A stretch of DNA of 64,000 bases from Microbulbifer sp. A4B17 (GTDB lineage Bacteria > Pseudomonadota > Gammaproteobacteria > Pseudomonadales > Cellvibrionaceae), in NCBI RefSeq assembly GCF_003076275.1, contig NZ_CP029064.1, forward strand, positions 3,762,001-3,826,000. The letters are read 5' to 3'. Both the position numbers and the translations under genes were made by a program. Positions 1-64,000 of this stretch are shown piece by piece; the stretch's first letter is position 1, and each line of letters starts with the position of its first letter. The notes below the pieces were generated by a model. It saw only the letters and a list, made by a program, of their open reading frames with translations. It ran no database searches and had not been told where the DNA came from.

Positions 1-367
1 AAAAATTACTGATCTGGATTTATCAAATAAATATTAATGTTTGACAAGATTGAAATCATCCACTAACGGTCCATCATCCTTTCATTCTACTAGAGTTTAG
101 TATAACTTAGTGTTTTATTAGGTGAGGCTACCCACACCAATCCAAACTATAAGTTGATCACAGATAAACGTCATGGGCCTGTTATCCCTTAGAGGATTAA
201 ATTGGGCTCTATAAATTGGAGAGGTCAAAGCTAAGTCTCGCTCTTTTCATTTGAATCTAGAAAATAAACACACTCCGATCACAATGACAATTAACCAGAA
301 AACGATTTAAATCAAAAAGGAATAAGCGCACAGCAAGCTCGAATGGACCCCCAAAAAACTACCACTT
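1..367. other. Gene-free left edge
   Basis: AT-rich sequence with no credible reading frame, tRNA or strong hairpin. It borders a transposase remnant, so it may be decayed mobile-element DNA, but I could not recognise any part of it. Confidence 0.5.
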
Positions 368-598
368 GTGGTTGGCGAGCGTATGAACACGTTTAAGAGA
401 CTGCCTTTTCAGTTAGATCGCTACTTGGTACTGGTAAACTGGAGAGCCGGACATTTAGATCCGAGGAAGCGCGGCGCTATTTCTCATGACATCTTCCCTG
501 TTCTCAAACGGATGGGTATCTCACCAAAACACTGGCTCTACCTAAATCGAAATTTTGAAAGCCGCTTTAAAGGCCTGGTGAGTCAGCAGGGGGGGTAG
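368..598 (+). pseudogene. C-terminal fragment of an IS200-like/REP-associated transposase
   Basis: A 76-residue frame resembles the C-terminal tail of the roughly 300-residue REP-associated (Y1-type) transposases. It shows the order L-P-F-x-L-x-x-Y, a V-x-W stretch, an R-K-R-G-A-I motif, a P-x-L-x-R-x-G-I segment and an H-W-L-Y-L motif ending near F-K-G-L-V. The catalytic HUH/Tyr N-terminal part is absent and no upstream frame supplies it, so this is a remnant. Translation could begin at GTG 368 or at the ATG at residue 6, but no product is expected to be active. Family assignment is from memory of the conserved tail and is moderately secure. Confidence 0.5.
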
Positions 599-936
599 AT
601 AAGCTTGCATCCAACTCGACAATGCTAGTTCAGCGTTATAAACGACTGCCGGCGCTTCCTTTCTGCTAAACCCTGCTAATTCCCATGTGGTTTCCCAACG
701 CTATTCTTCTGCTTTTATCCAAATTCAATATTTCAAGCCCCAGGTGAAACTCTCCACAACTTCATAGCGCTTAGCGCTAAACCAAGTTGAGATGACTGTT
801 AGAGATAGTCATCAACAATACTACTAGAACCCCTCTCTAATCTATGGAGCTTATTGCCACATTACTTTAGACTCGAGCTATTTAGCGCTGATGACCATCG
901 GAAGAAGTTCTACTCTATTCTAAATATATCATCACC
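599..936. other. Intergenic region downstream of the Rhs immunity gene
   Basis: About 340 bases between the transposase remnant and the putative immunity gene. No reading frame, tRNA or convincing terminator was seen. The minus-strand toxin-immunity transcription unit runs into this region. Confidence 0.5.
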
Positions 937-1287
937 TCAACTTCTAACTTTAAGAGCTAAATCTTCACAAATTATATCAATGATAGTACTTCCATGAATT
1001 TTAATTATATGAAATTTTCTATTAATCATACTTTGAGCATCTAAATCAAACAAATAATAACTAACATCTTTTTCTTCTATTTCTCGATATTCATGAGAAA
1101 CATCAACCACTGCTATCTCATCTTCCTCCATATCTAATATATCGTTGGATATGCTGAGATATAAGATTCTCAAAAACTGAACATCTTTAACACCTTCATT
1201 GGTAGACACCGTTAATATAAATTTTTTTCTATCGGACAAGTTAACATTTTCAATAAAACTAATATCAATTGATGATAAAAGTGTCAC
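937..1287 (-). CDS. Putative immunity protein for the adjacent Rhs toxin
   Basis: A 116-residue acidic cytoplasmic-type protein with no signal peptide or membrane segment and no family I recognise. The start is GTG at 1287, with an AAGGAG ribosome site about six bases upstream that overlaps the TAA stop of the Rhs gene. The two genes are only nine bases apart and probably translationally coupled. The gene is clearly more AT-rich than the Rhs core, as is typical of exchangeable toxin-tip and immunity cassettes. The immunity role is inferred from position, size and composition, not from homology. It could instead be an unrelated small gene, but the coupling argues against that. Confidence 0.6.
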   Translation of the reverse strand: MTLLSSIDISFIENVNLSDRKKFILTVSTNEGVKDVQFLRILYLSISNDILDMEEDEIAVVDVSHEYREIEEKDVSYYLFDLDAQSMINRKFHIIKIHGSTIIDIICEDLALKVRS

Positions 1288-1296
1288 AATATCTCC

Positions 1297-4200
1297 TTAA
1301 GGATTAAACACTTCAAGCGGATGTTCACTATGATCCAAGTGGCGAGGGATTTCTGCACCATCTGGCCCAAGTCGCTGACCTCTATTTATTCGTGCACCAT
1401 CTGCCCCATATCTAGGCGCCGCGTTTCGTACAACTCGGCCTGTCTTCCAATTAACCCATACCTCTGACCCATCACTATGTCTGAAGCGTTGATAGCCCGA
1501 TTTTGCTACTGACTTTCCCTCAAACCCCGCATCCCGAAGAATCTCAGCAACTTCCGATGCACTTCTTGACCCTAGATTACCCAATTCAGATGCTGCACCA
1601 TTTCCACCAACGCCTCGTGAATGAGGTAATAGTTTTTGCTCTTTGATTTTCTTTTTCTTTCCGTAATGTGCTATAGCCAGACTGGCAGCAATAGCAGCAG
1701 TAATTCCGCCAGCTTTTACACCCGTTTTAATAGATTCGTCAAGTGTGCTTTCTTCAAATAGCCTCTGATTATTGATATAAAAATCATCACCTGAAACTAA
1801 AGTATGAAATTCGGCAAAGCTCTGCGCATAATGAGGCTGGGACGAGTAAGCTAGGTAATGTAATGACATCTTCAGACTTGCCATTAGCTGCTGTTGATAA
1901 GCTAACTGCTGAAGTTGCATCTGATGCTGCAACATATCCATCTGTGTAGGAGTTGGCCCACAGTCTCCACCATACACACCCGTTGGTCTACCAGCAGAGT
2001 ACCACTGATAACAAGCTTCATATCCATTTGGGTCAATTAAGCTCAGCGGGTTATTAAAGGCATAGGTGTAGCGATTAAAGCTCTGGGTATTGTAGGGCGA
2101 CTGAATCAACAGATCTGCACTCATAAAGCGCCCAACAATTGGGTCAAAGACACGCCCATTCATATGCACCAAAGAGAGCTGATCCAGCATTTCATGACCG
2201 GTGAAACCCTTTGCAGTCGGTAGGGCCTCTGGGTCACCACCAGTTGGGTCGCCATCACTCCAATCATCCAGGCGGCGCAATCCAAATGGGCTGTAGGCTA
2301 ACCGCTCCACCGGGTTGCCATCAGCATCGGTAATACTCTCTACAGACCCCAGGTGATCCAGGTGCATATAGAGTATTTGCGTATCGCCGGAATCAGCTTC
2401 ACTGTGCAAAAGGTAGCTACCCAGGTAGCTCTTTTGGATGGTGCCGCTCTCCCCAACCACTACTTCATACTGGCCTCCCGCCAGGTAGTAAGTAGTTGCT
2501 GAATCATTGACCTGCTTATAGCGAGCGCGGTCCGGACCATAACTGAAGTAGGTGCTATCGATACGGGTGGGCTTGTTAAATACATCGTACTCCGCAGCAA
2601 CACCTGCCCGGCTCGTCATATTGCCGTAAACGTCGTACTGGTATGAAAGACCGCCCGCTTCAGTTACCGCATGGACGCCAGCATTACCGCTACGCTCGTA
2701 CTTAAGGGTGCCCACATCGGTACGGGAGGTCAGATTACCCAGGTCATCATAACCGTAATTGATAACCCGACTGCCAGAGGAAAGGCCCGTGGTACTCGCT
2801 TTGGTCAGGCGGTTAAGATCATCAAAAGTAAAGCTCTCGACAATAGCTTCCTGCGCAGAACCCGCACTGTCCTCTCTGCTACTCGCCCGATTCAACAGGT
2901 TGCCCATGCTGTCATACTGATAACTTAGGGATTGAATATTGCCGGTAACCGTCCCCCCCAGGCTTCCATCTCCAGTAATAATTCCGGTGAGCAAGCCACT
3001 GTCGCTATCGTAGGTACTTTTACTGACCAGGCCATTACCGAATTGCTGATAGATCAGGTTGCCCCGCTCATCCTCAGTATCATCCGCCTGCCACAGCAAG
3101 GCCGGGGCACTGAGATCGGTAATATCGTAGGCGTACAGCAGGAAACCATTGCTGTCATAGCTCTGCTCAACAGCAAACCCTCCCGGATAAGTAGCAGATT
3201 GCTCCCGGCTGAAAGCATCGTAACTATAAGAAAAACTCTTTGTGCCCAGCCCAGTGATTGTTGTCGATATCTGGTCGACTCGAGTCAGGCTGTCGTAATG
3301 ATAGGATTCACTAAAGTCCGCCTTGGATTTACTACTGAGCAGACCGTACTTGGTTGTATCGTAAACCCAGCTGCTGGTCTCAGACGTACTATCTGCGGCG
3401 GTATCTATACGGGAGGTAACCCGGCCCAGTAAATCAAACTCCTGGGTAAAATACTTTTCATTAGCCGTTCCCTGCGCCCAAGTCTGCCTGCGCAACTGAC
3501 CCAGCCCATCGTATTCAAAATTGAGCTGCCCCGAGTCGGGGTCTAGTATCTGAACTTTATTGCCAGACAAGTCGTAACCAATAGAAATCTGACTATTCGA
3601 ATCACCGTTAACTTCAGTTTGCACCAGGTTACCCTGGCTATCGTACTCATAGGAGATAGGTGTGCTATTAGCATCAACTACACGAACAACCTGACCCAAA
3701 CTATTCAAGTAGGTATAGTGCTCTTGCTGGCTACTGCCTCCATCACCATCTTCTACCGTCACCGTACGCTTTATTTTTTGTGCGTAAGTACTGTCGCTAC
3801 TGTAACTAATTACAAGGCTGCCTCCTGCATCACGCTGCTTAGTCTCCATCCGCGACAGCTCGTCATAGGTATAAGTCGTCCAGGCCGTCGCTGAGCTTCC
3901 AGTAAAAGGCTCTGACTCACGGTAGACTTGGCCAGCCGCATTGTACTCAGTATCCACTTTAACGCTGCCGCCACTCATGGTGAGCTGCTCACTGCGCACC
4001 TCTCGCCCCAGCATATCGTAGTAGACCGCTGAGGTCGGGGCGCCCAGATAGCCAGGCAGCGCGTCATTGGTTACCTCAGAAATTACCGCATATACAGCGT
4101 CTGCAGGGCAAGACACTTCACCAGAATCACAGAAATAACGGAAAATTTCTGTGTAGGTGCCATCTGCAGACTGCTCAACCTCAGCACGGCCAAATGCGTC

Positions 4201-7200
4201 ATACAGCGTAGTTTGGGTCAGCCCGTTGGCATCGGTAGTAGAGTTAACCAGGCCATACCGCGTGTCATAGGTTAAGGTGCCGGTATGTTCCAGTGCATTT
4301 TTTTCAGTCTGGGGATAGAGCTGATCCAGGAAATCACTGAGCGTTTCAATGGAGCGGCTACTTAAAGTGCCACCATCGATATCGCCACCGGTAACCTTGG
4401 TATTGGTCACCAAGCCTTGGCTATTGCGTGTGTAAGTACTTTGCAGCCAGTTATCTTCGCCCACAAACTCCTTACTGACCGCTACCGCAAGAGTATCCGG
4501 TTCTGCAGTGTAGGTGTGGGTATAGGAACGCTGGTCAGAACTACTGCCATTATTGGTGGTTACCGTACGGCTATCCACAAAGGAAATCAGCCAGTCACTT
4601 TCATTCGGGGAAACACTACTAACTGTTTTCTTAGTGCCCTCCATCCCTGTCACCGTACTGCCAGAGAGGCCTGTACCGGAGGTTAAAGTAACTGTTAGCG
4701 GGTTTCCGTAGGCATCAAAACTGCTCTCTATTTTGCTAACTTTTAGAGGAGACGATGCACTACTCGTTGTTAAGCCGTATTCACGGGTAATACTATCGGC
4801 TAAATAGGGGAAGCGATCATTACTGCTATGCAGCTTGTAACTATTGTCGATTAGCTCTACCAACTTGCCATTGGAGTTTTTAATCGTCTTGGAAGACAAA
4901 AATCCAGTATAGGGAAACTCTTGTAAGTATTCGCTGGTTGTAACCAAATCGGAAACAGTATCTTCTATTGTCTGCTCTTCGAACCCCAGATATCCACGGC
5001 CATGAAGATCTAACTTACTCCCCTTGTAGTGGTAGAAGCGATTATTAAAGCCCCCCAAACCATTACTAATTTGCGTTTTATAGACTACATGCTGGCCCCG
5101 TATTGTATTAATAACAGGAAACTTTAACCCAACTCCCCCTTCATACAGCGGTGAACCATTTACTAGGCGACTATCTAATGGACTAAATAAAAATTTAGTC
5201 TTAACACCATAGCTGCTCTCCACTTCGACAAGTAAGTCAGATTTGCTTCCTATATCAAATAGAAGCTTGGCATCACCATCAGAGTTCTCATCGCGATAAT
5301 AAACATCTTTTAATCCATCATTATTTATATCCTCAAATAATGGCCCACTATCAGAGGATATATCAAAGTCAAGTAATCCATTCAGGGCACCATCAAATGG
5401 ATCAGCGTCAACACTTTCAAAGTCGGCAACTACTTCTCCAGACGGCATTATTCTCTGAGTAGTTATTAATACACGCCAAGCGGATCCATCAGCTTTTTGA
5501 GAAACAATATCTGGAGTTCCATCCTTATTGAAATCTAACAAAAATGAAATTTGATTTTTGTGATCCCCAGAGCTAATCCCCGTATCTATTTCCGAACCAA
5601 AAACACCCCCCTCATTTAGATAAATCCGCCAAGATCCATCTATCTCACCATCATCAGTTACACGAACAACGTAATCGTTTAACCCATCATTATTAAGATC
5701 TACAAATATACCATTATAATTTGTTGCATAGGGTGTTGACACTTCACGCTTCGAACTGGACAACCAATAAGTAAACCCGTTTTTAGTATCATAGCGCTCA
5801 ATTAAACGACCAACTGTTTGAGTGACTGTGATATCTTCTCCATCACCCCTTGGTAAGCTCACTTCAGCATATTTAACTAACTCACCATCACCGATATTTC
5901 GTAAAAAGAAACGTTCAGTATCCCTAGAAGAGATATCTAGTAGGCCATCACCATCTACATCAGTTACTAAAAGTCCTCTACTGGAGTAGCTATCTGATGA
6001 CCAGAAAAGAGTTCCTTCACTTTCCACATAAGTAAAGTTATCTCCGCCGTCAATCCAATTGTTATCATTCCTCAACCAAATTCTGCCAGCAGCACCAAAA
6101 GGGCTTAGAAAAAAATCATCTAGTCCATCATTATTGAAATCTGCAACCAGAGCTGAAGCAATTGGAGAGACCATATCACCACAACAAATTCCATCCTGAG
6201 GATAAATATTCGTTACAGTTGAAGCTCCAGGGGTATCGAGATCAAAACGAAGAACATACAAATATAATGAATTTTTTCCATTTGAATCAATGCTCTTGTT
6301 GCCTAGCAATAACCCATATTCTTCTCCCAACCTTATAGGCTGAGCAATTTCACCCGAATCCGTACCATGCCTAATAACCCCCTCCTCTGTTGTAGGCTCT
6401 ACAAGGGTGAAGCAACCATCATCTCTTCCACGAGCAACAGCCCAATTAAACTTAGTGAATACTCCTTCTACTTTTCCGAGCCTAAAAACTATATCTTGAA
6501 AACCATCATTATCAACATCAATAACCTTTGGTGAAAATGCATCATCTAAATAAGGAGTAATATCCAAGTCACACTGACCAAAATTGCTCTCTTCTAACTC
6601 TGTATTACCATCTTGCCAAGAAAATTTTGTTGGTCGAGCACAATCCTGAGTAAAACCATCATCGCGGTATCCGCACTCAATAACACCAGCTAAGCGATAA
6701 CGATGAGAAAGGCCTCCTCGCTCATAATACAGATTGTATTCACGCACAGGGGTTCCACTGGTAGAACTCGAGGGGCTGGTAACACCAATATAGGTGGTTA
6801 CAGATTTAAGAAGTTTACTAGTGACGAAACTGCCACCATCATCATAACCCCAGGGGCGATCTGTCAGATAGCTGGCACTACCAGTCTCGCGATCTTCATA
6901 TTCAAAACGCACAGCTGAATCGGGACTATAATCCACTCGCTGGGGATAAAACTCACCGGAAGAATTATCCTCGTAATAGGTAACCGTATAACTATTACCA
7001 AAACGGTCGGTTACTTTATTGACAGCCCAAGTACCTATAGGACCGCTGGATTGGCCTGGGGCCTCCACCCGACTATCGGAAGTATTACCAAATTCCAGAA
7101 TCAGGCCACTTCGGGTCCAGGCTTTAAAATACTTGGGCCCATTACTTTGTGAGCCACTGGAAACTATCTTGGTAAATGTATCAATCTCAGTGCGGTACTC

Positions 7201-8196
7201 TGTACCGCTTGCCCAGTATTGGCTATTGGTTGCAGGATCACTGGCAGCGCTAACTGCAATCAGTTTTTTCCCGTCCAGACAAAGGCGCTCACTGGTGCTG
7301 TAACGCTCCGCCCCCGACTGGGCAGACGTGCCCTCTGTTGCCAGAGTCGGCTTGCAGCGATGAATATAGGAAAGGCCGTTTAGTTGCCACCCCATTCCCA
7401 GCAAGCCGTTACCACTTTGACTGCTGTATCCTAAAGAGAGCTTAGGCTCTATCCCATTAATACCCACAGGGATCTCAAGGGGCATATTATATGAAGCTGT
7501 TCCGGTGGGCCCCACCCCGGCATTGCCTTTCGAAAGGGCAACAAAACTACTACTGCTATCCAGGTAAACCTTAAGCGCTGATAGCTCACCACTGCTATCA
7601 CCGTAAGCTACTTCATGAACACTATCAGAGCCTTCAAGTAGCAGATCATCTATCCCATCACCATCAACATCCGATACCGACACCGATGCCCGATTAGATG
7701 CAAATAAATTACTATCCAAATAATCTGAGATAACAGGAGTATTCCCCGACAATAAAATCAGGCTGTCATCACTGGCGCTGGTGCCTTGCAGGAAATAGTC
7801 AGTATTACCATCCCCATCAAAATCGCCCGTCAAAAGTGATTGGTGTGCACTGGACCAACTGACACTATCCAGCGTTGACTGATTGGGAGAAGAGACTACA
7901 ATGTAAGTCCCATCACCATTAGAGAGCAGTACAATTGCCTCGTACAACGAATCGGTAACAATAGGGGTAATTACATCTCCGTGAAGCAAGACATAATTAG
8001 GATTTGGTGACAGGTAGAGGTCATCATTACCATCTCCATCATAATCCCCAGTTAATACTTCATGGCCAACACTTGTCCACTCTGCTTCATCAGCGTTTGC
8101 CACTCCTGAAAAAGCTGCAAAAGTCAAAAACAATGCTAATTTAATTGGTTTCGGCAATTCCAAAAGACAACCCAACATCGATTTAACTTTTAACAT
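1297..8196 (-). CDS. Secreted SpvB/Rhs-repeat polymorphic toxin
   Basis: A 2299-residue protein with a Sec signal peptide (residues 1-35, ANA cleavage site). FG-GAP/VCBS-like repeats (D-x-D-G-D-G pattern) follow from about residue 45. An SpvB-type segment begins near residue 240, and more VCBS repeats lie in a TcdB-middle-like region (about 550-1000). Rhs/YD repeats fill about 1250-2000. The hyperconserved Rhs core ends near residue 2060 (G-R-F-M-S-A-D, then D-P-N-G-Y). The variable C-terminus holds a Gln/Met-rich stretch, a hydrophobic glycine/alanine helix near 2160-2178 and a basic ~110-residue tip rich in G, R and H. The tip is presumably the toxin, possibly a nuclease, but I could not name its family. 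In known Rhs proteins the repeats form a shell enclosing the tip. The signal peptide points to Sec export rather than type VI loading. A putative immunity gene follows directly. Confidence 0.9.
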   Translation of the reverse strand: MLKVKSMLGCLLELPKPIKLALFLTFAAFSGVANADEAEWTSVGHEVLTGDYDGDGNDDLYLSPNPNYVLLHGDVITPIVTDSLYEAIVLLSNGDGTYIVVSSPNQSTLDSVSWSSAHQSLLTGDFDGDGNTDYFLQGTSASDDSLILLSGNTPVISDYLDSNLFASNRASVSVSDVDGDGIDDLLLEGSDSVHEVAYGDSSGELSALKVYLDSSSSFVALSKGNAGVGPTGTASYNMPLEIPVGINGIEPKLSLGYSSQSGNGLLGMGWQLNGLSYIHRCKPTLATEGTSAQSGAERYSTSERLCLDGKKLIAVSAASDPATNSQYWASGTEYRTEIDTFTKIVSSGSQSNGPKYFKAWTRSGLILEFGNTSDSRVEAPGQSSGPIGTWAVNKVTDRFGNSYTVTYYEDNSSGEFYPQRVDYSPDSAVRFEYEDRETGSASYLTDRPWGYDDGGSFVTSKLLKSVTTYIGVTSPSSSTSGTPVREYNLYYERGGLSHRYRLAGVIECGYRDDGFTQDCARPTKFSWQDGNTELEESNFGQCDLDITPYLDDAFSPKVIDVDNDGFQDIVFRLGKVEGVFTKFNWAVARGRDDGCFTLVEPTTEEGVIRHGTDSGEIAQPIRLGEEYGLLLGNKSIDSNGKNSLYLYVLRFDLDTPGASTVTNIYPQDGICCGDMVSPIASALVADFNNDGLDDFFLSPFGAAGRIWLRNDNNWIDGGDNFTYVESEGTLFWSSDSYSSRGLLVTDVDGDGLLDISSRDTERFFLRNIGDGELVKYAEVSLPRGDGEDITVTQTVGRLIERYDTKNGFTYWLSSSKREVSTPYATNYNGIFVDLNNDGLNDYVVRVTDDGEIDGSWRIYLNEGGVFGSEIDTGISSGDHKNQISFLLDFNKDGTPDIVSQKADGSAWRVLITTQRIMPSGEVVADFESVDADPFDGALNGLLDFDISSDSGPLFEDINNDGLKDVYYRDENSDGDAKLLFDIGSKSDLLVEVESSYGVKTKFLFSPLDSRLVNGSPLYEGGVGLKFPVINTIRGQHVVYKTQISNGLGGFNNRFYHYKGSKLDLHGRGYLGFEEQTIEDTVSDLVTTSEYLQEFPYTGFLSSKTIKNSNGKLVELIDNSYKLHSSNDRFPYLADSITREYGLTTSSASSPLKVSKIESSFDAYGNPLTVTLTSGTGLSGSTVTGMEGTKKTVSSVSPNESDWLISFVDSRTVTTNNGSSSDQRSYTHTYTAEPDTLAVAVSKEFVGEDNWLQSTYTRNSQGLVTNTKVTGGDIDGGTLSSRSIETLSDFLDQLYPQTEKNALEHTGTLTYDTRYGLVNSTTDANGLTQTTLYDAFGRAEVEQSADGTYTEIFRYFCDSGEVSCPADAVYAVISEVTNDALPGYLGAPTSAVYYDMLGREVRSEQLTMSGGSVKVDTEYNAAGQVYRESEPFTGSSATAWTTYTYDELSRMETKQRDAGGSLVISYSSDSTYAQKIKRTVTVEDGDGGSSQQEHYTYLNSLGQVVRVVDANSTPISYEYDSQGNLVQTEVNGDSNSQISIGYDLSGNKVQILDPDSGQLNFEYDGLGQLRRQTWAQGTANEKYFTQEFDLLGRVTSRIDTAADSTSETSSWVYDTTKYGLLSSKSKADFSESYHYDSLTRVDQISTTITGLGTKSFSYSYDAFSREQSATYPGGFAVEQSYDSNGFLLYAYDITDLSAPALLWQADDTEDERGNLIYQQFGNGLVSKSTYDSDSGLLTGIITGDGSLGGTVTGNIQSLSYQYDSMGNLLNRASSREDSAGSAQEAIVESFTFDDLNRLTKASTTGLSSGSRVINYGYDDLGNLTSRTDVGTLKYERSGNAGVHAVTEAGGLSYQYDVYGNMTSRAGVAAEYDVFNKPTRIDSTYFSYGPDRARYKQVNDSATTYYLAGGQYEVVVGESGTIQKSYLGSYLLHSEADSGDTQILYMHLDHLGSVESITDADGNPVERLAYSPFGLRRLDDWSDGDPTGGDPEALPTAKGFTGHEMLDQLSLVHMNGRVFDPIVGRFMSADLLIQSPYNTQSFNRYTYAFNNPLSLIDPNGYEACYQWYSAGRPTGVYGGDCGPTPTQMDMLQHQMQLQQLAYQQQLMASLKMSLHYLAYSSQPHYAQSFAEFHTLVSGDDFYINNQRLFEESTLDESIKTGVKAGGITAAIAASLAIAHYGKKKKIKEQKLLPHSRGVGGNGAASELGNLGSRSASEVAEILRDAGFEGKSVAKSGYQRFRHSDGSEVWVNWKTGRVVRNAAPRYGADGARINRGQRLGPDGAEIPRHLDHSEHPLEVFNP

Positions 8197-8781
8197 GTTT
8201 CTTCATTCCCCAGAGTGATGCTTTTTTTCAGACCACTTACGATTCTCTAGCTAAAAAGTAGGGGTCCAATTCTTATTGTTTTAAGCATGGAATCGGAAAG
8301 GATAAATTAACTTCCAGAAACAACGATACTTAAAACACGGTTTTTAAAGTGCTTAAAATTGGCGGGATACTATTCCGTAAAAAAAACTTTTACAAGAAAA
8401 CTTTAAATTAACAAATCACAAGTTAAATAAAATATACAAATGCAAGAAAAGTCATACTTTGATTACGCATACCCTCTGAGGTTTTTATAAGCACCTGCAA
8501 ATAGAAAATCCACATTATCGTAAAAAAGATCCGCAATATCCCAAAACGCAAAAACCCGGGTTGACGTCATAAGAAAAAAAGGAATCAATTCAGCCAGAGG
8601 AATGGAGATACCTCATAAATATTTACGAAAAGGCTAAATTTAAGTTAAAGACAGATAATAAAACTTGGCGCAACCAAACAAAAAAATGGGGTATCGAGAT
8701 AATTACTATTAGAAACCGATATTTACCCAGACGGAGGCGGGAGTATGAGAGCCGCTTGAAGCCACTTACAATTATCAATAA
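8197..8781. other. AT-rich upstream region of the Rhs gene
   Basis: About 585 bases with no credible gene. It must hold the promoter of the Rhs toxin (reading leftward), but no clear -35/-10 pair could be chosen. A perfect octamer palindrome TGACGTCA lies near 8564. The composition is markedly AT-rich. Confidence 0.5.
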
Positions 8782-8801
8782 GGGGGAGACATAGCTCCCC
8801 C
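8782..8801 (-). terminator. Hairpin terminator of the lipoprotein gene
   Basis: GGGGGAG (8782-8788) pairs perfectly with CTCCCCC (8795-8801) around a six-base loop, nine bases after the stop codon at 8810. Read on the minus strand it is followed by a short T-rich run (TTATTG), so it fits an intrinsic terminator with a weak U tract. Confidence 0.65.
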
Positions 8802-8809
8802 AAATACCA

Positions 8810-10741
8810 TTAGTTCACACTATTCGAATGATAAATCATCGCCTGCCATATATTCTGTTGACCGCTAACATAGTTATCAAATGTTGGGTTCTTGATATAT
8901 GTCCAAGCAACCTTGCCATTCCCAAGATACATGGGTTCATCAAGGCCACCCCAACCGTAGTTTGGTAATTCAATTGGACCTTCAAGAATGTTCATGTCCG
9001 CATCAATCTCCATCACATAGTAAGATTTTGGCACCAATAAACGCTTAGAACCATTAGCAGAATAAATGCGATCATAGGAAAGGTTATCGGAGATACACTG
9101 GAACTTAGCGTAACCAAACAGATAACGACCATTCTTGAGGTCAATAAGCTGAGGATCACTAATTTGACAATCATTGTCCTCTACCAGCCAATTGTAGCCC
9201 TCTCCAGAAATACTACCGCTGCCATCAGTTTTGGCAATACCAACACGAGTCAGCGAGGAAGCGTCCAACCCGTCACCTGAATAAAGAGCTTGGCGACTTA
9301 TGATTGGATAATCAGTAGCATAAGCCATGTAGGAAAGAAAGCAATTAGTGGACTCATATCCCGCACAATCCTGATCAAAAGAATCACCACTGGAAGTGTC
9401 AACCCCTACTTCATCGCTAAGAAACTGCTCCATATCGGAATCTTCGATATATTTAGGCGAGACAATAACAGATAAATTAGTATTCTCATCCAAGGGTACA
9501 ACTGTATGGCCTCCTCCGTTGGATACCATCGCTGAAGTAGATGGTACAAAGTGATTAAAATACCCTTCGAAGAAATCACTCCACTCCATCTTTATGGCGA
9601 TAGTTCCTAACTGACCACGCGCACTTCCCATCCAGTCATTCCAGTCACTGGTACACAGAGCACCGTAGCTTTCATTGGCAGGGTTATAAAACGCACGAAT
9701 GTTCACCACGTGACCATTACCGCAGGCCCAATCCCAGCCCCGATTATCCGAGCCGCCCATATTCAGAGACCAATCATTTCTATTAATGACTGTTAAGCCG
9801 GCAGAATAGTGAGAACCACCGCCATCATCGAATACCCTAGCCGAAGCAGTGAACGCGTAACTAGCACGCCCCTCACTATCCGTATCTACATAGATTAGCT
9901 CCTGAGTTCCTAAATGTGTGCCGCCGTGTATTTTACTAACAACATAAGTATCGGGCGTTTCACTAAGGGACTCATTGTCCCACTCCATTAACCATATCTG
10001 GTCGTTATACTTTTCCTCTGCATCAGTACCTTCAACCTTGTCCAGGTTATCCTCCATTCTCATGTAGGTAGTACCATATTGTTCGACAAGGTCACCCTGA
10101 ATATCGTAACGCTCATGTGCTCGATACTCCGTATTACACAATACAGCCACCCGGGAACAGTCCTGGCTAACGGCAATACCATGAGACTCGTAACACTGGT
10201 TTAATATCGTCGCGTTGCCAGTCTGATCAAAACTGGAGGTATCAGGATTATATTGTAATTCATATACAGAGCCATAAGTGGTATCTGAAGCACTGGTGCC
10301 CTCCGATAAGGTGGTAGACACGAACATACGCGGTATATCAGAGCCTGTCGCGCATGTAGCTACATAGCTGCGAATGGGAATATCAATGTTATCCTCATCC
10401 TGCTCTCCGTCGGTTCGGGCAATATAGTGAGCCAATTGATACACTTCTTTAGCATTATTCATCGCTTCAGGCAAAGTCACATCTACAGCCGTCAGCGATG
10501 CAAACCCTAAATCTGTAACCTCTACCTCTCCTATAACAACCGTAGTGCCAACATTATCCGAAATCGGGGTATTGTCATCACCAGAGGAGCCTTGATCACC
10601 TCCGCTACTCCCCTGCCCACTTCCACCTTCTGTAGAAGATGTATCTGAATCCGAAGAGGAGCTCCCTCCTCCACCGCCACAGGCGGCTAGTAATGCCGTC
10701 AGAGAAAGCGCCAATAGCTTTTTATTAATCAATAAACTCAT
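8810..10741 (-). CDS. Large secreted lipoprotein of unknown function
   Basis: A 643-residue protein with a lipoprotein signal (lipobox L-A-A-C, Cys near residue 21). A low-complexity Gly/Ser/Asp linker of about 40 residues follows, then a long beta-rich domain. The mature part has many G-G/G-x-x-H turns, aromatic residues and several cysteines, which could suggest a beta-propeller-like fold; this is a guess from composition. No catalytic motif or named family was recognised. The linker is typical of surface-exposed lipoproteins in Cellvibrionales-type bacteria. The gene stands alone between the Rhs promoter region and a divergent SIMPL gene, with its own terminator at 8782-8801. Confidence 0.8.
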   Translation of the reverse strand: MSLLINKKLLALSLTALLAACGGGGGSSSSDSDTSSTEGGSGQGSSGGDQGSSGDDNTPISDNVGTTVVIGEVEVTDLGFASLTAVDVTLPEAMNNAKEVYQLAHYIARTDGEQDEDNIDIPIRSYVATCATGSDIPRMFVSTTLSEGTSASDTTYGSVYELQYNPDTSSFDQTGNATILNQCYESHGIAVSQDCSRVAVLCNTEYRAHERYDIQGDLVEQYGTTYMRMEDNLDKVEGTDAEEKYNDQIWLMEWDNESLSETPDTYVVSKIHGGTHLGTQELIYVDTDSEGRASYAFTASARVFDDGGGSHYSAGLTVINRNDWSLNMGGSDNRGWDWACGNGHVVNIRAFYNPANESYGALCTSDWNDWMGSARGQLGTIAIKMEWSDFFEGYFNHFVPSTSAMVSNGGGHTVVPLDENTNLSVIVSPKYIEDSDMEQFLSDEVGVDTSSGDSFDQDCAGYESTNCFLSYMAYATDYPIISRQALYSGDGLDASSLTRVGIAKTDGSGSISGEGYNWLVEDNDCQISDPQLIDLKNGRYLFGYAKFQCISDNLSYDRIYSANGSKRLLVPKSYYVMEIDADMNILEGPIELPNYGWGGLDEPMYLGNGKVAWTYIKNPTFDNYVSGQQNIWQAMIYHSNSVN

Positions 10742-10923
10742 TAGTTCTGCCCAACTAAATTTTCGTTAAATATTTTTCCATCAATTGCAGTGGTGATTGG
10801 GTTTGTCCTCCCAGTCTCAAAGCAGGCGAGAAACTATAAGCGTTGCAATCGATTTTCTGTGACATGCGTCTGATAGTGAACGTAGATCGATAGATGGTAA
10901 TCCCTAATTGACAAACGGTAATA

Positions 10924-11106
10924 ATGGAACCTCTGGGTATTTTCGCAAGTCATTCAATATCAGATGAGGAACTTGTTATTAGCCGTCAGCAGTTGCCCTT
11001 GTTCCAATTGGCCGAAGACGGAAAAAACGATATAGTCTTTTATTGGAAACACCAAACCAACCAAATACTGGCTTTTACTACACACAATATGGAAGTGTTG
11101 AAATGA
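10924..11106 (+). CDS. Small hypothetical protein coupled to the SIMPL gene
   Basis: A 60-residue frame starting at ATG 10924 and ending in TGA at 11104-11106, which overlaps the ATG of the next gene by an ATGA junction. It has no signal peptide, no membrane helix and no family I recognise. The ribosome site upstream is weak. The junction is what a coupled leader gene would show. Chance is also possible at this length, so coding status is uncertain. Confidence 0.35.
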   Translation: MEPLGIFASHSISDEELVISRQQLPLFQLAEDGKNDIVFYWKHQTNQILAFTTHNMEVLK

Positions 11107-11897
11107 AGAGATTGGCCATATTAGTTAGCCTGATTATCCCCAGCCTTGCACAGGCTACTCCTGAGATTACAGGTACCCCACAAGATCTGCGTGAACTGAT
11201 TTACCCTGAAGCAAGGGTTGTCACCTTACACGGTAAGGCAGAAGAAACGGCCTATTCAGATCAGGCAATTGTTAATGTAATAGTTACAACAGAAGAGTCA
11301 TTACTATCAGGTGCCATCGCAGCGAACAGTTCTCTGCGTGAGAAGTTAACGGGCAGCTTAATTAAAGCCGGAATCGATCAATCCAAGATTAAGAATTCAA
11401 AATTTTCTTCCTCTCCACAGTTTGGTTGGCTTGGCAAGAATCCTTCCAGCTATAAAGTTGTTAATAGGGTAGCCATAACTATTGACACAGAAAGTCAGCT
11501 GGAGGCTATTGCACAGCTGACAGATCAAAATAAGGAAATAGAGATAGTCAGTACTTCCTTTGAACACTCAAAAGAATCTGAATACAGGAAAAAAGTACAA
11601 TCCAAAGCGCTGGCAAAAATTATGGAGCAAAAAGCAGATTATGAGAAAACCTTAAGCATTCAATTAACGCCTATCAATATCCGTACAAATAGTATTCGTC
11701 ACTATGGTACAGATGGTGCCGATGTAATGGAGGAGGTAGTTGTTACTGCCTCCAGGGTCAGAAGTGGCAAATATAGAGATAGCTATTCGGATTCCGACTC
11801 CTATATTGAAACGGAATCGAATTCTTTCGATGAAGTTCAATATGAAGCCTCACTATCAGTGGAGTTTCGTGTTCAGCCAGTGAATGAAATAAATTAA
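11103..11897 (+). CDS. Periplasmic SIMPL-domain (DUF541) protein
   Basis: Start chosen at ATG 11103 because it opens a signal peptide (residues 1-18, AQA cleavage site) and has GGAAG upstream; a frame open from 11043 would bury it. The 264-residue product carries a SIMPL/DUF541 domain: a V-x-L-x-G-x-A-E strand near residue 40, an N-x-x-L-R-x-K-L helix, an I-K-x-x-x-F-S-S-S-P segment and a late V-E-F-R-V strand. Family members are periplasmic or outer-membrane proteins of poorly defined role, some linked to oxidative stress. Between residues 210 and 220 lies E-E-V-V-V-T-A-S-R-V, a stretch normally found at the mature N-terminus of TonB-dependent receptors, followed by a Ser/Asp/Tyr-rich insert. 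That insertion is unusual. Confidence 0.8.
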   Translation: MKRLAILVSLIIPSLAQATPEITGTPQDLRELIYPEARVVTLHGKAEETAYSDQAIVNVIVTTEESLLSGAIAANSSLREKLTGSLIKAGIDQSKIKNSKFSSSPQFGWLGKNPSSYKVVNRVAITIDTESQLEAIAQLTDQNKEIEIVSTSFEHSKESEYRKKVQSKALAKIMEQKADYEKTLSIQLTPINIRTNSIRHYGTDGADVMEEVVVTASRVRSGKYRDSYSDSDSYIETESNSFDEVQYEASLSVEFRVQPVNEIN

Positions 11898-11918
11898 AAA
11901 CTCACTAGTCACGGGGCC

Positions 11919-11946
11919 GGTAGGAACAACAATCAGAATTCCTACC
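11919..11946 (+). terminator. Weak hairpin between convergent genes
   Basis: GGTAGGAA (11919-11926) pairs with TTCCTACC (11939-11946) around a 12-base loop, between the convergent SIMPL and glycosylase genes. No T run follows on either strand, so a role in termination is only plausible. Confidence 0.35.
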
Positions 11947-11987
11947 TGCTAACTCTCAACTCTACAAATAGAAGTCATATCTACGCA

Positions 11988-12656
11988 TCACCCTACCGAG
12001 AGCGATAATATCTGGCTGATTTCATTCAAACTGCGCCCAGATTGAAGCTGCCAGATTTCAATCGCCTCTTTTAATGCCGCCCAGTCCCTTTTTGATGAGG
12101 GTGATTTATCGACAACGCCCTCCCGAATAAGAGCTCGGATAGTATCACTGGCAAAAACGAGGGTATCCACCCCCATACGCCTTAAAAATACTTGTGCAGT
12201 CTTGCCCCCAAGACGATCGCCCCCCTTGCGAAGGTACTGGAGATTTTCTATATAGTTAGAAGTGTTCCAGGTAGCAAAATATTCCCCCAAACCTCCATAT
12301 TCATTAGAAAGATGCCAAAAAAAATCGGCATTTCTCTGGATGGATCGAGTTTTGGTCCAGTGCTTGATCATCCCCTCCTGTCGCATTAAGTCATCCAGAG
12401 CTTCTTCCGATAAATAGCGACAAAATGAGACATCAAAATCATAGAAGATCTTTTCGATATCCGGCCATTTTTTTTCAACCACTTTCCAACTGAAACCGGC
12501 TTGAAAAACCGCCCGGGATGCCGACGATAACCACTGGTTATCGGGTATTTCTATCAACGACCGTGTAGATTTCGGCTTAATCAGCTTCGCTTGAAGACCA
12601 TTTAACCCTCCAAAACGATCAATCACAGGCGCCTCAATGGCAGCGAACTCACGCAT
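11988..12656 (-). CDS. DNA-3-methyladenine glycosylase I-like protein
   Basis: A 222-residue protein of the Tag-like (COG2818) superfamily of HhH-type base-excision glycosylases. The best marker is the F-Q-A-G-F-S-W motif near residue 51, aligned with the Q-Q-A-G-L-S-W of Escherichia coli Tag. A helix with K-K-W-P-x-I-x-x-x-F-x-x-F-D follows, and later a G-G-x-x-A-Q-x-F-L-R-R-M-G hairpin. The N- and C-terminal Cys/His zinc ligands of classical Tag are not present, and the position of the Tag active-site Glu is not conserved. The protein is therefore a divergent subfamily, and excision of 3-methyladenine should not be assumed. It is convergent with the SIMPL gene. Confidence 0.65.
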   Translation of the reverse strand: MREFAAIEAPVIDRFGGLNGLQAKLIKPKSTRSLIEIPDNQWLSSASRAVFQAGFSWKVVEKKWPDIEKIFYDFDVSFCRYLSEEALDDLMRQEGMIKHWTKTRSIQRNADFFWHLSNEYGGLGEYFATWNTSNYIENLQYLRKGGDRLGGKTAQVFLRRMGVDTLVFASDTIRALIREGVVDKSPSSKRDWAALKEAIEIWQLQSGRSLNEISQILSLSVG

Positions 12657-12763
12657 AAATCAGATCATCCAGTAAATTCATTTTCCATTCTACGCCTCTA
12701 TTTAAGAATTGAAAACAAGAGGAAGTCTATCGATAAATTAAAAATATGTGCCCGGCGTGAAAT

Positions 12764-12791
12764 AAAAAAGGGGAGCAAACTCCCCTTTTTT
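12764..12791 (-). terminator. Bidirectional intrinsic terminator
   Basis: GGGGAG (12770-12775) pairs with CTCCCC (12780-12785) around a four-base loop, flanked by six A on the left and six T on the right. It works on either strand and lies about 100 bases beyond the stop of the S9 peptidase gene at 12889, which it most likely serves. Confidence 0.85.
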
Positions 12792-12888
12792 ATCTGGTGT
12801 TTATATAAATATCTGAAAATTAGCTAACTATCCAAAGCTAATCATAAACCTATAAAGTAAACCTACTAACTTTATTGGTTAAACCAAC

Positions 12889-15072
12889 TTACTCAACCTC
12901 TTTATCACTCTCGCTACCGTTGTAATCGAGCAAATCGAGATAAAACGCATACTGTAAAGCCGTTTCCTTATAACGGCGAAAACGTCCCGAAGAACCTCCG
13001 TGACCTGCTTCCATATTGGTATTGAATAACAGCTGATTTTCATCGGTCTTCAATTCCCGCAACTTTGCCACCCATTTCATAGGTTCAAAGTATTGCACCT
13101 GGGAATCATGTAGCCCAGTGGTTACCAACATATTGGGGTAGTCCTGAGCTTTCACCTGATCATAGGGAGAGTAGGAAAGCATATATTCATAGCTGTCCTT
13201 GTTATTAGGATTACCCCATTCATCATATTCGTTGACGGTCAGGGGAATTGACTCATCCAGCATGGTAGTTACTACATCAACAAATGGCACCGCAGCAGTA
13301 ACGCCCCGATACAAATCTGGCTCCATATTGACTACCGCGCCCATCAACAACCCTCCTGCACTACCGCCTGAAGCAAAAATCTTATCAGGTGCACCGTACT
13401 TTAATTCACTCAAGCCTTTGGTAACATCGATAAAATCAGTGAAGGTATTTTTCTTATTGAACATCTTCCCATCTTCATACCAGGCGCGCCCTAACTTCTC
13501 ACCACCACGGATATGGGCTATAGCAAATACAAAACCGCGATCAAGCAGGGATACCACAGAGGAGCGGAACCAGGGGTCGACGGTGCTACCGTAGGAGCCA
13601 TAGGCATATTGCAGCAACGGGTTAGTGCCATCTTTCTTGAATTTATCCTTGTGATAGACCAAGGATACCGGAACCTTTACACCATCTCTTGATGTAATCA
13701 GTATGCCCTCACTCTGATAGTCCTGGGAGTCAAAGCCGCCAGGTACCTTATCTTGCTTGAGCAACTCGAGATCACCAGTTTCCAGCTTCGCTTCATAAAT
13801 GCTATTGGGTGTCGTCAGGCTCGAATAAGAAACCCGCACACTTTCCGAATCCAGGTTGGGATTGGCACTCAAACCCAACCTGTAAACCGGATCATTAAAA
13901 CCTACCTTAAGATCTTTATTGTTATCTAAATTAATAACCCGGAGCCCTGTTTGCCCTGCTTTTCGCTCTATCAGGGCCAGATGATGGTCAAATAAGGTGA
14001 AATCTTCCAGTAAAACATCACTATTATGAGGTATAACTTCCTGCCATTTAGTCTTATCTCCTGCATCCTTCATGGCAACCTTCATCAGGCGGAAATTTTC
14101 AGCCTGCCAGTTAGTAAGGATATAAAAATCATCTCCTAACTTTAGAGCTGAGTATTCATGATCCTCTTCGCGAGGATGTAGAGGGGCAAAGTTTGCAAGA
14201 GGGGTATTAGCATCCAGGATTGACTCGCCACTGCTGGTTGTAGAGCTGTGGTGAATTCGGACCAGCTCACCATCCCGGGATTTGGAAATCCAGGTATAAA
14301 AAGCCTTATCCATTTCTTCATAAACGACAACATCTTCACTCTGTGGCGTGCCCAACTTATGGCGCATCACTTGATAACCCAGCAGGGTCTGATGGTCTTT
14401 GTTGATATAGAAAACAGTCTGGTTGTCATTGGCCCAAACAGCAACTGGTGATGCATTTTCCAGTTTGTCTGACAGCAACTCGCCGGTTTTTAAATCTTTA
14501 AAGCGAATCGTATAAACACGACGCCCAACGCTGTCTTCCGGATAAGCGAGCAAATTGTTATCAGGGGAAACCGCCAGGCGCCCAACACTGAAGTAGCCAC
14601 TGCCTTCAGCCAGGGCATTCACATCCAGCATAACTTCTTCAGGGGCTTCCTGGGTACCTTTGCGCCGCGCATGAATCGCATACTCTTTTTCCGGCAGGTA
14701 ACGGCTGTAATACCAGTAACCGTTATAGTAAACCGGAACCGTCGACTTATCCTTTTCCAGCCGTCCCGTCATTTCCTCAAAGAGCAATTCCTGTAACTCT
14801 TTGGTGTGCTGCATCACAGCTTCGGTATAAGCATTTTCCGCCTCAAGGTGAGCAATAACCTCAGGAGCTTTACGTTCGTCATCACGCATCCAGTAGTAGT
14901 TATCAATACGCTCATGGCCGTGCATAACCATTTTGTGCGGCACTTTCTTGGCCACAGGGGCAGAGGGTTGCTCACTAAACAAGGGCTTCTTCTCTACTGC
15001 CTGCTTGTTCTCCGCTTCACTACACCCCACTAAACCGAGGGCGAGTATTAATGTTGCAGTGGTATTTTTCAT
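12889..15072 (-). CDS. S9-family oligopeptidase B-like lipoprotein
   Basis: A serine peptidase of the prolyl oligopeptidase family, oligopeptidase B-like, cleaving small peptides. The start is placed at ATG 15072, which opens a lipoprotein signal (lipobox L-V-G-C, Cys17) with GGAG upstream; a TTG six codons earlier is in frame. The 727-residue product has an N-terminal beta-propeller with the typical P-H-K-M-V-M-H-G entry and a Y-W-M-R-D-D motif, then an alpha/beta-hydrolase domain. The nucleophile is in G-G-S-A-G-G near residue 570, with Asp in L-H-D-S and His in A-G-H-G-G near 689. Classical PtrB is cytosolic, so lipid anchoring implies periplasmic peptide breakdown. Confidence 0.9.
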   Translation of the reverse strand: MKNTTATLILALGLVGCSEAENKQAVEKKPLFSEQPSAPVAKKVPHKMVMHGHERIDNYYWMRDDERKAPEVIAHLEAENAYTEAVMQHTKELQELLFEEMTGRLEKDKSTVPVYYNGYWYYSRYLPEKEYAIHARRKGTQEAPEEVMLDVNALAEGSGYFSVGRLAVSPDNNLLAYPEDSVGRRVYTIRFKDLKTGELLSDKLENASPVAVWANDNQTVFYINKDHQTLLGYQVMRHKLGTPQSEDVVVYEEMDKAFYTWISKSRDGELVRIHHSSTTSSGESILDANTPLANFAPLHPREEDHEYSALKLGDDFYILTNWQAENFRLMKVAMKDAGDKTKWQEVIPHNSDVLLEDFTLFDHHLALIERKAGQTGLRVINLDNNKDLKVGFNDPVYRLGLSANPNLDSESVRVSYSSLTTPNSIYEAKLETGDLELLKQDKVPGGFDSQDYQSEGILITSRDGVKVPVSLVYHKDKFKKDGTNPLLQYAYGSYGSTVDPWFRSSVVSLLDRGFVFAIAHIRGGEKLGRAWYEDGKMFNKKNTFTDFIDVTKGLSELKYGAPDKIFASGGSAGGLLMGAVVNMEPDLYRGVTAAVPFVDVVTTMLDESIPLTVNEYDEWGNPNNKDSYEYMLSYSPYDQVKAQDYPNMLVTTGLHDSQVQYFEPMKWVAKLRELKTDENQLLFNTNMEAGHGGSSGRFRRYKETALQYAFYLDLLDYNGSESDKEVE

Positions 15073-15157
15073 CGTACTCAATCTCTCCAATCTATTTTTC
15101 TTTTATCCATTCGCCTGTTTATGCCACGCCTTACTTTTACCTCACAGGCAAATACTA

Positions 15158-16534
15158 TCAGGCCAATATCAGCCAACTCATCCCCGCAATAATCAGCGAT
15201 GCCGTCACACTAAGTATTGCGCCCTCTCGCACCATATCCTGTATGCGCACCTTACCGGTTCCATATGCAATAGCATTGGGCGCCGTAGCCACGGGCAGCA
15301 TAAAGGCACAGCTGGCACTCATCGCCGCCGGTATCATCAGCACCATAGGCTCAAAGCCCGCTGAGGTTGCCGCTACGGCCAGAATTGGCATAAGCAGAGT
15401 TGCGGTGGCCGTATTACTGGTGATCTCTGTCAGGAAGGTCACACTCAGACACAGTATCACCAACAACAACCACAGTGGCATCTCCGTCAGGAAAGAAAGG
15501 CCGTTGCCGAGCATATCGCTCAGGCCGGAACTGGAGAAGCCTTTTGCCAGAGCTATACCACCGGCAAATAGTAACAGCATCCCCCAGGGGATCGTCTCTG
15601 CAGTCTGCCAATCCAGCAGACGCCCGCCTTTACCATTAGGTACTAAAAACATGGCAACCACTGCCGCGAGAGCCACGGTGCCGTCGCCAGCAGCATCGAT
15701 ACCAATCAGGTCACTCCAACCACCGAAGGGGGCGTTGCGAGTAACCCAAAGCACGATCGCCACTCCAAAAACCATCAAGGTTCGCTTCTCTTCTGGTCTC
15801 CACTCTCCCACATTTGGGGGCTCAATCTCATTTTTCAGGTGAACATGACGAGTCAACCAAAGGGCCATAATGGGCAGAGTCACCAAAGCGACGGGGAATC
15901 CAATTTTCATCCAGCCCAGGAAGCTAAACTCTCGCCCCGTTACTTCCTCATAAATCCCCATAAAAATAACATTTGGCGGTGTTCCCAATGGAGTCCCCAC
16001 GCCTCCCAGGCTCGCCGCATAGGCGATACCCAGGATCAGAGCAATACTCAGGCGTTGGTTGTCGATTCTGGAAAGAATTGCCAGAGCTATAGGCAACATC
16101 ATCAGAGTAGTAGCGGTATTGGATATCCACATACTTAGAAAGCCCGCAGCCAGCATGAATCCAAGCACCAACCTGCGCCCGCTGGACATACCCACTATGC
16201 GCAACATGTACAGAGCAAGCCGCTCATGCGCACCACTTTTTTCCAGGGCCTTGGACAAGATAAAGGCCCCCATCAACAACAGAATGACATGACTGCCCAA
16301 AGAAGCTGCCACATCCCGGTGATCAGCTACTCCAAATAGAGGCAAGAGGACAAAAGGTACCAGTGAAGTAGCAGGGATTGGCAACGCCTCTGTAATCCAC
16401 CAAATCACTGTAAGTAAGGTAATTGCCGCTGTTACCGCAGGCAGGTACTGCATTCCCATGGCTGATAAAAAAAAGTAGAAAGCCACTGCAAGAAGAGGAC
16501 CTAAAATAATAAAGCGCTGTCGCGCGATCGACAT
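15158..16534 (-). CDS. SLC13/DASS-family sodium:carboxylate symporter
   Basis: A 458-residue inner-membrane protein with about eleven hydrophobic segments, of the divalent anion:sodium symporter family. Both signature S-N-T-A-T motifs are visible: one in the first half (W-I-S-N-T-A-T-T-L-M-M-L-P) and one in the second (T-E-I-T-S-N-T-A-T-A-T-L-L-M-P). In structurally known members these form the sodium and substrate sites. The likely substrate is a C4-dicarboxylate or citrate. Start chosen at ATG 16534 behind a G-rich ribosome site; an in-frame TTG lies four codons upstream. It lies 85 bases upstream of the S9 peptidase in the same direction, so the two may be co-transcribed. Confidence 0.88.
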   Translation of the reverse strand: MSIARQRFIILGPLLAVAFYFFLSAMGMQYLPAVTAAITLLTVIWWITEALPIPATSLVPFVLLPLFGVADHRDVAASLGSHVILLLMGAFILSKALEKSGAHERLALYMLRIVGMSSGRRLVLGFMLAAGFLSMWISNTATTLMMLPIALAILSRIDNQRLSIALILGIAYAASLGGVGTPLGTPPNVIFMGIYEEVTGREFSFLGWMKIGFPVALVTLPIMALWLTRHVHLKNEIEPPNVGEWRPEEKRTLMVFGVAIVLWVTRNAPFGGWSDLIGIDAAGDGTVALAAVVAMFLVPNGKGGRLLDWQTAETIPWGMLLLFAGGIALAKGFSSSGLSDMLGNGLSFLTEMPLWLLLVILCLSVTFLTEITSNTATATLLMPILAVAATSAGFEPMVLMIPAAMSASCAFMLPVATAPNAIAYGTGKVRIQDMVREGAILSVTASLIIAGMSWLILA

Positions 16535-16913
16535 ATCTGCCCCCAACTACTCAAGGGTTTAATTTTTATTAGCGTGAAACCTGGGAGGGATGCAAAGTCC
16601 GCTTCCAGAATGGCCAACAAAAATACAAGAAACTTGCCCTTTTGCGCAGCTCTTTTAGTAAGAATTTATATGGATAGTAATCTCTACCCATCCAGTCAGG
16701 TACAGACCGGTCACCAAATGCTAATCGTTTTAGTGGGTAGTCGCAGCCACCACCAAGGTTTGCAACCACTTACATACATCTGTAAATATGTATATATATG
16801 ACTATTGGAACTGAAAAAGTAACACTCTCTGCCACCTACCCTGTACATCTCACTGGTATCCGTCAAACTATCGCCCACAATAGCTAGTAGCAAAAAGAAG
16901 GCGTAAGGGAATC
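16535..16913. other. Divergent promoter region, transporter/SLATT
   Basis: About 380 bases between two divergent genes. It holds an AT-rich block around 16770-16800 with a six-base inverted repeat ATACAT/ATGTAT, but no confident promoter or gene. Short frames here lack ribosome sites. Confidence 0.4.
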
Positions 16914-17510
16914 ATGAGCAATATACCCAACACTGTGGAAGTCCTGGAGAAGCTCCGCTGGAATGCCCACCTGTGCAAGCACAGCCACTTTCGTGCCTCT
17001 ATGAAGGGTCGCAATTTGCATGTGCTTTGCGGGGTTCCCATCGTTGTTGTCAACCTGTTCCTCGGTTCACTGTTCTTCTCCCTGATCAATGCAGAGTTGC
17101 CTGACTGGACCAAGTGGAGTGGCGCGGCGCTGGCTCTGTTGGCTGCTTTACTTGGCGGCGTTCAGACTTTCTTCAATTTCAAAAAGAACTATGAGGGGCA
17201 TCGGCAAGTTGGTAACGAGTACCTGGCAATCGCCAGGGAGTGCGAGCGACTGATCGCCCTTTACTTTGACGATATCCTGGATCTCGAACATTTATCCAAA
17301 AAGATCTCAGAGCTGAATACACGCTACAGCGAAATCAACCAGCGAGCGGAAGAGTTTATTGTGTCAGATAAGGTGTACAGACAGGCGGTGCACATCCAGA
17401 ACCAAAAGGCCAATCGTGAGCCCTCTCTGGTTGAGCAGATGCGCAATCGCCAGGCTGCCGCGCAAAGGGTTGCGGAGGAAGTTCTTGAGATAGCAGAAAG
17501 CAGCCACTAA
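16914..17510 (+). CDS. SLATT-domain two-helix membrane protein
   Basis: A 198-residue protein with an N-terminal helix, two adjacent membrane segments (about residues 38-58 and 65-85) and a long charged helical tail. This is the arrangement of SLATT proteins (SMODS and SLOG-associating 2TM effectors). Diagnostic stretches are L-R-W-N-A-x-x-x-x-x-x-H near the start, F-N-F-K-K-N-Y-E after the second membrane helix, and G-N-E-Y-L-A-I-A-R-E-C-E-R-L. Family members are predicted pore-forming effectors in nucleotide-sensing anti-phage systems, but single genes without a nucleotide cyclase or SLOG partner also occur. None is seen here. The start follows a GGCGTAAGG-type ribosome site. The role is therefore open. 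Confidence 0.75.
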   Translation: MSNIPNTVEVLEKLRWNAHLCKHSHFRASMKGRNLHVLCGVPIVVVNLFLGSLFFSLINAELPDWTKWSGAALALLAALLGGVQTFFNFKKNYEGHRQVGNEYLAIARECERLIALYFDDILDLEHLSKKISELNTRYSEINQRAEEFIVSDKVYRQAVHIQNQKANREPSLVEQMRNRQAAAQRVAEEVLEIAESSH

Positions 17511-17539
17511 CCCAATCTTCAATACCTCCGTATTATTTC

Positions 17540-17559
17540 GGGGAGGTAGCAACCTCCCC
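17540..17559 (+). terminator. Perfect hairpin between SLATT and RNA methyltransferase genes
   Basis: GGGGAGGT (17540-17547) pairs with ACCTCCCC (17552-17559) around a four-base loop. It has no T tract and ends only 19 bases before the next start codon, so it could be a weak terminator or a hairpin affecting translation of the downstream gene. Confidence 0.5.
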
Positions 17560-17578
17560 CTACGATATTAAACCTAAA

Positions 17579-18079
17579 ATGCAAACAGATCACAGCAACC
17601 ACCAGCCAAACGTGGACACACATCCCTTTTGCTACTTAGCGACAGACATAGGCACTCCAAGTAACGTGGGAGGGTTATTTCGCATCGCCGATGCACTCGG
17701 TGTAGAGAAAATTTACTTAACCGGTGAAAGCCTCGCTCCACCCAACTCCAAGATTCGAAAGGTCTCCCGGTCTACGGAAAAGTACGTCCCTTATGAGTAT
17801 CACTTATCGGCAGTTAAGGTTGCAAAAAGCTTACAAGATAAAGGTTACCGATTAATCTGCCTGGAAATTTCCTCAAACAGTATCGAACTCAGACATGCTC
17901 CCGTTTCTAAAGGAGATAAAATATGTCTGGTATTGGGATCAGAAAAGGATGGGGTAGCCGCTGAGCTCTTGGAAATGGCAGATGTTGTGGTGCACATACC
18001 CATGCAGGGAATCAACTCATCGATGAATGTCACTTCGGCTTGTGCAATTGCAACTTATGCTTTGCTGGAAAAGATTTAG
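17579..18079 (+). CDS. SpoU/TrmH-family RNA methyltransferase
   Basis: A 166-residue SPOUT-class enzyme that probably transfers methyl from S-adenosylmethionine to a ribose 2'-OH of tRNA or rRNA. All three SpoU motifs are present: N-V-G-G-L-F-R-I-A-D-A-L-G (motif 1, about residue 29), L-V-L-G-S-E-K-D-G-V (motif 2, about 121) and I-P-M-Q-G-x-N-S-S-M-N-V-T-S-A (motif 3, about 140), which form the trefoil-knot cofactor site. It is about the minimal catalytic-domain size, lacking the N-terminal RNA-binding extension of TrmH and RlmB, so substrate cannot be predicted. The ribosome site is weak. Its 3' end overlaps the convergent aldo/keto reductase gene by four bases. Confidence 0.88.
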   Translation: MQTDHSNHQPNVDTHPFCYLATDIGTPSNVGGLFRIADALGVEKIYLTGESLAPPNSKIRKVSRSTEKYVPYEYHLSAVKVAKSLQDKGYRLICLEISSNSIELRHAPVSKGDKICLVLGSEKDGVAAELLEMADVVVHIPMQGINSSMNVTSACAIATYALLEKI

Positions 18080-18960
18080 TCGGGAACTTTAACCATTATA
18101 TTTTTCTGGCTCACATAATCGGGATCACCACCAAACCTTTTATTGCAGTTCAATCCATTAATTGCCTGAATCTCCGCCTGGCTTAAATTGAGGTCAGACA
18201 ATAAAAAGTTGTTGCGTATATGATCCAGGCTCTCCGCCTTGGGTATTACTATGCGATGCTGCTGAATATTCCACTTGAGGATAACCTGACCAGCCCCCAC
18301 ACCGTGGTTTTGTGCAATGTCCAGAATTACCGGGTCTGCCAAGGGCTTCTCGCTGTCTTCTACACCACTCCAGCTCGATCCCGAGCCCAGAGGGGACCAA
18401 CAACAAATAGCAATTTTATGAAACTGACAATAATCCACCAAGGGCTGCTGGGTGAAATAAGGGTGCAATTCAATTTGATTACATACAGGATGTACTTCTG
18501 CGAAAGTGGCAATTTGTTCTAAATCTGATTTACGGAAGTTCGACACCCCTAAGGCTCGCACCTTCTTCTGCTGATAAAGCGCCTCCATGGCTTCCCAGGT
18601 TTCCCGAGTGTAAGCGGGCATAGGCCAATGAATCAGATACAGGTCCATATACTCCAGCTGTAAACGCTCCAAACTCCGTGCAAAAGCATCGTGAGTTTTA
18701 CTGGTCCCCTGCTCGGTATCCCAAACTTTACTGGTAATAAATAGCTCTTCCCTCGCCAGACCAGATTCTTTTATGGCCCTTCCCAGCGCTCGCTCATTGC
18801 CATAAACAGACCCTGTATCAAAGTGACGATATCCCACAGACATGGCCTTCAAGATAACTTCAGTTACATACTCATCATCTTGCTGCCAACTGCCAATCGC
18901 AGCCATCCCCATACCGAGTTGAGGTATCTCTACACCGTTACTCAATTCGAGAAAATACAT
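18076..18960 (-). CDS. Aldo/keto reductase
   Basis: A 294-residue NADPH-dependent aldo/keto reductase of the (alpha/beta)8 barrel family, acting on aldehydes or ketones in the cytoplasm. The catalytic tetrad is visible as Asp48 and Tyr53 (H-F-D-T-G-S-V-Y-G-N-E), Lys78 (I-T-S-K-V-W) and His111 (L-I-H-W-P). The cofactor loop appears as I-P-K-A-E-S-L-D-H-I-x-x-N. It most resembles the 2,5-diketo-gluconate reductase/DkgA-like AKR subgroup, although substrate cannot be read from sequence. ATG at 18960 follows AAGGATATT. The gene is convergent with the SpoU gene. Confidence 0.92.
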   Translation of the reverse strand: MYFLELSNGVEIPQLGMGMAAIGSWQQDDEYVTEVILKAMSVGYRHFDTGSVYGNERALGRAIKESGLAREELFITSKVWDTEQGTSKTHDAFARSLERLQLEYMDLYLIHWPMPAYTRETWEAMEALYQQKKVRALGVSNFRKSDLEQIATFAEVHPVCNQIELHPYFTQQPLVDYCQFHKIAICCWSPLGSGSSWSGVEDSEKPLADPVILDIAQNHGVGAGQVILKWNIQQHRIVIPKAESLDHIRNNFLLSDLNLSQAEIQAINGLNCNKRFGGDPDYVSQKNIMVKVPD

Positions 18961-19162
18961 AATTAATATCCTTTCAGACTACTGTGCGGCAAACCAGCAG
19001 GGACCTACGGAGAATACAACAGGGGTCACAATTATTTCGCTGAGTGTAGGCCGTCCAGAAATCAACGCGTAGAAAACAGCGAACTCACACCAACTCCTGG
19101 CCGCTAATCACTCACCACACAGCAGAAAGAAACTATTTTCTAGATTCTACATACATAACGGA

Positions 19163-19486
19163 TTATTTTGGGGGAAGCGACCCAGCGAACACGGCCCCAC
19201 GACTGACCCAGTTATCCAGGTCCTCAGCGACAGCATCTTCCTCTACATACACCATGCCTTTTAAGGGGCGCCCAGTATAATCCATAGGCCTGGTGTAGCG
19301 TTCAGCCAAAGCAGTTTGATAATCATCAGGCCCAACCCGGACCATCAGCTCCTCCCCAACTACACCGCAAGCCATATTGCCATTCAGCATAAATGCGAGC
19401 CCTCCAAACATCTGCTTTTCGCTGAGGCCTTCATTTCCCTGAAGTAATTTGCGCACTTTTTCAGCCAGAGTTTCGCTGTACGCCAT
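19163..19486 (-). CDS. TfoX N-terminal-domain protein
   Basis: A 107-residue protein consisting only of a TfoX-N domain, with the typical M-F-G-G-L-A-F-M-L-N-G-N-M-A-C-G core and a later P-M-x-Y-x-G-R-P-L-K-G motif. Start set at ATG 19486, which has a strong AAGGAG site; a frame open to 19672 is an upstream artefact. Full-length TfoX/Sxy proteins control competence, but single-domain forms like this are widespread and have no proven link to DNA uptake. It stands alone on the minus strand downstream of purL. Confidence 0.85.
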   Translation of the reverse strand: MAYSETLAEKVRKLLQGNEGLSEKQMFGGLAFMLNGNMACGVVGEELMVRVGPDDYQTALAERYTRPMDYTGRPLKGMVYVEEDAVAEDLDNWVSRGAVFAGSLPPK

Positions 19487-19802
19487 AGTTTTCTCCTTAA
19501 TCACTTTTACCAGGCAGGAATATCCCTTCAGATACCATTTTTCTCTGAAAAGGTTGACAACGATGAAATTAGAAAAGATTCGAATGGAATTAAATGTGAA
19601 CCCTAATCCCAACAAGACATTGGATGGAGCAATGAGCAAGTAAACTGCAAATACAACAGATAACTGCACCATAGCAAAAACGTTATTTCGAATAATCGTT
19701 TAAGTATAGCAGTAGGTGAAGTTTCTACTTTAGGTAAGAGGGAAAGTGCGCCAGGAAATGAAAGGGCTGAAAAATATTAAACAAATATTTCTATTTTTGC
19801 TA

Positions 19803-19838
19803 AAGATTGTGGTGACCTGAAACGGCCACCACAATCTT
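19803..19838 (-). terminator. Terminator-like hairpin downstream of purL
   Basis: AAGATTGTGGTG (19803-19814) pairs fully with CACCACAATCTT (19827-19838), a 12-bp stem 42 bases after the purL stop. On the minus strand it is followed by TTTAGC then A-rich sequence, so the U tract is short. Confidence 0.6.
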
Positions 19839-19880
19839 CACGTGTACTTCGGCAGGCAAAAACCGAGGGAATGACTTGTC

Positions 19881-22800
19881 TTAGTCGACAAACACCCGCG
19901 CGTTGCGGAACAAGCGCATCCAGCCGGAATCTTCTTTCCACTCATCTGGATGCCAGCTATTGCTGACAGCTCGAGCAACACGCTCAGGATGCGGCATCAT
20001 AATAGTCACGCGGCCATCCTCAGAACTCAGGGAGGTAATACCATTTACCGAGCCGTTGGGGTTGGCCGGATAAGTTTGGGTGATTTCCCCTTTGTTATTC
20101 AGGTAGCGCATCGCGATAGTGCCGGAAGCTTCACACTTCTCCAGCGCCTGCTGGTCAGCAAACTCCACTCGCCCCTCACCGTGAGCAACGGCAACCGGCA
20201 TGTAAGTACCCGCCATACCTTTAAACAACACGGAAGGTGAGTCTTCAATGCCTACCAGTGCGAAGCGTGCTTCATACTGCTCAGAGAGGTTGCGCACAAA
20301 GCGCGGCCAGTGATCCGCACCTGGAATCAGCTCTTTGATCACTGAGAACATCTGGCAACCGTTACACACCCCCAAGCCGAAGGTATCGTTGCGATTGAAG
20401 AAGCCCTCAAACTGATCGCGGGCACGATCGTTAAACAGGATGGTTTTAGCCCACCCCTCACCGGCACCCAGTACGTCGCCGTAAGAGAAGCCACCACAGC
20501 CCACCAAACCTTTGAACTCATCCAACGCTACACGGCCAGACAGGATGTCACTCATATGTACGTCGACAGCGTTAAAGCCAGCGCGGTGGAAAGAGTGCGC
20601 CATTTCCACTTGGCTATTCACGCCCTGCTCTCGCAGTACAGCAACTTTCGGGCGAACACCTTTAGCGATATAAGGTGCGCTGATATCGTCGTTGATATCG
20701 AAAGTGAGGTTTACTGTCAGGCCCGGGTCTTCTTTGGCAATTGCAGCAAATTCCTGCTCGGCGCACTCGGCGTTATCGCGCAGGGACTGGATACGGAAGC
20801 TGGTTTCCGACCAGATCTGCTGTAATTCAGCTCGAGAGCGCTTGAAGATTTCAACACCGTTATTGGTGATGCACAGGTGTTCGTTATTGTTCAGGTAACC
20901 AATCTTGTGGGTAGGTACACCGACAGCGGCAAAGCGCTGTACCAGCATATCCGCTTCACAGGCGGGAACCTGTAATACCGCACCCAGCTCTTCACTGAAC
21001 AGCGCCGCAATCGGGTCTTCACCCAATTCATAGATTTCCACATCCATACCCACGCGGCCGGCAAAGCCCATTTCCGCCAGGGTTGTAAACAAACCGCCGT
21101 CGGCACGGTCGTGGTAGGCCATGATCAGGTCTTCATTCAGTGCCTGCTGTACCACCTCGAAGAAACCTTTCAGCTTCTTGGCATCATCCAGATCTGCGGG
21201 CTTGTCACCCAGCTCATTGTAAACTTGCGCCAGACAGGAGCCGCCCAAGCGGTTTTTACCGGCACCCAGATCGATAAACAGCAACTCGCTCTCACCTTTA
21301 TCGGTGCGCAGCTGCGGAGTCACTGTTTTGCGGACATCAGTTACCGGAGTAAAGGCAGAAATTACCAGAGACAGCGGTGCGGTAACCGCCTTTTGCTCGC
21401 CCTCTTCCTCCCAGGCAGTGCGCATGGACATGGAGTCTTTGCCCACCGGGATGGTAATGCCCAATTCAGGACACAACTCCATACCCACCGCTTCTACGGT
21501 TCGATAAAGTTTTTCCTCTTCACCCGGATGGCCCGCTGCACACATCCAGTTGGCGGAGAGTTTGATATCGGACAGTTGCTTCACTGGGGTACAGGCGATA
21601 TTGGTAATTGCCTCACCCACTGCCAGGCGGCCCGAGGCCGGTGCATCCAGCAATGCCACCGGGGTGCGCTCACCCATAGACATGGCTTCGCCGGCGTAGC
21701 TGTCATAGGCAACGGTAGTTACCGCGCAATCGGCCACCGGCACCTGCCAGGGACCGACCATCTGATCGCGAGAAACCTGACCGGTTACAGTGCGGTCACC
21801 GATAGTGATCAGGAAGCTCTTGCTAGCAACTGTGGGCAGGCGCAGCACCCGCTCAGCCGCTTCATTCAGGTCGATATCTACTGTGGAAAATGCCTTACTT
21901 TCCACCTGGCGAGTTTCTGCTTCACGGTGCATGCGCGGCGGCTTGCCGAACAACACCGACATCGGCAGGTCCACAGGCTTGGATTCGAATTGCTTGTCAT
22001 TTAACAGCAGGTGCTTGTCTTCGGTAGCTTCACCGACAACGGCGTAAGGCGCGCGCTCGCGCTCACAGATTTGCTCGAAGCGCTCCAGGTCTTCCGGCAT
22101 CACTGCTAGTACATAGCGCTCCTGGGATTCGTTACACCAGATTTCCAGCGGGCTCATACCCGGCTCATCACAGGGCACATTGCGCAGTTCAAAATTACCG
22201 CCGGTACCCCCATCTTTCACCAACTCGGGGAAAGCATTGGACAAACCGCCCGCACCCACATCGTGGATAAAGGCAATGGGGTTGCTCTCACCCAGCTGCC
22301 AGCACTGGTCGATCACCTCTTGGCAGCGACGCTCGATTTCCGGGTTCTGGCGCTGTACTGAAGCGAAATCCAGATCTTCAGAGCTGGAGCCACTGGCCAT
22401 ACTGGAGGCTGCACCACCACCGAGGCCAATCAACATCGCCGGGCCACCCAGCACTACCAGTTTGGCGCCAGGGGAAAACTCGGGCTTGTCTACATGCTCT
22501 TCGCGGATATTGCCGTAACCACCAGCCAGCATGATCGGCTTGTGATAGCCGCGACGCTCGCCATCGAAATTTTCTTCAAAGGTACGGAAGTAACCGCAGA
22601 TATTCGGGCGGCCAAACTCATTGTTAAATGCTGCACCACCGATCGGGCCTTCGATCATAATATCCAGAGCGGTAACAATACGCTCAGGCTTGCCATAGTT
22701 GGCTTCCCAAGGCTGCTCCCAGCCGGGAATGCGCAAGTTGGAAACCGTAAAACCGGTCAGGCCCACTTTTGGTTTGGAGCCACGGCCAACTGCACCTTCA

Positions 22801-23747
22801 TCACGAATTTCACCGCCAGCCCCGGTACCAGCACCGGAGAAAGGAGCAATCGCGGTAGGGTGATTGTGGGTTTCCACTTTCATCAGCAGGTGAATGGCTT
22901 CAGTGCTGAAACCGTATTCCTTGCTGTCAGGATCCGGGTAGAAACGCCCCGCTTCGCTACCAGTAACGACGGCTGCATTATCTGCATAGGCGGACAACAC
23001 ATTGTCACCACCCTTCTGGTAGGTATTCTTGATCATGCCGAACAAGGAGTGCGGCATTTCTTCGCCGTCGATGGTCCAGGAGGCATTGAAGATCTTGTGG
23101 CGGCAGTGCTCGGAGTTTGCCTGGGCAAACATCATCAGCTCTACATCTGTGGGATTGCGCTCCAGCTCTTGGAAACTGGTGAGCAAGTAATCAATCTCAT
23201 CTTCGGCCAAGGCCAAGCCCAAGGTGACATTGGCATCTTCCAGAGCTTCGCGACCGCCCTCGAGAATATCCACACCGCGCAACGGGCGCGGCGCTTCTTC
23301 CACAAATAATTGCTCAGCTTGAGCAAAATCGGTGAATACCGCTTCAACCATACGATCGTGTAAGCGGGAGGCCAGCACAAGGCGTTCAGCTTCGGTTAAC
23401 TCGACACCAGTAACGTAGTAGGCAATGCCACGCTCCAGGCGATGAACTTTGTTCAGGCCAGTGTTATGAGCAATGTCAGTAGCCTTGGAAGACCAGGGAG
23501 AAATTGTGCCCGGACGCGGCACTACCAGGATCAACTCGCCTTTCGGCTCGTGCTTTTCCTCGGTTGGGCCGTATTGGAGCAATCGCTCCAGCAGGGCCAT
23601 CTCCTGGTTATCCAGTGAGTCGCTGTCTGCAAAGTGAACGAACTCAGCGTAGAGATCGTCGATGGTCGGTTGCAGCGCGCGCAGTTGATTGAGCAGGTTT
23701 TTATGGCGGAATTTCGACAGTGCAGGAGCACCACGCAGAACTAACAT
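19881..23747 (-). CDS. purL: Phosphoribosylformylglycinamidine synthase
   Basis: The large single-chain PurL of Gram-negative bacteria, converting FGAR, ATP and glutamine to FGAM in purine synthesis. Start set at ATG 23747 ([11 protein letters not shown]), giving 1288 residues, close to the 1295 of E. coli; the frame stays open further upstream without support. Domains in order are the PurS-like N-terminus, linker, two AIRS-type synthetase halves (E-T-H-N-H-P near the first) and a C-terminal glutamine amidotransferase. The latter has the nucleophile in G-V-C-N-G-C-Q-M (near residue 1127) and P-H-P-E-R at the end. It is divergent from mltF, the same neighbourhood as in many gammaproteobacteria. 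Confidence 0.97.
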
Positions 23748-24160
23748 TGCGGGAGATAGCCTCTTGTCTAAATGAGAAAGATTGCGCGAATGGGATTTCG
23801 CACAAGGCCCCGGAAATTTGAGAGGCGCAATTGTACCTGAAGCATCGCCACTCCAACACACCCGCCCAACACTTGGGTTCACATGAACTAATTAGTAACC
23901 TGAATGTTCAAAAGACCAGCAAGCTTGGCTGTAAATAAACCAACTTTATATCAAAGTCAGGTTCGTCTACCTAAGTCTGTAATGCTTTGCAAGCGCGCAG
24001 ATCACAGTGTTCAAAAGACAAACTGGGCAGATTGTCGTCAAATAATGTAAAATTGGCGGACTGCGTCAAATTTTGCCCTCGTATTTGAGAACGAAATCGA
24101 CATACAGGGCCTTAGGCACAACAGCAAATAAACCAACGGACTAGCTAGAGAGGACAGCCT
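23748..24160. other. Divergent purL/mltF control region
   Basis: About 410 bases between divergent genes. It must contain promoters for both; no -35/-10 pair stood out and no PurR-like palindrome was confidently identified by eye. The reading frame upstream of purL continues through its first 135 bases without a credible start. Confidence 0.4.
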
Positions 24161-25642
24161 ATGATGATGAAAAGCCGTATGCTGCGCTACGTCCGCCGTG
24201 TGTGCAAAGGGATCGCCCTGTCCTGCTGCGCCTCCCTGCTGGTTGCCAGTAAAGCACCGAATACACTCGAGCGTGTTAAAGCCACCGGTGAATTGGTTGT
24301 CCTGTCACAAAACGGCCCCACCACTTATTACGAAGACGCCTCCGGCAACCCGACCGGCTTTGAATACGGCATGCTGCGTGCATTTGCTGAAGAGCTGGGG
24401 GTGAAATTGGTAATTCGCGACGTGCACGATCTGGACGAAATGTTCAATCAGCTGCGCGACCCGGAGGGTGGTGCGCACTTCGCGGCTGCCGGCCTCACGG
24501 TAACTCCAGAGCGTCGCGAACAAGTCCGCTTTACCCCATCCTATTTTGAAATTCGCCAGCAGGTGATCTACCGCGTCGGCGAAGAACGCCCGCGCAAGAC
24601 CAGCGACCTGGAAGGAAAGAAGGTAGCTGTCATTGCCGGTAGTGCACACGCGGAAGAAATGAAGAAACTCTCCGCCCGCTATACCGAACTGGACTGGGAG
24701 GAAGTCTCCGACGTGGACGCCATGGAATTGGTGGAGATGGTGCAGGAAGGAAAATACAGTTATGCGATTGTAGATTCCAACGCTTACGCAGTTCACCGCG
24801 GCCTTTACCCCAACACTGCTGTCGCCTTTAACCTCACCCAGTTCCAACCGGTTTCCTGGGCCTTCCCGCAAAGTGACGACGACAGCCTGTACCGCAGTGC
24901 ACGTCGTTTTATGTTGCGCGCCAATACCAACGGCATGATTGCCCAGTTGCGGGAAGAGTTTTTCGGCCACGTCAGTGACCTGAATGTAGGCGGCGCCCAG
25001 GCCTTTGCCAAGCGCAGCCGCGAACGCCTGCCCAAATGGCGCGGCACCATGCAAAAAGTTGCCGACCAATATGACCTCGACTGGCACTTACTCGCGGCCC
25101 TCAGTTACCAGGAATCCTATTGGAATCCCCGCGCCCGCTCCCGCACCGGTGTGCGCGGCCTGATGATGCTGACTCTGAACACCGCAAAAGATCTCGGTGT
25201 AAACCGCCTCAATCCCGAAGAGAGTATTGAAGGTGGCGCCCGCTATATCGTACAAATTCGCAACAAGCTGCCGGATCGTATTCGCGAGCCCGACAGAACC
25301 TGGATGGCGCTGGCCGCTTACAACGTGGGCTATGGCCACCTTGAGGATGCCCGGGTACTGACAGAGCGAATGGGCGGCAACCCGGATCTGTGGCCCGATG
25401 TGCGCGAGCGCCTGCCCCTTCTGGCCAAGCGCCAGTATTACAAAACCACCAAGCACGGTTATGCCCGAGGCTGGGAGCCGGTGACTTATGTACAGAATAT
25501 TCGCCACTACCAGGCTCTGCTGAGCTGGAGCAGCCGCATCGAAGAGCAACGCCTGGCGGCCGCAGCCAATGATGAAAATGGCGGGATTCTTGCCGAGAAC
25601 AGCGCAGTGAAAACGGAGGCCAGTGCCGCCCCCGCTCTCTAA
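24161..25642 (+). CDS. mltF: Membrane-bound lytic murein transglycosylase F
   Basis: A 493-residue peptidoglycan-cleaving enzyme with an N-terminal basic, hydrophobic signal, a solute-binding-protein type 3 domain (about residues 35-270) and a C-terminal SLT lysozyme-like domain (about 290-450). The catalytic Glu is residue 318 in S-Y-Q-E-S-Y-W, followed by G-V-R-G-L-M-M-L-T and A-Y-N-V-G-Y-G motifs. MltF cleaves glycan strands to 1,6-anhydro-muropeptides; the binding domain modulates activity. A run S-C-C-A-S lies in the signal but no clean lipobox. An AGAGAGGACA ribosome site precedes the ATG triplet; any of the three ATGs could serve. Confidence 0.93.
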   Translation: MMMKSRMLRYVRRVCKGIALSCCASLLVASKAPNTLERVKATGELVVLSQNGPTTYYEDASGNPTGFEYGMLRAFAEELGVKLVIRDVHDLDEMFNQLRDPEGGAHFAAAGLTVTPERREQVRFTPSYFEIRQQVIYRVGEERPRKTSDLEGKKVAVIAGSAHAEEMKKLSARYTELDWEEVSDVDAMELVEMVQEGKYSYAIVDSNAYAVHRGLYPNTAVAFNLTQFQPVSWAFPQSDDDSLYRSARRFMLRANTNGMIAQLREEFFGHVSDLNVGGAQAFAKRSRERLPKWRGTMQKVADQYDLDWHLLAALSYQESYWNPRARSRTGVRGLMMLTLNTAKDLGVNRLNPEESIEGGARYIVQIRNKLPDRIREPDRTWMALAAYNVGYGHLEDARVLTERMGGNPDLWPDVRERLPLLAKRQYYKTTKHGYARGWEPVTYVQNIRHYQALLSWSSRIEEQRLAAAANDENGGILAENSAVKTEASAAPAL

Positions 25643-25652
25643 CCACTTACAA

Positions 25653-25670
25653 GGCCAGCTCAGACTGGCC
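25653..25670 (+). terminator. Short hairpin after mltF
   Basis: GGCCAG (25653-25658) pairs with CTGGCC (25665-25670) around a six-base loop, ten bases after the mltF stop. Only A-rich sequence follows, so termination would be weak. Confidence 0.35.
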
Positions 25671-25738
25671 GAATAAAACCTCCTAATTTAGTCGCGCTAT
25701 CCTATATTCATCTGATCTGGGATCGGAGCACCGGAGTG

Positions 25739-26143
25739 ATGGATAATCCAGACATCGTCAGAGAAATCGAGCAGTTTATTGACTACCTCGTACAGGCCGG
25801 GGTGTACTGCAGAGAGGATCAGCTTGAAAGTGTCTATCACCGGGATATGAAGGTCTTCATACTAGACCCATCCAGTCGAGTGACGGTGGCAGACAAAACG
25901 GCCTTCATCGATATGTTTAAGGCTAAGCGTGATGCCGGTGAATTACCTTTAAACGACTGGAAAAAAATTCACCATGTAGCGGTAAACAAACACAGTGCCC
26001 TGGTGATATTTTCTCGAAAAAACAATCTTTCTGGCCAGGAGCAGCTCCTTAAGCTAGCCATTGATATAGTCCATGAAGATGGGCGATGGCAGGTCATGCG
26101 GGAAGTTATATTTCTGGAGCCAGCTCTTCCAGATCCTACCTAG
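25739..26143 (+). CDS. NTF2-like (SnoaL-type) protein
   Basis: A 134-residue cytoplasmic protein with the cone-shaped NTF2-like pattern: N-terminal helices (I-x-x-F-I-D-Y-L-V-Q-A-G), a Y-H-x-D-M-x-V strand, a helix K-T-A-F-I-D-M-F-K and a C-terminal sheet with D-G-R-W-Q-V-M-R-E-V. Such proteins may be enzymes, binding proteins or scaffolds, and no catalytic residues can be assigned. GTG 25736 and ATG 25739 are both possible starts; GGAG lies 25725-25728. It follows mltF by about 95 bases and may share its transcript. Confidence 0.75.
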   Translation: MDNPDIVREIEQFIDYLVQAGVYCREDQLESVYHRDMKVFILDPSSRVTVADKTAFIDMFKAKRDAGELPLNDWKKIHHVAVNKHSALVIFSRKNNLSGQEQLLKLAIDIVHEDGRWQVMREVIFLEPALPDPT

Positions 26144-26219
26144 AAATACCGCTTATTCCCAATTGCTTTTTATTCAGTCCCCTGCCTTGCGCCAATAAGT
26201 TCAGCGTTTTTTAATCTAC

Positions 26220-26864
26220 CTACCCAGAGACTACCAGGGTATCCGACAAAGTTTTGGGTAAAAATTGCAAATCCTCGGGATCATCAATATCCGCAAGCAC
26301 TTCCAATTGCTGGCAATCCATATCACATTCCTGCAATCGATCCAGGGTTTGCTGGGCAACGACCTCGGTACTCCAACAAATATCTTCAAACAAGCGCGGG
26401 GCCAGTCGCTTTAATCCGAGCAGGGTGTAGCCACCATCTTTTGCTGGATACATTACCGAATCGGTATTCGCTAGTGCCACAGCTGCAACTCGGAGTCGCT
26501 CAGCATTTAATGCAGGACAGTCTGTTCCCAGTAAGAAGAGGCCCTGCCCCTCAATACGAGAACTTGTTGCAGCTTCCCAAAGGCGATGGCCGAGACTCCC
26601 TTCTGACTGGCTGTAAAGTTTTATTTCGGGGGGCAACTCGAACGACTGCCAAAAGGAATGCTGGGAATCGGGGGCGACATGCAATTCCACTGTGCCGAGA
26701 CCAGCCTTCACAGCTTCTGCCAATGTATTCCTCAATAACCTCTCTGCCAGAACAGCTGCTCCGCTTTCACCCAAAGCGGGGATCAATCGAGTTTTTGCAT
26801 AGCCGGGCAGCGGTGCCTTGGCCATTACGACAAGACGCACAGGTGGCAATACAGGCTTACTCAT
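26220..26864 (-). CDS. TIGR04282/DUF2064 glycosyltransferase-family protein (arsenosugar cluster)
   Basis: A 214-residue GT-A-fold protein of the DUF2064 family, called rSAM/selenodomain-associated transferase 1 or arsenosugar-biosynthesis glycosyltransferase. Visible motifs are V-M-A-K-A-P-L-P-G-Y-A-K-T-R-L (nucleotide-sugar entry), L-G-T-D-C-P-A-L (metal-binding acidic motif) and P-A-x-D-G-G-Y-T-L-L-G-L. Start at ATG 26864 overlaps the preceding gene by eight bases, indicating coupling; the frame open to 26909 is not needed. It is the last gene of the six-gene operon. Which sugar or group it transfers is unknown. Confidence 0.85.
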   Translation of the reverse strand: MSKPVLPPVRLVVMAKAPLPGYAKTRLIPALGESGAAVLAERLLRNTLAEAVKAGLGTVELHVAPDSQHSFWQSFELPPEIKLYSQSEGSLGHRLWEAATSSRIEGQGLFLLGTDCPALNAERLRVAAVALANTDSVMYPAKDGGYTLLGLKRLAPRLFEDICWSTEVVAQQTLDRLQECDMDCQQLEVLADIDDPEDLQFLPKTLSDTLVVSG

Positions 26865-27531
26865 AGCGTTTTGCCAACCGCTCTGCCGATACACCGCGCC
26901 AATAATCAAAACGCAACCGCCACATCAACAGGATTGTTCGCAGTACACCAAACTTTTCCCAGCGACGCCCCGAGGTTTTCACTTTTTTCCAGAAACAATG
27001 AGGTCGGTAGTAACTTCGCAAACGGCAACTCAGTTCCACATCCTCCATCAAGGGCTGTGCAGGAAATCCACCAATGGCTTCAAATAAACTACGACGCACA
27101 AAAATAGCCTGATCCCCAGTAGCAATTCCGCTGAACCGAGAGCGCAAATTAATCAAGGTGGCGATCAAGGGAAACCAGAAACTATTTCCTACAATTTGGA
27201 TATCAAACCTCCCCCAATGGACATTCTCCTTTTCAAGGCCACTAATGGATCTAAAAGCCTCTCGCGGAAGCTGGCTATCAGCATGCAGAAACAACAACCA
27301 GTACCCCTTAGCCACCAGCGCGCCAGCATTCATTTGTACCGCCCTTCCCCGAGCAGCATGGACTAACTGCAAACCGGATGGTTGCAGAGTTTCCACACTG
27401 CCATCGGTACTACCCCCATCGACTACGATAACTTCACAGCCTTCCAGGGCTTGTAAATCCTGCAAATGCCGCAATAAAGGGGCAATTTGCTCTTTTTCAT
27501 TTAATATGGGCACTATCACGCTGAGTTGCAT
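26857..27531 (-). CDS. TIGR04283 family-2 glycosyltransferase (arsenosugar cluster)
   Basis: A 224-residue GT2 protein of the TIGR04283 (rSAM/selenodomain-associated transferase 2) family. The N-terminus reads S-V-I-V-P-I-L-N-E, followed by V-D-G-G-S-T-D-G-S (donor binding), F-L-H-A-D-S (DxD equivalent), G-D-Q-A-I-F-V-R-R and L-M-E-D-V-E-L-S (catalytic base region). No membrane helix is obvious apart from a hydrophobic stretch near residue 120. Its ATG overlaps the TAA of the upstream flavoprotein gene by one base (TAATG), and its 3' end overlaps the next gene by eight bases. It probably acts with that neighbour on the product of ArsS. Confidence 0.88.
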   Translation of the reverse strand: MQLSVIVPILNEKEQIAPLLRHLQDLQALEGCEVIVVDGGSTDGSVETLQPSGLQLVHAARGRAVQMNAGALVAKGYWLLFLHADSQLPREAFRSISGLEKENVHWGRFDIQIVGNSFWFPLIATLINLRSRFSGIATGDQAIFVRRSLFEAIGGFPAQPLMEDVELSCRLRSYYRPHCFWKKVKTSGRRWEKFGVLRTILLMWRLRFDYWRGVSAERLAKRYE

Positions 27532-29006
27532 TACTTGCGTCTCCAGCGATTAAAGGTCTCCAGGAAGCGTAAAATTCCCTCTGGGGCGTGGGCGCGTTTC
27601 CAATTGCCCGCTACAAACTTATTGGCTTCACTCATGGTGGGATAGATATGAATAGTAGAAAGGATTTTATTCAGCCCCAGCCCATGTTTCATCGCTAAAA
27701 TAAACTCCGCAATTAATTCTGCAGCATTCTCCCCAACAATAGAAACCCCCAGAATTTTATCTTTTCCAGGCACTGTAAGGACTTTAACAAATCCTCTCCG
27801 TGCACCATCGACTATCGCTCGATCCAAATGCTCGATATCGTAGCGGGTTATCTCGTAATTGACTCCCTGCTCATGGGCAGCCTTTTCAGAAAGGCCGGCA
27901 CTGGCCACTTCCGGATCAACAAACACAGCACTGGGAACCAGAGAATAGTCTACGGCAAATTTTTTAAAGTCACCGAAAAGGGCATTTACCGCTGCATACC
28001 AAGCTTGGTGAGAGGCCATATGGGTAAATTGATATGGCCCGGCCACGTCCCCGGCTGCAAGGATATGTGGATAGCGAGTGCGCAGGTAGCCATCAAGTTG
28101 CAGCCTGCCATTTTTCAGCAATCCCAGGCTCTCGAGCCCTTCGCCAGTCACTTTCGCCTTTCTGCCGAGAGCTAGTATCACTTCATCAAACTCGAGCTTA
28201 ACTCTATCGCCCTTATTTTCTACAATGAGTATGCCTCCTTCTCGATCAGGGGCACCTTCAAATTCAACAGCTTCATGATCTGTCAAAATTTTAACACCAT
28301 CCTGAGTAAGTGCCTCAGTGACAACCGCGGATACGTCAGTATCCAACTCCAATAATATAGTGTCGGACCTCTCCACCAGAACCACTTCCGAACCCAGTCT
28401 GGCCATGGCTTGTGCCAGCTCACAGCCAATAGCTCCCCCACCCAGTAATACCAGCCTGCGGGGAGGCGCTTTTAACTGAGAAAACCGCTCCCATAAAGTG
28501 TCACTGGTAAGGTAATTCACTTGATCGAGCCCAGGAAAAGGCGGAACACTGGGTTCGGCACCCGTGGCCAGTACAATAGCCCTTGCTGTCAGGGTTTTCT
28601 CCCCTCCATTATTTAGTTGGGTTTTAACTGTCCAGGGATCGATAAGCTCTGCAGTTCCCTGGAGCACTTCAACTCCCAGTCTGTTATAGCGCTCCACACT
28701 ATCATTGGGTTCAATAGTTTTAATCGACTCCCTGATATGTTGCATCACCCGGGGGAAATCAATGGTTGGCTCTTCGAGCACAATTCCAAACTCACCTGCA
28801 GATCGCGCTCTATGAGCCTGCCTGGCACACATAATTAATGCTTTACTGGGTACACAGCCTGTATTGAGACAATCCCCTCCCATTTTACCTGCTTCAATAA
28901 GGGTAACTTTCGCTTTTACCGCAGCAGAAATATAAGCAGTGACCAGACCAGCTGCACCAGCACCAATCACAATTAAATTACAATCAAATTTTTTTGGCTT
29001 CTGCAT
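27531..29006 (-). CDS. MerA/Lpd-like FAD-dependent disulfide oxidoreductase
   Basis: A 491-residue pyridine nucleotide-disulfide oxidoreductase (class I, COG1249). FAD site G-A-G-A-A-G-L at residues 15-21; redox cysteines Cys46 and Cys51 in G-G-D-C-L-N-T-G-C-V-P-S-K; NAD(P) site G-G-G-A-I-G-C-E near 190; second FAD motif A-A-G-D-V-A-G; and a C-terminal dimerisation domain with H-I-Y-P-T-M-S-E-A in the position of the Lpd active-site His. It resembles mercuric reductase-like proteins without the N-terminal HMA domain or C-terminal vicinal Cys pair. In this operon it could reduce an arsenic or thiol intermediate, but that is inference. Seven bases separate it from the TVP38 gene. Confidence 0.88.
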   Translation of the reverse strand: MQKPKKFDCNLIVIGAGAAGLVTAYISAAVKAKVTLIEAGKMGGDCLNTGCVPSKALIMCARQAHRARSAGEFGIVLEEPTIDFPRVMQHIRESIKTIEPNDSVERYNRLGVEVLQGTAELIDPWTVKTQLNNGGEKTLTARAIVLATGAEPSVPPFPGLDQVNYLTSDTLWERFSQLKAPPRRLVLLGGGAIGCELAQAMARLGSEVVLVERSDTILLELDTDVSAVVTEALTQDGVKILTDHEAVEFEGAPDREGGILIVENKGDRVKLEFDEVILALGRKAKVTGEGLESLGLLKNGRLQLDGYLRTRYPHILAAGDVAGPYQFTHMASHQAWYAAVNALFGDFKKFAVDYSLVPSAVFVDPEVASAGLSEKAAHEQGVNYEITRYDIEHLDRAIVDGARRGFVKVLTVPGKDKILGVSIVGENAAELIAEFILAMKHGLGLNKILSTIHIYPTMSEANKFVAGNWKRAHAPEGILRFLETFNRWRRK

Positions 29007-29013
29007 AAATCAA

Positions 29014-29697
29014 TCACCCAACCTGACGCCTGCGCTTAAGCCAGTTGAGCGCATATTTTGCAATTAAGGGAAAAACACCCAATAAAACAAAGGATAAAAG
29101 CAATGGCAGAGATAAAATATCTTTTAAATTTTCTACTCGCGCCAACTGAGTGCCTGCATTGACATACACCACTGTGCCCGCAAGCATTCCCAGCTGGCTG
29201 ACCCAGTAAAAAGTCCAGACTCTAATATGAGTGAGCCCCATCAGGATATTGATCAGGAAGAAAGGAAAGGCCGGCACCAGTCGCAGGGCAAAAAGGTAAA
29301 ATGCCCCTTCGCGCTCGATTCCCTTATTGACTATCTGCAGGCGACCGGAGAAACGCCCTTGGATATAATCGCGGAAAAGGTACCGCGCCATTAAGAAAGC
29401 CAATGTAGCACCAATACTGGATGCAAAAGAGACTATCACTGTCCCCCAGAAAAGCCCAAATAACGCTCCGGCCGCAATAGTGAGAATTGCGGCCCCGGGA
29501 AGTGACAGGCCGGTTACCAGAATATAGAAAACCAGAAATAAGAAGCCCACCAAAAGTGGCGAAGACATTTGCCAGCGCTTAAAATCCTCCGCCCCATCTT
29601 TTAACTTTTCCAGGCTCAACCAATGATGTAAATCGAGCGTATAGAAAACCACTACCAATACTACAATAGCGACAACAAGCAGGATTTTTTTACTCAT
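29014..29697 (-). CDS. TVP38/TMEM64 (VTT-domain) membrane protein
   Basis: A 227-residue inner-membrane protein of the DedA-like SNARE-associated/VTT family. An N-terminal membrane helix (residues 5-19) is followed by the re-entrant core with L-P-G-A-A-I-L-T-I-A-A-G-A-L-F-G, then F-L-x-A-R-Y-L-F-R-D and R-L-V-P-A-F-P-F-F-L-I-N, and a basic tail. Start at ATG 29697; the frame stays open far upstream inside the arsS gene but without a start in context. Family members are lipid scramblases or transport-related. It occurs repeatedly beside ArsS-type genes, so a transport or membrane step of the pathway is possible. Confidence 0.87.
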   Translation of the reverse strand: MSKKILLVVAIVVLVVVFYTLDLHHWLSLEKLKDGAEDFKRWQMSSPLLVGFLFLVFYILVTGLSLPGAAILTIAAGALFGLFWGTVIVSFASSIGATLAFLMARYLFRDYIQGRFSGRLQIVNKGIEREGAFYLFALRLVPAFPFFLINILMGLTHIRVWTFYWVSQLGMLAGTVVYVNAGTQLARVENLKDILSLPLLLSFVLLGVFPLIAKYALNWLKRRRQVG

Positions 29698-29728
29698 AGT
29701 TTCCAGGTTCCATTCACCATAACAGAAG

Positions 29729-30676
29729 CTAGAGAGCCCCACCGCAACTACTACCCTGCCCGGCTGTACAACCATAACAGTGATCTGCAACGCAAATTGC
29801 CGAGCCTTCCAGGTCCATGTCGAGTAAATCGCGCAGATGTAATCGACCGGGAATAGGCATTTTGAGCTGCTGATTAAAATCGCAATCAAACAGATTCCCC
29901 TGCCAGTCGACACTGACCAGGCTGCGACACATAACACCCGCAAGGTTATCGGCACTGTAACTGTCTTTAAGCAACGCCATATAATCGTGGAACTGCCCTT
30001 TAGAAATCAGCATGGAACCAAAGCGCTTGATTGGCATATTGGCAAGAGCGAACAAATGATTAAATTTAATAGAGAAGTGGTTAGCCAGCTCACGTCGATA
30101 GTCCGCCTCCAAAGCACTTTGCTCAGGGGGTAAAAAAGGACCCTGGGGGTTATAAACCAGGTTGAGCTGCAAACCACTACCGGACTCGCCGTAACCAAGC
30201 GAATTCAGTTTCTGCAAGGCTGCGATACTCTTATCAAAAACGCCTTTGCCGCGTTGCTTATCCACATTATCGACCGAATAACATGGCAGTGAGGCAATCA
30301 CCTCAACCTGGTTTTCGGCCAGAAACTCAGCAGTATCTTCCTGGCCCGGTTCAAACAGGACAGTCAGGTTGCAGCGATCTATCACATGAACCCCGCGCTC
30401 TCGCGCCCCTCTTACCAAGGAACGAAATCCCCAGTGCAACTCCGGGGCACCTCCAGTGATATCCAGCACGCGGGTTTTACGAAGTTCCAAAACCTCCAAT
30501 AACAGCATCAGGTTTTCATCGGACATCATCTCGGTGCGATTAGGCCCGGCATTGACGTGACAGTGTAAACAGCGCTGATTACAGCGGTAGCCAATATTGA
30601 CCTGTAAGGTCTCAATGACTTCCCGGCGAATAGAGGGAAAATCCGATAATTCCAGCAGAGGTAAGGTCTCGCGCAT
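29729..30676 (-). CDS. arsS: ArsS-type arsenosugar biosynthesis radical SAM protein
   Basis: A 315-residue radical SAM enzyme with the 4Fe-4S motif Cys32-x3-Cys36-x2-Cys39 and a Cys-rich C-terminal domain (C-x-x-D-H-C-Y-G-C, then S-S-C-G-G-A-L) diagnostic of the ArsS/TIGR04167 family. ArsS joins the 5'-deoxyadenosyl group of SAM to dimethylated arsenic, giving an arsenic-adenosine compound that is the arsenosugar precursor; some homologs are selenoproteins, but this one has Cys throughout. Start set at ATG 30676, with GGAG 11 bases upstream; a GTG at 30685 overlaps the previous stop but has GGAG only two bases away. No ArsM methyltransferase is visible in the window. Confidence 0.9.
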   Translation of the reverse strand: MRETLPLLELSDFPSIRREVIETLQVNIGYRCNQRCLHCHVNAGPNRTEMMSDENLMLLLEVLELRKTRVLDITGGAPELHWGFRSLVRGARERGVHVIDRCNLTVLFEPGQEDTAEFLAENQVEVIASLPCYSVDNVDKQRGKGVFDKSIAALQKLNSLGYGESGSGLQLNLVYNPQGPFLPPEQSALEADYRRELANHFSIKFNHLFALANMPIKRFGSMLISKGQFHDYMALLKDSYSADNLAGVMCRSLVSVDWQGNLFDCDFNQQLKMPIPGRLHLRDLLDMDLEGSAICVADHCYGCTAGQGSSCGGAL

Positions 30677-30681
30677 CGATA

Positions 30682-31581
30682 TCACTGCTCCATTTCTTCA
30701 AGCTCTGGTTCTGTCGGAGAAAGCAGCGGTTTTATTACAGCCTGTTTTTCCTCGGGCATTGCTTCAAGAGGGGTCACCAAACCGCTTAGCAATGCCGTAT
30801 GGGCGGGGGATTCTGGCAGCTCGTCGCCCAAAATGCGTATCGTCTCCTTCGCAATCTGCTGTGCCCGCGCAGCATTTTGCTGCAGGTTGGCAATGGCCAC
30901 CTCTGCGGTTACTGCCTCCTCGCGGGGATGCCAGCAATCGTAGTCAGTAGCCATGGCCAGCGTGGCATAGGCAATCTGGGCTTCACGGGCCAGCCTTGCC
31001 TCAGGCATATTGGTCATACCGATAACCGACGCCCCCATACTGCGATACCAATGGGACTCAGCACGGGTAGAAAACTGGGGGCCTTCGATGCAGATATAGC
31101 TGCCACCTCGATGTAACTCAATTGGCTCCTCAGCCTGGGTCAGCGCAAAAGCCCGCGCCAGGCTATCAGCAACGGCGGTACATACCGGGTCGGCCATAGA
31201 CACATGTGCAACCGCGCCATCGCCAAAAAAAGTACTCTCCCGCCGGCGAGTCATATCAATAAACTGGTCGGGAATCAGCATATCCAGCGGACGCACTTCT
31301 TCCTGTAGGGAGCCCACAGCAGATAGAGAGAGGATATAACGCACACCCAGCTGACGCAGAGCATGAATATTCGCCCGATAGGGCACTTGGGAGGGAATCA
31401 AGCGATGACCACCACCGTGACGGGCAAGAAAAGCCACAGGGATACCCATAAGCCTACCGCAAACGATGGCGTCTGAAGTATCGCCAAAGGGGGTTGTTAC
31501 CTGGACCTCTTCAACATCGGTCAGCCCTGGCATATCGTAAAGACCACTCCCCCCAATTACCCCAATCAAAGCCCTGGTCAT
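30682..31581 (-). CDS. S-methyl-5'-thioadenosine phosphorylase-type nucleoside phosphorylase
   Basis: A 299-residue PNP/MTAP-family phosphorylase. The N-terminus G-V-I-G-G-S-G-L-Y and the R-H-G-G-G-H phosphate-site motif are clear, as is the M-T-N-M-P-E-A substrate loop. T-D-Y-D-C-W-H matches the adenine-recognising MTA phosphorylases rather than the bacterial methylthioinosine type, which has an Asn there. Start is ATG 31581 behind AGGAGTG; the frame open to 31647 adds no conserved sequence. MTAP normally salvages 5'-methylthioadenosine. As first gene of the ArsS operon it may instead remove adenine from the arsenic-adenosine product of ArsS; this is inference from context. Confidence 0.85.
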   Translation of the reverse strand: MTRALIGVIGGSGLYDMPGLTDVEEVQVTTPFGDTSDAIVCGRLMGIPVAFLARHGGGHRLIPSQVPYRANIHALRQLGVRYILSLSAVGSLQEEVRPLDMLIPDQFIDMTRRRESTFFGDGAVAHVSMADPVCTAVADSLARAFALTQAEEPIELHRGGSYICIEGPQFSTRAESHWYRSMGASVIGMTNMPEARLAREAQIAYATLAMATDYDCWHPREEAVTAEVAIANLQQNAARAQQIAKETIRILGDELPESPAHTALLSGLVTPLEAMPEEKQAVIKPLLSPTEPELEEMEQ

Positions 31582-31790
31582 GTTCACTCCTAAACAATTG
31601 GTTTTTCGGCAGTATAGGAGTGCTCGCTGACCGTGTATATCACTCATAAATGATCAGCTATTAACCACCGAGCGCCAGCAGGAAAAGCAGGCAAGCACAG
31701 CCAGAAAAACTCGTTCTTTATTAATGCCGCTTCGAATATCGCCATTCGGCAGAAAATTACACTTGCAGGTTAACTAGCCGACGAACTACA

Positions 31791-31823
31791 TTTACCCGGA
31801 TAAAAATATTTAATCCGGGTAAA
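31791..31823. promoter_or_regulatory. Perfect 11-bp inverted repeat upstream of the DUF2239 gene
   Basis: TTTACCCGGAT (31791-31801) is repeated in reverse complement as ATCCGGGTAAA (31813-31823), with an 11-base AT-only spacer. It ends two bases before the AAGGAA ribosome site of the next gene. It could be an operator or a 5' leader hairpin; there is no T tract, so a terminator is unlikely. Confidence 0.6.
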
Positions 31824-31837
31824 TAAGGAACAAAACT

Positions 31838-32404
31838 TTGAGCACCGACTATATCGCTATCGATCAGCAACAGATCATCGCCCGAGGATCACTGGAAGTC
31901 GTTATTCGCCAAGTGAAAAATATGGGGGCAAACCATGAACCCATTGTTTTCGAGGCCCAAAGCTGTAAACGGGTTGAAGTGGATTGGCATGGGGACACGG
32001 AGGAGGTGTTGGCAGTATCAGCTGCAGATACCGCGGCCCACAAGGCCAAGCGCGGACGTCCCAAATTAGGAGTTATTCCCAGGGAGATTACCCTGCTTCC
32101 CTGCCACTGGGAGTGGCTGAGTCAGCAGCCCGGCGGTGCCTCCGTCACACTTCGTAAGCTGGTTGAGCAGGCACAAAAACAGGTTTCTCCTGAAGAGCGC
32201 ATCACCCGCAAACAACAGGAACTGGATAAGTTCATGTTGTTAGTTGCAGGGGATACTCCAGGCTTCGAGGAAGCCAGTCGTGCTCTGTATAGGAACAGTA
32301 GGATCAGTTTTAAAAAAGCCATCCACTCATGGCCGAGTGACCTTAAAAAGCTAGTATTCAGTAAATTTGAAGAGATTGCAGAGATGCACAGCGGCAAACT
32401 TTAA
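31838..32404 (+). CDS. DUF2239-family protein
   Basis: A 188-residue cytoplasmic protein of the DUF2239 family. Recognisable features are an N-terminal sheet domain, a R-G-R-P-K-L-G-V-x-x-R-E-x-T-L-L-P motif near residue 75, an H-W-x-W-L-x-x-Q-P-G-G-A-S motif and a helical tail. Family function is unknown; the basic R-G-R-P-K stretch could touch DNA like an AT-hook, and the second motif recalls small DNA-binding regulators. Start is TTG 31838, seven bases after AAGGAA; no ATG fits better. The MATE gene starts 12 bases downstream, so the pair is an operon, perhaps regulator plus pump. Confidence 0.8.
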   Translation: MSTDYIAIDQQQIIARGSLEVVIRQVKNMGANHEPIVFEAQSCKRVEVDWHGDTEEVLAVSAADTAAHKAKRGRPKLGVIPREITLLPCHWEWLSQQPGGASVTLRKLVEQAQKQVSPEERITRKQQELDKFMLLVAGDTPGFEEASRALYRNSRISFKKAIHSWPSDLKKLVFSKFEEIAEMHSGKL

Positions 32405-32416
32405 AACGGACTTACT

Positions 32417-33802
32417 ATGAGTGAACAACAAGACAATATATTTGTTAGTGGGGACTTGCTGCCGGTTTTCTTTAAAACGGCTGCGCCTATTATTCTAATA
32501 ATGCTGGTAAACGGTTCTTTTACTTTATTGGATGCCTACTTCCTGGGGGAGTATGTAGGAGCCGAGGCACTAGCCGCAGTGACTTTGACCTTTCCAGTGT
32601 TTATGTTTCTGATAGCGCTTTCTTCATTGATTTCCAGTGGATATTCGAGTGTCCAGGCCAGATTACTTGGTGCAAGGGATATAGATAAAGCGAAGAAGGC
32701 CTTCTCTCAAGCCATTACACTGGCACTAATTGTTTGCATTTTATTAATATTGCTTTTTTTAGCTGGAGGCAAACAATTAACATTATTGATTGCCAATGGC
32801 TCGGTAGACCTTGCAGAGATGGGGTACACCTATTTAACAATATTGATATTTCTTTCACCAACGCTATTTATCTGCTCAGTGAATTCCGACACTTTACGAT
32901 GCGAAGGGCGATTATCTCTAATGGCCGTGGTTTCCCTATCATCGGTTATGCTCAACATTATTTTCAATTATATTTTTATCGCCCACCTGGATATGGGTGT
33001 GGCTGGCTCTGCCTATGGCACCGCCCTGGCACAGGCAATTGCCCTTCTGATAATTGCAGGCTACCGTCATTACGGCCAACCAGTGATTGATATGCAAATT
33101 ATCCGACTCTCGATTAAACGGAATTTCTGGCCTGAGTACCTGTCTTTAGGCCTCCCATCCAGCTTGAGCTACATCGGTGTATCACTCACATCTATCGCTG
33201 TAATTTTCAGTATCCAGGCCTGGAGCAGTACCAACTACGATACAACAGTGGGGGCCTACGGCATTACTACCCGAATCATGACCTTTATTTTCCTGCCTCT
33301 TCTCGGATTAAGCCAGGCATTTCAAACCCTCGCAGGCAGTAACTTTGGTGCTAAAAGCTGGTCCCGTGCCGACAGCAGTATCAATATAGCTTTGACAATA
33401 GCCTTTTCTTATTGCCTGGTATTACAGCTTGGCGTGCTATTACTAAAAGACACTTTGGGAGCCCTGTTCGTCAGCGACCCGCAAATTATTGCAGAAGTTG
33501 CACGTATCCTGCCGATGATGACGCTTGTCTACTTTTTGGCGGGACCATTGATGATGATCAGCACATTTTTCCAGGCCATTGATGATGCCAAACGTGCAGC
33601 TATTCTCGGGGTGACAAAAACCTATATTTTTGTACTGCCATTAATTTTGATTTTACCGTTGATATTTGGTGAAGTGGGGATCTGGTATGCAGGACCAGTT
33701 GCAGAACTGATGCTGCTTGTTTTAACAGCTTTTGTACTTTATCACCGTAGTCGCAACCAGGGGAATAAATATGGTTTATACACTTCCCGGGTATCTGCTT
33801 AA
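32417..33802 (+). CDS. MATE-family efflux transporter
   Basis: A 461-residue inner-membrane protein with twelve hydrophobic segments arranged as two six-helix halves, the multidrug and toxic compound extrusion pattern. The first helix carries P-I-I-L-I-M-L-V-N-G-S and the loop D-A-Y-F-L-G-E-Y-V-G; the second half repeats this with P-S-S-L-S-Y-I-G. It should export organic cations or other drugs using sodium or proton gradients, but the substrate cannot be predicted. It belongs to the non-NorM, DinF/MepA-like side of the family. It follows the DUF2239 gene in the same transcript and ends before a clear terminator at 33873. Confidence 0.9.
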   Translation: MSEQQDNIFVSGDLLPVFFKTAAPIILIMLVNGSFTLLDAYFLGEYVGAEALAAVTLTFPVFMFLIALSSLISSGYSSVQARLLGARDIDKAKKAFSQAITLALIVCILLILLFLAGGKQLTLLIANGSVDLAEMGYTYLTILIFLSPTLFICSVNSDTLRCEGRLSLMAVVSLSSVMLNIIFNYIFIAHLDMGVAGSAYGTALAQAIALLIIAGYRHYGQPVIDMQIIRLSIKRNFWPEYLSLGLPSSLSYIGVSLTSIAVIFSIQAWSSTNYDTTVGAYGITTRIMTFIFLPLLGLSQAFQTLAGSNFGAKSWSRADSSINIALTIAFSYCLVLQLGVLLLKDTLGALFVSDPQIIAEVARILPMMTLVYFLAGPLMMISTFFQAIDDAKRAAILGVTKTYIFVLPLILILPLIFGEVGIWYAGPVAELMLLVLTAFVLYHRSRNQGNKYGLYTSRVSA

Positions 33803-33872
33803 GTAAATTCTTTGCCGGAATTCGTAGCTGCTGATTACCTCGATTAAAAATTCAGTTAAGATTTATAAATTG

Positions 33873-33896
33873 AAGGGAGTCTTTGACTCCCTTTTA
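33873..33896 (+). terminator. Intrinsic terminator after the MATE gene
   Basis: AAGGGAGTC (33873-33881) pairs with GACTCCCTT (33885-33893) around a three-base loop, with a T run (33892-33895) following. It lies between the convergent MATE and astacin-like genes and best serves the MATE operon. Confidence 0.8.
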
Positions 33897-33915
33897 AAGT
33901 TACGTCTCCCGCCTC

Positions 33916-34704
33916 TTAGCCCAAGGGGCCAGCAAAAGAACGGGGCAAGGTCTGACGATTGCCATCATAGAGGTATGAAAGCATATCCAGATCCCCAGCA
34001 CTGGGATTCCAGGTAGAACTATTCACCTGATTGGCCGATATTTTACAACCGCCATCATGGGTATTACTGACAACTCCCAATGCTCTTGCCTGATCGTCAT
34101 ACATCATTATAGAGCTTCCATCGAAAGCAGAATTATGTGTTAAGAACCGGGATAAAGTCTGGACGCGGGTTTGCTTTTGCAGGGAGTCCAGTGTGTTCTG
34201 CACGGACATAGGGGCATCGGAACGCATATGCTCATGGGCAAGACCGAGAGTATGCCCTATTTCATGGGGAAGGGAGGCTATAGAAGCCCTGTTAGTTCGC
34301 CAGGCCACGCCGCAGTATTGATCAGTTTTATTGGTAAACCCGACTGTCGCACTGTTACGGTCATCTTTAATCGTTACCACTCCACGTCCAGCCGCATTAA
34401 CCTGTAGAAATTTAACTGCAGCAAACCTGAATTTTCGATAAATACAAATCTCCCAATGTGACATTGCCTTTTTCACTGAACTGATATATCCGGCATCCAA
34501 ACTAGAAGGCACATAATATTTCACAACACCATTTGGCCAAACCCCACCAACCTCCTCATTCCTGCCTAAGGAAAACCCGCCAAAATTTATCTTGTAGGAT
34601 ATTTTTCGAATATTTTTATCTACAGCTAACCCCATACTGCCACACCCCTCAAAATTAGTTTCACGATTAACCTCGAAGAAAATAGACACTGCAGTACCAT
34701 GCAC
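33916..34704 (-). CDS. Astacin-like zinc metalloprotease
   Basis: A 262-residue M12A-type protease. The zinc site is H147-E-I-G-H151-T-L-G-L-A-H157-E158, exactly the astacin HExxHxxGxxHE form, and the Met-turn S-I-M-M-Y with Tyr202 follows. The preceding strand (W-P-N-G-V-V-K-Y-Y-V-P) and H-W-E also match astacins. No signal peptide is visible at the given start, and the N-terminal 45 residues look unlike a classical propeptide. The gene could be 5'-truncated, or the protein could leave the cell by another route. Family members are secreted endopeptidases. The 3' end faces the MATE terminator. Confidence 0.85.
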   Translation of the reverse strand: MHGTAVSIFFEVNRETNFEGCGSMGLAVDKNIRKISYKINFGGFSLGRNEEVGGVWPNGVVKYYVPSSLDAGYISSVKKAMSHWEICIYRKFRFAAVKFLQVNAAGRGVVTIKDDRNSATVGFTNKTDQYCGVAWRTNRASIASLPHEIGHTLGLAHEHMRSDAPMSVQNTLDSLQKQTRVQTLSRFLTHNSAFDGSSIMMYDDQARALGVVSNTHDGGCKISANQVNSSTWNPSAGDLDMLSYLYDGNRQTLPRSFAGPLG

Positions 34705-35044
34705 AACAAGTCAAAGGCCGGATGGAGGGACAAAAAATTAAAAAAGGAAATAAATCACAAAAAAATATTCACCTTAGCCACAAGCAATAAACCACACCAA
34801 TAAAGCACACTGAATTACGCCCAACAAATAAAGCTAAAAATTCCTTACATAGCGGGAAGTTAATTTATCTAAAAAACAGGAGCAGTAAAAAAAACAAATA
34901 GAAAAGAACTTTCAGCTACAGGAAGAAAAATTAAAAAATCAAGAAATTTGCAAGCACTATGAAAATGTAAAGATTGGTAAAAGACAGAAATATAATAAAT
35001 TATATCCCAACCTTATCCAGATCACCTGAACTGTTTTCAAGCAT
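34705..35044. other. A-rich gene-free spacer
   Basis: About 340 bases, strongly A-rich on the plus strand, between the astacin-like gene start and the sucD terminator. It should contain the protease promoter (leftward), but no clear elements or genes were seen. Confidence 0.45.
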
Positions 35045-35074
35045 AAAAAAAGCCACCCAATGGGTGGCTTTTTT
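35045..35074 (-). terminator. Intrinsic terminator of the suc operon
   Basis: GCCACCC (35052-35058) pairs with GGGTGGC (35062-35068) around a three-base loop, flanked by seven A and six T, so it can act on both strands. It lies 23 bases after the sucD stop and ends the leftward TCA transcript. Confidence 0.9.
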
Positions 35075-35097
35075 GAAAACTAAAAGTTGGCAATTAC

Positions 35098-35970
35098 TTA
35101 CCAGCCAGTAATTTCCTTCAGGGCGTCGCCGATCTGAGCCAGGGAGCGCACGGTTTTAACACCAGCGTCTTCCAGAGCAGCGAACTTCTCGTCAGCGGTG
35201 CCTTTACCACCAGAGATAATCGCGCCCGCGTGACCCATACGCTTGCCGGGAGGAGCAGTTACACCAGCGATGTAGGAAACTACCGGCTTGGTAACATTTT
35301 CCTTGATGTAAGCAGCTGCTTCTTCTTCAGCAGTACCACCGATCTCACCGATCATAACGATTGCTTCGGTCTGCGGATCGTTCTGGAACATTTCCAGGAT
35401 ATCGATGAAGTTGGAGCCCGGAATGGGGTCACCACCGATGCCCACACAGGTGGATTGGCCAAAGCCGTAGTCGGTGGTTTGCTTAACCGCTTCATAGGTC
35501 AGGGTACCGGAACGGGAAACGATGCCCACTTTACCCGGCTTGTGGATGTGACCCGGCATAATACCGATCTTGCACTCACCCGGAGTGATAACACCCGGGC
35601 AGTTCGGGCCGATCAGGCGTACGCCCAGCTCATCGCACTTCACTTTAGCGTCGAGCATATCCAGAGTCGGGATACCTTCGGTAATACAAACAATCAGTTT
35701 GATACCTGCGTTGGCCGCTTCCAGGATGGAATCCTTACAGAAAGGCGCAGGTACGTAGATTACAGAAGCTTCAGCACCGGTTTTCTCTACCGCTTCTTTA
35801 ACGGTGTCGAATACTGGCAGGCCCAGGTGAGTCTGGCCGCCTTTACCCGGAGTTACACCACCAACCATCTTGGTGCCGTAAGCAATCGCTTGCTCGGAGT
35901 GGAAAGTACCCTGGGAGCCGGTGAAGCCCTGGCAGATTACTTTAGTGTCTTTGTTAATCAATACTGACAT
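35098..35970 (-). CDS. sucD: Succinyl-CoA synthetase alpha subunit
   Basis: A 290-residue subunit that with SucC converts succinyl-CoA, ADP and phosphate to succinate, ATP and CoA. The N-terminal CoA-binding Rossmann motif is [10 protein letters not shown]. The phosphorylated active-site His is in [12 protein letters not shown] near residue 247. Length matches the family (about 289). It starts two bases after the sucC stop, so translation is coupled, and it is the last gene of the minus-strand TCA run. Confidence 0.98.
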
Positions 35971-35972
35971 GA

Positions 35973-37139
35973 TTATTTACCCTCCGCAGCTTTAACCACT
36001 TGCTGAGCCGCATCGGTCAGGCTGGTCGCCGCGATAATGTTCAGGCCGCTGTCGCTCAGCACTTTCGCACCCAGGTCTGCGTTATTACCTTCCAGACGCA
36101 CAACAACCGGCACTTTAACGCCAACTTCTTTTACTGCGCCCACAACGCCTTCGGCGATCATGTCACAGCGAACGATACCACCGAAGATATTGATCAGTAC
36201 GGCTTTAACGTTCTCATCAGACAGGATGATCTTGAACGCTTCAACAACGCGCTCTTTGGTCGCGCCGCCGCCAACGTCCAGGAAGTTAGCGGGCTTGCCG
36301 CCGTGCAGGTTTACGATGTCCATGGTACCCATGGCCAGACCAGCACCGTTTACCATACAGCCGATGTTGCCATCGAGAGCTACGTAGTTCAGGTCGAACT
36401 TGGCAGCGTGCGCTTCACGGGAATCTTCCTGGGAAGGATCGTGCATTTCGCGCAGATCAGCGTGGCGATACAGGGCGTTGCTGTCGATTACCACTTTGGC
36501 GTCCAGGCAGTGCAGGTTGCCTTCGGTGGTGATTACCAGCGGGTTGATTTCCAGCAGGGCCAGATCTTTTTCTTCGAACATCTTGGCGAGGCCGAGGAAG
36601 ATCTTGGTGAACTGCTTAACCTGGGTCGGGTTCAGGCCCAGTTTGAAAGCCAGCTCACGCGCCTGGTAAGGCTGAGCACCTACCAGCGGATCGATGGTAG
36701 CCTTGAGGATTTTTTCCGGAGTCTCTTCCGCTACTTTCTCGATCTCAACGCCGCCTTCGGTGGAGGCCATGAAAACGATACGACGGGTGGAGCGGTCAAC
36801 AACAGCGCCGAGGTACAGTTCTTGATCAATGTCGGTGCAGCTTTCAACCAGGATACGGGAAACCGGCTGGCCATTTTCGTCTGTTTGATAAGTTACCAGA
36901 CGCTCGCCCAGCCACTTCCTGGCAAACTCTTCAATTTCTGCCTTGGAATCTACCAGCTTTACACCGCCAGCCTTACCGCGGCCACCAGCGTGTACCTGGG
37001 CCTTTACTACCCACTTATCACCGCCAATTTCGTCAGCCGCTGCTACTGCCGCTGCCGGGGTTTCCGCTGCAATGCCTTTGGAAACCGGCAATCCGTATGC
37101 CGCAAACAGTTGTTTGCCCTGATACTCATGCAAGTTCAT
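35973..37139 (-). CDS. sucC: Succinyl-CoA synthetase beta subunit
   Basis: A 388-residue ATP-grasp subunit, identical in length to E. coli SucC. The start [12 protein letters not shown] is set at ATG 37139; four upstream codons are not needed. Visible are the nucleotide-binding segment [18 protein letters not shown] near residue 45, E-I-N-P-L-V near 197 and G-G-I-V-R-C-D near 320. It pairs with SucD in substrate-level phosphorylation. A strong hairpin lies between it and the upstream lpd gene. Confidence 0.98.
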
Positions 37140-37253
37140 AGTCAATACCAATTCACATGTGAAATGTGTTTATTAATTGCAGATCTCTCTGCACCTGAAA
37201 GACAAAACTCAAAATTTCCGTCGTTGCAAATTCTGAATTCCGTAAATGAAACC

Positions 37254-37284
37254 GGGGCGCTAATTAATCAATAATTAGTGCCCC
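37254..37284 (-). terminator. Hairpin between lpd and sucC
   Basis: GGGGCGCTAATTA (37254-37266) pairs with TAATTAGTGCCCC (37272-37284), 13 pairs including one G-T, 17 bases after the lpd stop. On the minus strand it is followed by GGTTTC, a poor U tract. It may be a partial terminator or an mRNA-processing stem that separates sucAB-lpd from sucCD expression. Confidence 0.6.
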
Positions 37285-37301
37285 GACATCGAAAAATATT
37301 C

Positions 37302-38762
<1,461 letters not shown>

Positions 38763-38809
38763 CTAATGCAGTGTGATCGAGGGGGCCCTTAGGCCCCTGG
38801 ACTTATTTT

Positions 38810-40009
38810 TTAAACTTCGAGCAAGATACGCGCTGGATCTTCGATCATTTCCTTGATCGCCACCAGGAAGCCAACAGCTTCCTTACCGTCGATCAGACGG
38901 TGGTCATAGGACAGCGCCAGGTACATCATCGGCAGGATTTCCACCTTGCCATTCACCGCCATCGGGCGCTCCTGGATTTTGTGCATACCCAGAATTGCGG
39001 TTTGTGGTGGATTCAGAATCGGGGTGGACAGCAAGGAACCGAATACACCACCGTTGGTGATGGTGAAGGTACCGCCAGTCATCTCTTCGATAGACAGTTT
39101 GCCATCGCGGGCGCGAACACCCAGGTCGCGGATATTGTTTTCCATATCCGCCAGGCCCATGTTCTCCGCATTGCGCAGAATCGGCACAACCAGGCCTTTC
39201 GGAGAGGAAACCGCTACACCGATATCCTGGTAACCGTGGTAAACGATATCGTTACCGTCGATAGACGCGTTCACCGCGGTGTAGCGCTTCAGCGCTTCTA
39301 CTGCAGCTTTTACGAAGAAGCCCATAAAGCCCAGACGAGTGCCGTTGTGGGTCTTCTCGAAAAGGTCTTTGTAGTTCTTGCGCAGGTCCATAATCGGCTT
39401 CATGTTCACCTCGTTAAAGGTGGTGAGCATGGCGGTGGACTGGGAAGCGTCCAGCAGGCGCTCAGCGATACGCTTACGCATACGGGTCATAGGAACACGC
39501 TTCTCTACGCGCTCACCCGGAGCAACCGCAACTTCAGCAGCAGCGGCGGCAGGTGCAGCAGCGGCAGCCGGCGCAGTGCCCGCTTTCATTACGTCTTCCT
39601 TGAGAACGCGACCACCCTTGCCAGTGCCTTCAACACCCGCCAGATCTACGCCCTTCTCAGCAGCCATTTTCTTGGCAGATGGCATAGCAATTTTGTCGCC
39701 AGCCGCAGGAGCAGCCGCTTCGGCAGCCGGAACTTCTGCTTTTTCTTCTGCGGGGGCAGTGGCTGCGCCAGCGCCCGCTTCAAACTTGGCAATCACCTCA
39801 TTGGAGAGGACGGTATCGCCCTCACCCTTGATGATTTCAGTCAGGGCACCATCGGCAGGTGCAACAACTTCCAGCACAACTTTATCGGTTTCGATATCCA
39901 CGATCAGCTCATCGCGGGACACAGCTTCACCGGGTTGTTTATGCCAGGTGGCGACAGTTCCGTCCTGAACAGATTCAGGGAAAGTTGGCGCTTTAATCTC
40001 GATCGTCAT
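38810..40009 (-). CDS. sucB: Dihydrolipoyl succinyltransferase (E2o)
   Basis: A 399-residue core enzyme of the 2-oxoglutarate dehydrogenase complex. It has an N-terminal lipoyl domain (Lys43 in E-T-D-K-V-V), an Ala/Pro-rich linker (about 80-115), an E3-binding domain with [11 protein letters not shown] near 120, a second Ala-rich linker, and the catalytic domain ending with Y-D-H-R-L-I-D-G that holds the active-site His. Start at ATG 40009 follows AGGAAACAG; the upstream ten codons are an artefact. It lies 46 bases downstream of sucA. Confidence 0.97.
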
Positions 40010-40055
40010 TTTTTCTGTTTCCTGAGATTGACTCTTCACTTATTACTGCCGCCGG

Positions 40056-42887
40056 TTATTTGACGGTCAGCGCCTCGTTGATGAACTTATTCTGTTCTTC
40101 AAGGTGCGTGGACATATAGCCCGCCGCAGGTGCTGCGGATGGGGCGCGGCCCACGTATTCCAGATCCAGCTTCGGATGGGTTTCCGACAACAGGCGACGC
40201 AAGTGGTGCTGGCTGGAGTACCAGGCGCCCTGATTCATGGGCTCTTCCTGACACCAGGCAACACTCTTGATCTTCTTGAATGCGGAAACCGCTTCCACAA
40301 ACTCTTCGTCCGGGAATGGGTACAGCTGCTCGATTCGTACGAACGCCACATCTTCCTGCTCGCGCTCCATACGGGCTTCCAGCAGGTGGTAGTAAACCTT
40401 GCCGGAACACAGAACCAAACGCTTCACTTTGTCTGGATCTACGCCCTGGTCCTGGATCACGTTGTGGAAACGACCCTCAGCCAGCTCTTCCAGGCTGGAG
40501 GTTGCCAGCTTGTGGCGCAGAATCCACTTCGGGCTCATGATTACCAGAGGACGACGCATGGGGCGCACAGCCTGGCGACGCAGCAGGTGGAAAATCTGCG
40601 CAGGGGTAGTGGCGTTACACACCTGGATATTGTGTTCGGCACACAGCTGCATAAAGCGCTCAAGACGTGCAGAGGAGTGCTCTGGGCCCTGGCCTTCGTA
40701 CCCGTGCGGCAACAGCATTACCAGGCCGCACATTCGGCCCCACTTGTGCTCACCGGAAGTAATGAACTGGTCGATCACAACCTGGGCACCGTTGGCGAAG
40801 TCACCAAACTGAGCTTCCCACACCACCAGAGACTTAGGTGTAGTGGTCGCATAGCCGTATTCAAACGCCAATACCGCCTCTTCAGACAGCAGCGAGTCGT
40901 AAATATAGAAAGGCGGCTGGTCTTCGAACATATGCTGCAAAGGCACATAGCTCTGACCGTCTTTCTGGCTGTGAATCACCGCGTGACGATGGGAGAAGGT
41001 ACCGCGACCCACATCCTCGCCAGTGAAACGGACCATAAAGCCGTCTTCCAGCAGTGTGCCGTAAGCCAGGGTTTCCGCCATACCCCAGTTCAGAGGCAGG
41101 GCACCGCCGGCCATCTTGCGGCGGTCTTCATAGATTTTGGAGACCTGGCGCTGCATCACAATGCCATCGGGCACATTGGTCATGCGCGTGGCGACATCCT
41201 GCAGTTTCGGCAATGCGTAGCCAGTATCTGCGGGCTCGTTCCAGTCGTGGCCCAGGTAGGGGCTCCAATCCACAAACATGGAGGAGTCGGGCTTCTTCAC
41301 AAGACCGGTAGCAACGTCTTCACCGGCATCCAGTTTGTCGCGGTAGTCGTTAGCCAGCTTGTCTGCGGCAACCTTGTCCAGGATGCCCTCGCCCACCAGC
41401 TTCTCGGAATAGAGCGTGCGGGTAGTCTTGTGCTTGCGGATGGTCTGGTACATCAGCGGCTGGGTACCAGAGGGGTCATCGGTCTCGTTGTGGCCGCGAC
41501 GACGGTAGCAGACCAGGTCGATAACGATATCTTTCTTAAATTCGTAGCGGTAGTCCACCGCTAGCAGCGCGGCCAATACGACCATTTCCGGGTCGTCGCC
41601 ATTTACGTGCAGCACCGGCGCATCGATCATCTTAGCGGGATCGGTGGAGTACTCAGTGGAGCGGGCGTCTTCGCGCTTGCTGGTGGTAAAGCCCACCTGG
41701 TTATTCAGTACGATGTGCACAGTACCGCCGGTGTAGTAACCGCGGGTCTGGGACATCTGCAGGGTTTCCTGCACAACACCCTGACCAGCAAAAGCCGCAT
41801 CGCCGTGGATGTTGATCGGCATTACCTTCTCGCCAGTTGCATCTTTACGGCGGTCCTGGCGGGCACGCACGGAACCAACAACAACAGGGGCACTGATTTC
41901 CAGGTGCGAAGGGTTAAAGGCCAGCGCCAGGTGAACTTCACCACCGGGAGTCATCACATTGGAGGAGAAGCCCTGGTGGTATTTCACGTCGCCGGAAGTA
42001 TCGAGAGTTTTCTTGCCTTCAAACTCCTGGAACAGGTCCGCCGGATTTTTACCGAGGATATTGACCAGGGTATTCAGGCGGCCGCGGTGGGCCATACCGA
42101 TCACGACTTCCTTCACCCCGTAAGTGCCGGAGCGACGGATCAGAGCGTCCATCATCGGGATCAGGCTCTCACCACCCTCTACACCAAAGCGCTTGGTGCC
42201 GGGGTACTTGGAGTCCAGGTGGCGCTCCAGACCTTCAGCAGCAGAGAGACGCTGCAGAATTTCAATCTGGATATCGGTGCCGAAATTGGCTTTGGACTGG
42301 CTGCGCTCAAGACGCTGCTGGAACCACTGCTGCTCTTCCAGGTTGGAGAGATGCATGATCTCAGCGCCCAGGTTGCCACAGTAAGTGCGCTCCAGGCCCT
42401 CGACAATTTCGCGCAGGGTTGCTTCTTCTTTGCCGAGAAACAGGCTGCCGGTATTAAAGGTGGTGTCGAAGTCACCTTCGGTCAGGCCGTGGTAGCTCAA
42501 CTGCAGGTCAGGCACCTGCTCGCGGGCCATCAGCCCCAAGGGGTCGAGGGTCGCTTTTTTATGGCCGCGATGACGGTAGGAATCGATCAATTGCAGAACT
42601 TTAATCTGCTTGCGCTCGTGCTCGATATTGGCAGAGCCTGCCGCACCGGGAGCCGCTACCGGGCGCGCGCGATGCTTGCTGAGCAGCTCAAAGTGCTGGC
42701 GTACAGCAGCGTGGGAAACATCACTGCTGCCTTCAACGCGGGGGAGGCTGTCGAAATAATTGCGCCACTCCTCGGGGACACCGTTGGGGTCGTGCAGATA
42801 GGTCTCGTAAAGCTCCTCCACGTAGGCAGCATTGCCCCCGGAGATATGGGAGCTACGCCACAGCTGCTCCATGGTACTTTCGTGCAT
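40056..42887 (-). CDS. sucA: 2-oxoglutarate dehydrogenase E1 component
   Basis: A 943-residue thiamine-diphosphate enzyme that decarboxylates 2-oxoglutarate and succinylates lipoyl-SucB. The N-terminus has the SucB-docking helix, then a R-H-R-A-R linker. The active-site motifs are G-M-A-H-R-G-R-L-N-T-L-V near residue 255, the ThDP signature G-D-A-A-F-A-G-Q-G-V, and later L-L-P-H-G-Y-E-G-Q-G-P-E-H-S-S-A-R. Start set at ATG 42887 (M-H-E-S-T-M-E-Q-L-W), as in homologs; the frame open to 42950 runs into the upstream terminator region. Separated from sdhB by a strong hairpin. Confidence 0.97.
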   Translation of the reverse strand: MHESTMEQLWRSSHISGGNAAYVEELYETYLHDPNGVPEEWRNYFDSLPRVEGSSDVSHAAVRQHFELLSKHRARPVAAPGAAGSANIEHERKQIKVLQLIDSYRHRGHKKATLDPLGLMAREQVPDLQLSYHGLTEGDFDTTFNTGSLFLGKEEATLREIVEGLERTYCGNLGAEIMHLSNLEEQQWFQQRLERSQSKANFGTDIQIEILQRLSAAEGLERHLDSKYPGTKRFGVEGGESLIPMMDALIRRSGTYGVKEVVIGMAHRGRLNTLVNILGKNPADLFQEFEGKKTLDTSGDVKYHQGFSSNVMTPGGEVHLALAFNPSHLEISAPVVVGSVRARQDRRKDATGEKVMPINIHGDAAFAGQGVVQETLQMSQTRGYYTGGTVHIVLNNQVGFTTSKREDARSTEYSTDPAKMIDAPVLHVNGDDPEMVVLAALLAVDYRYEFKKDIVIDLVCYRRRGHNETDDPSGTQPLMYQTIRKHKTTRTLYSEKLVGEGILDKVAADKLANDYRDKLDAGEDVATGLVKKPDSSMFVDWSPYLGHDWNEPADTGYALPKLQDVATRMTNVPDGIVMQRQVSKIYEDRRKMAGGALPLNWGMAETLAYGTLLEDGFMVRFTGEDVGRGTFSHRHAVIHSQKDGQSYVPLQHMFEDQPPFYIYDSLLSEEAVLAFEYGYATTTPKSLVVWEAQFGDFANGAQVVIDQFITSGEHKWGRMCGLVMLLPHGYEGQGPEHSSARLERFMQLCAEHNIQVCNATTPAQIFHLLRRQAVRPMRRPLVIMSPKWILRHKLATSSLEELAEGRFHNVIQDQGVDPDKVKRLVLCSGKVYYHLLEARMEREQEDVAFVRIEQLYPFPDEEFVEAVSAFKKIKSVAWCQEEPMNQGAWYSSQHHLRRLLSETHPKLDLEYVGRAPSAAPAAGYMSTHLEEQNKFINEALTVK

Positions 42888-42954
42888 GTTGATGCCTACC
42901 TCAATTGCAGTGTGCTGATCTTCTCTTGAGCCACTGCGCTTTCCTTTCACTCAC

Positions 42955-42988
42955 AAAAGGGGAGGCGCACAAAGCCACCTCCCCTTTT
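42955..42988 (-). terminator. Intrinsic terminator between sdhB and sucA
   Basis: AAAAGGGGAGG (42955-42965) pairs with CCTCCCCTTTT (42978-42988), 11 perfect pairs, with an inner GGC/GCC extension. On the minus strand it ends in TTTTG. It sits 110 bases after sdhB and 67 bases before sucA, so it should end or attenuate sdh transcription before suc. Confidence 0.8.
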
Positions 42989-42997
42989 CAGTTTTTT

Positions 42998-43013
42998 GCC
43001 GGTTAAAACCGGC
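42998..43013. repeat. Short perfect hairpin beside the sdhB-sucA terminator
   Basis: GCCGGTT (42998-43004) and AACCGGC (43007-43013) form a seven-pair stem with a two-base spacer, next to the stronger terminator. It has T4 on its right and T6 on its left, so termination on the minus strand is not expected. Function unclear; a tandem stem may stabilise the sdh mRNA 3' end. Confidence 0.5.
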
Positions 43014-43099
43014 TTTTGTCATTTGCTTGGCACCCTACCTGGCACCGGGTTCACAGAACGCGAACCCTTAGCGGGCCGATAATCGGCCGCAACATCCCC

Positions 43100-43804
43100 T
43101 TACACGGCACGGGTCAGCAGCATATTGCGGATATGGCCGATCGCACGCGTCGGATTCAAACCTTTCGGGCAGACATTGACACAGTTTTGAATACCGTGGC
43201 AACGGAAAACACTAAAGGGGTCATCCAGATTTGACAGGCGTTCATCAGTAGCCAGGTCGCGGCTGTCCGCCAGGAAGCGGTAAGCCTGCAACAAACCAGC
43301 CGGGCCGATAAACTTGTCCGGGTTCCACCAGAAAGACGGACAAGAGGTGGAACAGCAGGCACACAGGATACATTCGTACAGACCATCGAGCTTCTCGCGG
43401 TCTTCAGGAGACTGCAGACGCTCAATAGCCGGTGCTGGTGTATCGTTCTGCAGGTACGGCTCAATCTTCTTGTACTGCTCGTAGAACTGCTCCATATCCA
43501 CGACCAGGTCGCGGATAACCGGCAGGCCCGGCAGAGGACGCAGAACCAGTTTACCCTTGGGGGCAGCTTCAGACAGTGGCGTAGTGCACGCCAGACCATT
43601 GCGACCGGAAATACTCATGCCGTCTGAGCCACAGACTCCCTCACGGCAGGAGCGACGGAAAGACAGGGTCGGGTCTTCGGCTTTCAGCAGCTCCAGAACA
43701 TCCAACACCATCAGGTCCTTGCCCTTGGTGTCCAGTTCATAGTCCTGCATGTAAGGCGCTTTATCGGTTTCCGGGTTGTAACGGTAAATGCTTACTTTCA
43801 ACAT
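43100..43804 (-). CDS. sdhB: Succinate dehydrogenase iron-sulfur subunit
   Basis: A 234-residue complex II subunit carrying electrons from SdhA flavin to quinone. All three cluster motifs are present: [2Fe-2S] in S-C-R-E-G-V-C-G-S-D-G with a later L-A-C, [4Fe-4S] in C-I-L-C-A-C-C-S-T-S-C-P, and [3Fe-4S] in C-H-G-I-Q-N-C-V-N-V-C-P-K-G-L. Length is typical. It follows sdhA by 19 bases and is the last sdh gene before the terminator. Confidence 0.98.
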   Translation of the reverse strand: MLKVSIYRYNPETDKAPYMQDYELDTKGKDLMVLDVLELLKAEDPTLSFRRSCREGVCGSDGMSISGRNGLACTTPLSEAAPKGKLVLRPLPGLPVIRDLVVDMEQFYEQYKKIEPYLQNDTPAPAIERLQSPEDREKLDGLYECILCACCSTSCPSFWWNPDKFIGPAGLLQAYRFLADSRDLATDERLSNLDDPFSVFRCHGIQNCVNVCPKGLNPTRAIGHIRNMLLTRAV

Positions 43805-43823
43805 ACTCTATTCCGCTCCCGAA

Positions 43824-45596
43824 TCAGTAAGTCCGAGCTTTCGGTTCAAAGGCTTCCATAGTGTTAGGCGCGAAGTTTACCGCACGCTTGCCAACACGTT
43901 TTTCCGCAGGGAAATACATAGAGTGGCACAGCCAGTTTTCATCATCGCGCTCCTGGAAGTCCTCGCGGGCGTGAGCACCACGACTTTCTGTTCGAGTCTC
44001 TGCGGCAACCGCAGTGGCCTCGGCAACTTCCAGTAAGTTCTGCAGTTCCAGTGCTTCAACACGGGCAGTATTGAAGGCTCGGCTCCGGTCGTCGAGGCGT
44101 ACATTTTCAATACGCTCGCGCAGATCTGCAAGTTTCTTCACGCCTTCAGCCATAAAGTCGCCGCGGCGGAAGACACCAAAATGGTTTTGCATCACACCCT
44201 GCAGCTCTTTGCGCAGGTCCGAAGCCTTCTCACCGGTCTCGTTGGTCTCCAGGCGATTCAGGCGAGCCATTGCGGCTTCGAGATCGGACTCTGAAGCTTC
44301 GCGGTGCTCGATACCCTCACGCAGGGATTTCTCGATAAACAGACCGGAAGCGCGACCGAACACCACCAGATCCAGCAGTGAGTTACCACCCAGACGGTTA
44401 GCACCGTGTACAGATACGCAGGCAACCTCACCACAGGCGTAGAAACCATCGATAATCTGGTCGTTACCGGCAGCGTCCTGAGTCAAAGCCTGACCGTGAA
44501 CGTTAGTCGGAATACCACCCATCATATAGTGACAGGTAGGTACTACCGGGATCGGCACCTTAACCGGGTCGGCGTGGGCGAAAGTCTTGGACAGTTCACA
44601 GATACCGGGCAAGCGGCTGTTGAGCAATTCCTCACCCAGATGGTCGAGCTTTAGGAATACGTGATCGCCTTCCGGACCACAACCGCGACCGTCGAGAATC
44701 TCGAGAACCATAGAGCGAGCCACAACGTCGCGGGAAGCGAGGTCTTTGGCGTTAGGCGCGTAGCGCTCCATGAAACGCTCGCCATCTTTATTGATCAGAT
44801 AGCCACCTTCACCGCGACAACCTTCAGTCACGAGTACACCGGCACCGTAAATACCAGTGGGGTGGAACTGCCACATCTCAATATCCTGGACCGGCATACC
44901 GGCACGCAGGGCCATACCGACACCGTCACCGGTATTGATGTGTGCGTTGGTGGTGGAAGCGAAGATACGACCGGCACCGCCAGTAGCGAATACAGTCGCT
45001 TTGGATTTGATATAAACCACTTCGCCATCTTCGATGCACATGGCGATCACACCCACAACAGCACCGTCCTGGTTCTTCACCAGGTCAATCGCAAACCATT
45101 CGTTCAGGAATTCGGTTTTGTGCTTAACGTTGTTTTGATAGAGAGTATGCAGCAGTGCATGGCCGGTACGGTCAGCAGCGGCACAGGTACGTGCAGCCTG
45201 GCCACCGCGGCCGAAATCTTTGGACTGACCGCCGAAGGGGCGCTGATAGATGCGGCCTTCCTCTGTACGAGAGAAGGGCAGCCCCATGTGCTCAAGCTCA
45301 AATACTGCCTCAGGGCCTACGGAACACATATATTCGATAGCGTCCTGGTCACCAATGTAGTCGGAACCTTTAACGGTATCGTACATGTGCCAGCGCCAAT
45401 CGTCGTTGGGATCTGAGCTGGCGATCGCACAGGTAATTCCGCCCTGGGCAGATACCGTGTGAGAACGCGTCGGGAATACTTTGGTAATAACCGCAGTTTT
45501 ATAGCCGGACTGGGCCATCTGCAGGGCAGCGCGCATACCGGCACCGCCACCACCAATTACAATCCCGTCAAAAGAAATAGTACGCATGTTCGCCAT
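43824..45596 (-). CDS. sdhA: Succinate dehydrogenase flavoprotein subunit
   Basis: A 590-residue flavoprotein that oxidises succinate to fumarate. The FAD Rossmann motif [10 protein letters not shown] starts near residue 15, and the covalent FAD attachment His46 lies in [11 protein letters not shown]. Substrate-site residues are in G-C-R-G-E-G-G-Y and the H-Y-M-M-G-G-I-P motif. It begins three bases after the sdhD stop. Length and motifs match the proteobacterial type C enzyme. Confidence 0.98.
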
Positions 45597-45599
45597 TGC

Positions 45600-45974
45600 T
45601 TATACACCCCAAAGAATTTCAATGCCCCACACCGTGTAGAGCACGGCAACCGCAGCCAGAATCACTTCTACGAACAGGCGCAGAACAGTGGCTTTACCAC
45701 CCATCATCCGGTTGGTGATGTAATCGGTAACCACGGACCAGAGGCCAATCCAGGCGTGAATAATGGTGGACAGCAAAGCAACCAAGCTGAAAACACGCAT
45801 CCAGCGCTGGGCGAACAGTTCAGACCAGGCCTGATAGCCGAAGTCCTTACTAAAAAAGATAAAACCCACTATAAAGAGGGTATACGCGAGCAGTATTACC
45901 GCTGTGACTCTCTGATAGAGCCAGTCGAAGGTACCACTACGACCAAAGCTTGTTACTGTTTTTACCACAACCAT
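45600..45974 (-). CDS. sdhD: Succinate dehydrogenase membrane anchor subunit D
   Basis: A 124-residue protein with three membrane helices (about 25-42, 58-80 and 98-120) that with SdhC binds haem b and ubiquinone. The W-L-Y-Q-R-V-T-A-V motif near residue 18 and H-A-W-I-G-L-W, followed by D-Y-I-T, in the second helix region fit SdhD; the Asp-Tyr pair corresponds to the quinone site. Its ATG lies inside sdhC (13-base overlap), which couples translation. Confidence 0.93.
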   Translation of the reverse strand: MVVVKTVTSFGRSGTFDWLYQRVTAVILLAYTLFIVGFIFFSKDFGYQAWSELFAQRWMRVFSLVALLSTIIHAWIGLWSVVTDYITNRMMGGKATVLRLFVEVILAAVAVLYTVWGIEILWGV

Positions 45975-46336
45975 ACTCCCGCAAGAAGAATAAGGATTAC
46001 AGCCAGTACCAGCACTGAAACAGCGCTGCGGCGGCCGCCTTCGAGACTTTCACCCATTCCCATATCCATAAACAGATGACGTACACCTGCCAGTATGTGG
46101 TAAATAAGTGCCGCCAGTGCCGCCCAAAGAATGAGCTTTGCAGGGATACTGTTAAATATCGCTGCGACTTCGGCGAATCCCTGCTCTGATTCCAGGCTGA
46201 CATCGAGCATCCACAGTAGTAGTGCAACAACAGCAAAGAGCACTACACCGGAAATACGATGCAAAATGGAAACCACAGCGGCAGCGGGAAGCTTTATAGT
46301 GGAAATGTCTAAATTGACAGGTCTGTTTTTGTTCAC
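45962..46336 (-). CDS. sdhC: Succinate dehydrogenase cytochrome b556 subunit C
   Basis: A 124-residue integral membrane subunit with three helices. The N-terminal R-P-V-N-L-D and S-I-L-H-R-I-S-G-V motifs (quinone-site Ser/Arg region near residues 23-29) are typical, and I-Y-H-I-L-A-G-V-R-H near residue 79 supplies the likely haem b ligand His80. The start codon is GTG at 46336 with AGGTG nine bases upstream. First gene of sdhCDAB, about 140 bases downstream of the predicted promoter. Confidence 0.95.
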   Translation of the reverse strand: MNKNRPVNLDISTIKLPAAAVVSILHRISGVVLFAVVALLLWMLDVSLESEQGFAEVAAIFNSIPAKLILWAALAALIYHILAGVRHLFMDMGMGESLEGGRRSAVSVLVLAVILILLAGVWLW

Positions 46337-46475
46337 AGGAAAAACACCTTGTTGCCCTGAACGACCGGGCGCCCGTTAGCTTTTCAATGGAGGGACGAGC
46401 TGCTTGCTGATCACTTTGCACTCGACCTGATTAAGTCTTATACAAAGTAGCCGTACCGTGGCGCAAGCCGCGCGG

Positions 46476-46504
46476 ATTATAGGCATTCAATAGTCAAAAC
46501 ACAA
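46476..46504 (-). promoter_or_regulatory. Predicted sigma70 promoter of sdhCDAB
   Basis: On the minus strand TTGTGT (46499-46504) and a perfect TATAAT (46476-46481) are separated by 17 bases. The -10 is consensus and the -35 matches four of six. It lies about 140 bases upstream of the sdhC start in the sdhC-gltA gap, leaving room for a regulated leader. Confidence 0.6.
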
Positions 46505-46669
46505 CGAACGCCTGCGATTGCGCGGGGTTCCCGCCAGTATCGCGCAGTTTTTTAGTAGCTGCGGGATTTCCTCAGACTTTCCTGCACACTATCTAGACAA
46601 ATACTCTACAAGCACGGGTCGGAGCCGGATATCCTGTCGCCAATAGACTGGTCGTCCATTCCTTTTGGT

Positions 46670-46698
46670 TTGACAATTTGCGGCGCGGCACTTAAGTT
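46670..46698 (+). promoter_or_regulatory. Predicted sigma70 promoter of gltA
   Basis: A perfect TTGACA (46670-46675) is followed after 17 bases by TAAGTT (46693-46698), four of six to the -10 consensus. It lies about 77 bases upstream of the gltA ATG, in a GC-rich spacer. Confidence 0.6.
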
Positions 46699-46775
46699 TG
46701 GCCCCGCTCAAAAGGCCGCTAGCACCCGAAAACAGCGGGAGAAGGCCGGCATAAGAACATTTTTAGGAGTCCGCA

Positions 46776-48065
46776 ATGTCCGATAAAAAAGCGCACCTCA
46801 CAGTCGATGGTATCGACGGCGCTCTTGAGATGCCCGTTCGCTCCGGTACCCTCGGCCCCGATGTTATCGATGTCGGCGGTCTGACCGGCAAAGGCTTATT
46901 TACTTACGACCCGGGCTTCGTGTCTACCGCCTCATGTGATTCCAAGATCACCTTTATTGATGGCGGCAAAGGCCAACTGCTGCACCGCGGCTACCCCATC
47001 GAGCAACTGGCAGAAAAATCCGACTACCTGGAAACCTGCTACCTGCTGATGAATGGCGAACTGCCCAATGCACAAGAAAAGAAGAAGTATGTAGACACTA
47101 TTATGTCTCACACCATGGTTCACGAGTCCCTGGTGAACTTCTTTAAAGGCTTCCGTTACGATGCCCACCCGATGGCGATGATGTGCGGTGTAGTTGGAGC
47201 CCTCGCTTCCTTCTACCATGACTCCCTGGACATCACCAATCCAGAGCACCGCGAGATTTCCGCCCATCGCCTGATTGCTAAAATGCCAACCCTGGCAGCC
47301 ATGTGTTACAAGCACTCCCAAGGCATGCCTTTCATGTACCCGGACAATAGCCTCAGCTATTCGGAAAACTTCCTGCACATGATGTTTGGCAACCCCTGTG
47401 AGCCCAGCAAGATCGACCCGGTTGTCGCCAAGGCAATGGATATTATCTTCCTGCTGCACGCAGACCACGAACAGAATGCATCCACATCTACTGTTCGCCT
47501 GGCCGGCTCCTCCGGCGCCAATCCCTTCGCCTGCATCTCCTCTGGTATTGCCACCTTATGGGGGCCCGCTCACGGCGGAGCCAATGAAGCTGTATTGAAC
47601 ATGCTTCAGGAAATTGGCGATGAAAGCCGCATCGACGAGTTCGTGAAGCGCGCCAAAGACAAAAACGACCCATTCCGCCTGATGGGCTTTGGACACCGCG
47701 TTTACAAAAACTTTGATCCTCGCTCCCGCGTAATGCAAGGCATCTGCGATGAGGTTCTGGGTGCCATGGGCGCAGAAAACGATCCTCTACTGAAAATTGC
47801 CAAGAAACTGGAGAAAATCGCCCTTGAGGACGATTACTTCGTAGAGAAGAAACTCTACCCGAATGTAGACTTCTACTCCGGCATTATTATGAAGGCTATC
47901 GGCATCCCCACCGATATGTTCACCGTAATCTTCGCCACCGGCCGTACCTCAGGCTGGATCGCGCACTGGAATGAAATGATTTCCAACCCGTATAAGATTG
48001 GCCGCCCTCGCCAGCTGTATACCGGCTACCCGCAGCGCGATTATGTGCCGCTTGAGCAGCGCTAA
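46776..48065 (+). CDS. gltA: Citrate synthase
   Basis: A 429-residue type II (hexameric, NADH-sensitive type) citrate synthase that condenses oxaloacetate with acetyl-CoA. Catalytic residues correspond to His266 (A-H-G-G-A-N-E), His307 ([10 protein letters not shown]) and Asp365 (N-V-D-F-Y-S-G). Length is close to the 427 residues of E. coli. ATG follows TTTAGGAGTCCGCA, a good ribosome site. It diverges from sdhCDAB, as in many gammaproteobacteria, and ends at a strong terminator. Confidence 0.98.
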
Positions 48066-48075
48066 TTTCAAGTAT

Positions 48076-48102
48076 AAAAAACCCGGCTAAGCCGGGTTTT
48101 TT
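48076..48102 (+). terminator. Intrinsic terminator of gltA
   Basis: ACCCGGC (48081-48087) pairs with GCCGGGT (48091-48097) around TAA, followed by six T and preceded by an A run, ten bases after the gltA stop. Confidence 0.9.
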
Positions 48103-48379
48103 ATTACCTAAATAGCAAAAGCTTCTCTAGTTAAGTCAGCGCTAACCAATAACTTTTCGATAAAATTACAAAAGCAAAGAGCTGAAATGTGACGCGCATC
48201 CCACTTTTGGAATTTTACCGAATCCAGTCCTTTTATAGCGGTTAAACCTGCTGTCATCCAATGTAAAATCCGCCACGCCCGCTGGGACTCAAATAGCTTT
48301 GCTTTCTTTAAGCTACCCCCAACTTCGCGGCACGATCAGACCTAATAACAACCCTTTAAAATTTACTGGGACTAAACTC

Positions 48380-48916
48380 ATGCTTAGTTTTATCTCTGGA
48401 ATGTTCCGAAGTAACAAATCAGAAGACGCGGCGGACCTTGAAGAAAAATACACTCGCAGCTCCTACGCAGGAACTAAAGGAACCCGCACCATTTCTTACG
48501 ACCCGACTTTAATCAAGGCTCTGGAAGACGATCACCGCACCTTGATCGGCATTTTTCAGCGCATGTGGTCCGAGGGTTACGAAAAGCAGAACTATCGCCA
48601 GCTGTCACAGTTACTGACCCAATTTAAGTCCGGCTTTCAGGCCCACTTAATTAAAGAAAATGTGCGTTTTTATGTATACCTGGAGCAGGCTCTGGTTGGC
48701 GATGCCCACACTCTACAGGTAGTAAAAGACTTCCGCACTGACATGAACGAAATTGCAAATGCTGTTGTTCAATTTTGCAAGCGTTACAACCACGAAGCCT
48801 TTACCCCAGAAATGGTTCGCGATTTTAAAATGGATTACCAGAAAATCGGAGAGGCATTGACTCGCCGAACAGCTCTGGAAGAAAAAGAACTCTACGTCCT
48901 TTACCAACCCTCCTAA
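48380..48916 (+). CDS. Hemerythrin-like (HHE) domain protein
   Basis: A 178-residue all-helical protein. From about residue 45 it has D-D-H-R-T-L, then Q-A-H-L-I-K-E-N-V-R-F-Y and E-E-K-E-L-Y near the C-terminus, the His/Glu spacing of hemerythrin HHE proteins that bind a di-iron centre for O2, NO or redox sensing. Not every canonical iron ligand is evident, so iron binding needs checking. Start taken at ATG 48380; the frame is open from 48299 but that part is unlike the family. It lies alone between gltA and the flavocytochrome cluster. Confidence 0.7.
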   Translation: MLSFISGMFRSNKSEDAADLEEKYTRSSYAGTKGTRTISYDPTLIKALEDDHRTLIGIFQRMWSEGYEKQNYRQLSQLLTQFKSGFQAHLIKENVRFYVYLEQALVGDAHTLQVVKDFRTDMNEIANAVVQFCKRYNHEAFTPEMVRDFKMDYQKIGEALTRRTALEEKELYVLYQPS

Positions 48917-49419
48917 AAGCAACGTTTAGTTTTTTTATCAGGAGTGATGAGATATTTAACCTAGAAATACCAGCAAGAAACAATTCTTTACAGTAGCCAT
49001 ACCACTTTTTGCAGTCAGCAGCCCACAAGGACGGGGCCGCACACTTTGCGACCCGCAAATGGTCTTAAAAAAAACTGAAAAGCCGCACTTCCCATCCCGC
49101 ACTTTTATACAACCAACAAAATAAGCACCTAATTTGGGCAAACTACTTTTGCCTACCTTCCAGGAATATTCCAAAACTGTGGACACCGGTTAAATCTAAC
49201 CCAATTTTCCGACCTGACCTTACTTTACACCCATTTCTCTATCGTCATCATCTAATCGGCACTAGACCTTTATTTAATTTTGTTTAAACATATAGATATT
49301 AGAATTCAAAAAAATACTCCAGAGTGGGATATTAGTCTAAGAATTTTTATAAGCCATCTGGCAAACAAATTAAAAAATAGAAAGGCTGATAGAAAAACCA
49401 AAGCAGTCGGGGGGGAGGT
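48917..49419. other. Upstream region of the flavocytochrome cluster
   Basis: About 500 bases with no credible gene, becoming strongly AT-rich toward the right. It should contain the promoter of the 49420-53361 operon. By eye no FNR-type palindrome or clear -35/-10 pair was found. A purine-rich GGGGGGGAGG site directly precedes the first gene. Confidence 0.45.
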
Positions 49420-51447
49420 ATGACTGAGCTAGACGATACACTTGTCGAGCAATTACCAAGCGGTATACATGCTAATGACAGCAGTTACCCAATTTATGTA
49501 ATTATCGGTACGGGCCCTGTGGGCGTACGCTGCGCACAAAAACTGCTGGAATTCTGTGATGAAGCTCAAATTGTTATCTACGGAGCGGAAACAGAGACTC
49601 CCTACAACCGGGTTAAGCTCTCTCAATATTTATCAAGCCATGTAGAGCTGGAGGAACTTGATAATCCTATCCTCAGCCAAAGTGATCATCGGCTTGCCGA
49701 ATATATTGACCGCAAGATCATCTCTATTGATCGCTCACAAAAAACGGTTACCGATGCCGCTGGAAATATACAGCCCTACTCCAAGCTGATAATAGCGACT
49801 GGGTCAAATCCTATTATTCCAAAGATCCAGGGCGCGGATCTGCCGGGTGTTTATCCTTTTCGAAGCCTAAAAAATACCAACGATTTGCTCGACTTAAGGG
49901 AGCAAAATGCTGACATCTGTGTGGTCGGGGCTGGAGCCCTGGGACTTGAAGCAGCGACCGCATTAAAAACGCCTAAAAATAATGTCACCCTGCAATCCCG
50001 AGGCCACTTGTTGAGCGGCCTGTTAGGAGAGGAGGGAGAAGAGTTTCTCAAGTCCGCCCTTACTGCACTGGGCGTGGAATTAAAAATTTCGGATTCCCTT
50101 GTAGCTATTGAGGAGAGCGATAGCAAGCGCACACTCACTTTTGCCAGTGATGAAAAACTTTCCGTGGACGCCATCGTATTGTGTACGGGAATTCAGCCGG
50201 AAATTAGTCTGGCTGAACAATGTGGACTCGCTACTGAACGTGGGATCCTTGTCAATGAGTGGATGCAAACTTCTGACCCGGATGTTTATGCGGTAGGGGA
50301 GTGCGCTGAATTTGATCAAAAAGTTTACCAGTTGGTCCGACCAGGATACGAGCAAGCCGAGAGCTGCTGCTCGCATATTCAGCGAAATCACAGTGGAAAA
50401 TTTCAATCACAACCCTATTCCGGCAGTTACACCGATATCCAACTGAAAATTGCCCATATTCCCTGCGGAATTATGGGTGAAGTAGACCCGGAAAACCTCG
50501 ATCAGCAGGGGGGGGTAGAAAGCCACATTTATCGTAACCGCTTTAAAGGAATTTATAGGCGCTTATTTATCAAAGGCGAATATATCGTTGGAGCCATTTA
50601 TATTGGCAGCTGGAATGAAGCCAATGAACTGCGCCAAGCTGTAGCGCAGGAAGAAAAAATTTCTCTGCGCACACTCAAGCACTTTGAAAGCGAAGGACGG
50701 ATTTTTGCCAAAAAGTCCGGCAATAGCATTAAAGACTTCCCCGATAACTACCTGGTCTGTCAGTGCAACTCCGTCACCAAAGGTCAATTGTGCAAAGCAA
50801 TTTCCGCAGGCAAGCGCAATATAAATGAACTGCAGCAGGCAACAACTGCGGGATCGGTCTGCGGTAGTTGTCGACCTCTGATGGCAGAGCTTCTTGATGT
50901 GCCAGCGCCCAACCTGGTGATGCGGCACTCCAAGGGAATACTTATAACCTCTGTGCTGTCATTAATTTTAATTGCATTGGCTTTCCTAATGCCGCCAGCT
51001 CCAGTTTCACCTTCAGTACAAACTGCACCTTTTTGGGAAAAACTCTGGTACGACAATTTTTGGAAGCAGGTTACTGGCTATACCATTCTCGCCATGTGCC
51101 TCTTTACTGCCGCTCTCAGTATCAGGAAGCGCTGGAAGAAACTCAGCCTCGGCCATGTCGATCACTGGCGCTATGCACACAGTGTCACAGGCCTGATTGC
51201 CCTACTCACACTTGCCGTTCACTCGGGTTTCCGCCTAGGTGAAAACCTGAATTTAGCATTAATGCTGGTATTTCTGACTGCAACCGCAACCGGTTCGCTC
51301 GTCGGTGTTTTTATGGCGCGCAACCACCACTGGACCGACTTGAAACTTCGCGAACACCGAAAATGGTGGTCCCGAGTCCACTATGCCCTGCTCTGGGCCC
51401 TGCCAGTCCTCCTCGCCTACCATATTTTTGCGGTTTACTACTTCTAG
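49420..51447 (+). CDS. NirB-like FAD/BFD [2Fe-2S] oxidoreductase fused to a membrane domain
   Basis: A 675-residue fusion. Residues 25-300 form a NAD(P)H:FAD oxidoreductase like the N-terminus of NirB or rubredoxin reductases: G-T-G-P-V-G (30-35), P-Y-N-R-V-K-L-S (61-68), A-T-G-S (126-129), G-A-G-A-L-G (170-175) and V-Y-A-V-G-E-C (289-295). Residues 440-490 are a BFD-like [2Fe-2S] domain with Cys447, Cys449, Cys481 and Cys484. Five hydrophobic helices follow (about 508-524, 551-566, 588-602, 612-632, 652-672), with His582, His587, His601, His654 and His668 as possible haem b ligands. There is no nitrite-reductase sirohaem domain. It may pass NAD(P)H electrons into the membrane and on to the cytochrome encoded next, whose ATG directly abuts this stop codon. 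Confidence 0.85.
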   Translation: MTELDDTLVEQLPSGIHANDSSYPIYVIIGTGPVGVRCAQKLLEFCDEAQIVIYGAETETPYNRVKLSQYLSSHVELEELDNPILSQSDHRLAEYIDRKIISIDRSQKTVTDAAGNIQPYSKLIIATGSNPIIPKIQGADLPGVYPFRSLKNTNDLLDLREQNADICVVGAGALGLEAATALKTPKNNVTLQSRGHLLSGLLGEEGEEFLKSALTALGVELKISDSLVAIEESDSKRTLTFASDEKLSVDAIVLCTGIQPEISLAEQCGLATERGILVNEWMQTSDPDVYAVGECAEFDQKVYQLVRPGYEQAESCCSHIQRNHSGKFQSQPYSGSYTDIQLKIAHIPCGIMGEVDPENLDQQGGVESHIYRNRFKGIYRRLFIKGEYIVGAIYIGSWNEANELRQAVAQEEKISLRTLKHFESEGRIFAKKSGNSIKDFPDNYLVCQCNSVTKGQLCKAISAGKRNINELQQATTAGSVCGSCRPLMAELLDVPAPNLVMRHSKGILITSVLSLILIALAFLMPPAPVSPSVQTAPFWEKLWYDNFWKQVTGYTILAMCLFTAALSIRKRWKKLSLGHVDHWRYAHSVTGLIALLTLAVHSGFRLGENLNLALMLVFLTATATGSLVGVFMARNHHWTDLKLREHRKWWSRVHYALLWALPVLLAYHIFAVYYF

Positions 51448-52785
51448 ATGAAATCTTATCAATTTAAATTCTGGCATTACGGCGTATTGCTGACCCTGGT
51501 TATTGGCTCTGCAGTGGCATATAACCTTAACGTCGATGATAAATCTCTATTTATCAGTGGAGATGCCACTCACGGCCACCATCAAATTGAACTCGCTTGT
51601 ACCTCTTGTCACACCGATGGCTTTGGCGGTGAAGATGCCGTTCAACAAGCTTGCCTCAATTGCCATGCTGAGGAACTGGAGCTGGTCGACGACTCACATC
51701 CACGGCAAAAATTTTTAGACCCACGCAATGCAGTGCTTTTAGAAACACTGGATGCTCGCCTGTGCGTAAGTTGTCATACGGAGCACAAGCCACAAATAAC
51801 CGGGGAGATGGGCGTTACTTTGGCAGGTGATTTTTGCTTTCACTGCCACAGTGATATTGCCCAAGAACGCAGCAGCCATAAAGACCTGGGCTTTGAAACC
51901 TGTGCGAGTGCAGGCTGCCACAACTATCATGATAACGGTTCTCTCTATGAGGACTTCCTTATCGCTCATGTTGATCAACCTGACCTTTTGGAAACGGCAA
52001 ATCTCCCCGCACGCACAGCCGTTCAATCCTGGCTGAGTGAACACCCACAAACAACGCCGCTGCAAGTCAGTCATGCCGATATTGAAAAAGGAGACCATGC
52101 CGCCGAAATTGCTGCGGAATGGGCACAAAGCATTCATGCAAAAACGGATGTGAATTGCAGCAGTTGCCATGTCGATGGACAAATGCAATTCAGCAGTTTG
52201 GAAGTTGTGGAGCAGTGTGCAAGCTGTCATAGCGAGCAAAAAGAATCCTTCACAGGGGGGAAACACGGTATGCGCCTGTCCAATAAACTGGAGGAAGGAT
52301 TTATTCAGCAGGTCGGAGTTATCTCACCACAGCAGGCCCGCCTGCCTATGAATGCAAATGCTACTGAAGAATTGAGCTGTATCAGTTGTCATGGCCCACA
52401 TGAAGTTAATATGCAATTTGCTGCTGTTGAGGCCTGCCTGAGCTGCCACAATGATGAACACAGTCTCGCTTACAAGGAGTCCCCTCATTTCGATACCTGG
52501 AATTCAAACCCCGAAGGTGGAGTCAGCTGTGCCAGCTGTCATTTACCCCGGGAAACACATGGTGAGCAGATTGTGGTTAACCATAATCAGAACCACAACC
52601 TTCGCCCCAATGAAAAAATGATGCCAGTATGCCTGAGCTGTCATGGAGCCGAGTTTTCTCTTGCCGCGCTGGCTGACAAAAATCTAATTAATAGTAATTT
52701 CAAGCATAAACCCGTAGAGAAGCATAAAACCTTCGAGCTGATCCGCGAGCGTATTGCAAGGATTTCAAAAAGCAAAAACAAGTAA
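51448..52785 (+). CDS. Membrane-anchored decahaem-class multihaem cytochrome c
   Basis: A 445-residue protein with a single N-terminal membrane helix (about residues 11-27, no cleavage site) and a periplasmic domain holding ten CxxCH motifs starting at Cys51, 69, 106, 130, 237, 257, 311, 330, 361 and 395. One CX4CH motif at Cys152 could bind an eleventh haem if the maturation machinery accepts it. Many extra His residues could be distal ligands. The spacing resembles the cytochrome c3/NapC-NrfB-like multihaem families, but overall order is not one I recognise. The start codon follows the previous stop without a gap. Expected role: electron relay from the flavoprotein to periplasmic or outer-membrane acceptors. 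Confidence 0.88.
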   Translation: MKSYQFKFWHYGVLLTLVIGSAVAYNLNVDDKSLFISGDATHGHHQIELACTSCHTDGFGGEDAVQQACLNCHAEELELVDDSHPRQKFLDPRNAVLLETLDARLCVSCHTEHKPQITGEMGVTLAGDFCFHCHSDIAQERSSHKDLGFETCASAGCHNYHDNGSLYEDFLIAHVDQPDLLETANLPARTAVQSWLSEHPQTTPLQVSHADIEKGDHAAEIAAEWAQSIHAKTDVNCSSCHVDGQMQFSSLEVVEQCASCHSEQKESFTGGKHGMRLSNKLEEGFIQQVGVISPQQARLPMNANATEELSCISCHGPHEVNMQFAAVEACLSCHNDEHSLAYKESPHFDTWNSNPEGGVSCASCHLPRETHGEQIVVNHNQNHNLRPNEKMMPVCLSCHGAEFSLAALADKNLINSNFKHKPVEKHKTFELIRERIARISKSKNK

Positions 52786-52812
52786 AATCAATCCCAATAG
52801 GAGGGGAATAAT

Positions 52813-53361
52813 ATGCGTATTGCCGCTTGTATTATCGCTGGACTAGCCCTGCTCACAGGCTGTGAAAAAAACCAGGGAATTGCACCAGAGCGAATGGCGG
52901 ATGCCATCTTTGCTGTGATCGAGGCTGACAGGGCCAACTACACCAACAAAGTTGTAAACCGCCTGCAGAATGAGGAAAAAATTCTCGACGCGGATGAACA
53001 CTGGCAGGACAAGAAATTATTGCCACTCCCCGCACAGATGATGCGCATGGGTGCTGAGCGTGTTGCCGAAAAAGAGTCAGGGTTTAACTATGCCCTGCTC
53101 TCCCTGTGGCCGATCAACAAGCAAAACAAGCCGCGTACTGAAATGGAAAAAGAGGGTTTGCAGTACGTAATCGACAACCCGGGCAAGAATTTTTACGGCC
53201 GCGAAAAGCTGGGTGATACCGAATACTTCACTGCAGTCTATGCAGATGTAGGTGTATCTCCTGCGTGTGTTAGCTGCCACAATGACCACGTAGACAGCCC
53301 GCGCACCGATTTTGAGCTGGGCCATACGATGGGCGGTGTTGTTATTCGAATCCCACTCTGA
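52813..53361 (+). CDS. Tll0287-like (DUF3365) one-haem lipoprotein
   Basis: A 182-residue lipoprotein (lipobox L-L-T-G-C, Cys17) with a DUF3365/Tll0287-like domain. Members bind one c-type haem in a PAS-like fold and are proposed redox or gas sensors. The haem site is C-V-S-C-H at residues 152-156 near the C-terminus. A strong AGGAGGGG ribosome site precedes ATG 52813, 27 bases after the cytochrome gene, so all three genes form one operon. It could be the sensor, or a small electron carrier, of this chain; sequence cannot tell which. Confidence 0.82.
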   Translation: MRIAACIIAGLALLTGCEKNQGIAPERMADAIFAVIEADRANYTNKVVNRLQNEEKILDADEHWQDKKLLPLPAQMMRMGAERVAEKESGFNYALLSLWPINKQNKPRTEMEKEGLQYVIDNPGKNFYGREKLGDTEYFTAVYADVGVSPACVSCHNDHVDSPRTDFELGHTMGGVVIRIPL

Positions 53362-53691
53362 TCAATTACTACTGTCGCCCGACTTTTTGGTCGGGCAATG
53401 GTCGGTTGAAGTAGCCAAGGGGTGAGTAGACGTACCCATAAGAGTGGCGGCCGAATTCATTTCGACCGCTCCCTCTTTTAAGCTGACTGGCTCTACTCCC
53501 GCTACTACCTCGCTGAAATCATTCAGACCAGTGGTTACCCGCTGTGGGCCTATTTCCGGGTCAGTCCAGTCTCCATTACGGCCCGCTTTTTCTTGGGCTT
53601 TGCTCCGCAAAGCACACCTAGGCATATCTATATTAATGTCAAGTAGTCAGAGACCAAACTGGCCTAAATCAGCTAAATACTTACCCTGAAG
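53362..53691. other. Spacer with overlapping short frames
   Basis: About 330 bases after the cytochrome operon. A stem GCCCGAC (53377-53383)/GTCGGGC (53390-53396) with a TTTTTG loop may be a weak terminator. Both strands hold 80-odd-residue frames that overlap each other and match nothing I know, so no gene is called. Confidence 0.4.
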
Positions 53692-53901
53692 TCAGCGCAG
53701 TGGATCGATAAGTTTCTCTAATCCCTCAACCTTTATCTCCAAAGCCAGTGTCATCAGCTGCCCCAAGCGCCCCTCGGGAAACCCCTTCTTTGCGAACCAA
53801 AGCAGGTACTCCTCGGGTAAATCTATTAAGACTCGACCTGCGTATTTCCCAAACGGCATTTTAAGACGGGCCAGTTCCACTAAGTCCTGTTTTTCGAACA
53901 C
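53692..53901 (-). CDS. DUF3820-family small protein
   Basis: A 69-residue protein of the DUF3820 family, with the signature M-P-F-G-K-Y-A-G-R-V-L-I-D-L-P-E-E-Y-L near the N-terminus and a helical tail. It starts at GTG 53901, with AGGTG about nine bases upstream. The fold is thought to be nucleic-acid related in some annotations, and in Pseudomonas a homolog is labelled a quorum-sensing-regulated virulence factor; neither role can be shown from sequence. Confidence 0.8.
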   Translation of the reverse strand: MFEKQDLVELARLKMPFGKYAGRVLIDLPEEYLLWFAKKGFPEGRLGQLMTLALEIKVEGLEKLIDPLR

Positions 53902-54047
53902 TCAACAATCACCTAAATATCAGTAAAAAAAGGGAATGAAACCCCAACTTGGATTTGTTACCCGTGACAGCGGACTCTACACTGGCACCGAAATTGTTCG
54001 GCCTGTGCCGATCTCTTATACCTCAACCTTAAGTAACAGAGGTGCCT

Positions 54048-54317
54048 ATGCGTATCAAAGCTATCAAGTATCTCAGCTTGGCCGCGGTATTGACCGCAAG
54101 CCTCGGAGGTACGGGCTGTGCCAATATGAGTGATACGGACCGCCGGATTGGCACCGGTGTCGGTATCGGTGCTGTGACAGGTGCCTTGATTAGTGGCGGA
54201 CGCCCCGGCGGTACTGCTGCAGGTGCCGTTATTGGTGCCGGTGCAGGATATCTCTACGACAGGGAGAGAAAACGCAGAGATTATTATCGCTATCGCGGCC
54301 GCTACTATCGTTATTAA
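54048..54317 (+). CDS. Glycine-zipper lipoprotein
   Basis: An 89-residue lipoprotein with the lipobox G-T-G-C at Cys24, followed by a glycine-zipper membrane hairpin (G-x-G-x-G-I-G-A-V-T-G-A-L-I-S-G and G-A-V-I-G-A-G-A-G-Y) and a basic Tyr/Arg-rich tail. This is the common osmotically inducible, SlyB/YMGG-like envelope lipoprotein pattern. Start at ATG 54048 with AGAGG five bases upstream rather than the GTG two codons earlier. Role beyond envelope integrity cannot be read. Confidence 0.8.
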   Translation: MRIKAIKYLSLAAVLTASLGGTGCANMSDTDRRIGTGVGIGAVTGALISGGRPGGTAAGAVIGAGAGYLYDRERKRRDYYRYRGRYYRY

Positions 54318-54346
54318 TTTGCGGTTTCTATTTAGAAGCCAATAAA

Positions 54347-54386
54347 AATGGTGCGAGTGTGATTCTATCTCCACACTCGCACCATT
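54347..54386 (-). terminator. Long hairpin terminator between convergent genes
   Basis: AATGGTGCGAGTGT (54347-54360) pairs with ACACTCGCACCATT (54373-54386), 14 perfect pairs around a 12-base loop. On the minus strand it is followed by TTTTTATT, so it fits a terminator for the 54441-55834 genes; it may also stop the lipoprotein transcript. Confidence 0.8.
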
Positions 54387-54440
54387 AAATTAATCAGGGG
54401 AACCAAACTCGAGGGCAGTTAACTTATCGGGAGATAAAAA

Positions 54441-54626
54441 TTACAGGAGCTTCGTTTTGGTCTTACCACAGCGTGCACAGCGATATTCAGTCACCAACTT
54501 TCCCTGCCTTACGTCAAACTTGCGCTCAGTAACCACTTTCCATTTGTGAAAGCCTTCCCTGCACAGGGTGCTGCCTTTATGCTTTTGCCAGGTGGTTTTT
54601 CTTTTGAAAGGAATAACATCTCCCAT
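54441..54626 (-). CDS. Small zinc-ribbon-like protein
   Basis: A 61-residue basic protein beginning M-G-D-V-I-P-F-K-R-K. Cys/His positions (a Cys and His in C-R-E-G-F-H-K-W, and C-A-R-C-G-K-T) suggest one metal-binding ribbon. Its ATG overlaps the upstream flavoprotein stop by one base (TAATG), with GGAGG upstream. The frame open to 54668 lies inside the upstream gene and is not needed. Function unknown. Confidence 0.7.
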   Translation of the reverse strand: MGDVIPFKRKTTWQKHKGSTLCREGFHKWKVVTERKFDVRQGKLVTEYRCARCGKTKTKLL

Positions 54627-55834
54627 TAAGCCACCTCCCCTGCGGCATGTCCCGAAGCCCAGGCCCACTGAAAATTAAATCCGCCGAGCCAGCCGGTTAC
54701 ATCAAGAACCTCACCGACAAAATAAAGCCCTCGCTGGGTTTTACATTCCATAGTTCGAGAAGAAACCTGTGCTGTATCGACCCCGCCTAAAGTCACCTCC
54801 GCAGTACGATACCCTTCAGTGCCCGCCGGCGTTAACTTCCAGTGTTGTAATTTATCACCAGCTTGCCGCAATTCAATCTCCCCAAACTGCTTTAGGGGAC
54901 GACTGCTGATTTGTGCCCGCTGCAAGAAAAACTGTACCAGCTTTTTACTCCAAATCTCAGCTAAAACGCTGTGCAAGTGGCTATCTGGACTCTGTTGTCG
55001 ACGTAACTGTAACCACTCCGCCAGATTTTCTTCCGGGGCTAAGTCAAATTTTACAGTTTGCCCCTCACGCCAGTGGCTGGAGATTTGCAAAACAGCAGGA
55101 CCACTCAATCCCCGGTGTGTAAACAGCATCTGCTCGTGAAAACTACCTTCAGCGCAAGAAGCTGTCACCGAAAGAGAGGTACCAGGCAGAGTGTTCTGGC
55201 GCTCCAATTGCCGTTTATTCTGGGTAAACGGCACCAGTGCTGCTCGAGTAGGAACAATATCCAGCCCAAACTGACGAGCAACCTCGTAGCCATATCCACT
55301 CGCCCCCATAGTTGGGATAGAGAGGCCACCAGTTGCCACAACCAGGGACTCACAGGTAACCGCGCCCATGTTGGTTTCGACCCGATACCCCTGCCCCAGA
55401 GCTTTAACTTGAGCAATGCTGCAGCGAGTGCGAACCTGCGCCTTAGCTACACGGCACTCCGCTAAAAGTAAGTCGACAATATCTCTTGATTTATTATCGC
55501 AAAACAGCTGGCCGAGGGTTTTCTCGTGATAGGCAATCCCATGTTTCTCAATCAGTGCTATAAAGTCCCACTGACTGTAGCGAGCCAGAGCAGACTTACA
55601 AAAATGGGGATTATTACTGTAGAAATTCTCTGCACTGGTATAGAGATTGGTGAAATTACAGCGGCCACCACCGGACATCAGAATTTTTTTCCCAACCTTA
55701 TTGGCGTGATCCAGTACCAGCACGCTGCGCCCGCGCTGGCCCGCTGTAGCTGCGCACATCAGTCCCGCTGCCCCAGCGCCAATGACCAATACATCGACGC
55801 TGTCAGGTAGCTGACTGTTAGAAACCTCTAACAT
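54626..55834 (-). CDS. BaiN/YhiN (HI0933-like) FAD-dependent oxidoreductase
   Basis: A 402-residue flavoprotein of the HI0933/YhiN family, sometimes annotated BaiN. The N-terminal FAD motif is G-A-G-A-A-G-L-M-C-A; the family hallmark S-G-G-G-R-C-N-F-T-N follows near residue 55. G-G-L-S-I-P-T-M-G-A-S-G-Y-G lies mid-protein and G-E-V-L-D-V-T-G-W-L-G-G-F-N-F-Q-W-A-W near the end. The reaction is unproven for most members. Start set at ATG 55834, ten codons inside the longest frame, where similarity begins; the ribosome site is weak. It overlaps the small zinc-ribbon gene and forms a two-gene unit. Confidence 0.88.
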   Translation of the reverse strand: MLEVSNSQLPDSVDVLVIGAGAAGLMCAATAGQRGRSVLVLDHANKVGKKILMSGGGRCNFTNLYTSAENFYSNNPHFCKSALARYSQWDFIALIEKHGIAYHEKTLGQLFCDNKSRDIVDLLLAECRVAKAQVRTRCSIAQVKALGQGYRVETNMGAVTCESLVVATGGLSIPTMGASGYGYEVARQFGLDIVPTRAALVPFTQNKRQLERQNTLPGTSLSVTASCAEGSFHEQMLFTHRGLSGPAVLQISSHWREGQTVKFDLAPEENLAEWLQLRRQQSPDSHLHSVLAEIWSKKLVQFFLQRAQISSRPLKQFGEIELRQAGDKLQHWKLTPAGTEGYRTAEVTLGGVDTAQVSSRTMECKTQRGLYFVGEVLDVTGWLGGFNFQWAWASGHAAGEVA

Positions 55835-55867
55835 AGATAGGAAACAGTACCGCAGTGAGATCAATGA

Positions 55868-56437
55868 TCAGGTGCGGGGCAGGGTTACGCCGCGCTGCCC
55901 CTGGTATTTGCCGCCGCGATCGGCATAGGACACATCACAGATTTCATCGGACTCGAAGAACAGCATCTGCGCCACACCCTCGTTGGCATAGATCTTTGCC
56001 GGCAGGTTAGTGGTATTAGAGAACTCCAAAGTCACATGTCCTTCCCACTCCGGTTCCAGTGGCGTTACGTTGACGATAATACCGCAACGGGCATAGGTGG
56101 ATTTGCCCAGGCAAACCGTCAACACAGAGCGCGGAATGCGGAAATACTCCACTGTGCGCGCCAAGGCAAAGGAGTTTGGCGGGATAATACAGTAGTCGCC
56201 CTCTACATCCACAAAGCTGTTTTCGTCGAAGGTTTTCGGGTCAACCGTGGCAGAGTGTACGTTGGTAAAGATTTTAAATTCACGGGCACAACGAACGTCG
56301 TAACCATAGCTGGAGGTGCCATAGGAGATGAGCCGATCGCCATTCTCGCTATGACGCACCTGGCCTGCCTCAAAAGGCTCAATCATGCCGTTCTGCTCGG
56401 CCATGCGGCGAATCCACTTATCGGACTTGATACTCAC
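55868..56437 (-). CDS. dcd: dCTP deaminase
   Basis: A 189-residue enzyme that deaminates dCTP to dUTP in dTMP supply. The N-terminal [11 protein letters not shown] motif, R-x-S-S-Y-G-Y-D-like nucleotide site (here S-S-Y-G-Y-D-V-R), K-S-T-Y-A-R and [13 protein letters not shown] with the catalytic Glu are all present. Length is typical (188-193). It lies upstream of the flavoprotein gene on the same strand with a 33-base gap. Confidence 0.96.
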
Positions 56438-56556
56438 TCCGTCCCCCCTGAATAAATTAAAAAGCGCTCAATAAAAGAGGCGGAATCATAGCGGGTTTGG
56501 GCTGTACAAAAAAGTGCCAATGCAATGATTTCTCACTTGTTGCCATTGAATGAATA

Positions 56557-56593
56557 CTGTATAAATAAACAGTATAACTGTATACACATACAG
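56557..56593 (+). promoter_or_regulatory. Tandem LexA (SOS) boxes
   Basis: Two perfect CTGT-N8-ACAG operators lie at 56557-56572 and 56578-56593, 21 bases apart centre to centre, so on the same helix face. They end 14 bases before the imuA start and would repress imuA-imuB-dnaE2 until RecA-stimulated LexA cleavage. Confidence 0.92.
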
Positions 56594-56607
56594 ATTTAGC
56601 CGGAGAT

Positions 56608-57351
56608 ATGGGCCAGCTAGGGTCAAAAATGAGTGGTGAAATCGTGGGCAGCGTAGAAAACCTTATAGAAAACAAACAGTTAGATAGTCATTCAAAAAAG
56701 CAGAAACTGGCACAGCTACTCGCCAGGGCCGATATCTGGCAGGCAGCCAATGAGCCCCGGCGGCGGCGGACCGGTATCTCCAGCGGCTCCTCCAGTCTCG
56801 ATGCACTGCTAACAGCCCACGGCTGGCCACGAGGAGCCACAACAGAACTACTGCTCGATCAGACCGGTATTGGTGAACTCACCCTGTTACTTCCAGCAAT
56901 GGCAGATCTCACCCAGCGTGGTCATATGGTGATACTGGTCAACCCACCTCATATCCCCTATGCGCCATCGCTGGCCAACAGTGGCGTCTGCCTGGAAAAC
57001 CTGCTGATCCTGCATCCTCGTGGCCCCAAAGATACACTTTGGGCAATAGAGCAGTCTCTGCAATCCGGAAGCTGCGGTGCCCTGCTCAGCTGGCAAGGGC
57101 GGCAGTCACTGGGGCACAAAGACCTTCGCCGTTTGCAACTCGCTGCCCGCAATGGAGACTGCCTGCATTTCCACTTCCGCCCGCAGAGTGAATCAGCGAC
57201 CCCCTCGCCGGCAAGCCTTCGCCTACAGCTCAAGCCTGGAGAGGGGCGGCTCGCACTAAAGCTATTGAAACAATTGGGCGGAACCTCTGGCCAACACCTG
57301 TACCTGGCAAGAGCAGCAAAACTGATCCGCCGCGACCGGCCGCTGCACTAA
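56608..57351 (+). CDS. imuA: Translesion synthesis accessory protein ImuA
   Basis: A 247-residue RecA-like/SulA-related protein of the mutasome. It has R-R-R-T-G-I-S-S-G-S-S-S-L-D-A-L-L near residue 50 and a G-W-P-R-G-A-T-T-E-L-L motif in the place of a Walker A region, then L-L-L-P-A-M and V-I-L-V-N-P-P strands, as in ImuA proteins. ATG 56608 has GGAG very close; ATG 56629 with AGGG six bases upstream is a good alternative start. First gene of the LexA-controlled operon; imuB follows after 21 bases. Confidence 0.88.
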   Translation: MGQLGSKMSGEIVGSVENLIENKQLDSHSKKQKLAQLLARADIWQAANEPRRRRTGISSGSSSLDALLTAHGWPRGATTELLLDQTGIGELTLLLPAMADLTQRGHMVILVNPPHIPYAPSLANSGVCLENLLILHPRGPKDTLWAIEQSLQSGSCGALLSWQGRQSLGHKDLRRLQLAARNGDCLHFHFRPQSESATPSPASLRLQLKPGEGRLALKLLKQLGGTSGQHLYLARAAKLIRRDRPLH

Positions 57352-57372
57352 ACAGTTTCAAGGGATAACATC

Positions 57373-58878
57373 ATGCTCTGGCTCTGTATCCAATTTCCCA
57401 AGCTCCCTCTGGAGGTACTGATCCGCGCACAAGAACAAGGAGAAGATGACTCACCCCAGGTCGTGGTTGAAAAGCAGATGGTAATTGGGAGCAGTCCGGC
57501 TGCACTCCAGTGTGGGGTTGAAAGCGGGCTCAGTATTGCCACTGCAACTGCCCTATGTGCAGACCTGCAGCTATTACAGCGCGATTTGCAGCGGGAGCAA
57601 CAAGAGTTACAGCAACTGGCCCAATGGGGGTACAGCTTCACCCCGCTTGTCTCACCTCAGCCGGCAGGCCCTATGAGCAATGGTGAAAGTACATCAGCTC
57701 ACCTTTACCTGGAGCTAAGTGGCAGTCTAAAAGCCAATGGCGGCTTCAAGGCATTGATAAGGCAGATAGAAAGCGAACTTGAACAGATGGGGATCGACAG
57801 CCTAATGGGCCTCGGCCACAGCCCCAGCGCAGCCCATTTGCTGAGTCAGCTAGCGGAACACAGGCACTGGCTAATACAAACGAATACCCCCCCCAGCCCA
57901 CAGCAGTGGAAGCAGTGGATCAGCTTTACCCCAACCAAGCTTCTTAATTGCGACAACAAAACCATTTCCAAACTCTACGCATGTGGCATCAAACGAGTAA
58001 GCCAGCTACTCGCCATTCCCCTCTCAGAGGTAGGCTCTCGTTTTGGTCGCTCATTTGTGGATTACCTGGCACGCCTTAATGGAAGTCGACAGGACCCGGT
58101 TTGCAACTACCAGCCACCAACACAATTCCGAAATGAACTGTTTTTCCCCAGCCCTCTGGATAATAGCGAGCAACTGCTATTCCCTATCGGGCGCCTGCTC
58201 CGAGAACTTTGCTCACAGTTACAGCGACGCCAGCTCTATACCCAACAATTAAACTGGCACATGGACTTCGGCAAAAACAAAGTCCAGGTAATAACTATAG
58301 AAACCTCCAACCCACAGCTCGACCCCCAGCGCTTGATAGCCCTGACCAAACTACAGCTGGAAAGAGTAACACTCGATCAGCCAGTGCAATCCATCTGTTT
58401 AAGTTGCAACCATTTACACCCCTTGGAAAAGGGATCACTGGATGAGGATTTATTTGGTGAAGGCAACCAACTTCAGCGCAACCAGCAGCTTTTAGATAAA
58501 TTAAAAGCCCGCCTCGGCCATCAAGCCTTATCGGGAGTTACCTTAAAAGAAAGCTACCTGCCGGAACAAGCCTGGCAAAGTGCCGACACTCTAATAATTA
58601 AAAGTAACCCCAAGGGACAACAAGTTAAGCCCATCCAAGCATCACGCCCCAACTGGCTACTGGCCCGCCCCACTAAACTGGAAAGTAGCGAACACAAATT
58701 ATATTACCAGGGGGAACTGCAACTATTACAGGGACCAGAGCGAATTGACGGTTACTGGTGGCAGCATGGACGCCACGGACGGGATTATTACATCGCAAAA
58801 AATTCAGGAGGCGAACTCTACTGGGTCTTTCAGGATCTTACCACTGAAGAGTGGTTTTTACATGGAATTTATAGCTAG
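57373..58878 (+). CDS. imuB: ImuB, catalytically inactive Y-family polymerase-like protein
   Basis: A 501-residue Y-family homolog that acts as the hub of the ImuA-ImuB-DnaE2 complex. The N-terminus M-L-W-L-C-I-Q-F-P-K-L-P-L-E lacks the catalytic acidic D-x-D residues of DinB. The G-I-x-R-V-S-Q-L-L-A-I-P HhH segment and the conserved N-G-x-R-Q-D-P motif are present. F-F-P-S-P-L followed by Q-L-L-F-P-I-G-R-L may include a clamp-binding motif. It is slightly longer than some homologs. It is encoded between imuA and dnaE2 in the SOS operon. Confidence 0.9.
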   Translation: MLWLCIQFPKLPLEVLIRAQEQGEDDSPQVVVEKQMVIGSSPAALQCGVESGLSIATATALCADLQLLQRDLQREQQELQQLAQWGYSFTPLVSPQPAGPMSNGESTSAHLYLELSGSLKANGGFKALIRQIESELEQMGIDSLMGLGHSPSAAHLLSQLAEHRHWLIQTNTPPSPQQWKQWISFTPTKLLNCDNKTISKLYACGIKRVSQLLAIPLSEVGSRFGRSFVDYLARLNGSRQDPVCNYQPPTQFRNELFFPSPLDNSEQLLFPIGRLLRELCSQLQRRQLYTQQLNWHMDFGKNKVQVITIETSNPQLDPQRLIALTKLQLERVTLDQPVQSICLSCNHLHPLEKGSLDEDLFGEGNQLQRNQQLLDKLKARLGHQALSGVTLKESYLPEQAWQSADTLIIKSNPKGQQVKPIQASRPNWLLARPTKLESSEHKLYYQGELQLLQGPERIDGYWWQHGRHGRDYYIAKNSGGELYWVFQDLTTEEWFLHGIYS

Positions 58879-58959
58879 CACTTAGCCCCTTATGAATGCC
58901 GGTTTTCGCCGAGATCCAGATTCCACCACAACCAATAGATAGACACCGAGAGAATCCGC

Positions 58960-61900
58960 ATGAGGTACGCCGAACTCTTCTGTCAAAGCAACTTTTCTTT
59001 TCTACAAGGGGCCTCACACCCGCAAGAGTTAGTACGCACAGCTTATAACTTGCAATACTCAGGCCTGGCCATCACAGACGAGTGCTCTCTTTCAGGAGCT
59101 GTAAGAGCTTACAAAGAATTACAGAATATAAAATTAACAGATGAAAAGAATCCAGACTTTAAGCTGATTTATGGCAGTTATTTTCACCTACACGAAGGCA
59201 AGGAAATAGTTTTACTAGCCCCCTGCAAAACAGCATATAGTGAGCTGTGTCAGTTAATTTCAAAATCACGCTTAAGAGCTGAAAAAGGAAAGTACATCAC
59301 CTACTTAAGTGACCTGGTAGAAATATGTAAAAATTTAATCGCCATATGGATTCCAAATTCCACAGAATTAGAAATACCTGAAGAAATTAAAGACAGCTTC
59401 AAAAGGCGTCTATATATTGCCATCAATAATCATCTACATGCAGAGGAAAACCTTAAGCACAATAAAATTATCGAATTTTCAAAAAGAGAAGGCATCCCCC
59501 TTGTTGCAACTAACTATGTATTGATGCATTGCAATAGTAGAAAACCACTACAAGATGTACTCAATGCAAATTATCATAACTGCACGCTGGATGATCTAGG
59601 GTATCGTATAGAGCAAAATGCGGAACGCTACCTACGTAGTTTGGACGACATTCAATCCCTAAACTCCAAAGACGCCATCGGAAACACGTATTCTATAGCC
59701 AACCAATGTACTTTCTGCTTAAGTGAGCTCAATTATGAGTATCCATCAGAAGTCATTCCAGGCGGAAGTAACGCCAGCAACTACTTAAGGGATTTAGTAG
59801 AAAAAGGAAGGTCAGTCCGCTGGCCGCAGGGTCCAGAAACGCGAATTGATGAAACAATAAAGAAAGAGCTCTCCTTAATATCTGAATTGCAATATGAGCA
59901 TTACTTCCTGACCATCTACGATATAGTCCAGTTTGCCCAGAAAAATCATATTTTGTACCAGGGCCGCGGTTCTGCAGCCAACTCTGTGGTTTGCTACTGT
60001 CTATTTATTACAGAGATAGACCCTCATAAAATTGGCTTACTGTTTGAACGTTTTATTTCCCGGGAACGCAATGAGCCCCCAGATATTGACGTAGATTTTG
60101 AACACGAAAGGCGTGAAGAAGTCATTCAGTATATTTACAGAAAATATGGTCGGGAAAGAGCAGGACTTGCTGCCAGTAAAACCACCTATCGGTATAAAAG
60201 TGCCGTAAGAGATATCGGCAAGGCCCTCGGTATCAACACTGCAACAATAGAACACCTGATTGCCGAACGCGCCTGGTGGGATACTCTAGATAGTTTTCCC
60301 CAGCAGATGCAGAAAGTGGGAATAGACCCGAGCAGCGTAACAGGAAAAATGTTCCCACAGTTACTACAACAGATATATGGTTTTCCAAGACACTTATCGC
60401 AACATGTCGGTGGCTTTGTTATTACTGAGCAGCCATTGCACCAGCTGGTTCCTATTGAAAATGCCGCTATGGAGGATCGCACCCTAATCCAATGGGACAA
60501 AGAGGATATCGAAGATTTAAAGCTAATGAAGGTCGATGTGCTCGCGCTGGGCATGCTGACTGCACTGCGTAAATCCCTGAATTATATTGCTCTATACGGC
60601 CCCAAATGGCGATTGCAGGATATTCCCGCCGAAGATCCACAGGTCTATGAAATGATGTGCAGGGCCGATACCGTTGGAGTCTTTCAAATTGAATCTCGCG
60701 CTCAAATGAGCATGCTGCCAAGATTACAACCTCGAAATTTTTATGAGCTTACTATAGAAATCGCCATTGTCCGCCCAGGTCCAATTCAAGGCGGCATGGT
60801 ACACCCCTATTTGAAACGCAAGCAGGGATTAGAGACCGTACGCTACCCTCATAACAGTTTACGCCCAGTGCTTGAGCGCACTCTCGGTGTGCCTATATTT
60901 CAAGAACAAGTTATTCAGCTGTCGATGGTCGCAGCAGGGTTTAGCGGCGGTGAAGCGGATGAGCTTCGCCGAGCCATGGCAAGCTGGGGAAAAAATGGGG
61001 ACTTGTATAAATTCAGGGGTAAGCTTGTGCGGGGGATGCAAAGTAATGGCTATAGGGAAAGTTTTGCTGAGCAGCTCTTCAACCAGATGAAGGGGTTCGG
61101 CTCCTATGGCTTCCCCGAATCTCACTCTGCAAGCTTTGCGCTTTTAGCCTATTTTTCTGCCTGGATTAAATACCATCATCCAGCGGCCTTTTACTGTGGG
61201 CTGCTCAACAGTCAGCCGATGGGGTTCTATGCTCCGGCACAGCTAGTTTATGATGCTCAACGCCACGGAGTTAAGGTTTTGCCTATTGATGTACTTTATA
61301 GCTATTGGAATCACAGCTTAGAGATACAAGAGCTCTCTTCACCTCAAGAAAGAGCTTCATCGAAAAATTACTGCGCTAAAGGAAAATCAGTAGTTAATAC
61401 GCCGGCAGTGCCGCTCAGGGAAAATTCAACATTCAGCAATAAAACTCCCGCTTTACGTCTGGGCATGCGTCTAATTAAAGGGCTAAAAGAAACCACAGAG
61501 AAAGCTATCCTAAAGCTTAGAGCGGATACAAAACTCCTTTCTTTAGGACAGTTTCAAGAACTTTTAGAGCTAAACCATGAGCAGCTTTCCTGCCTTACTA
61601 AGGCTAATGCATTTATCAGCTTGACTCGAAATCGCCATAACGACAATTGGACTTCTATAGAAACCGATCACAGCAAGCCACAGACAAGTTTTTTACCGCG
61701 AAATTATATAAAAGACAGTAGCGACATTGACTATAGTAGCACAGGGCTAACCCTTGGCGAACATCCTGTCGCATTACTAAGAAGGCAAAAAAAGTTTCAG
61801 AAATATACTAAAGCAAAGGACCTTACCTACTGTTGTGATCGGGAAAGAATTGAGATCATTGGACTGGTAACTTGCCGACAACGGCCCGGAAGCGCATCTG

Positions 61901-62136
61901 GAGTGATGTTTTTAACCCTGGAAGATGAAACAGGCTGCATAAATGTAGTGATTTATGAGGCCTATCAAACCTTATATAAAGCAGAGATTATCCATGGAGG
62001 CATATTGATTGTTCATGGGGAGCTACAAATCTCTAAAGAGGCCAATAACAACAGCTATAAGACCACTCATGTCATCGCCAGAAGAATATCAAGTATCAGT
62101 GAGAAAAATTACCAGAAGACAAGAAATTTTCATTAA
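58960..62136 (+). CDS. dnaE2: Error-prone DNA polymerase III alpha subunit DnaE2
   Basis: A 1058-residue C-family polymerase that performs damage-induced mutagenic synthesis. The N-terminal PHP domain starts N-F-S-F-L-Q-G-A-S-H-P-Q-E-L, with A-I-T-D-E-C-S-L-S-G. The polymerase palm has P-P-D-I-D-V-D-F-E-H-E-R-R (two catalytic Asp near residues 376-378) and later R-P-G-P-I-Q-G-G-M-V-H-P-Y and F-Q-E-Q-V. A C-terminal OB-fold domain with R-P-G-S-A-S-G-V-M-F ends the protein. The first 300 and last 250 residues are more AT-rich than the neighbours. It lies 81 bases after imuB. Confidence 0.95.
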   Translation: MRYAELFCQSNFSFLQGASHPQELVRTAYNLQYSGLAITDECSLSGAVRAYKELQNIKLTDEKNPDFKLIYGSYFHLHEGKEIVLLAPCKTAYSELCQLISKSRLRAEKGKYITYLSDLVEICKNLIAIWIPNSTELEIPEEIKDSFKRRLYIAINNHLHAEENLKHNKIIEFSKREGIPLVATNYVLMHCNSRKPLQDVLNANYHNCTLDDLGYRIEQNAERYLRSLDDIQSLNSKDAIGNTYSIANQCTFCLSELNYEYPSEVIPGGSNASNYLRDLVEKGRSVRWPQGPETRIDETIKKELSLISELQYEHYFLTIYDIVQFAQKNHILYQGRGSAANSVVCYCLFITEIDPHKIGLLFERFISRERNEPPDIDVDFEHERREEVIQYIYRKYGRERAGLAASKTTYRYKSAVRDIGKALGINTATIEHLIAERAWWDTLDSFPQQMQKVGIDPSSVTGKMFPQLLQQIYGFPRHLSQHVGGFVITEQPLHQLVPIENAAMEDRTLIQWDKEDIEDLKLMKVDVLALGMLTALRKSLNYIALYGPKWRLQDIPAEDPQVYEMMCRADTVGVFQIESRAQMSMLPRLQPRNFYELTIEIAIVRPGPIQGGMVHPYLKRKQGLETVRYPHNSLRPVLERTLGVPIFQEQVIQLSMVAAGFSGGEADELRRAMASWGKNGDLYKFRGKLVRGMQSNGYRESFAEQLFNQMKGFGSYGFPESHSASFALLAYFSAWIKYHHPAAFYCGLLNSQPMGFYAPAQLVYDAQRHGVKVLPIDVLYSYWNHSLEIQELSSPQERASSKNYCAKGKSVVNTPAVPLRENSTFSNKTPALRLGMRLIKGLKETTEKAILKLRADTKLLSLGQFQELLELNHEQLSCLTKANAFISLTRNRHNDNWTSIETDHSKPQTSFLPRNYIKDSSDIDYSSTGLTLGEHPVALLRRQKKFQKYTKAKDLTYCCDRERIEIIGLVTCRQRPGSASGVMFLTLEDETGCINVVIYEAYQTLYKAEIIHGGILIVHGELQISKEANNNSYKTTHVIARRISSISEKNYQKTRNFH

Positions 62137-62423
62137 AAAAACTCCCCTAGAGATGCCCCAGTGTTTTATCAAGCAGTTTTCAATCAAGCAGCTCCACTTC
62201 ATTCAGTGACGAGAATGGAAAGAGGCGCTTGAGGTCTGCCGACTCGAAGCTAAACTAAATAACTTCGTTCAAATTTAACCCTATATAGGAGTATTCTACT
62301 GAAAGGTCAGTGACACTATGAAAAGCATATTGCAGAAGCTAAAAACCTACTAGACTTCAAGAAATGAAGTAAAAATGGAATGAGCCTCTCTACTGTCACT
62401 ATCACAAAAAACGTCCTCCAAAA

Positions 62424-63380
62424 ATGTTACACACCACTCGAAGTATTTCCAATAACACAGCCTGAGATAATGCGGTCAATAAGACAAAAACAAAATTGTT
62501 AGAGGGCACCCTTCGACGATCAGCCGAGAGCTACGACATAAGAGGATATCGTCCATGGCAAGCACATAAGCTTGCAGAACTAAGACCCCAGTAAGTGTAA
62601 AAAGCACAAAAAGTGGCTGATAGAGTGTAGCAATAAATAGACATCCTAACTCGGAAAGAATTAAATCCTCATCAGACAGCAAGCTACTTAAAGAAACAAA
62701 CGGATGTATCGCTACATCATGAGACGATTTACCAACTCATTTGTTTAGGTCTGGCAAATGATGGAGACTTATACAGGCATCTTAGAATTACATCAAAGCC
62801 CTATCGCAAGCGCTACGATAAATATGATCGCCGCGGAAAGACCAAAAATAGGGTGAGCAAAGATGATCGAACAGCTGTTGTGGACCGAATGAATCGAATA
62901 GATGACCGGAAAAATGATACCACTATAGGCAAGGAGTATGGTAGAGCTTTACTGACAATGGTTAAGGGTAAGACGTTAATTACCGTTATCATTAGACTGA
63001 CAAGTAAGCGATCAGACCTGATGACTGAAACAGCAGCTAGTCATATCGTGAGTTTAAAAAATGAGGTAAAAACAATTACCTTCGGCAATGGGCCTTGAAT
63101 TCCCTAGCCATGAAACAATTGCAAAAGACTTCTAAGCTGGCATTTATTTTTCCTCCCATTCATCTTGGGAAAGAGGAATCAATGAAAATACTAACGGTCT
63201 CATTCGGCAGTATTTCCCAAAGGGTACCGTTTTTTATAAAGTAACAGATGAGCAGATTCAATTTGTAATAGATCACCTAAATAGGTAACCAGGAGCGAAT
63301 CTGGATGGAAGGTTACTGAATGATTTATTTACGGGGCTGCAAGATGATTTTCTTGCAGCATAAAGAAATTGCAGTTATTA
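62424..63380 (+). pseudogene. Decayed IS30-family transposase
   Basis: Reading across stops and one frameshift gives a nearly full-length IS30-family transposase. In order: a degenerate N-terminal helix region, R-G-Y-R-P-W-Q-A-H-K, L-N-P-H-Q-T and H-H-E-T-I-Y-Q-L-I, then G-D-L-Y-R-H-L-R, R-V-S-K-D-D-R, T-I-G-K-E-Y-G-R-A-L-L, and after a frameshift near 63098 S-S-W-E-R-G-I-N-E-N-T-N-G-L-I-R-Q-Y-F. Stops lie in frame near 62460, 62600-62630 and 63129. The middle catalytic Asp (normally T-F-D-N-G) is Gly. Terminal inverted repeats were not found, so element ends are uncertain. Confidence 0.8.
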
Positions 63381-63419
63381 CTTAAAAATAAGCACAATAA
63401 CATTTTCTCACACATTAAT

Positions 63420-64000
63420 TTACAAAACTTGCAGCTTATTTATGCGAGCACGCAACCCTTCCCTTTGAATCCTTTTTTGATAACTTCGGTACTCAGGAAA
63501 CCTTGAAAGAAAACGCTCCTCCTCCCGCGCACGCATAAAATATATCCAGGAGATACCACTGAGGCAAATAACATTCTGAATAACTCCCCAACTGCCAAGA
63601 GGAGATACAAAGGGTACCGTCAGCAGCCACCAATAACAGACTTTACTTAAATAAGCAGGGTGCTTAACATATTTATAAGGCCCTTGATCAACCAACCCTC
63701 GATAGCTAAGATTTGAAAACCTCAGACCAAAGGAGAGCGTTGACCACCAGTAAATAACCCAGAGAGCACCCAGCATTCCACCCCAAATATAAAATTGCGC
63801 ACTTCCGCTCGTAAAAAAATCCCCCCAATAAACATCATCTGAGGGCTTCAACAAAAGTTGAACAATATTATAAAAAGGCGGATAGCAAGCAAGGCAAAAT
63901 ATCCAGCTCCGCCACCCATCGTCCACATGCATTCCTGAACCGTTTAAACGAGAAACAAGCAAGTAACCCAGGAAGCCTATATACAGGTCAAATATCGTTC
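63420..64000 (-). CDS. ICMT/phospholipid-type membrane methyltransferase (partial)
   Basis: A membrane protein of the isoprenylcysteine carboxyl methyltransferase/phosphatidylethanolamine N-methyltransferase-like family. The C-terminal core reads G-P-Y-K-Y-V-K-H-P-A-Y-L-S-K, the SAM-binding P-Y-x-x-x-R-H-P-x-Y pattern with Lys for Arg. R-A-R-E-E-E-R-F-L follows, with F-P-E-Y and Y beyond it. Three to four membrane helices precede it. The frame stays open to the window edge at 64000, so the N-terminus is missing; the TTG at 63962 is probably internal. Substrate unknown. Confidence 0.75.
   Translation of the reverse strand, partial: TIFDLYIGFLGYLLVSRLNGSGMHVDDGWRSWIFCLACYPPFYNIVQLLLKPSDDVYWGDFFTSGSAQFYIWGGMLGALWVIYWWSTLSFGLRFSNLSYRGLVDQGPYKYVKHPAYLSKVCYWWLLTVPFVSPLGSWGVIQNVICLSGISWIYFMRAREEERFLSRFPEYRSYQKRIQREGLRARINKLQVL

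Follow-up and report, generated by a model that had tools for sequence, protein, structure and literature searches.

The question raised by this locus is whether three consecutive genes, encoding a flavoprotein fused to membrane helices, a multihaem cytochrome and a one-haem lipoprotein, form a single electron-transfer unit, and what such a unit might do. The genes are found in Microbulbifer sp. A4B17 (GCF_003076275.1, contig NZ_CP029064.1, positions 3,762,001-3,826,000 of the forward strand); this whole stretch of 64,000 nt is referred to below as the window. The products, named P1, P2 and P3, and one upstream neighbor are the following:

49420..51447, + strand: P1, 675 aa, NirB-N-like FAD/NAD(P)H domain, BFD [2Fe-2S] domain and five-helix di-haem-b-like membrane domain
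51448..52785, + strand: P2, 445 aa, membrane-anchored undecahaem c-type cytochrome
52813..53361, + strand: P3, 182 aa, DUF3365/Tll0287-like (sCache_heme) one-haem lipoprotein
48299..48916, + strand: hemerythrin-domain protein, 205 aa, upstream of the operon (PF01814, 37.8 bits, cut-off 25.3)

The same three reading frames had been proposed in a first-pass annotation, whose description of P1 is matched by Pfam, NCBIfam and AlphaFold2 results. The tight spacing that it reported is also seen: the P1 stop and the P2 start abut, with zero nt between them, and 27 nt, including a Shine-Dalgarno-like AGGAGG, separate P2 from P3. Across the window the CxxCH DNA pattern is found 14 times, where shuffled sequences give an expectation of 4.72 (14 reached in 0/100 shuffles), and eleven of the 14 fall within P2 and P3. 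This excess, together with the conserved gene order, indicates that the operon is not a product of chance. The hemerythrin-domain gene is probably a functional neighbor, rather than a core part of the operon.

Conservation and loss of the three genes

Searches for relatives returned 407 of them, across several phyla, from which 80 loci were kept (62 non-Microbulbifer and 18 Microbulbifer); residue invariance was counted over 97 P1, 106 P2 and 102 P3 sequences. The P1 membrane domain directly precedes P2 in all 80 loci. P3 lies downstream of P2 in 77, is found upstream of P1 in one (L190) and is cut off by contig ends in the other two. In an order-wide survey, P2 was detected in 30 of 293 genomes, with P3 adjacent in every case and the P1 membrane domain adjoining in 29, the remaining one being at a contig edge. 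Far from occurring routinely apart, the homologues keep the three-gene order whose conservation the first-pass annotation had proposed to check, and P1-P2-P3 is a real conserved unit in distant bacteria. No name for it was found in those parts of the DUF3365/Tll0287 literature that were searched.

The operon is absent from three of six sampled genomes of the genus Microbulbifer. In two genomes, G066 and G098, the membrane domain has been lost together with P2 and P3, and neither P2 nor P3 was found anywhere in either genome; the FAD part stays between the same flanking genes, as a protein of 458 aa lacking the BFD domain in G066 and of 519 aa in G098. Conversely, the FAD-BFD part is missing in four loci (L173, L182, L195, G076), where membrane domain, P2 and P3 remain together. 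The core of the unit is therefore the b-haem domain with P2 and P3, and NAD(P)H is not the sole possible source of electrons. The first-pass interpretation is partly supported: the cofactors do line up as a chain that begins with NAD(P)H and ends at haems of the periplasm, in a conserved unit of three genes.

Such losses bear on the possibility that P1 is mainly an NAD(P)H donor for a cytoplasmic nitrate reductase or globin, like Klebsiella NasC or Bradyrhizobium Flp, the periplasmic branch being secondary. The soluble half is NirB-like and survives alone in G066 and G098, and Flp is required for growth on nitrate (PMC4724949). However, two Microbulbifer genomes (G144, G209) encode a NasA-like protein and NirB without P1, and no FAD protein standing alone in them extends into the BFD region at E 1e-25, so that P1 is no fixed companion of those genes in Microbulbifer; the four loci devoid of FAD-BFD also argue against such a role, which is judged improbable.

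Cofactor sites in P1 and P2

Domains and sites to which the following analysis refers are:

49495..50355, + strand: P1 residues 26-312, FAD/NAD(P)H domain (PF07992, E 4.6e-50)
50752..50898, + strand: P1 residues 445-493, BFD [2Fe-2S] domain (PF04324, E 1.5e-12; Cys 447, 449, 481, 484)
50929..51438, + strand: P1 residues 504-673, membrane domain with His587/His601 and His654/His668 (two H-X13-H pairs)
51901..51921, + strand: P2 residues 152-158, eleventh haem site, CX4CH (CASAGCH), conserved in relatives
52069..52782, + strand: P2 residues 208-445, C-terminal six-haem domain, apparently resembling the HAO/octahaem nitrite reductase/NrfA fold

The soluble part of P1 consists of Pyr_redox_2 (26-312), Rubredoxin_C (341-411) and Fer2_BFD (445-493) domains, the four cluster cysteines being invariant in 97/97 sequences. 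A FAD-NAD(P)H domain followed by BFD [2Fe-2S] is also found in the NirB large subunit and in the Klebsiella NasC flavoproteins, but NirB contains sirohaem domains where P1 ends in five membrane helices. NirB is the best NCBIfam model for P1; identification as full-length NirB was rejected, because the match covers residues 27-494 only, its 346.5 bits fall short of the cut-off of 578.35, and NIR_SIR is not matched. The NirB of the same genome scores 1107 bits and includes the NIR_SIR match.

The AlphaFold2 model of P1 (mean pLDDT 88.3) contains five long helices (504-523, 546-569, 580-602, 610-634 and 640-673). The invariance of His587, His601, His654 and His668 in 97/97 sequences fits two b haems, predicted to be stacked and ligated by these residues; the H-X13-H spacing within helices 3 and 5 would direct one pair toward each membrane face. 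NADPH oxidases and ferric reductases (NOX, FRE, STEAP) transfer electrons across the membrane from NAD(P)H to the outside by way of two b haems, whose ligands are H-X13-H-like pairs on two helices. P1 shares the two pairs, but differs in its N-terminal, NirB-type flavodomain with an Fe-S cluster, and its electrons are proposed to go to c haems. Its membrane domain has no match to Ferric_reduct (PF01794) at E 1 in the window protein, the best score among relatives being 13.6 bits (L173; cut-off 28), and matches PF01292 weakly (E 0.00056, 20.2 bits, under the cut-off of 30.1).

P2 carries an N-terminal helix (residues 2-28) and ten in-frame CxxCH motifs, so that both the membrane anchor and the motif number of the first-pass annotation are correct; the CX4CH site had been overlooked there. 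C152, C157 and H158 of this site are invariant in 106/106 sequences, all of which keep the eleven motifs. Eleven further histidines are conserved, ten in 106/106 and H318 in 105/106, a pattern that fits a prediction of eleven bis-His haems.

Residues 208-445 appear to resemble HAO, octahaem nitrite reductase and NrfA in fold and in local sequence. Unlike these enzymes, P2 has a membrane anchor, an additional N-terminal five-haem part including the CX4CH site, and no CXXCK, all eleven motifs ending in His; the position aligned with the catalytic His of NrfA/ONR is Ser in 104/106 sequences and Thr in the other two. That P2 itself is a periplasmic nitrite, NO or hydroxylamine reductase, a new member of this superfamily for which P1 would be the NAD(P)H-driven membrane donor, is regarded as unlikely.

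A role in extracellular electron transfer, or as a redox valve toward metals, electrodes or a periplasmic sink, after the manner of MtrA or of the Tenderiales undecahaem cytochrome, was also considered, and appears improbable. Relatives occur in one MAG of Gallionellaceae and in two from biocathodes, and P2 matches the DmsE decahaem family (TIGR03508) at 56.8 bits, but this is far below the cut-off of 192.2 and membership was rejected. The undecahaem Tel_16545 (UetJ, Uet complex) is a candidate for extracellular transfer in Ca. Tenderia (PMC5371394, PMC10734462), and P2 is likened to it by its number of haems. The Uet complex, as outlined in PMC10734462, also comprises a porin, tri- and tetrahaem cytochromes, NHL proteins and a PPIase, whereas inspection by eye of the 40 neighbor clusters listed for P1-P2-P3 revealed no partners of Uet type. 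The porin recurring in 11/62 loci is about 390-450 aa long and lies near nitrate transporters in the inspected relatives; the only one scanned (L044) matches Alginate_exp.

The haem lipoprotein P3

P3 matches PF11845 (sCache_heme/DUF3365) at 68.5 bits (cut-off 24.1) and contains a single CxxCH (nt 53266-53280) and a lipobox-like Cys17, as expected from its earlier description as a one-haem, Tll0287-like lipoprotein. It is a stand-alone member of a domain family (PMC12889525) whose CxxCH is kept in 102/102 P3 sequences. In none of them is there any Cys between lipobox and CxxCH; assignment to the Tll0287-type, Cys/His-ligated sCache_heme proteins was therefore rejected (axial Cys in 0/102). Met76, kept in 101/102, is instead a candidate distal ligand, suggested by comparison of sequences: it lies 80 residues before the haem His in 93/102, and the spacing Met60-His144 in the signalling protein GSU0935 is 84, from which the correspondence is drawn. 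The GSU0935 haem is reported to be His/Met60- or His/water-ligated, Met60 being displaced by NO (PMC8396549). Among the DUF3365 proteins tested in PMC12889525, tight NO binding is described for the signalling-type protein of P. azotoformans, the only one without an axial Cys; the P. putida protein, the only stand-alone one and with axial Cys present, binds NO weakly, as does its Cys-to-Ala variant.

DUF3365 domains occur fused to signalling modules, and a tested one has NO-sensor properties (PMC12889525). P3 might accordingly sense redox state or a gas and signal to a partner kinase encoded elsewhere, its haem being kept reduced, hence responsive, by P1-P2; the gene next to a lone P3 homologue in G045 encodes a hybrid histidine kinase that includes an SBP domain. 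Yet no histidine kinase was recognised among the 40 neighbor clusters, which were named by eye, and eleven haems are much wire for a sensor, so that there is little probability in such a role.

Predicted electron path and genomic context

Taken alone, the proposal that P1-P2-P3 is a trans-inner-membrane electron conduit is held with high confidence. On the cytoplasmic side, P1 FAD would oxidise NAD(P)H and pass electrons to the [2Fe-2S] cluster; they would cross the membrane through the two b haems between helices 3 and 5, and reach P2, a periplasmic anchored wire of eleven c haems, whose outer half would have the nitrite-reductase-like fold with a closed or altered active site. P2 would in turn reduce P3, a lipoprotein Cache domain whose single c haem may have a labile Met or an open sixth position, which could allow NO to bind. 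The domains, haem sites, invariant ligands, gene order, joint loss and genomic context are computed results, whereas the direction of flow, NO as ligand and the physiological role are what we infer. If true, electrons from NAD(P)H would have a trans-membrane path to c haems of the periplasm that bypasses the quinone pool and NapC/CymA-type proteins, and stand-alone sCache_heme proteins would gain a redox partner.

The surroundings of the operon, which the first-pass annotation had not mentioned, were analyzed in the relatives. A gene for a gas-binding protein lies within 4.5 kb in 45/62 non-Microbulbifer loci and in 17/18 Microbulbifer loci. The 45 are made up of 30 loci with a globin, seven with a truncated globin and eight with a hemerythrin; no such gene was found farther out in the 62 loci, in 386 kb of far flank versus 586 kb of near flank. 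Homologues of the hemerythrin-domain protein occur in 18/18 Microbulbifer loci and 8/62 others. Nitrate genes (NrtABC, NasS/NasT, NarK, NasA-like or NirB) are present in 22/62 non-Microbulbifer loci and in 0/18 Microbulbifer loci, which have the hemerythrin instead; in the window genome they lie about 320 kb from the operon. A putative nitrate gene in L151 was discarded, its sole match being a generic ABC ATPase. Eleven of the 62 loci, several of them cut short, have neither type of gene, and include both Dadabacteria and all four Poribacteria.

A similar association is known from the narK-bjgb-flp-nasC genes of Bradyrhizobium japonicum, where NasST-controlled nitrate assimilation is coupled to a proposed NO detoxification in which a single-domain globin acts with an NAD(P)H flavoprotein (PMC4724949). 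NasT/NasS-type and NrtABC genes also flank P1-P2-P3 in some relatives, but a b-haem membrane domain, a multihaem cytochrome and a DUF3365 protein are not mentioned in the part of that report consulted. The most likely job of P1-P2-P3 would be that of a periplasmic redox arm against NO or related nitrogen-oxide stress around nitrate/nitrite assimilation, alongside a cytoplasmic protein that binds NO/O2 and is encoded next to the operon, whether a single-domain globin, a truncated globin or a hemerythrin. This whole reading, an NAD(P)H-to-periplasm conduit for NO/nitrogen-oxide handling accessory to nitrate assimilation, is given slightly less than an even chance. If true, marine Gammaproteobacteria and bacteria of several other phyla would have a periplasmic NO/nitrite arm linked to their nitrate assimilation. 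Because the unit is small and conserved and culturable Microbulbifer carry it, the idea can be tested directly. A bolder version is rather doubtful: an undescribed, widespread NADPH-oxidase-like system, in which a NirB-type b-cytochrome feeds an undecahaem wire derived from HAO/nitrite reductase and a NO-binding Cache lipoprotein, reducing or scavenging periplasmic NO (or nitrite), the co-encoded globin or hemerythrin guarding the cytoplasm.

Globins and hemerythrins also bind O2, which could take the place of NO. An Rrf2 regulator is encoded next to the Cerasicoccus cluster, but it scores equally well with RirA and NsrR, under both cut-offs, so NO control is not proven. In favor of a nitrogen-oxide role, a strong NirB is encoded in 25/26 P1-positive genomes, compared to 175/293 overall (Fisher p 2.7e-5, uncorrected for kinship). 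P1 is found in only 25 of the 175 NirB-bearing genomes of the order which, with its absence from half of the sampled Microbulbifer genomes, indicates that assimilation does not depend on the operon. A few response-regulator-like genes also occur near the operon, in three loci each.

The three-gene operon and its conservation

The genome holding the window (5.04 Mb, one contig) carries three closely spaced genes, here named P1, P2 and P3:

49420-51447, plus strand: P1 (675 aa), with NirB-N-like FAD/NAD(P)H, Rubredoxin_C and BFD [2Fe-2S] domains and five membrane helices
51448-52785, plus strand: P2 (445 aa), starting 0 nt after P1, with an N-terminal helix, ten CxxCH motifs and one CX4CH motif
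52813-53361, plus strand: P3 (182 aa), starting 27 nt after P2, a one-haem protein of the DUF3365/Tll0287 family with a lipobox-like Cys

The five helices of P1 were confirmed in an AlphaFold2 model (mean pLDDT 88.3). The first-pass annotation had described the set as a flavo-FeS-membrane protein, a multihaem cytochrome and a DUF3365 lipoprotein, which is right save for the haem count: the ten CxxCH sites are present, but the CX4CH motif, an eleventh haem site, had been overlooked. The scan for promoters and terminators returned signals no more frequent than in shuffled sequences, with no clear regulatory signal, and upstream alignment revealed an AT-rich block common to only some Microbulbifer species. 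Among the loci compared, the P2 closest to that of the window belongs to Microbulbifer okhotskensis (88% identity).

Full-length P1, counted at E 1e-60 or better, was found in 26 of 293 genomes of the same order, with P2 and P3 next to it in 26/26. P2, searched on its own, was detected in 30 genomes, i.e. the 26 P1-positive ones plus G013, G076, G116 and G174; the P1 membrane domain adjoins it in 29 of them, the remaining one (G013) being truncated at a contig edge. The conserved gene order was checked by looking for homologues occurring apart, and it held: profile searches with P2 and P3 placed P3 beside every P2 among the 293 genomes (30/30). Broken frames, either pseudogenes or sequencing errors, affect P1 and P2 in G174 (locus L206) and P2 in G116 (L209). 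P3-like genes without P2 were found in G045 and in three further genomes, there as second or partial copies, more distant one-haem genes that lack an adjoining P2 (L211 7184-7792 in G076, L208 6268-6864 in G166, L210 8118-8666 in G055). The lone homologue of G045 (L207 7696-8295, G045:C131) adjoins a gene for a hybrid histidine kinase of 1856 aa that comprises SBP, PAS, receiver and Hpt domains.

Relatives of P2 are encoded by 407 stretches of a species-level collection, of which the 80 most similar were analysed. They comprise 18 Microbulbifer loci, many from other Gammaproteobacteria, and others from Betaproteobacteria, one alphaproteobacterium, Nitrospirota, Poribacteria, Dadabacteria, Acidobacteriota and Verrucomicrobiota. 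In all of these best 80 of 407 (80/80) the P1 membrane domain sits immediately 5' of P2; P3 follows P2 in 77, precedes P1 in one (L190) and is lost to contig ends in two (L144, L161). Since these are the most similar loci, the conservation holds for near to middling relatives; the locus counts are not independent, because near-identical pairs are included (L169/L170, L187/L192). An Rrf2-family regulator is encoded beside the Cerasicoccus cluster (L190 4766-5230), its RirA and NsrR scores being equal and both below cut-off.

The core of the unit

The soluble half of P1, FAD-BFD, is not part of every locus. In L173 (Bryobacterales), L182 and L195 (Dadabacteria) the membrane domain alone precedes P2 and P3, and in G076 it is fused to a different domain, while two other genomes, G066 and G098, retain the FAD part:

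L205 (G076:C51) 8502-9674, minus strand: P1 membrane domain fused to a GPP34 (Golgi phosphoprotein 3) domain, without FAD-BFD
L204 6278-7654 (G066): surviving FAD part of P1, 458 aa
L059 8297-9856 (G098): surviving FAD part of P1, 519 aa

The four cases without FAD-BFD require at least two changes on the P2 tree, and FAD-BFD as a fixed donor was rejected, being absent from all of them. The sole match to the soluble half in the L173 genome is a 1049-aa open frame of NirB-like size. In the two Dadabacteria genomes, which are MAGs and possibly incomplete, no FAD protein reaching the BFD region was found at E 1e-10; the FAD match of one spans residues 27-298 only, and the other has none at this threshold. 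In G066 and G098 the membrane domain, P2 and P3 were lost together, with the flanking genes kept as in relatives of the genus, four other sampled genomes of which retain the whole set. From this joint loss and the loci without FAD-BFD it follows that the membrane domain, P2 and P3 act as one unit, FAD-BFD being a usual yet replaceable feeder.

Haem ligands and the putative electron path

Ligands were counted over 106 P2, 97 P1 and 102 P3 sequences, excluding P1 copies split or truncated at contig ends; alignments A1-A4 contain 25, 77, 67 and 46 sequences, hand-picked from those available. In P1, His587, 601, 654 and 668 and Cys447, 449, 481 and 484 are invariant (97/97). The His residues pair up as H-X13-H, once in helix 3 (580-602) and once in helix 5 (640-673), and the loops on the presumed cytoplasmic side are positively charged, as read from the sequence; one His pair therefore lies near each membrane face. 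In di-haem b proteins such a layout corresponds to two stacked haems spanning the membrane.

All eleven haem motifs of P2 are kept in 106/106 sequences, along with eleven additional His (44, 84, 113, 144, 161, 230, 273, 318, 338, 347, 379), each in 106/106 except H318 (105/106). Motifs and extra His together fit eleven predicted bis-His haems, i.e. a wire. The N-terminal half of the P2 model is of low confidence, and Foldseek found no match to the model below E 0.001. A decahaem DmsE-type conduit was rejected, the score being well below the family cut-off. A catalytic P2 was retained as no more than a rival reading, since the position aligned with the catalytic His is a Ser and CXXCK is absent.

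The composition of the parts (FAD, [2Fe-2S], two b and eleven c haems) makes it very probable that P1-P2-P3 is a conduit from NAD(P)H to P3. Electrons would pass from NAD(P)H to FAD, the [2Fe-2S] cluster, the two b haems, the eleven c haems and finally P3. Alternatively, the chain may serve extracellular electron transfer.

The CxxCH motif of P3 is present in 102/102 sequences. Neither sequence nor profile searches of the PDB with P3 gave a match at E 10. A 2026 preprint (PMC12889525) reclassifies DUF3365 as sCache_heme and reports tight NO binding for the one member tested that carries fused signalling parts and no axial Cys, and weak NO binding with a redox-like look for the one stand-alone member tested, which has the axial Cys and whose Cys-to-Ala variant is likewise weak on NO. 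Between lipobox and CxxCH, Cys is absent from all P3 homologues (102/102), and Met occupies position 76 in 101/102, 80 residues ahead of the haem His in 93/102. P3 is thus stand-alone like the Cys-bearing class, whereas its haem surroundings are like those of the signalling class. As an alternative, a sensor role may be envisaged. In GSU0935 (PMC8396549), Met60 can act as a ligand of the His144 haem, from which NO displaces it; judging by spacing, P3 Met76 may be its counterpart.

Genomic neighbourhood and possible role

Among the best 80 of 407 loci, a gas-binding gene lies within 4.5 kb in 45 of the 62 non-Microbulbifer ones (globin 30, truncated globin 7, hemerythrin 8), and a hemerythrin gene accompanies all 18 Microbulbifer loci, 17 within 4.5 kb and L127 at 5.2 kb. 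In the window it is found upstream of the operon:

48299-48916: hemerythrin-domain gene

Beyond the near flank no gas-binding match was found in the 62 loci (386 kb of far versus 586 kb of near flank). Three unrelated O2- or NO-binding folds thus recur beside one operon. In the same 62 loci a one-haem cytochrome c is nearby in 18, and nitrate genes are represented by NrtA/NasS-type (19), NrtB (17), NrtC (14) and NasT (15) genes; 22/62 have at least one, against 0/18 in Microbulbifer. Eleven of the 62, several incomplete, have neither gas-binding nor nitrate genes, including both Dadabacteria and all four Poribacteria. When the reference proteins were checked with NCBIfam, NarK and the NtrCD-type ATPase scored above cut-offs and NrtB below its own; NasT is an ANTAR response regulator, and NasS and NrtA are both NMT1_2, cross-matching each other.

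The nas locus of the window genome, about 320 kb away, contains NasT- and NasS-like genes, a NarK-family transporter, a PP2C-kinase fusion, nirB and a NasA-like gene. The NasA product, a molybdopterin oxidoreductase that ends in a BFD domain, is named by context, since its best models (Fdh-alpha, NasC) are all under cut-off. The PP2C phosphatase-protein kinase fusion (L060 5372-7147) lies between transporter and nirB.

NirB occurs in 25/26 P1-positive genomes versus 175/293 overall (Fisher p 2.7e-5, uncorrected for kinship), the match in the 26th, G017, being weak (E 3.7e-8). Replacement of NirB by P1 was rejected, given the strong NirB match alongside P1 in those 25. The operon is accessory, because P1 is present in only 25 of the 175 genomes with NirB and missing from 3 of 6 sampled Microbulbifer genomes. 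P1 may be a donor for nitrate reductase; yet the Microbulbifer genomes G144 and G209 carry a NasA-like protein and NirB but lack P1, and at E 1e-25 no other FAD protein in them extends into the BFD region.

That the operon may handle NO or nitrogen oxides is suggested by the haem site of P3, by the neighbouring gas-binding and nitrate genes, and by the narK-bjgb-flp-nasC genes of Bradyrhizobium as a precedent (PMC4724949); its function may instead lie in O2 chemistry. Each domain can be placed in a known family or is similar to one, and trans-membrane electron conduits are a kind already known; for the assembly, the eleven-haem wire and its spread, no description was found in the open-licence PMC literature searched.

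Elsewhere in the window (56608-62136), three successive genes with RecA/SulA-like, Y-family polymerase-like and DNA polymerase III alpha domains resemble an ImuA-ImuB-DnaE2 mutagenesis cassette.
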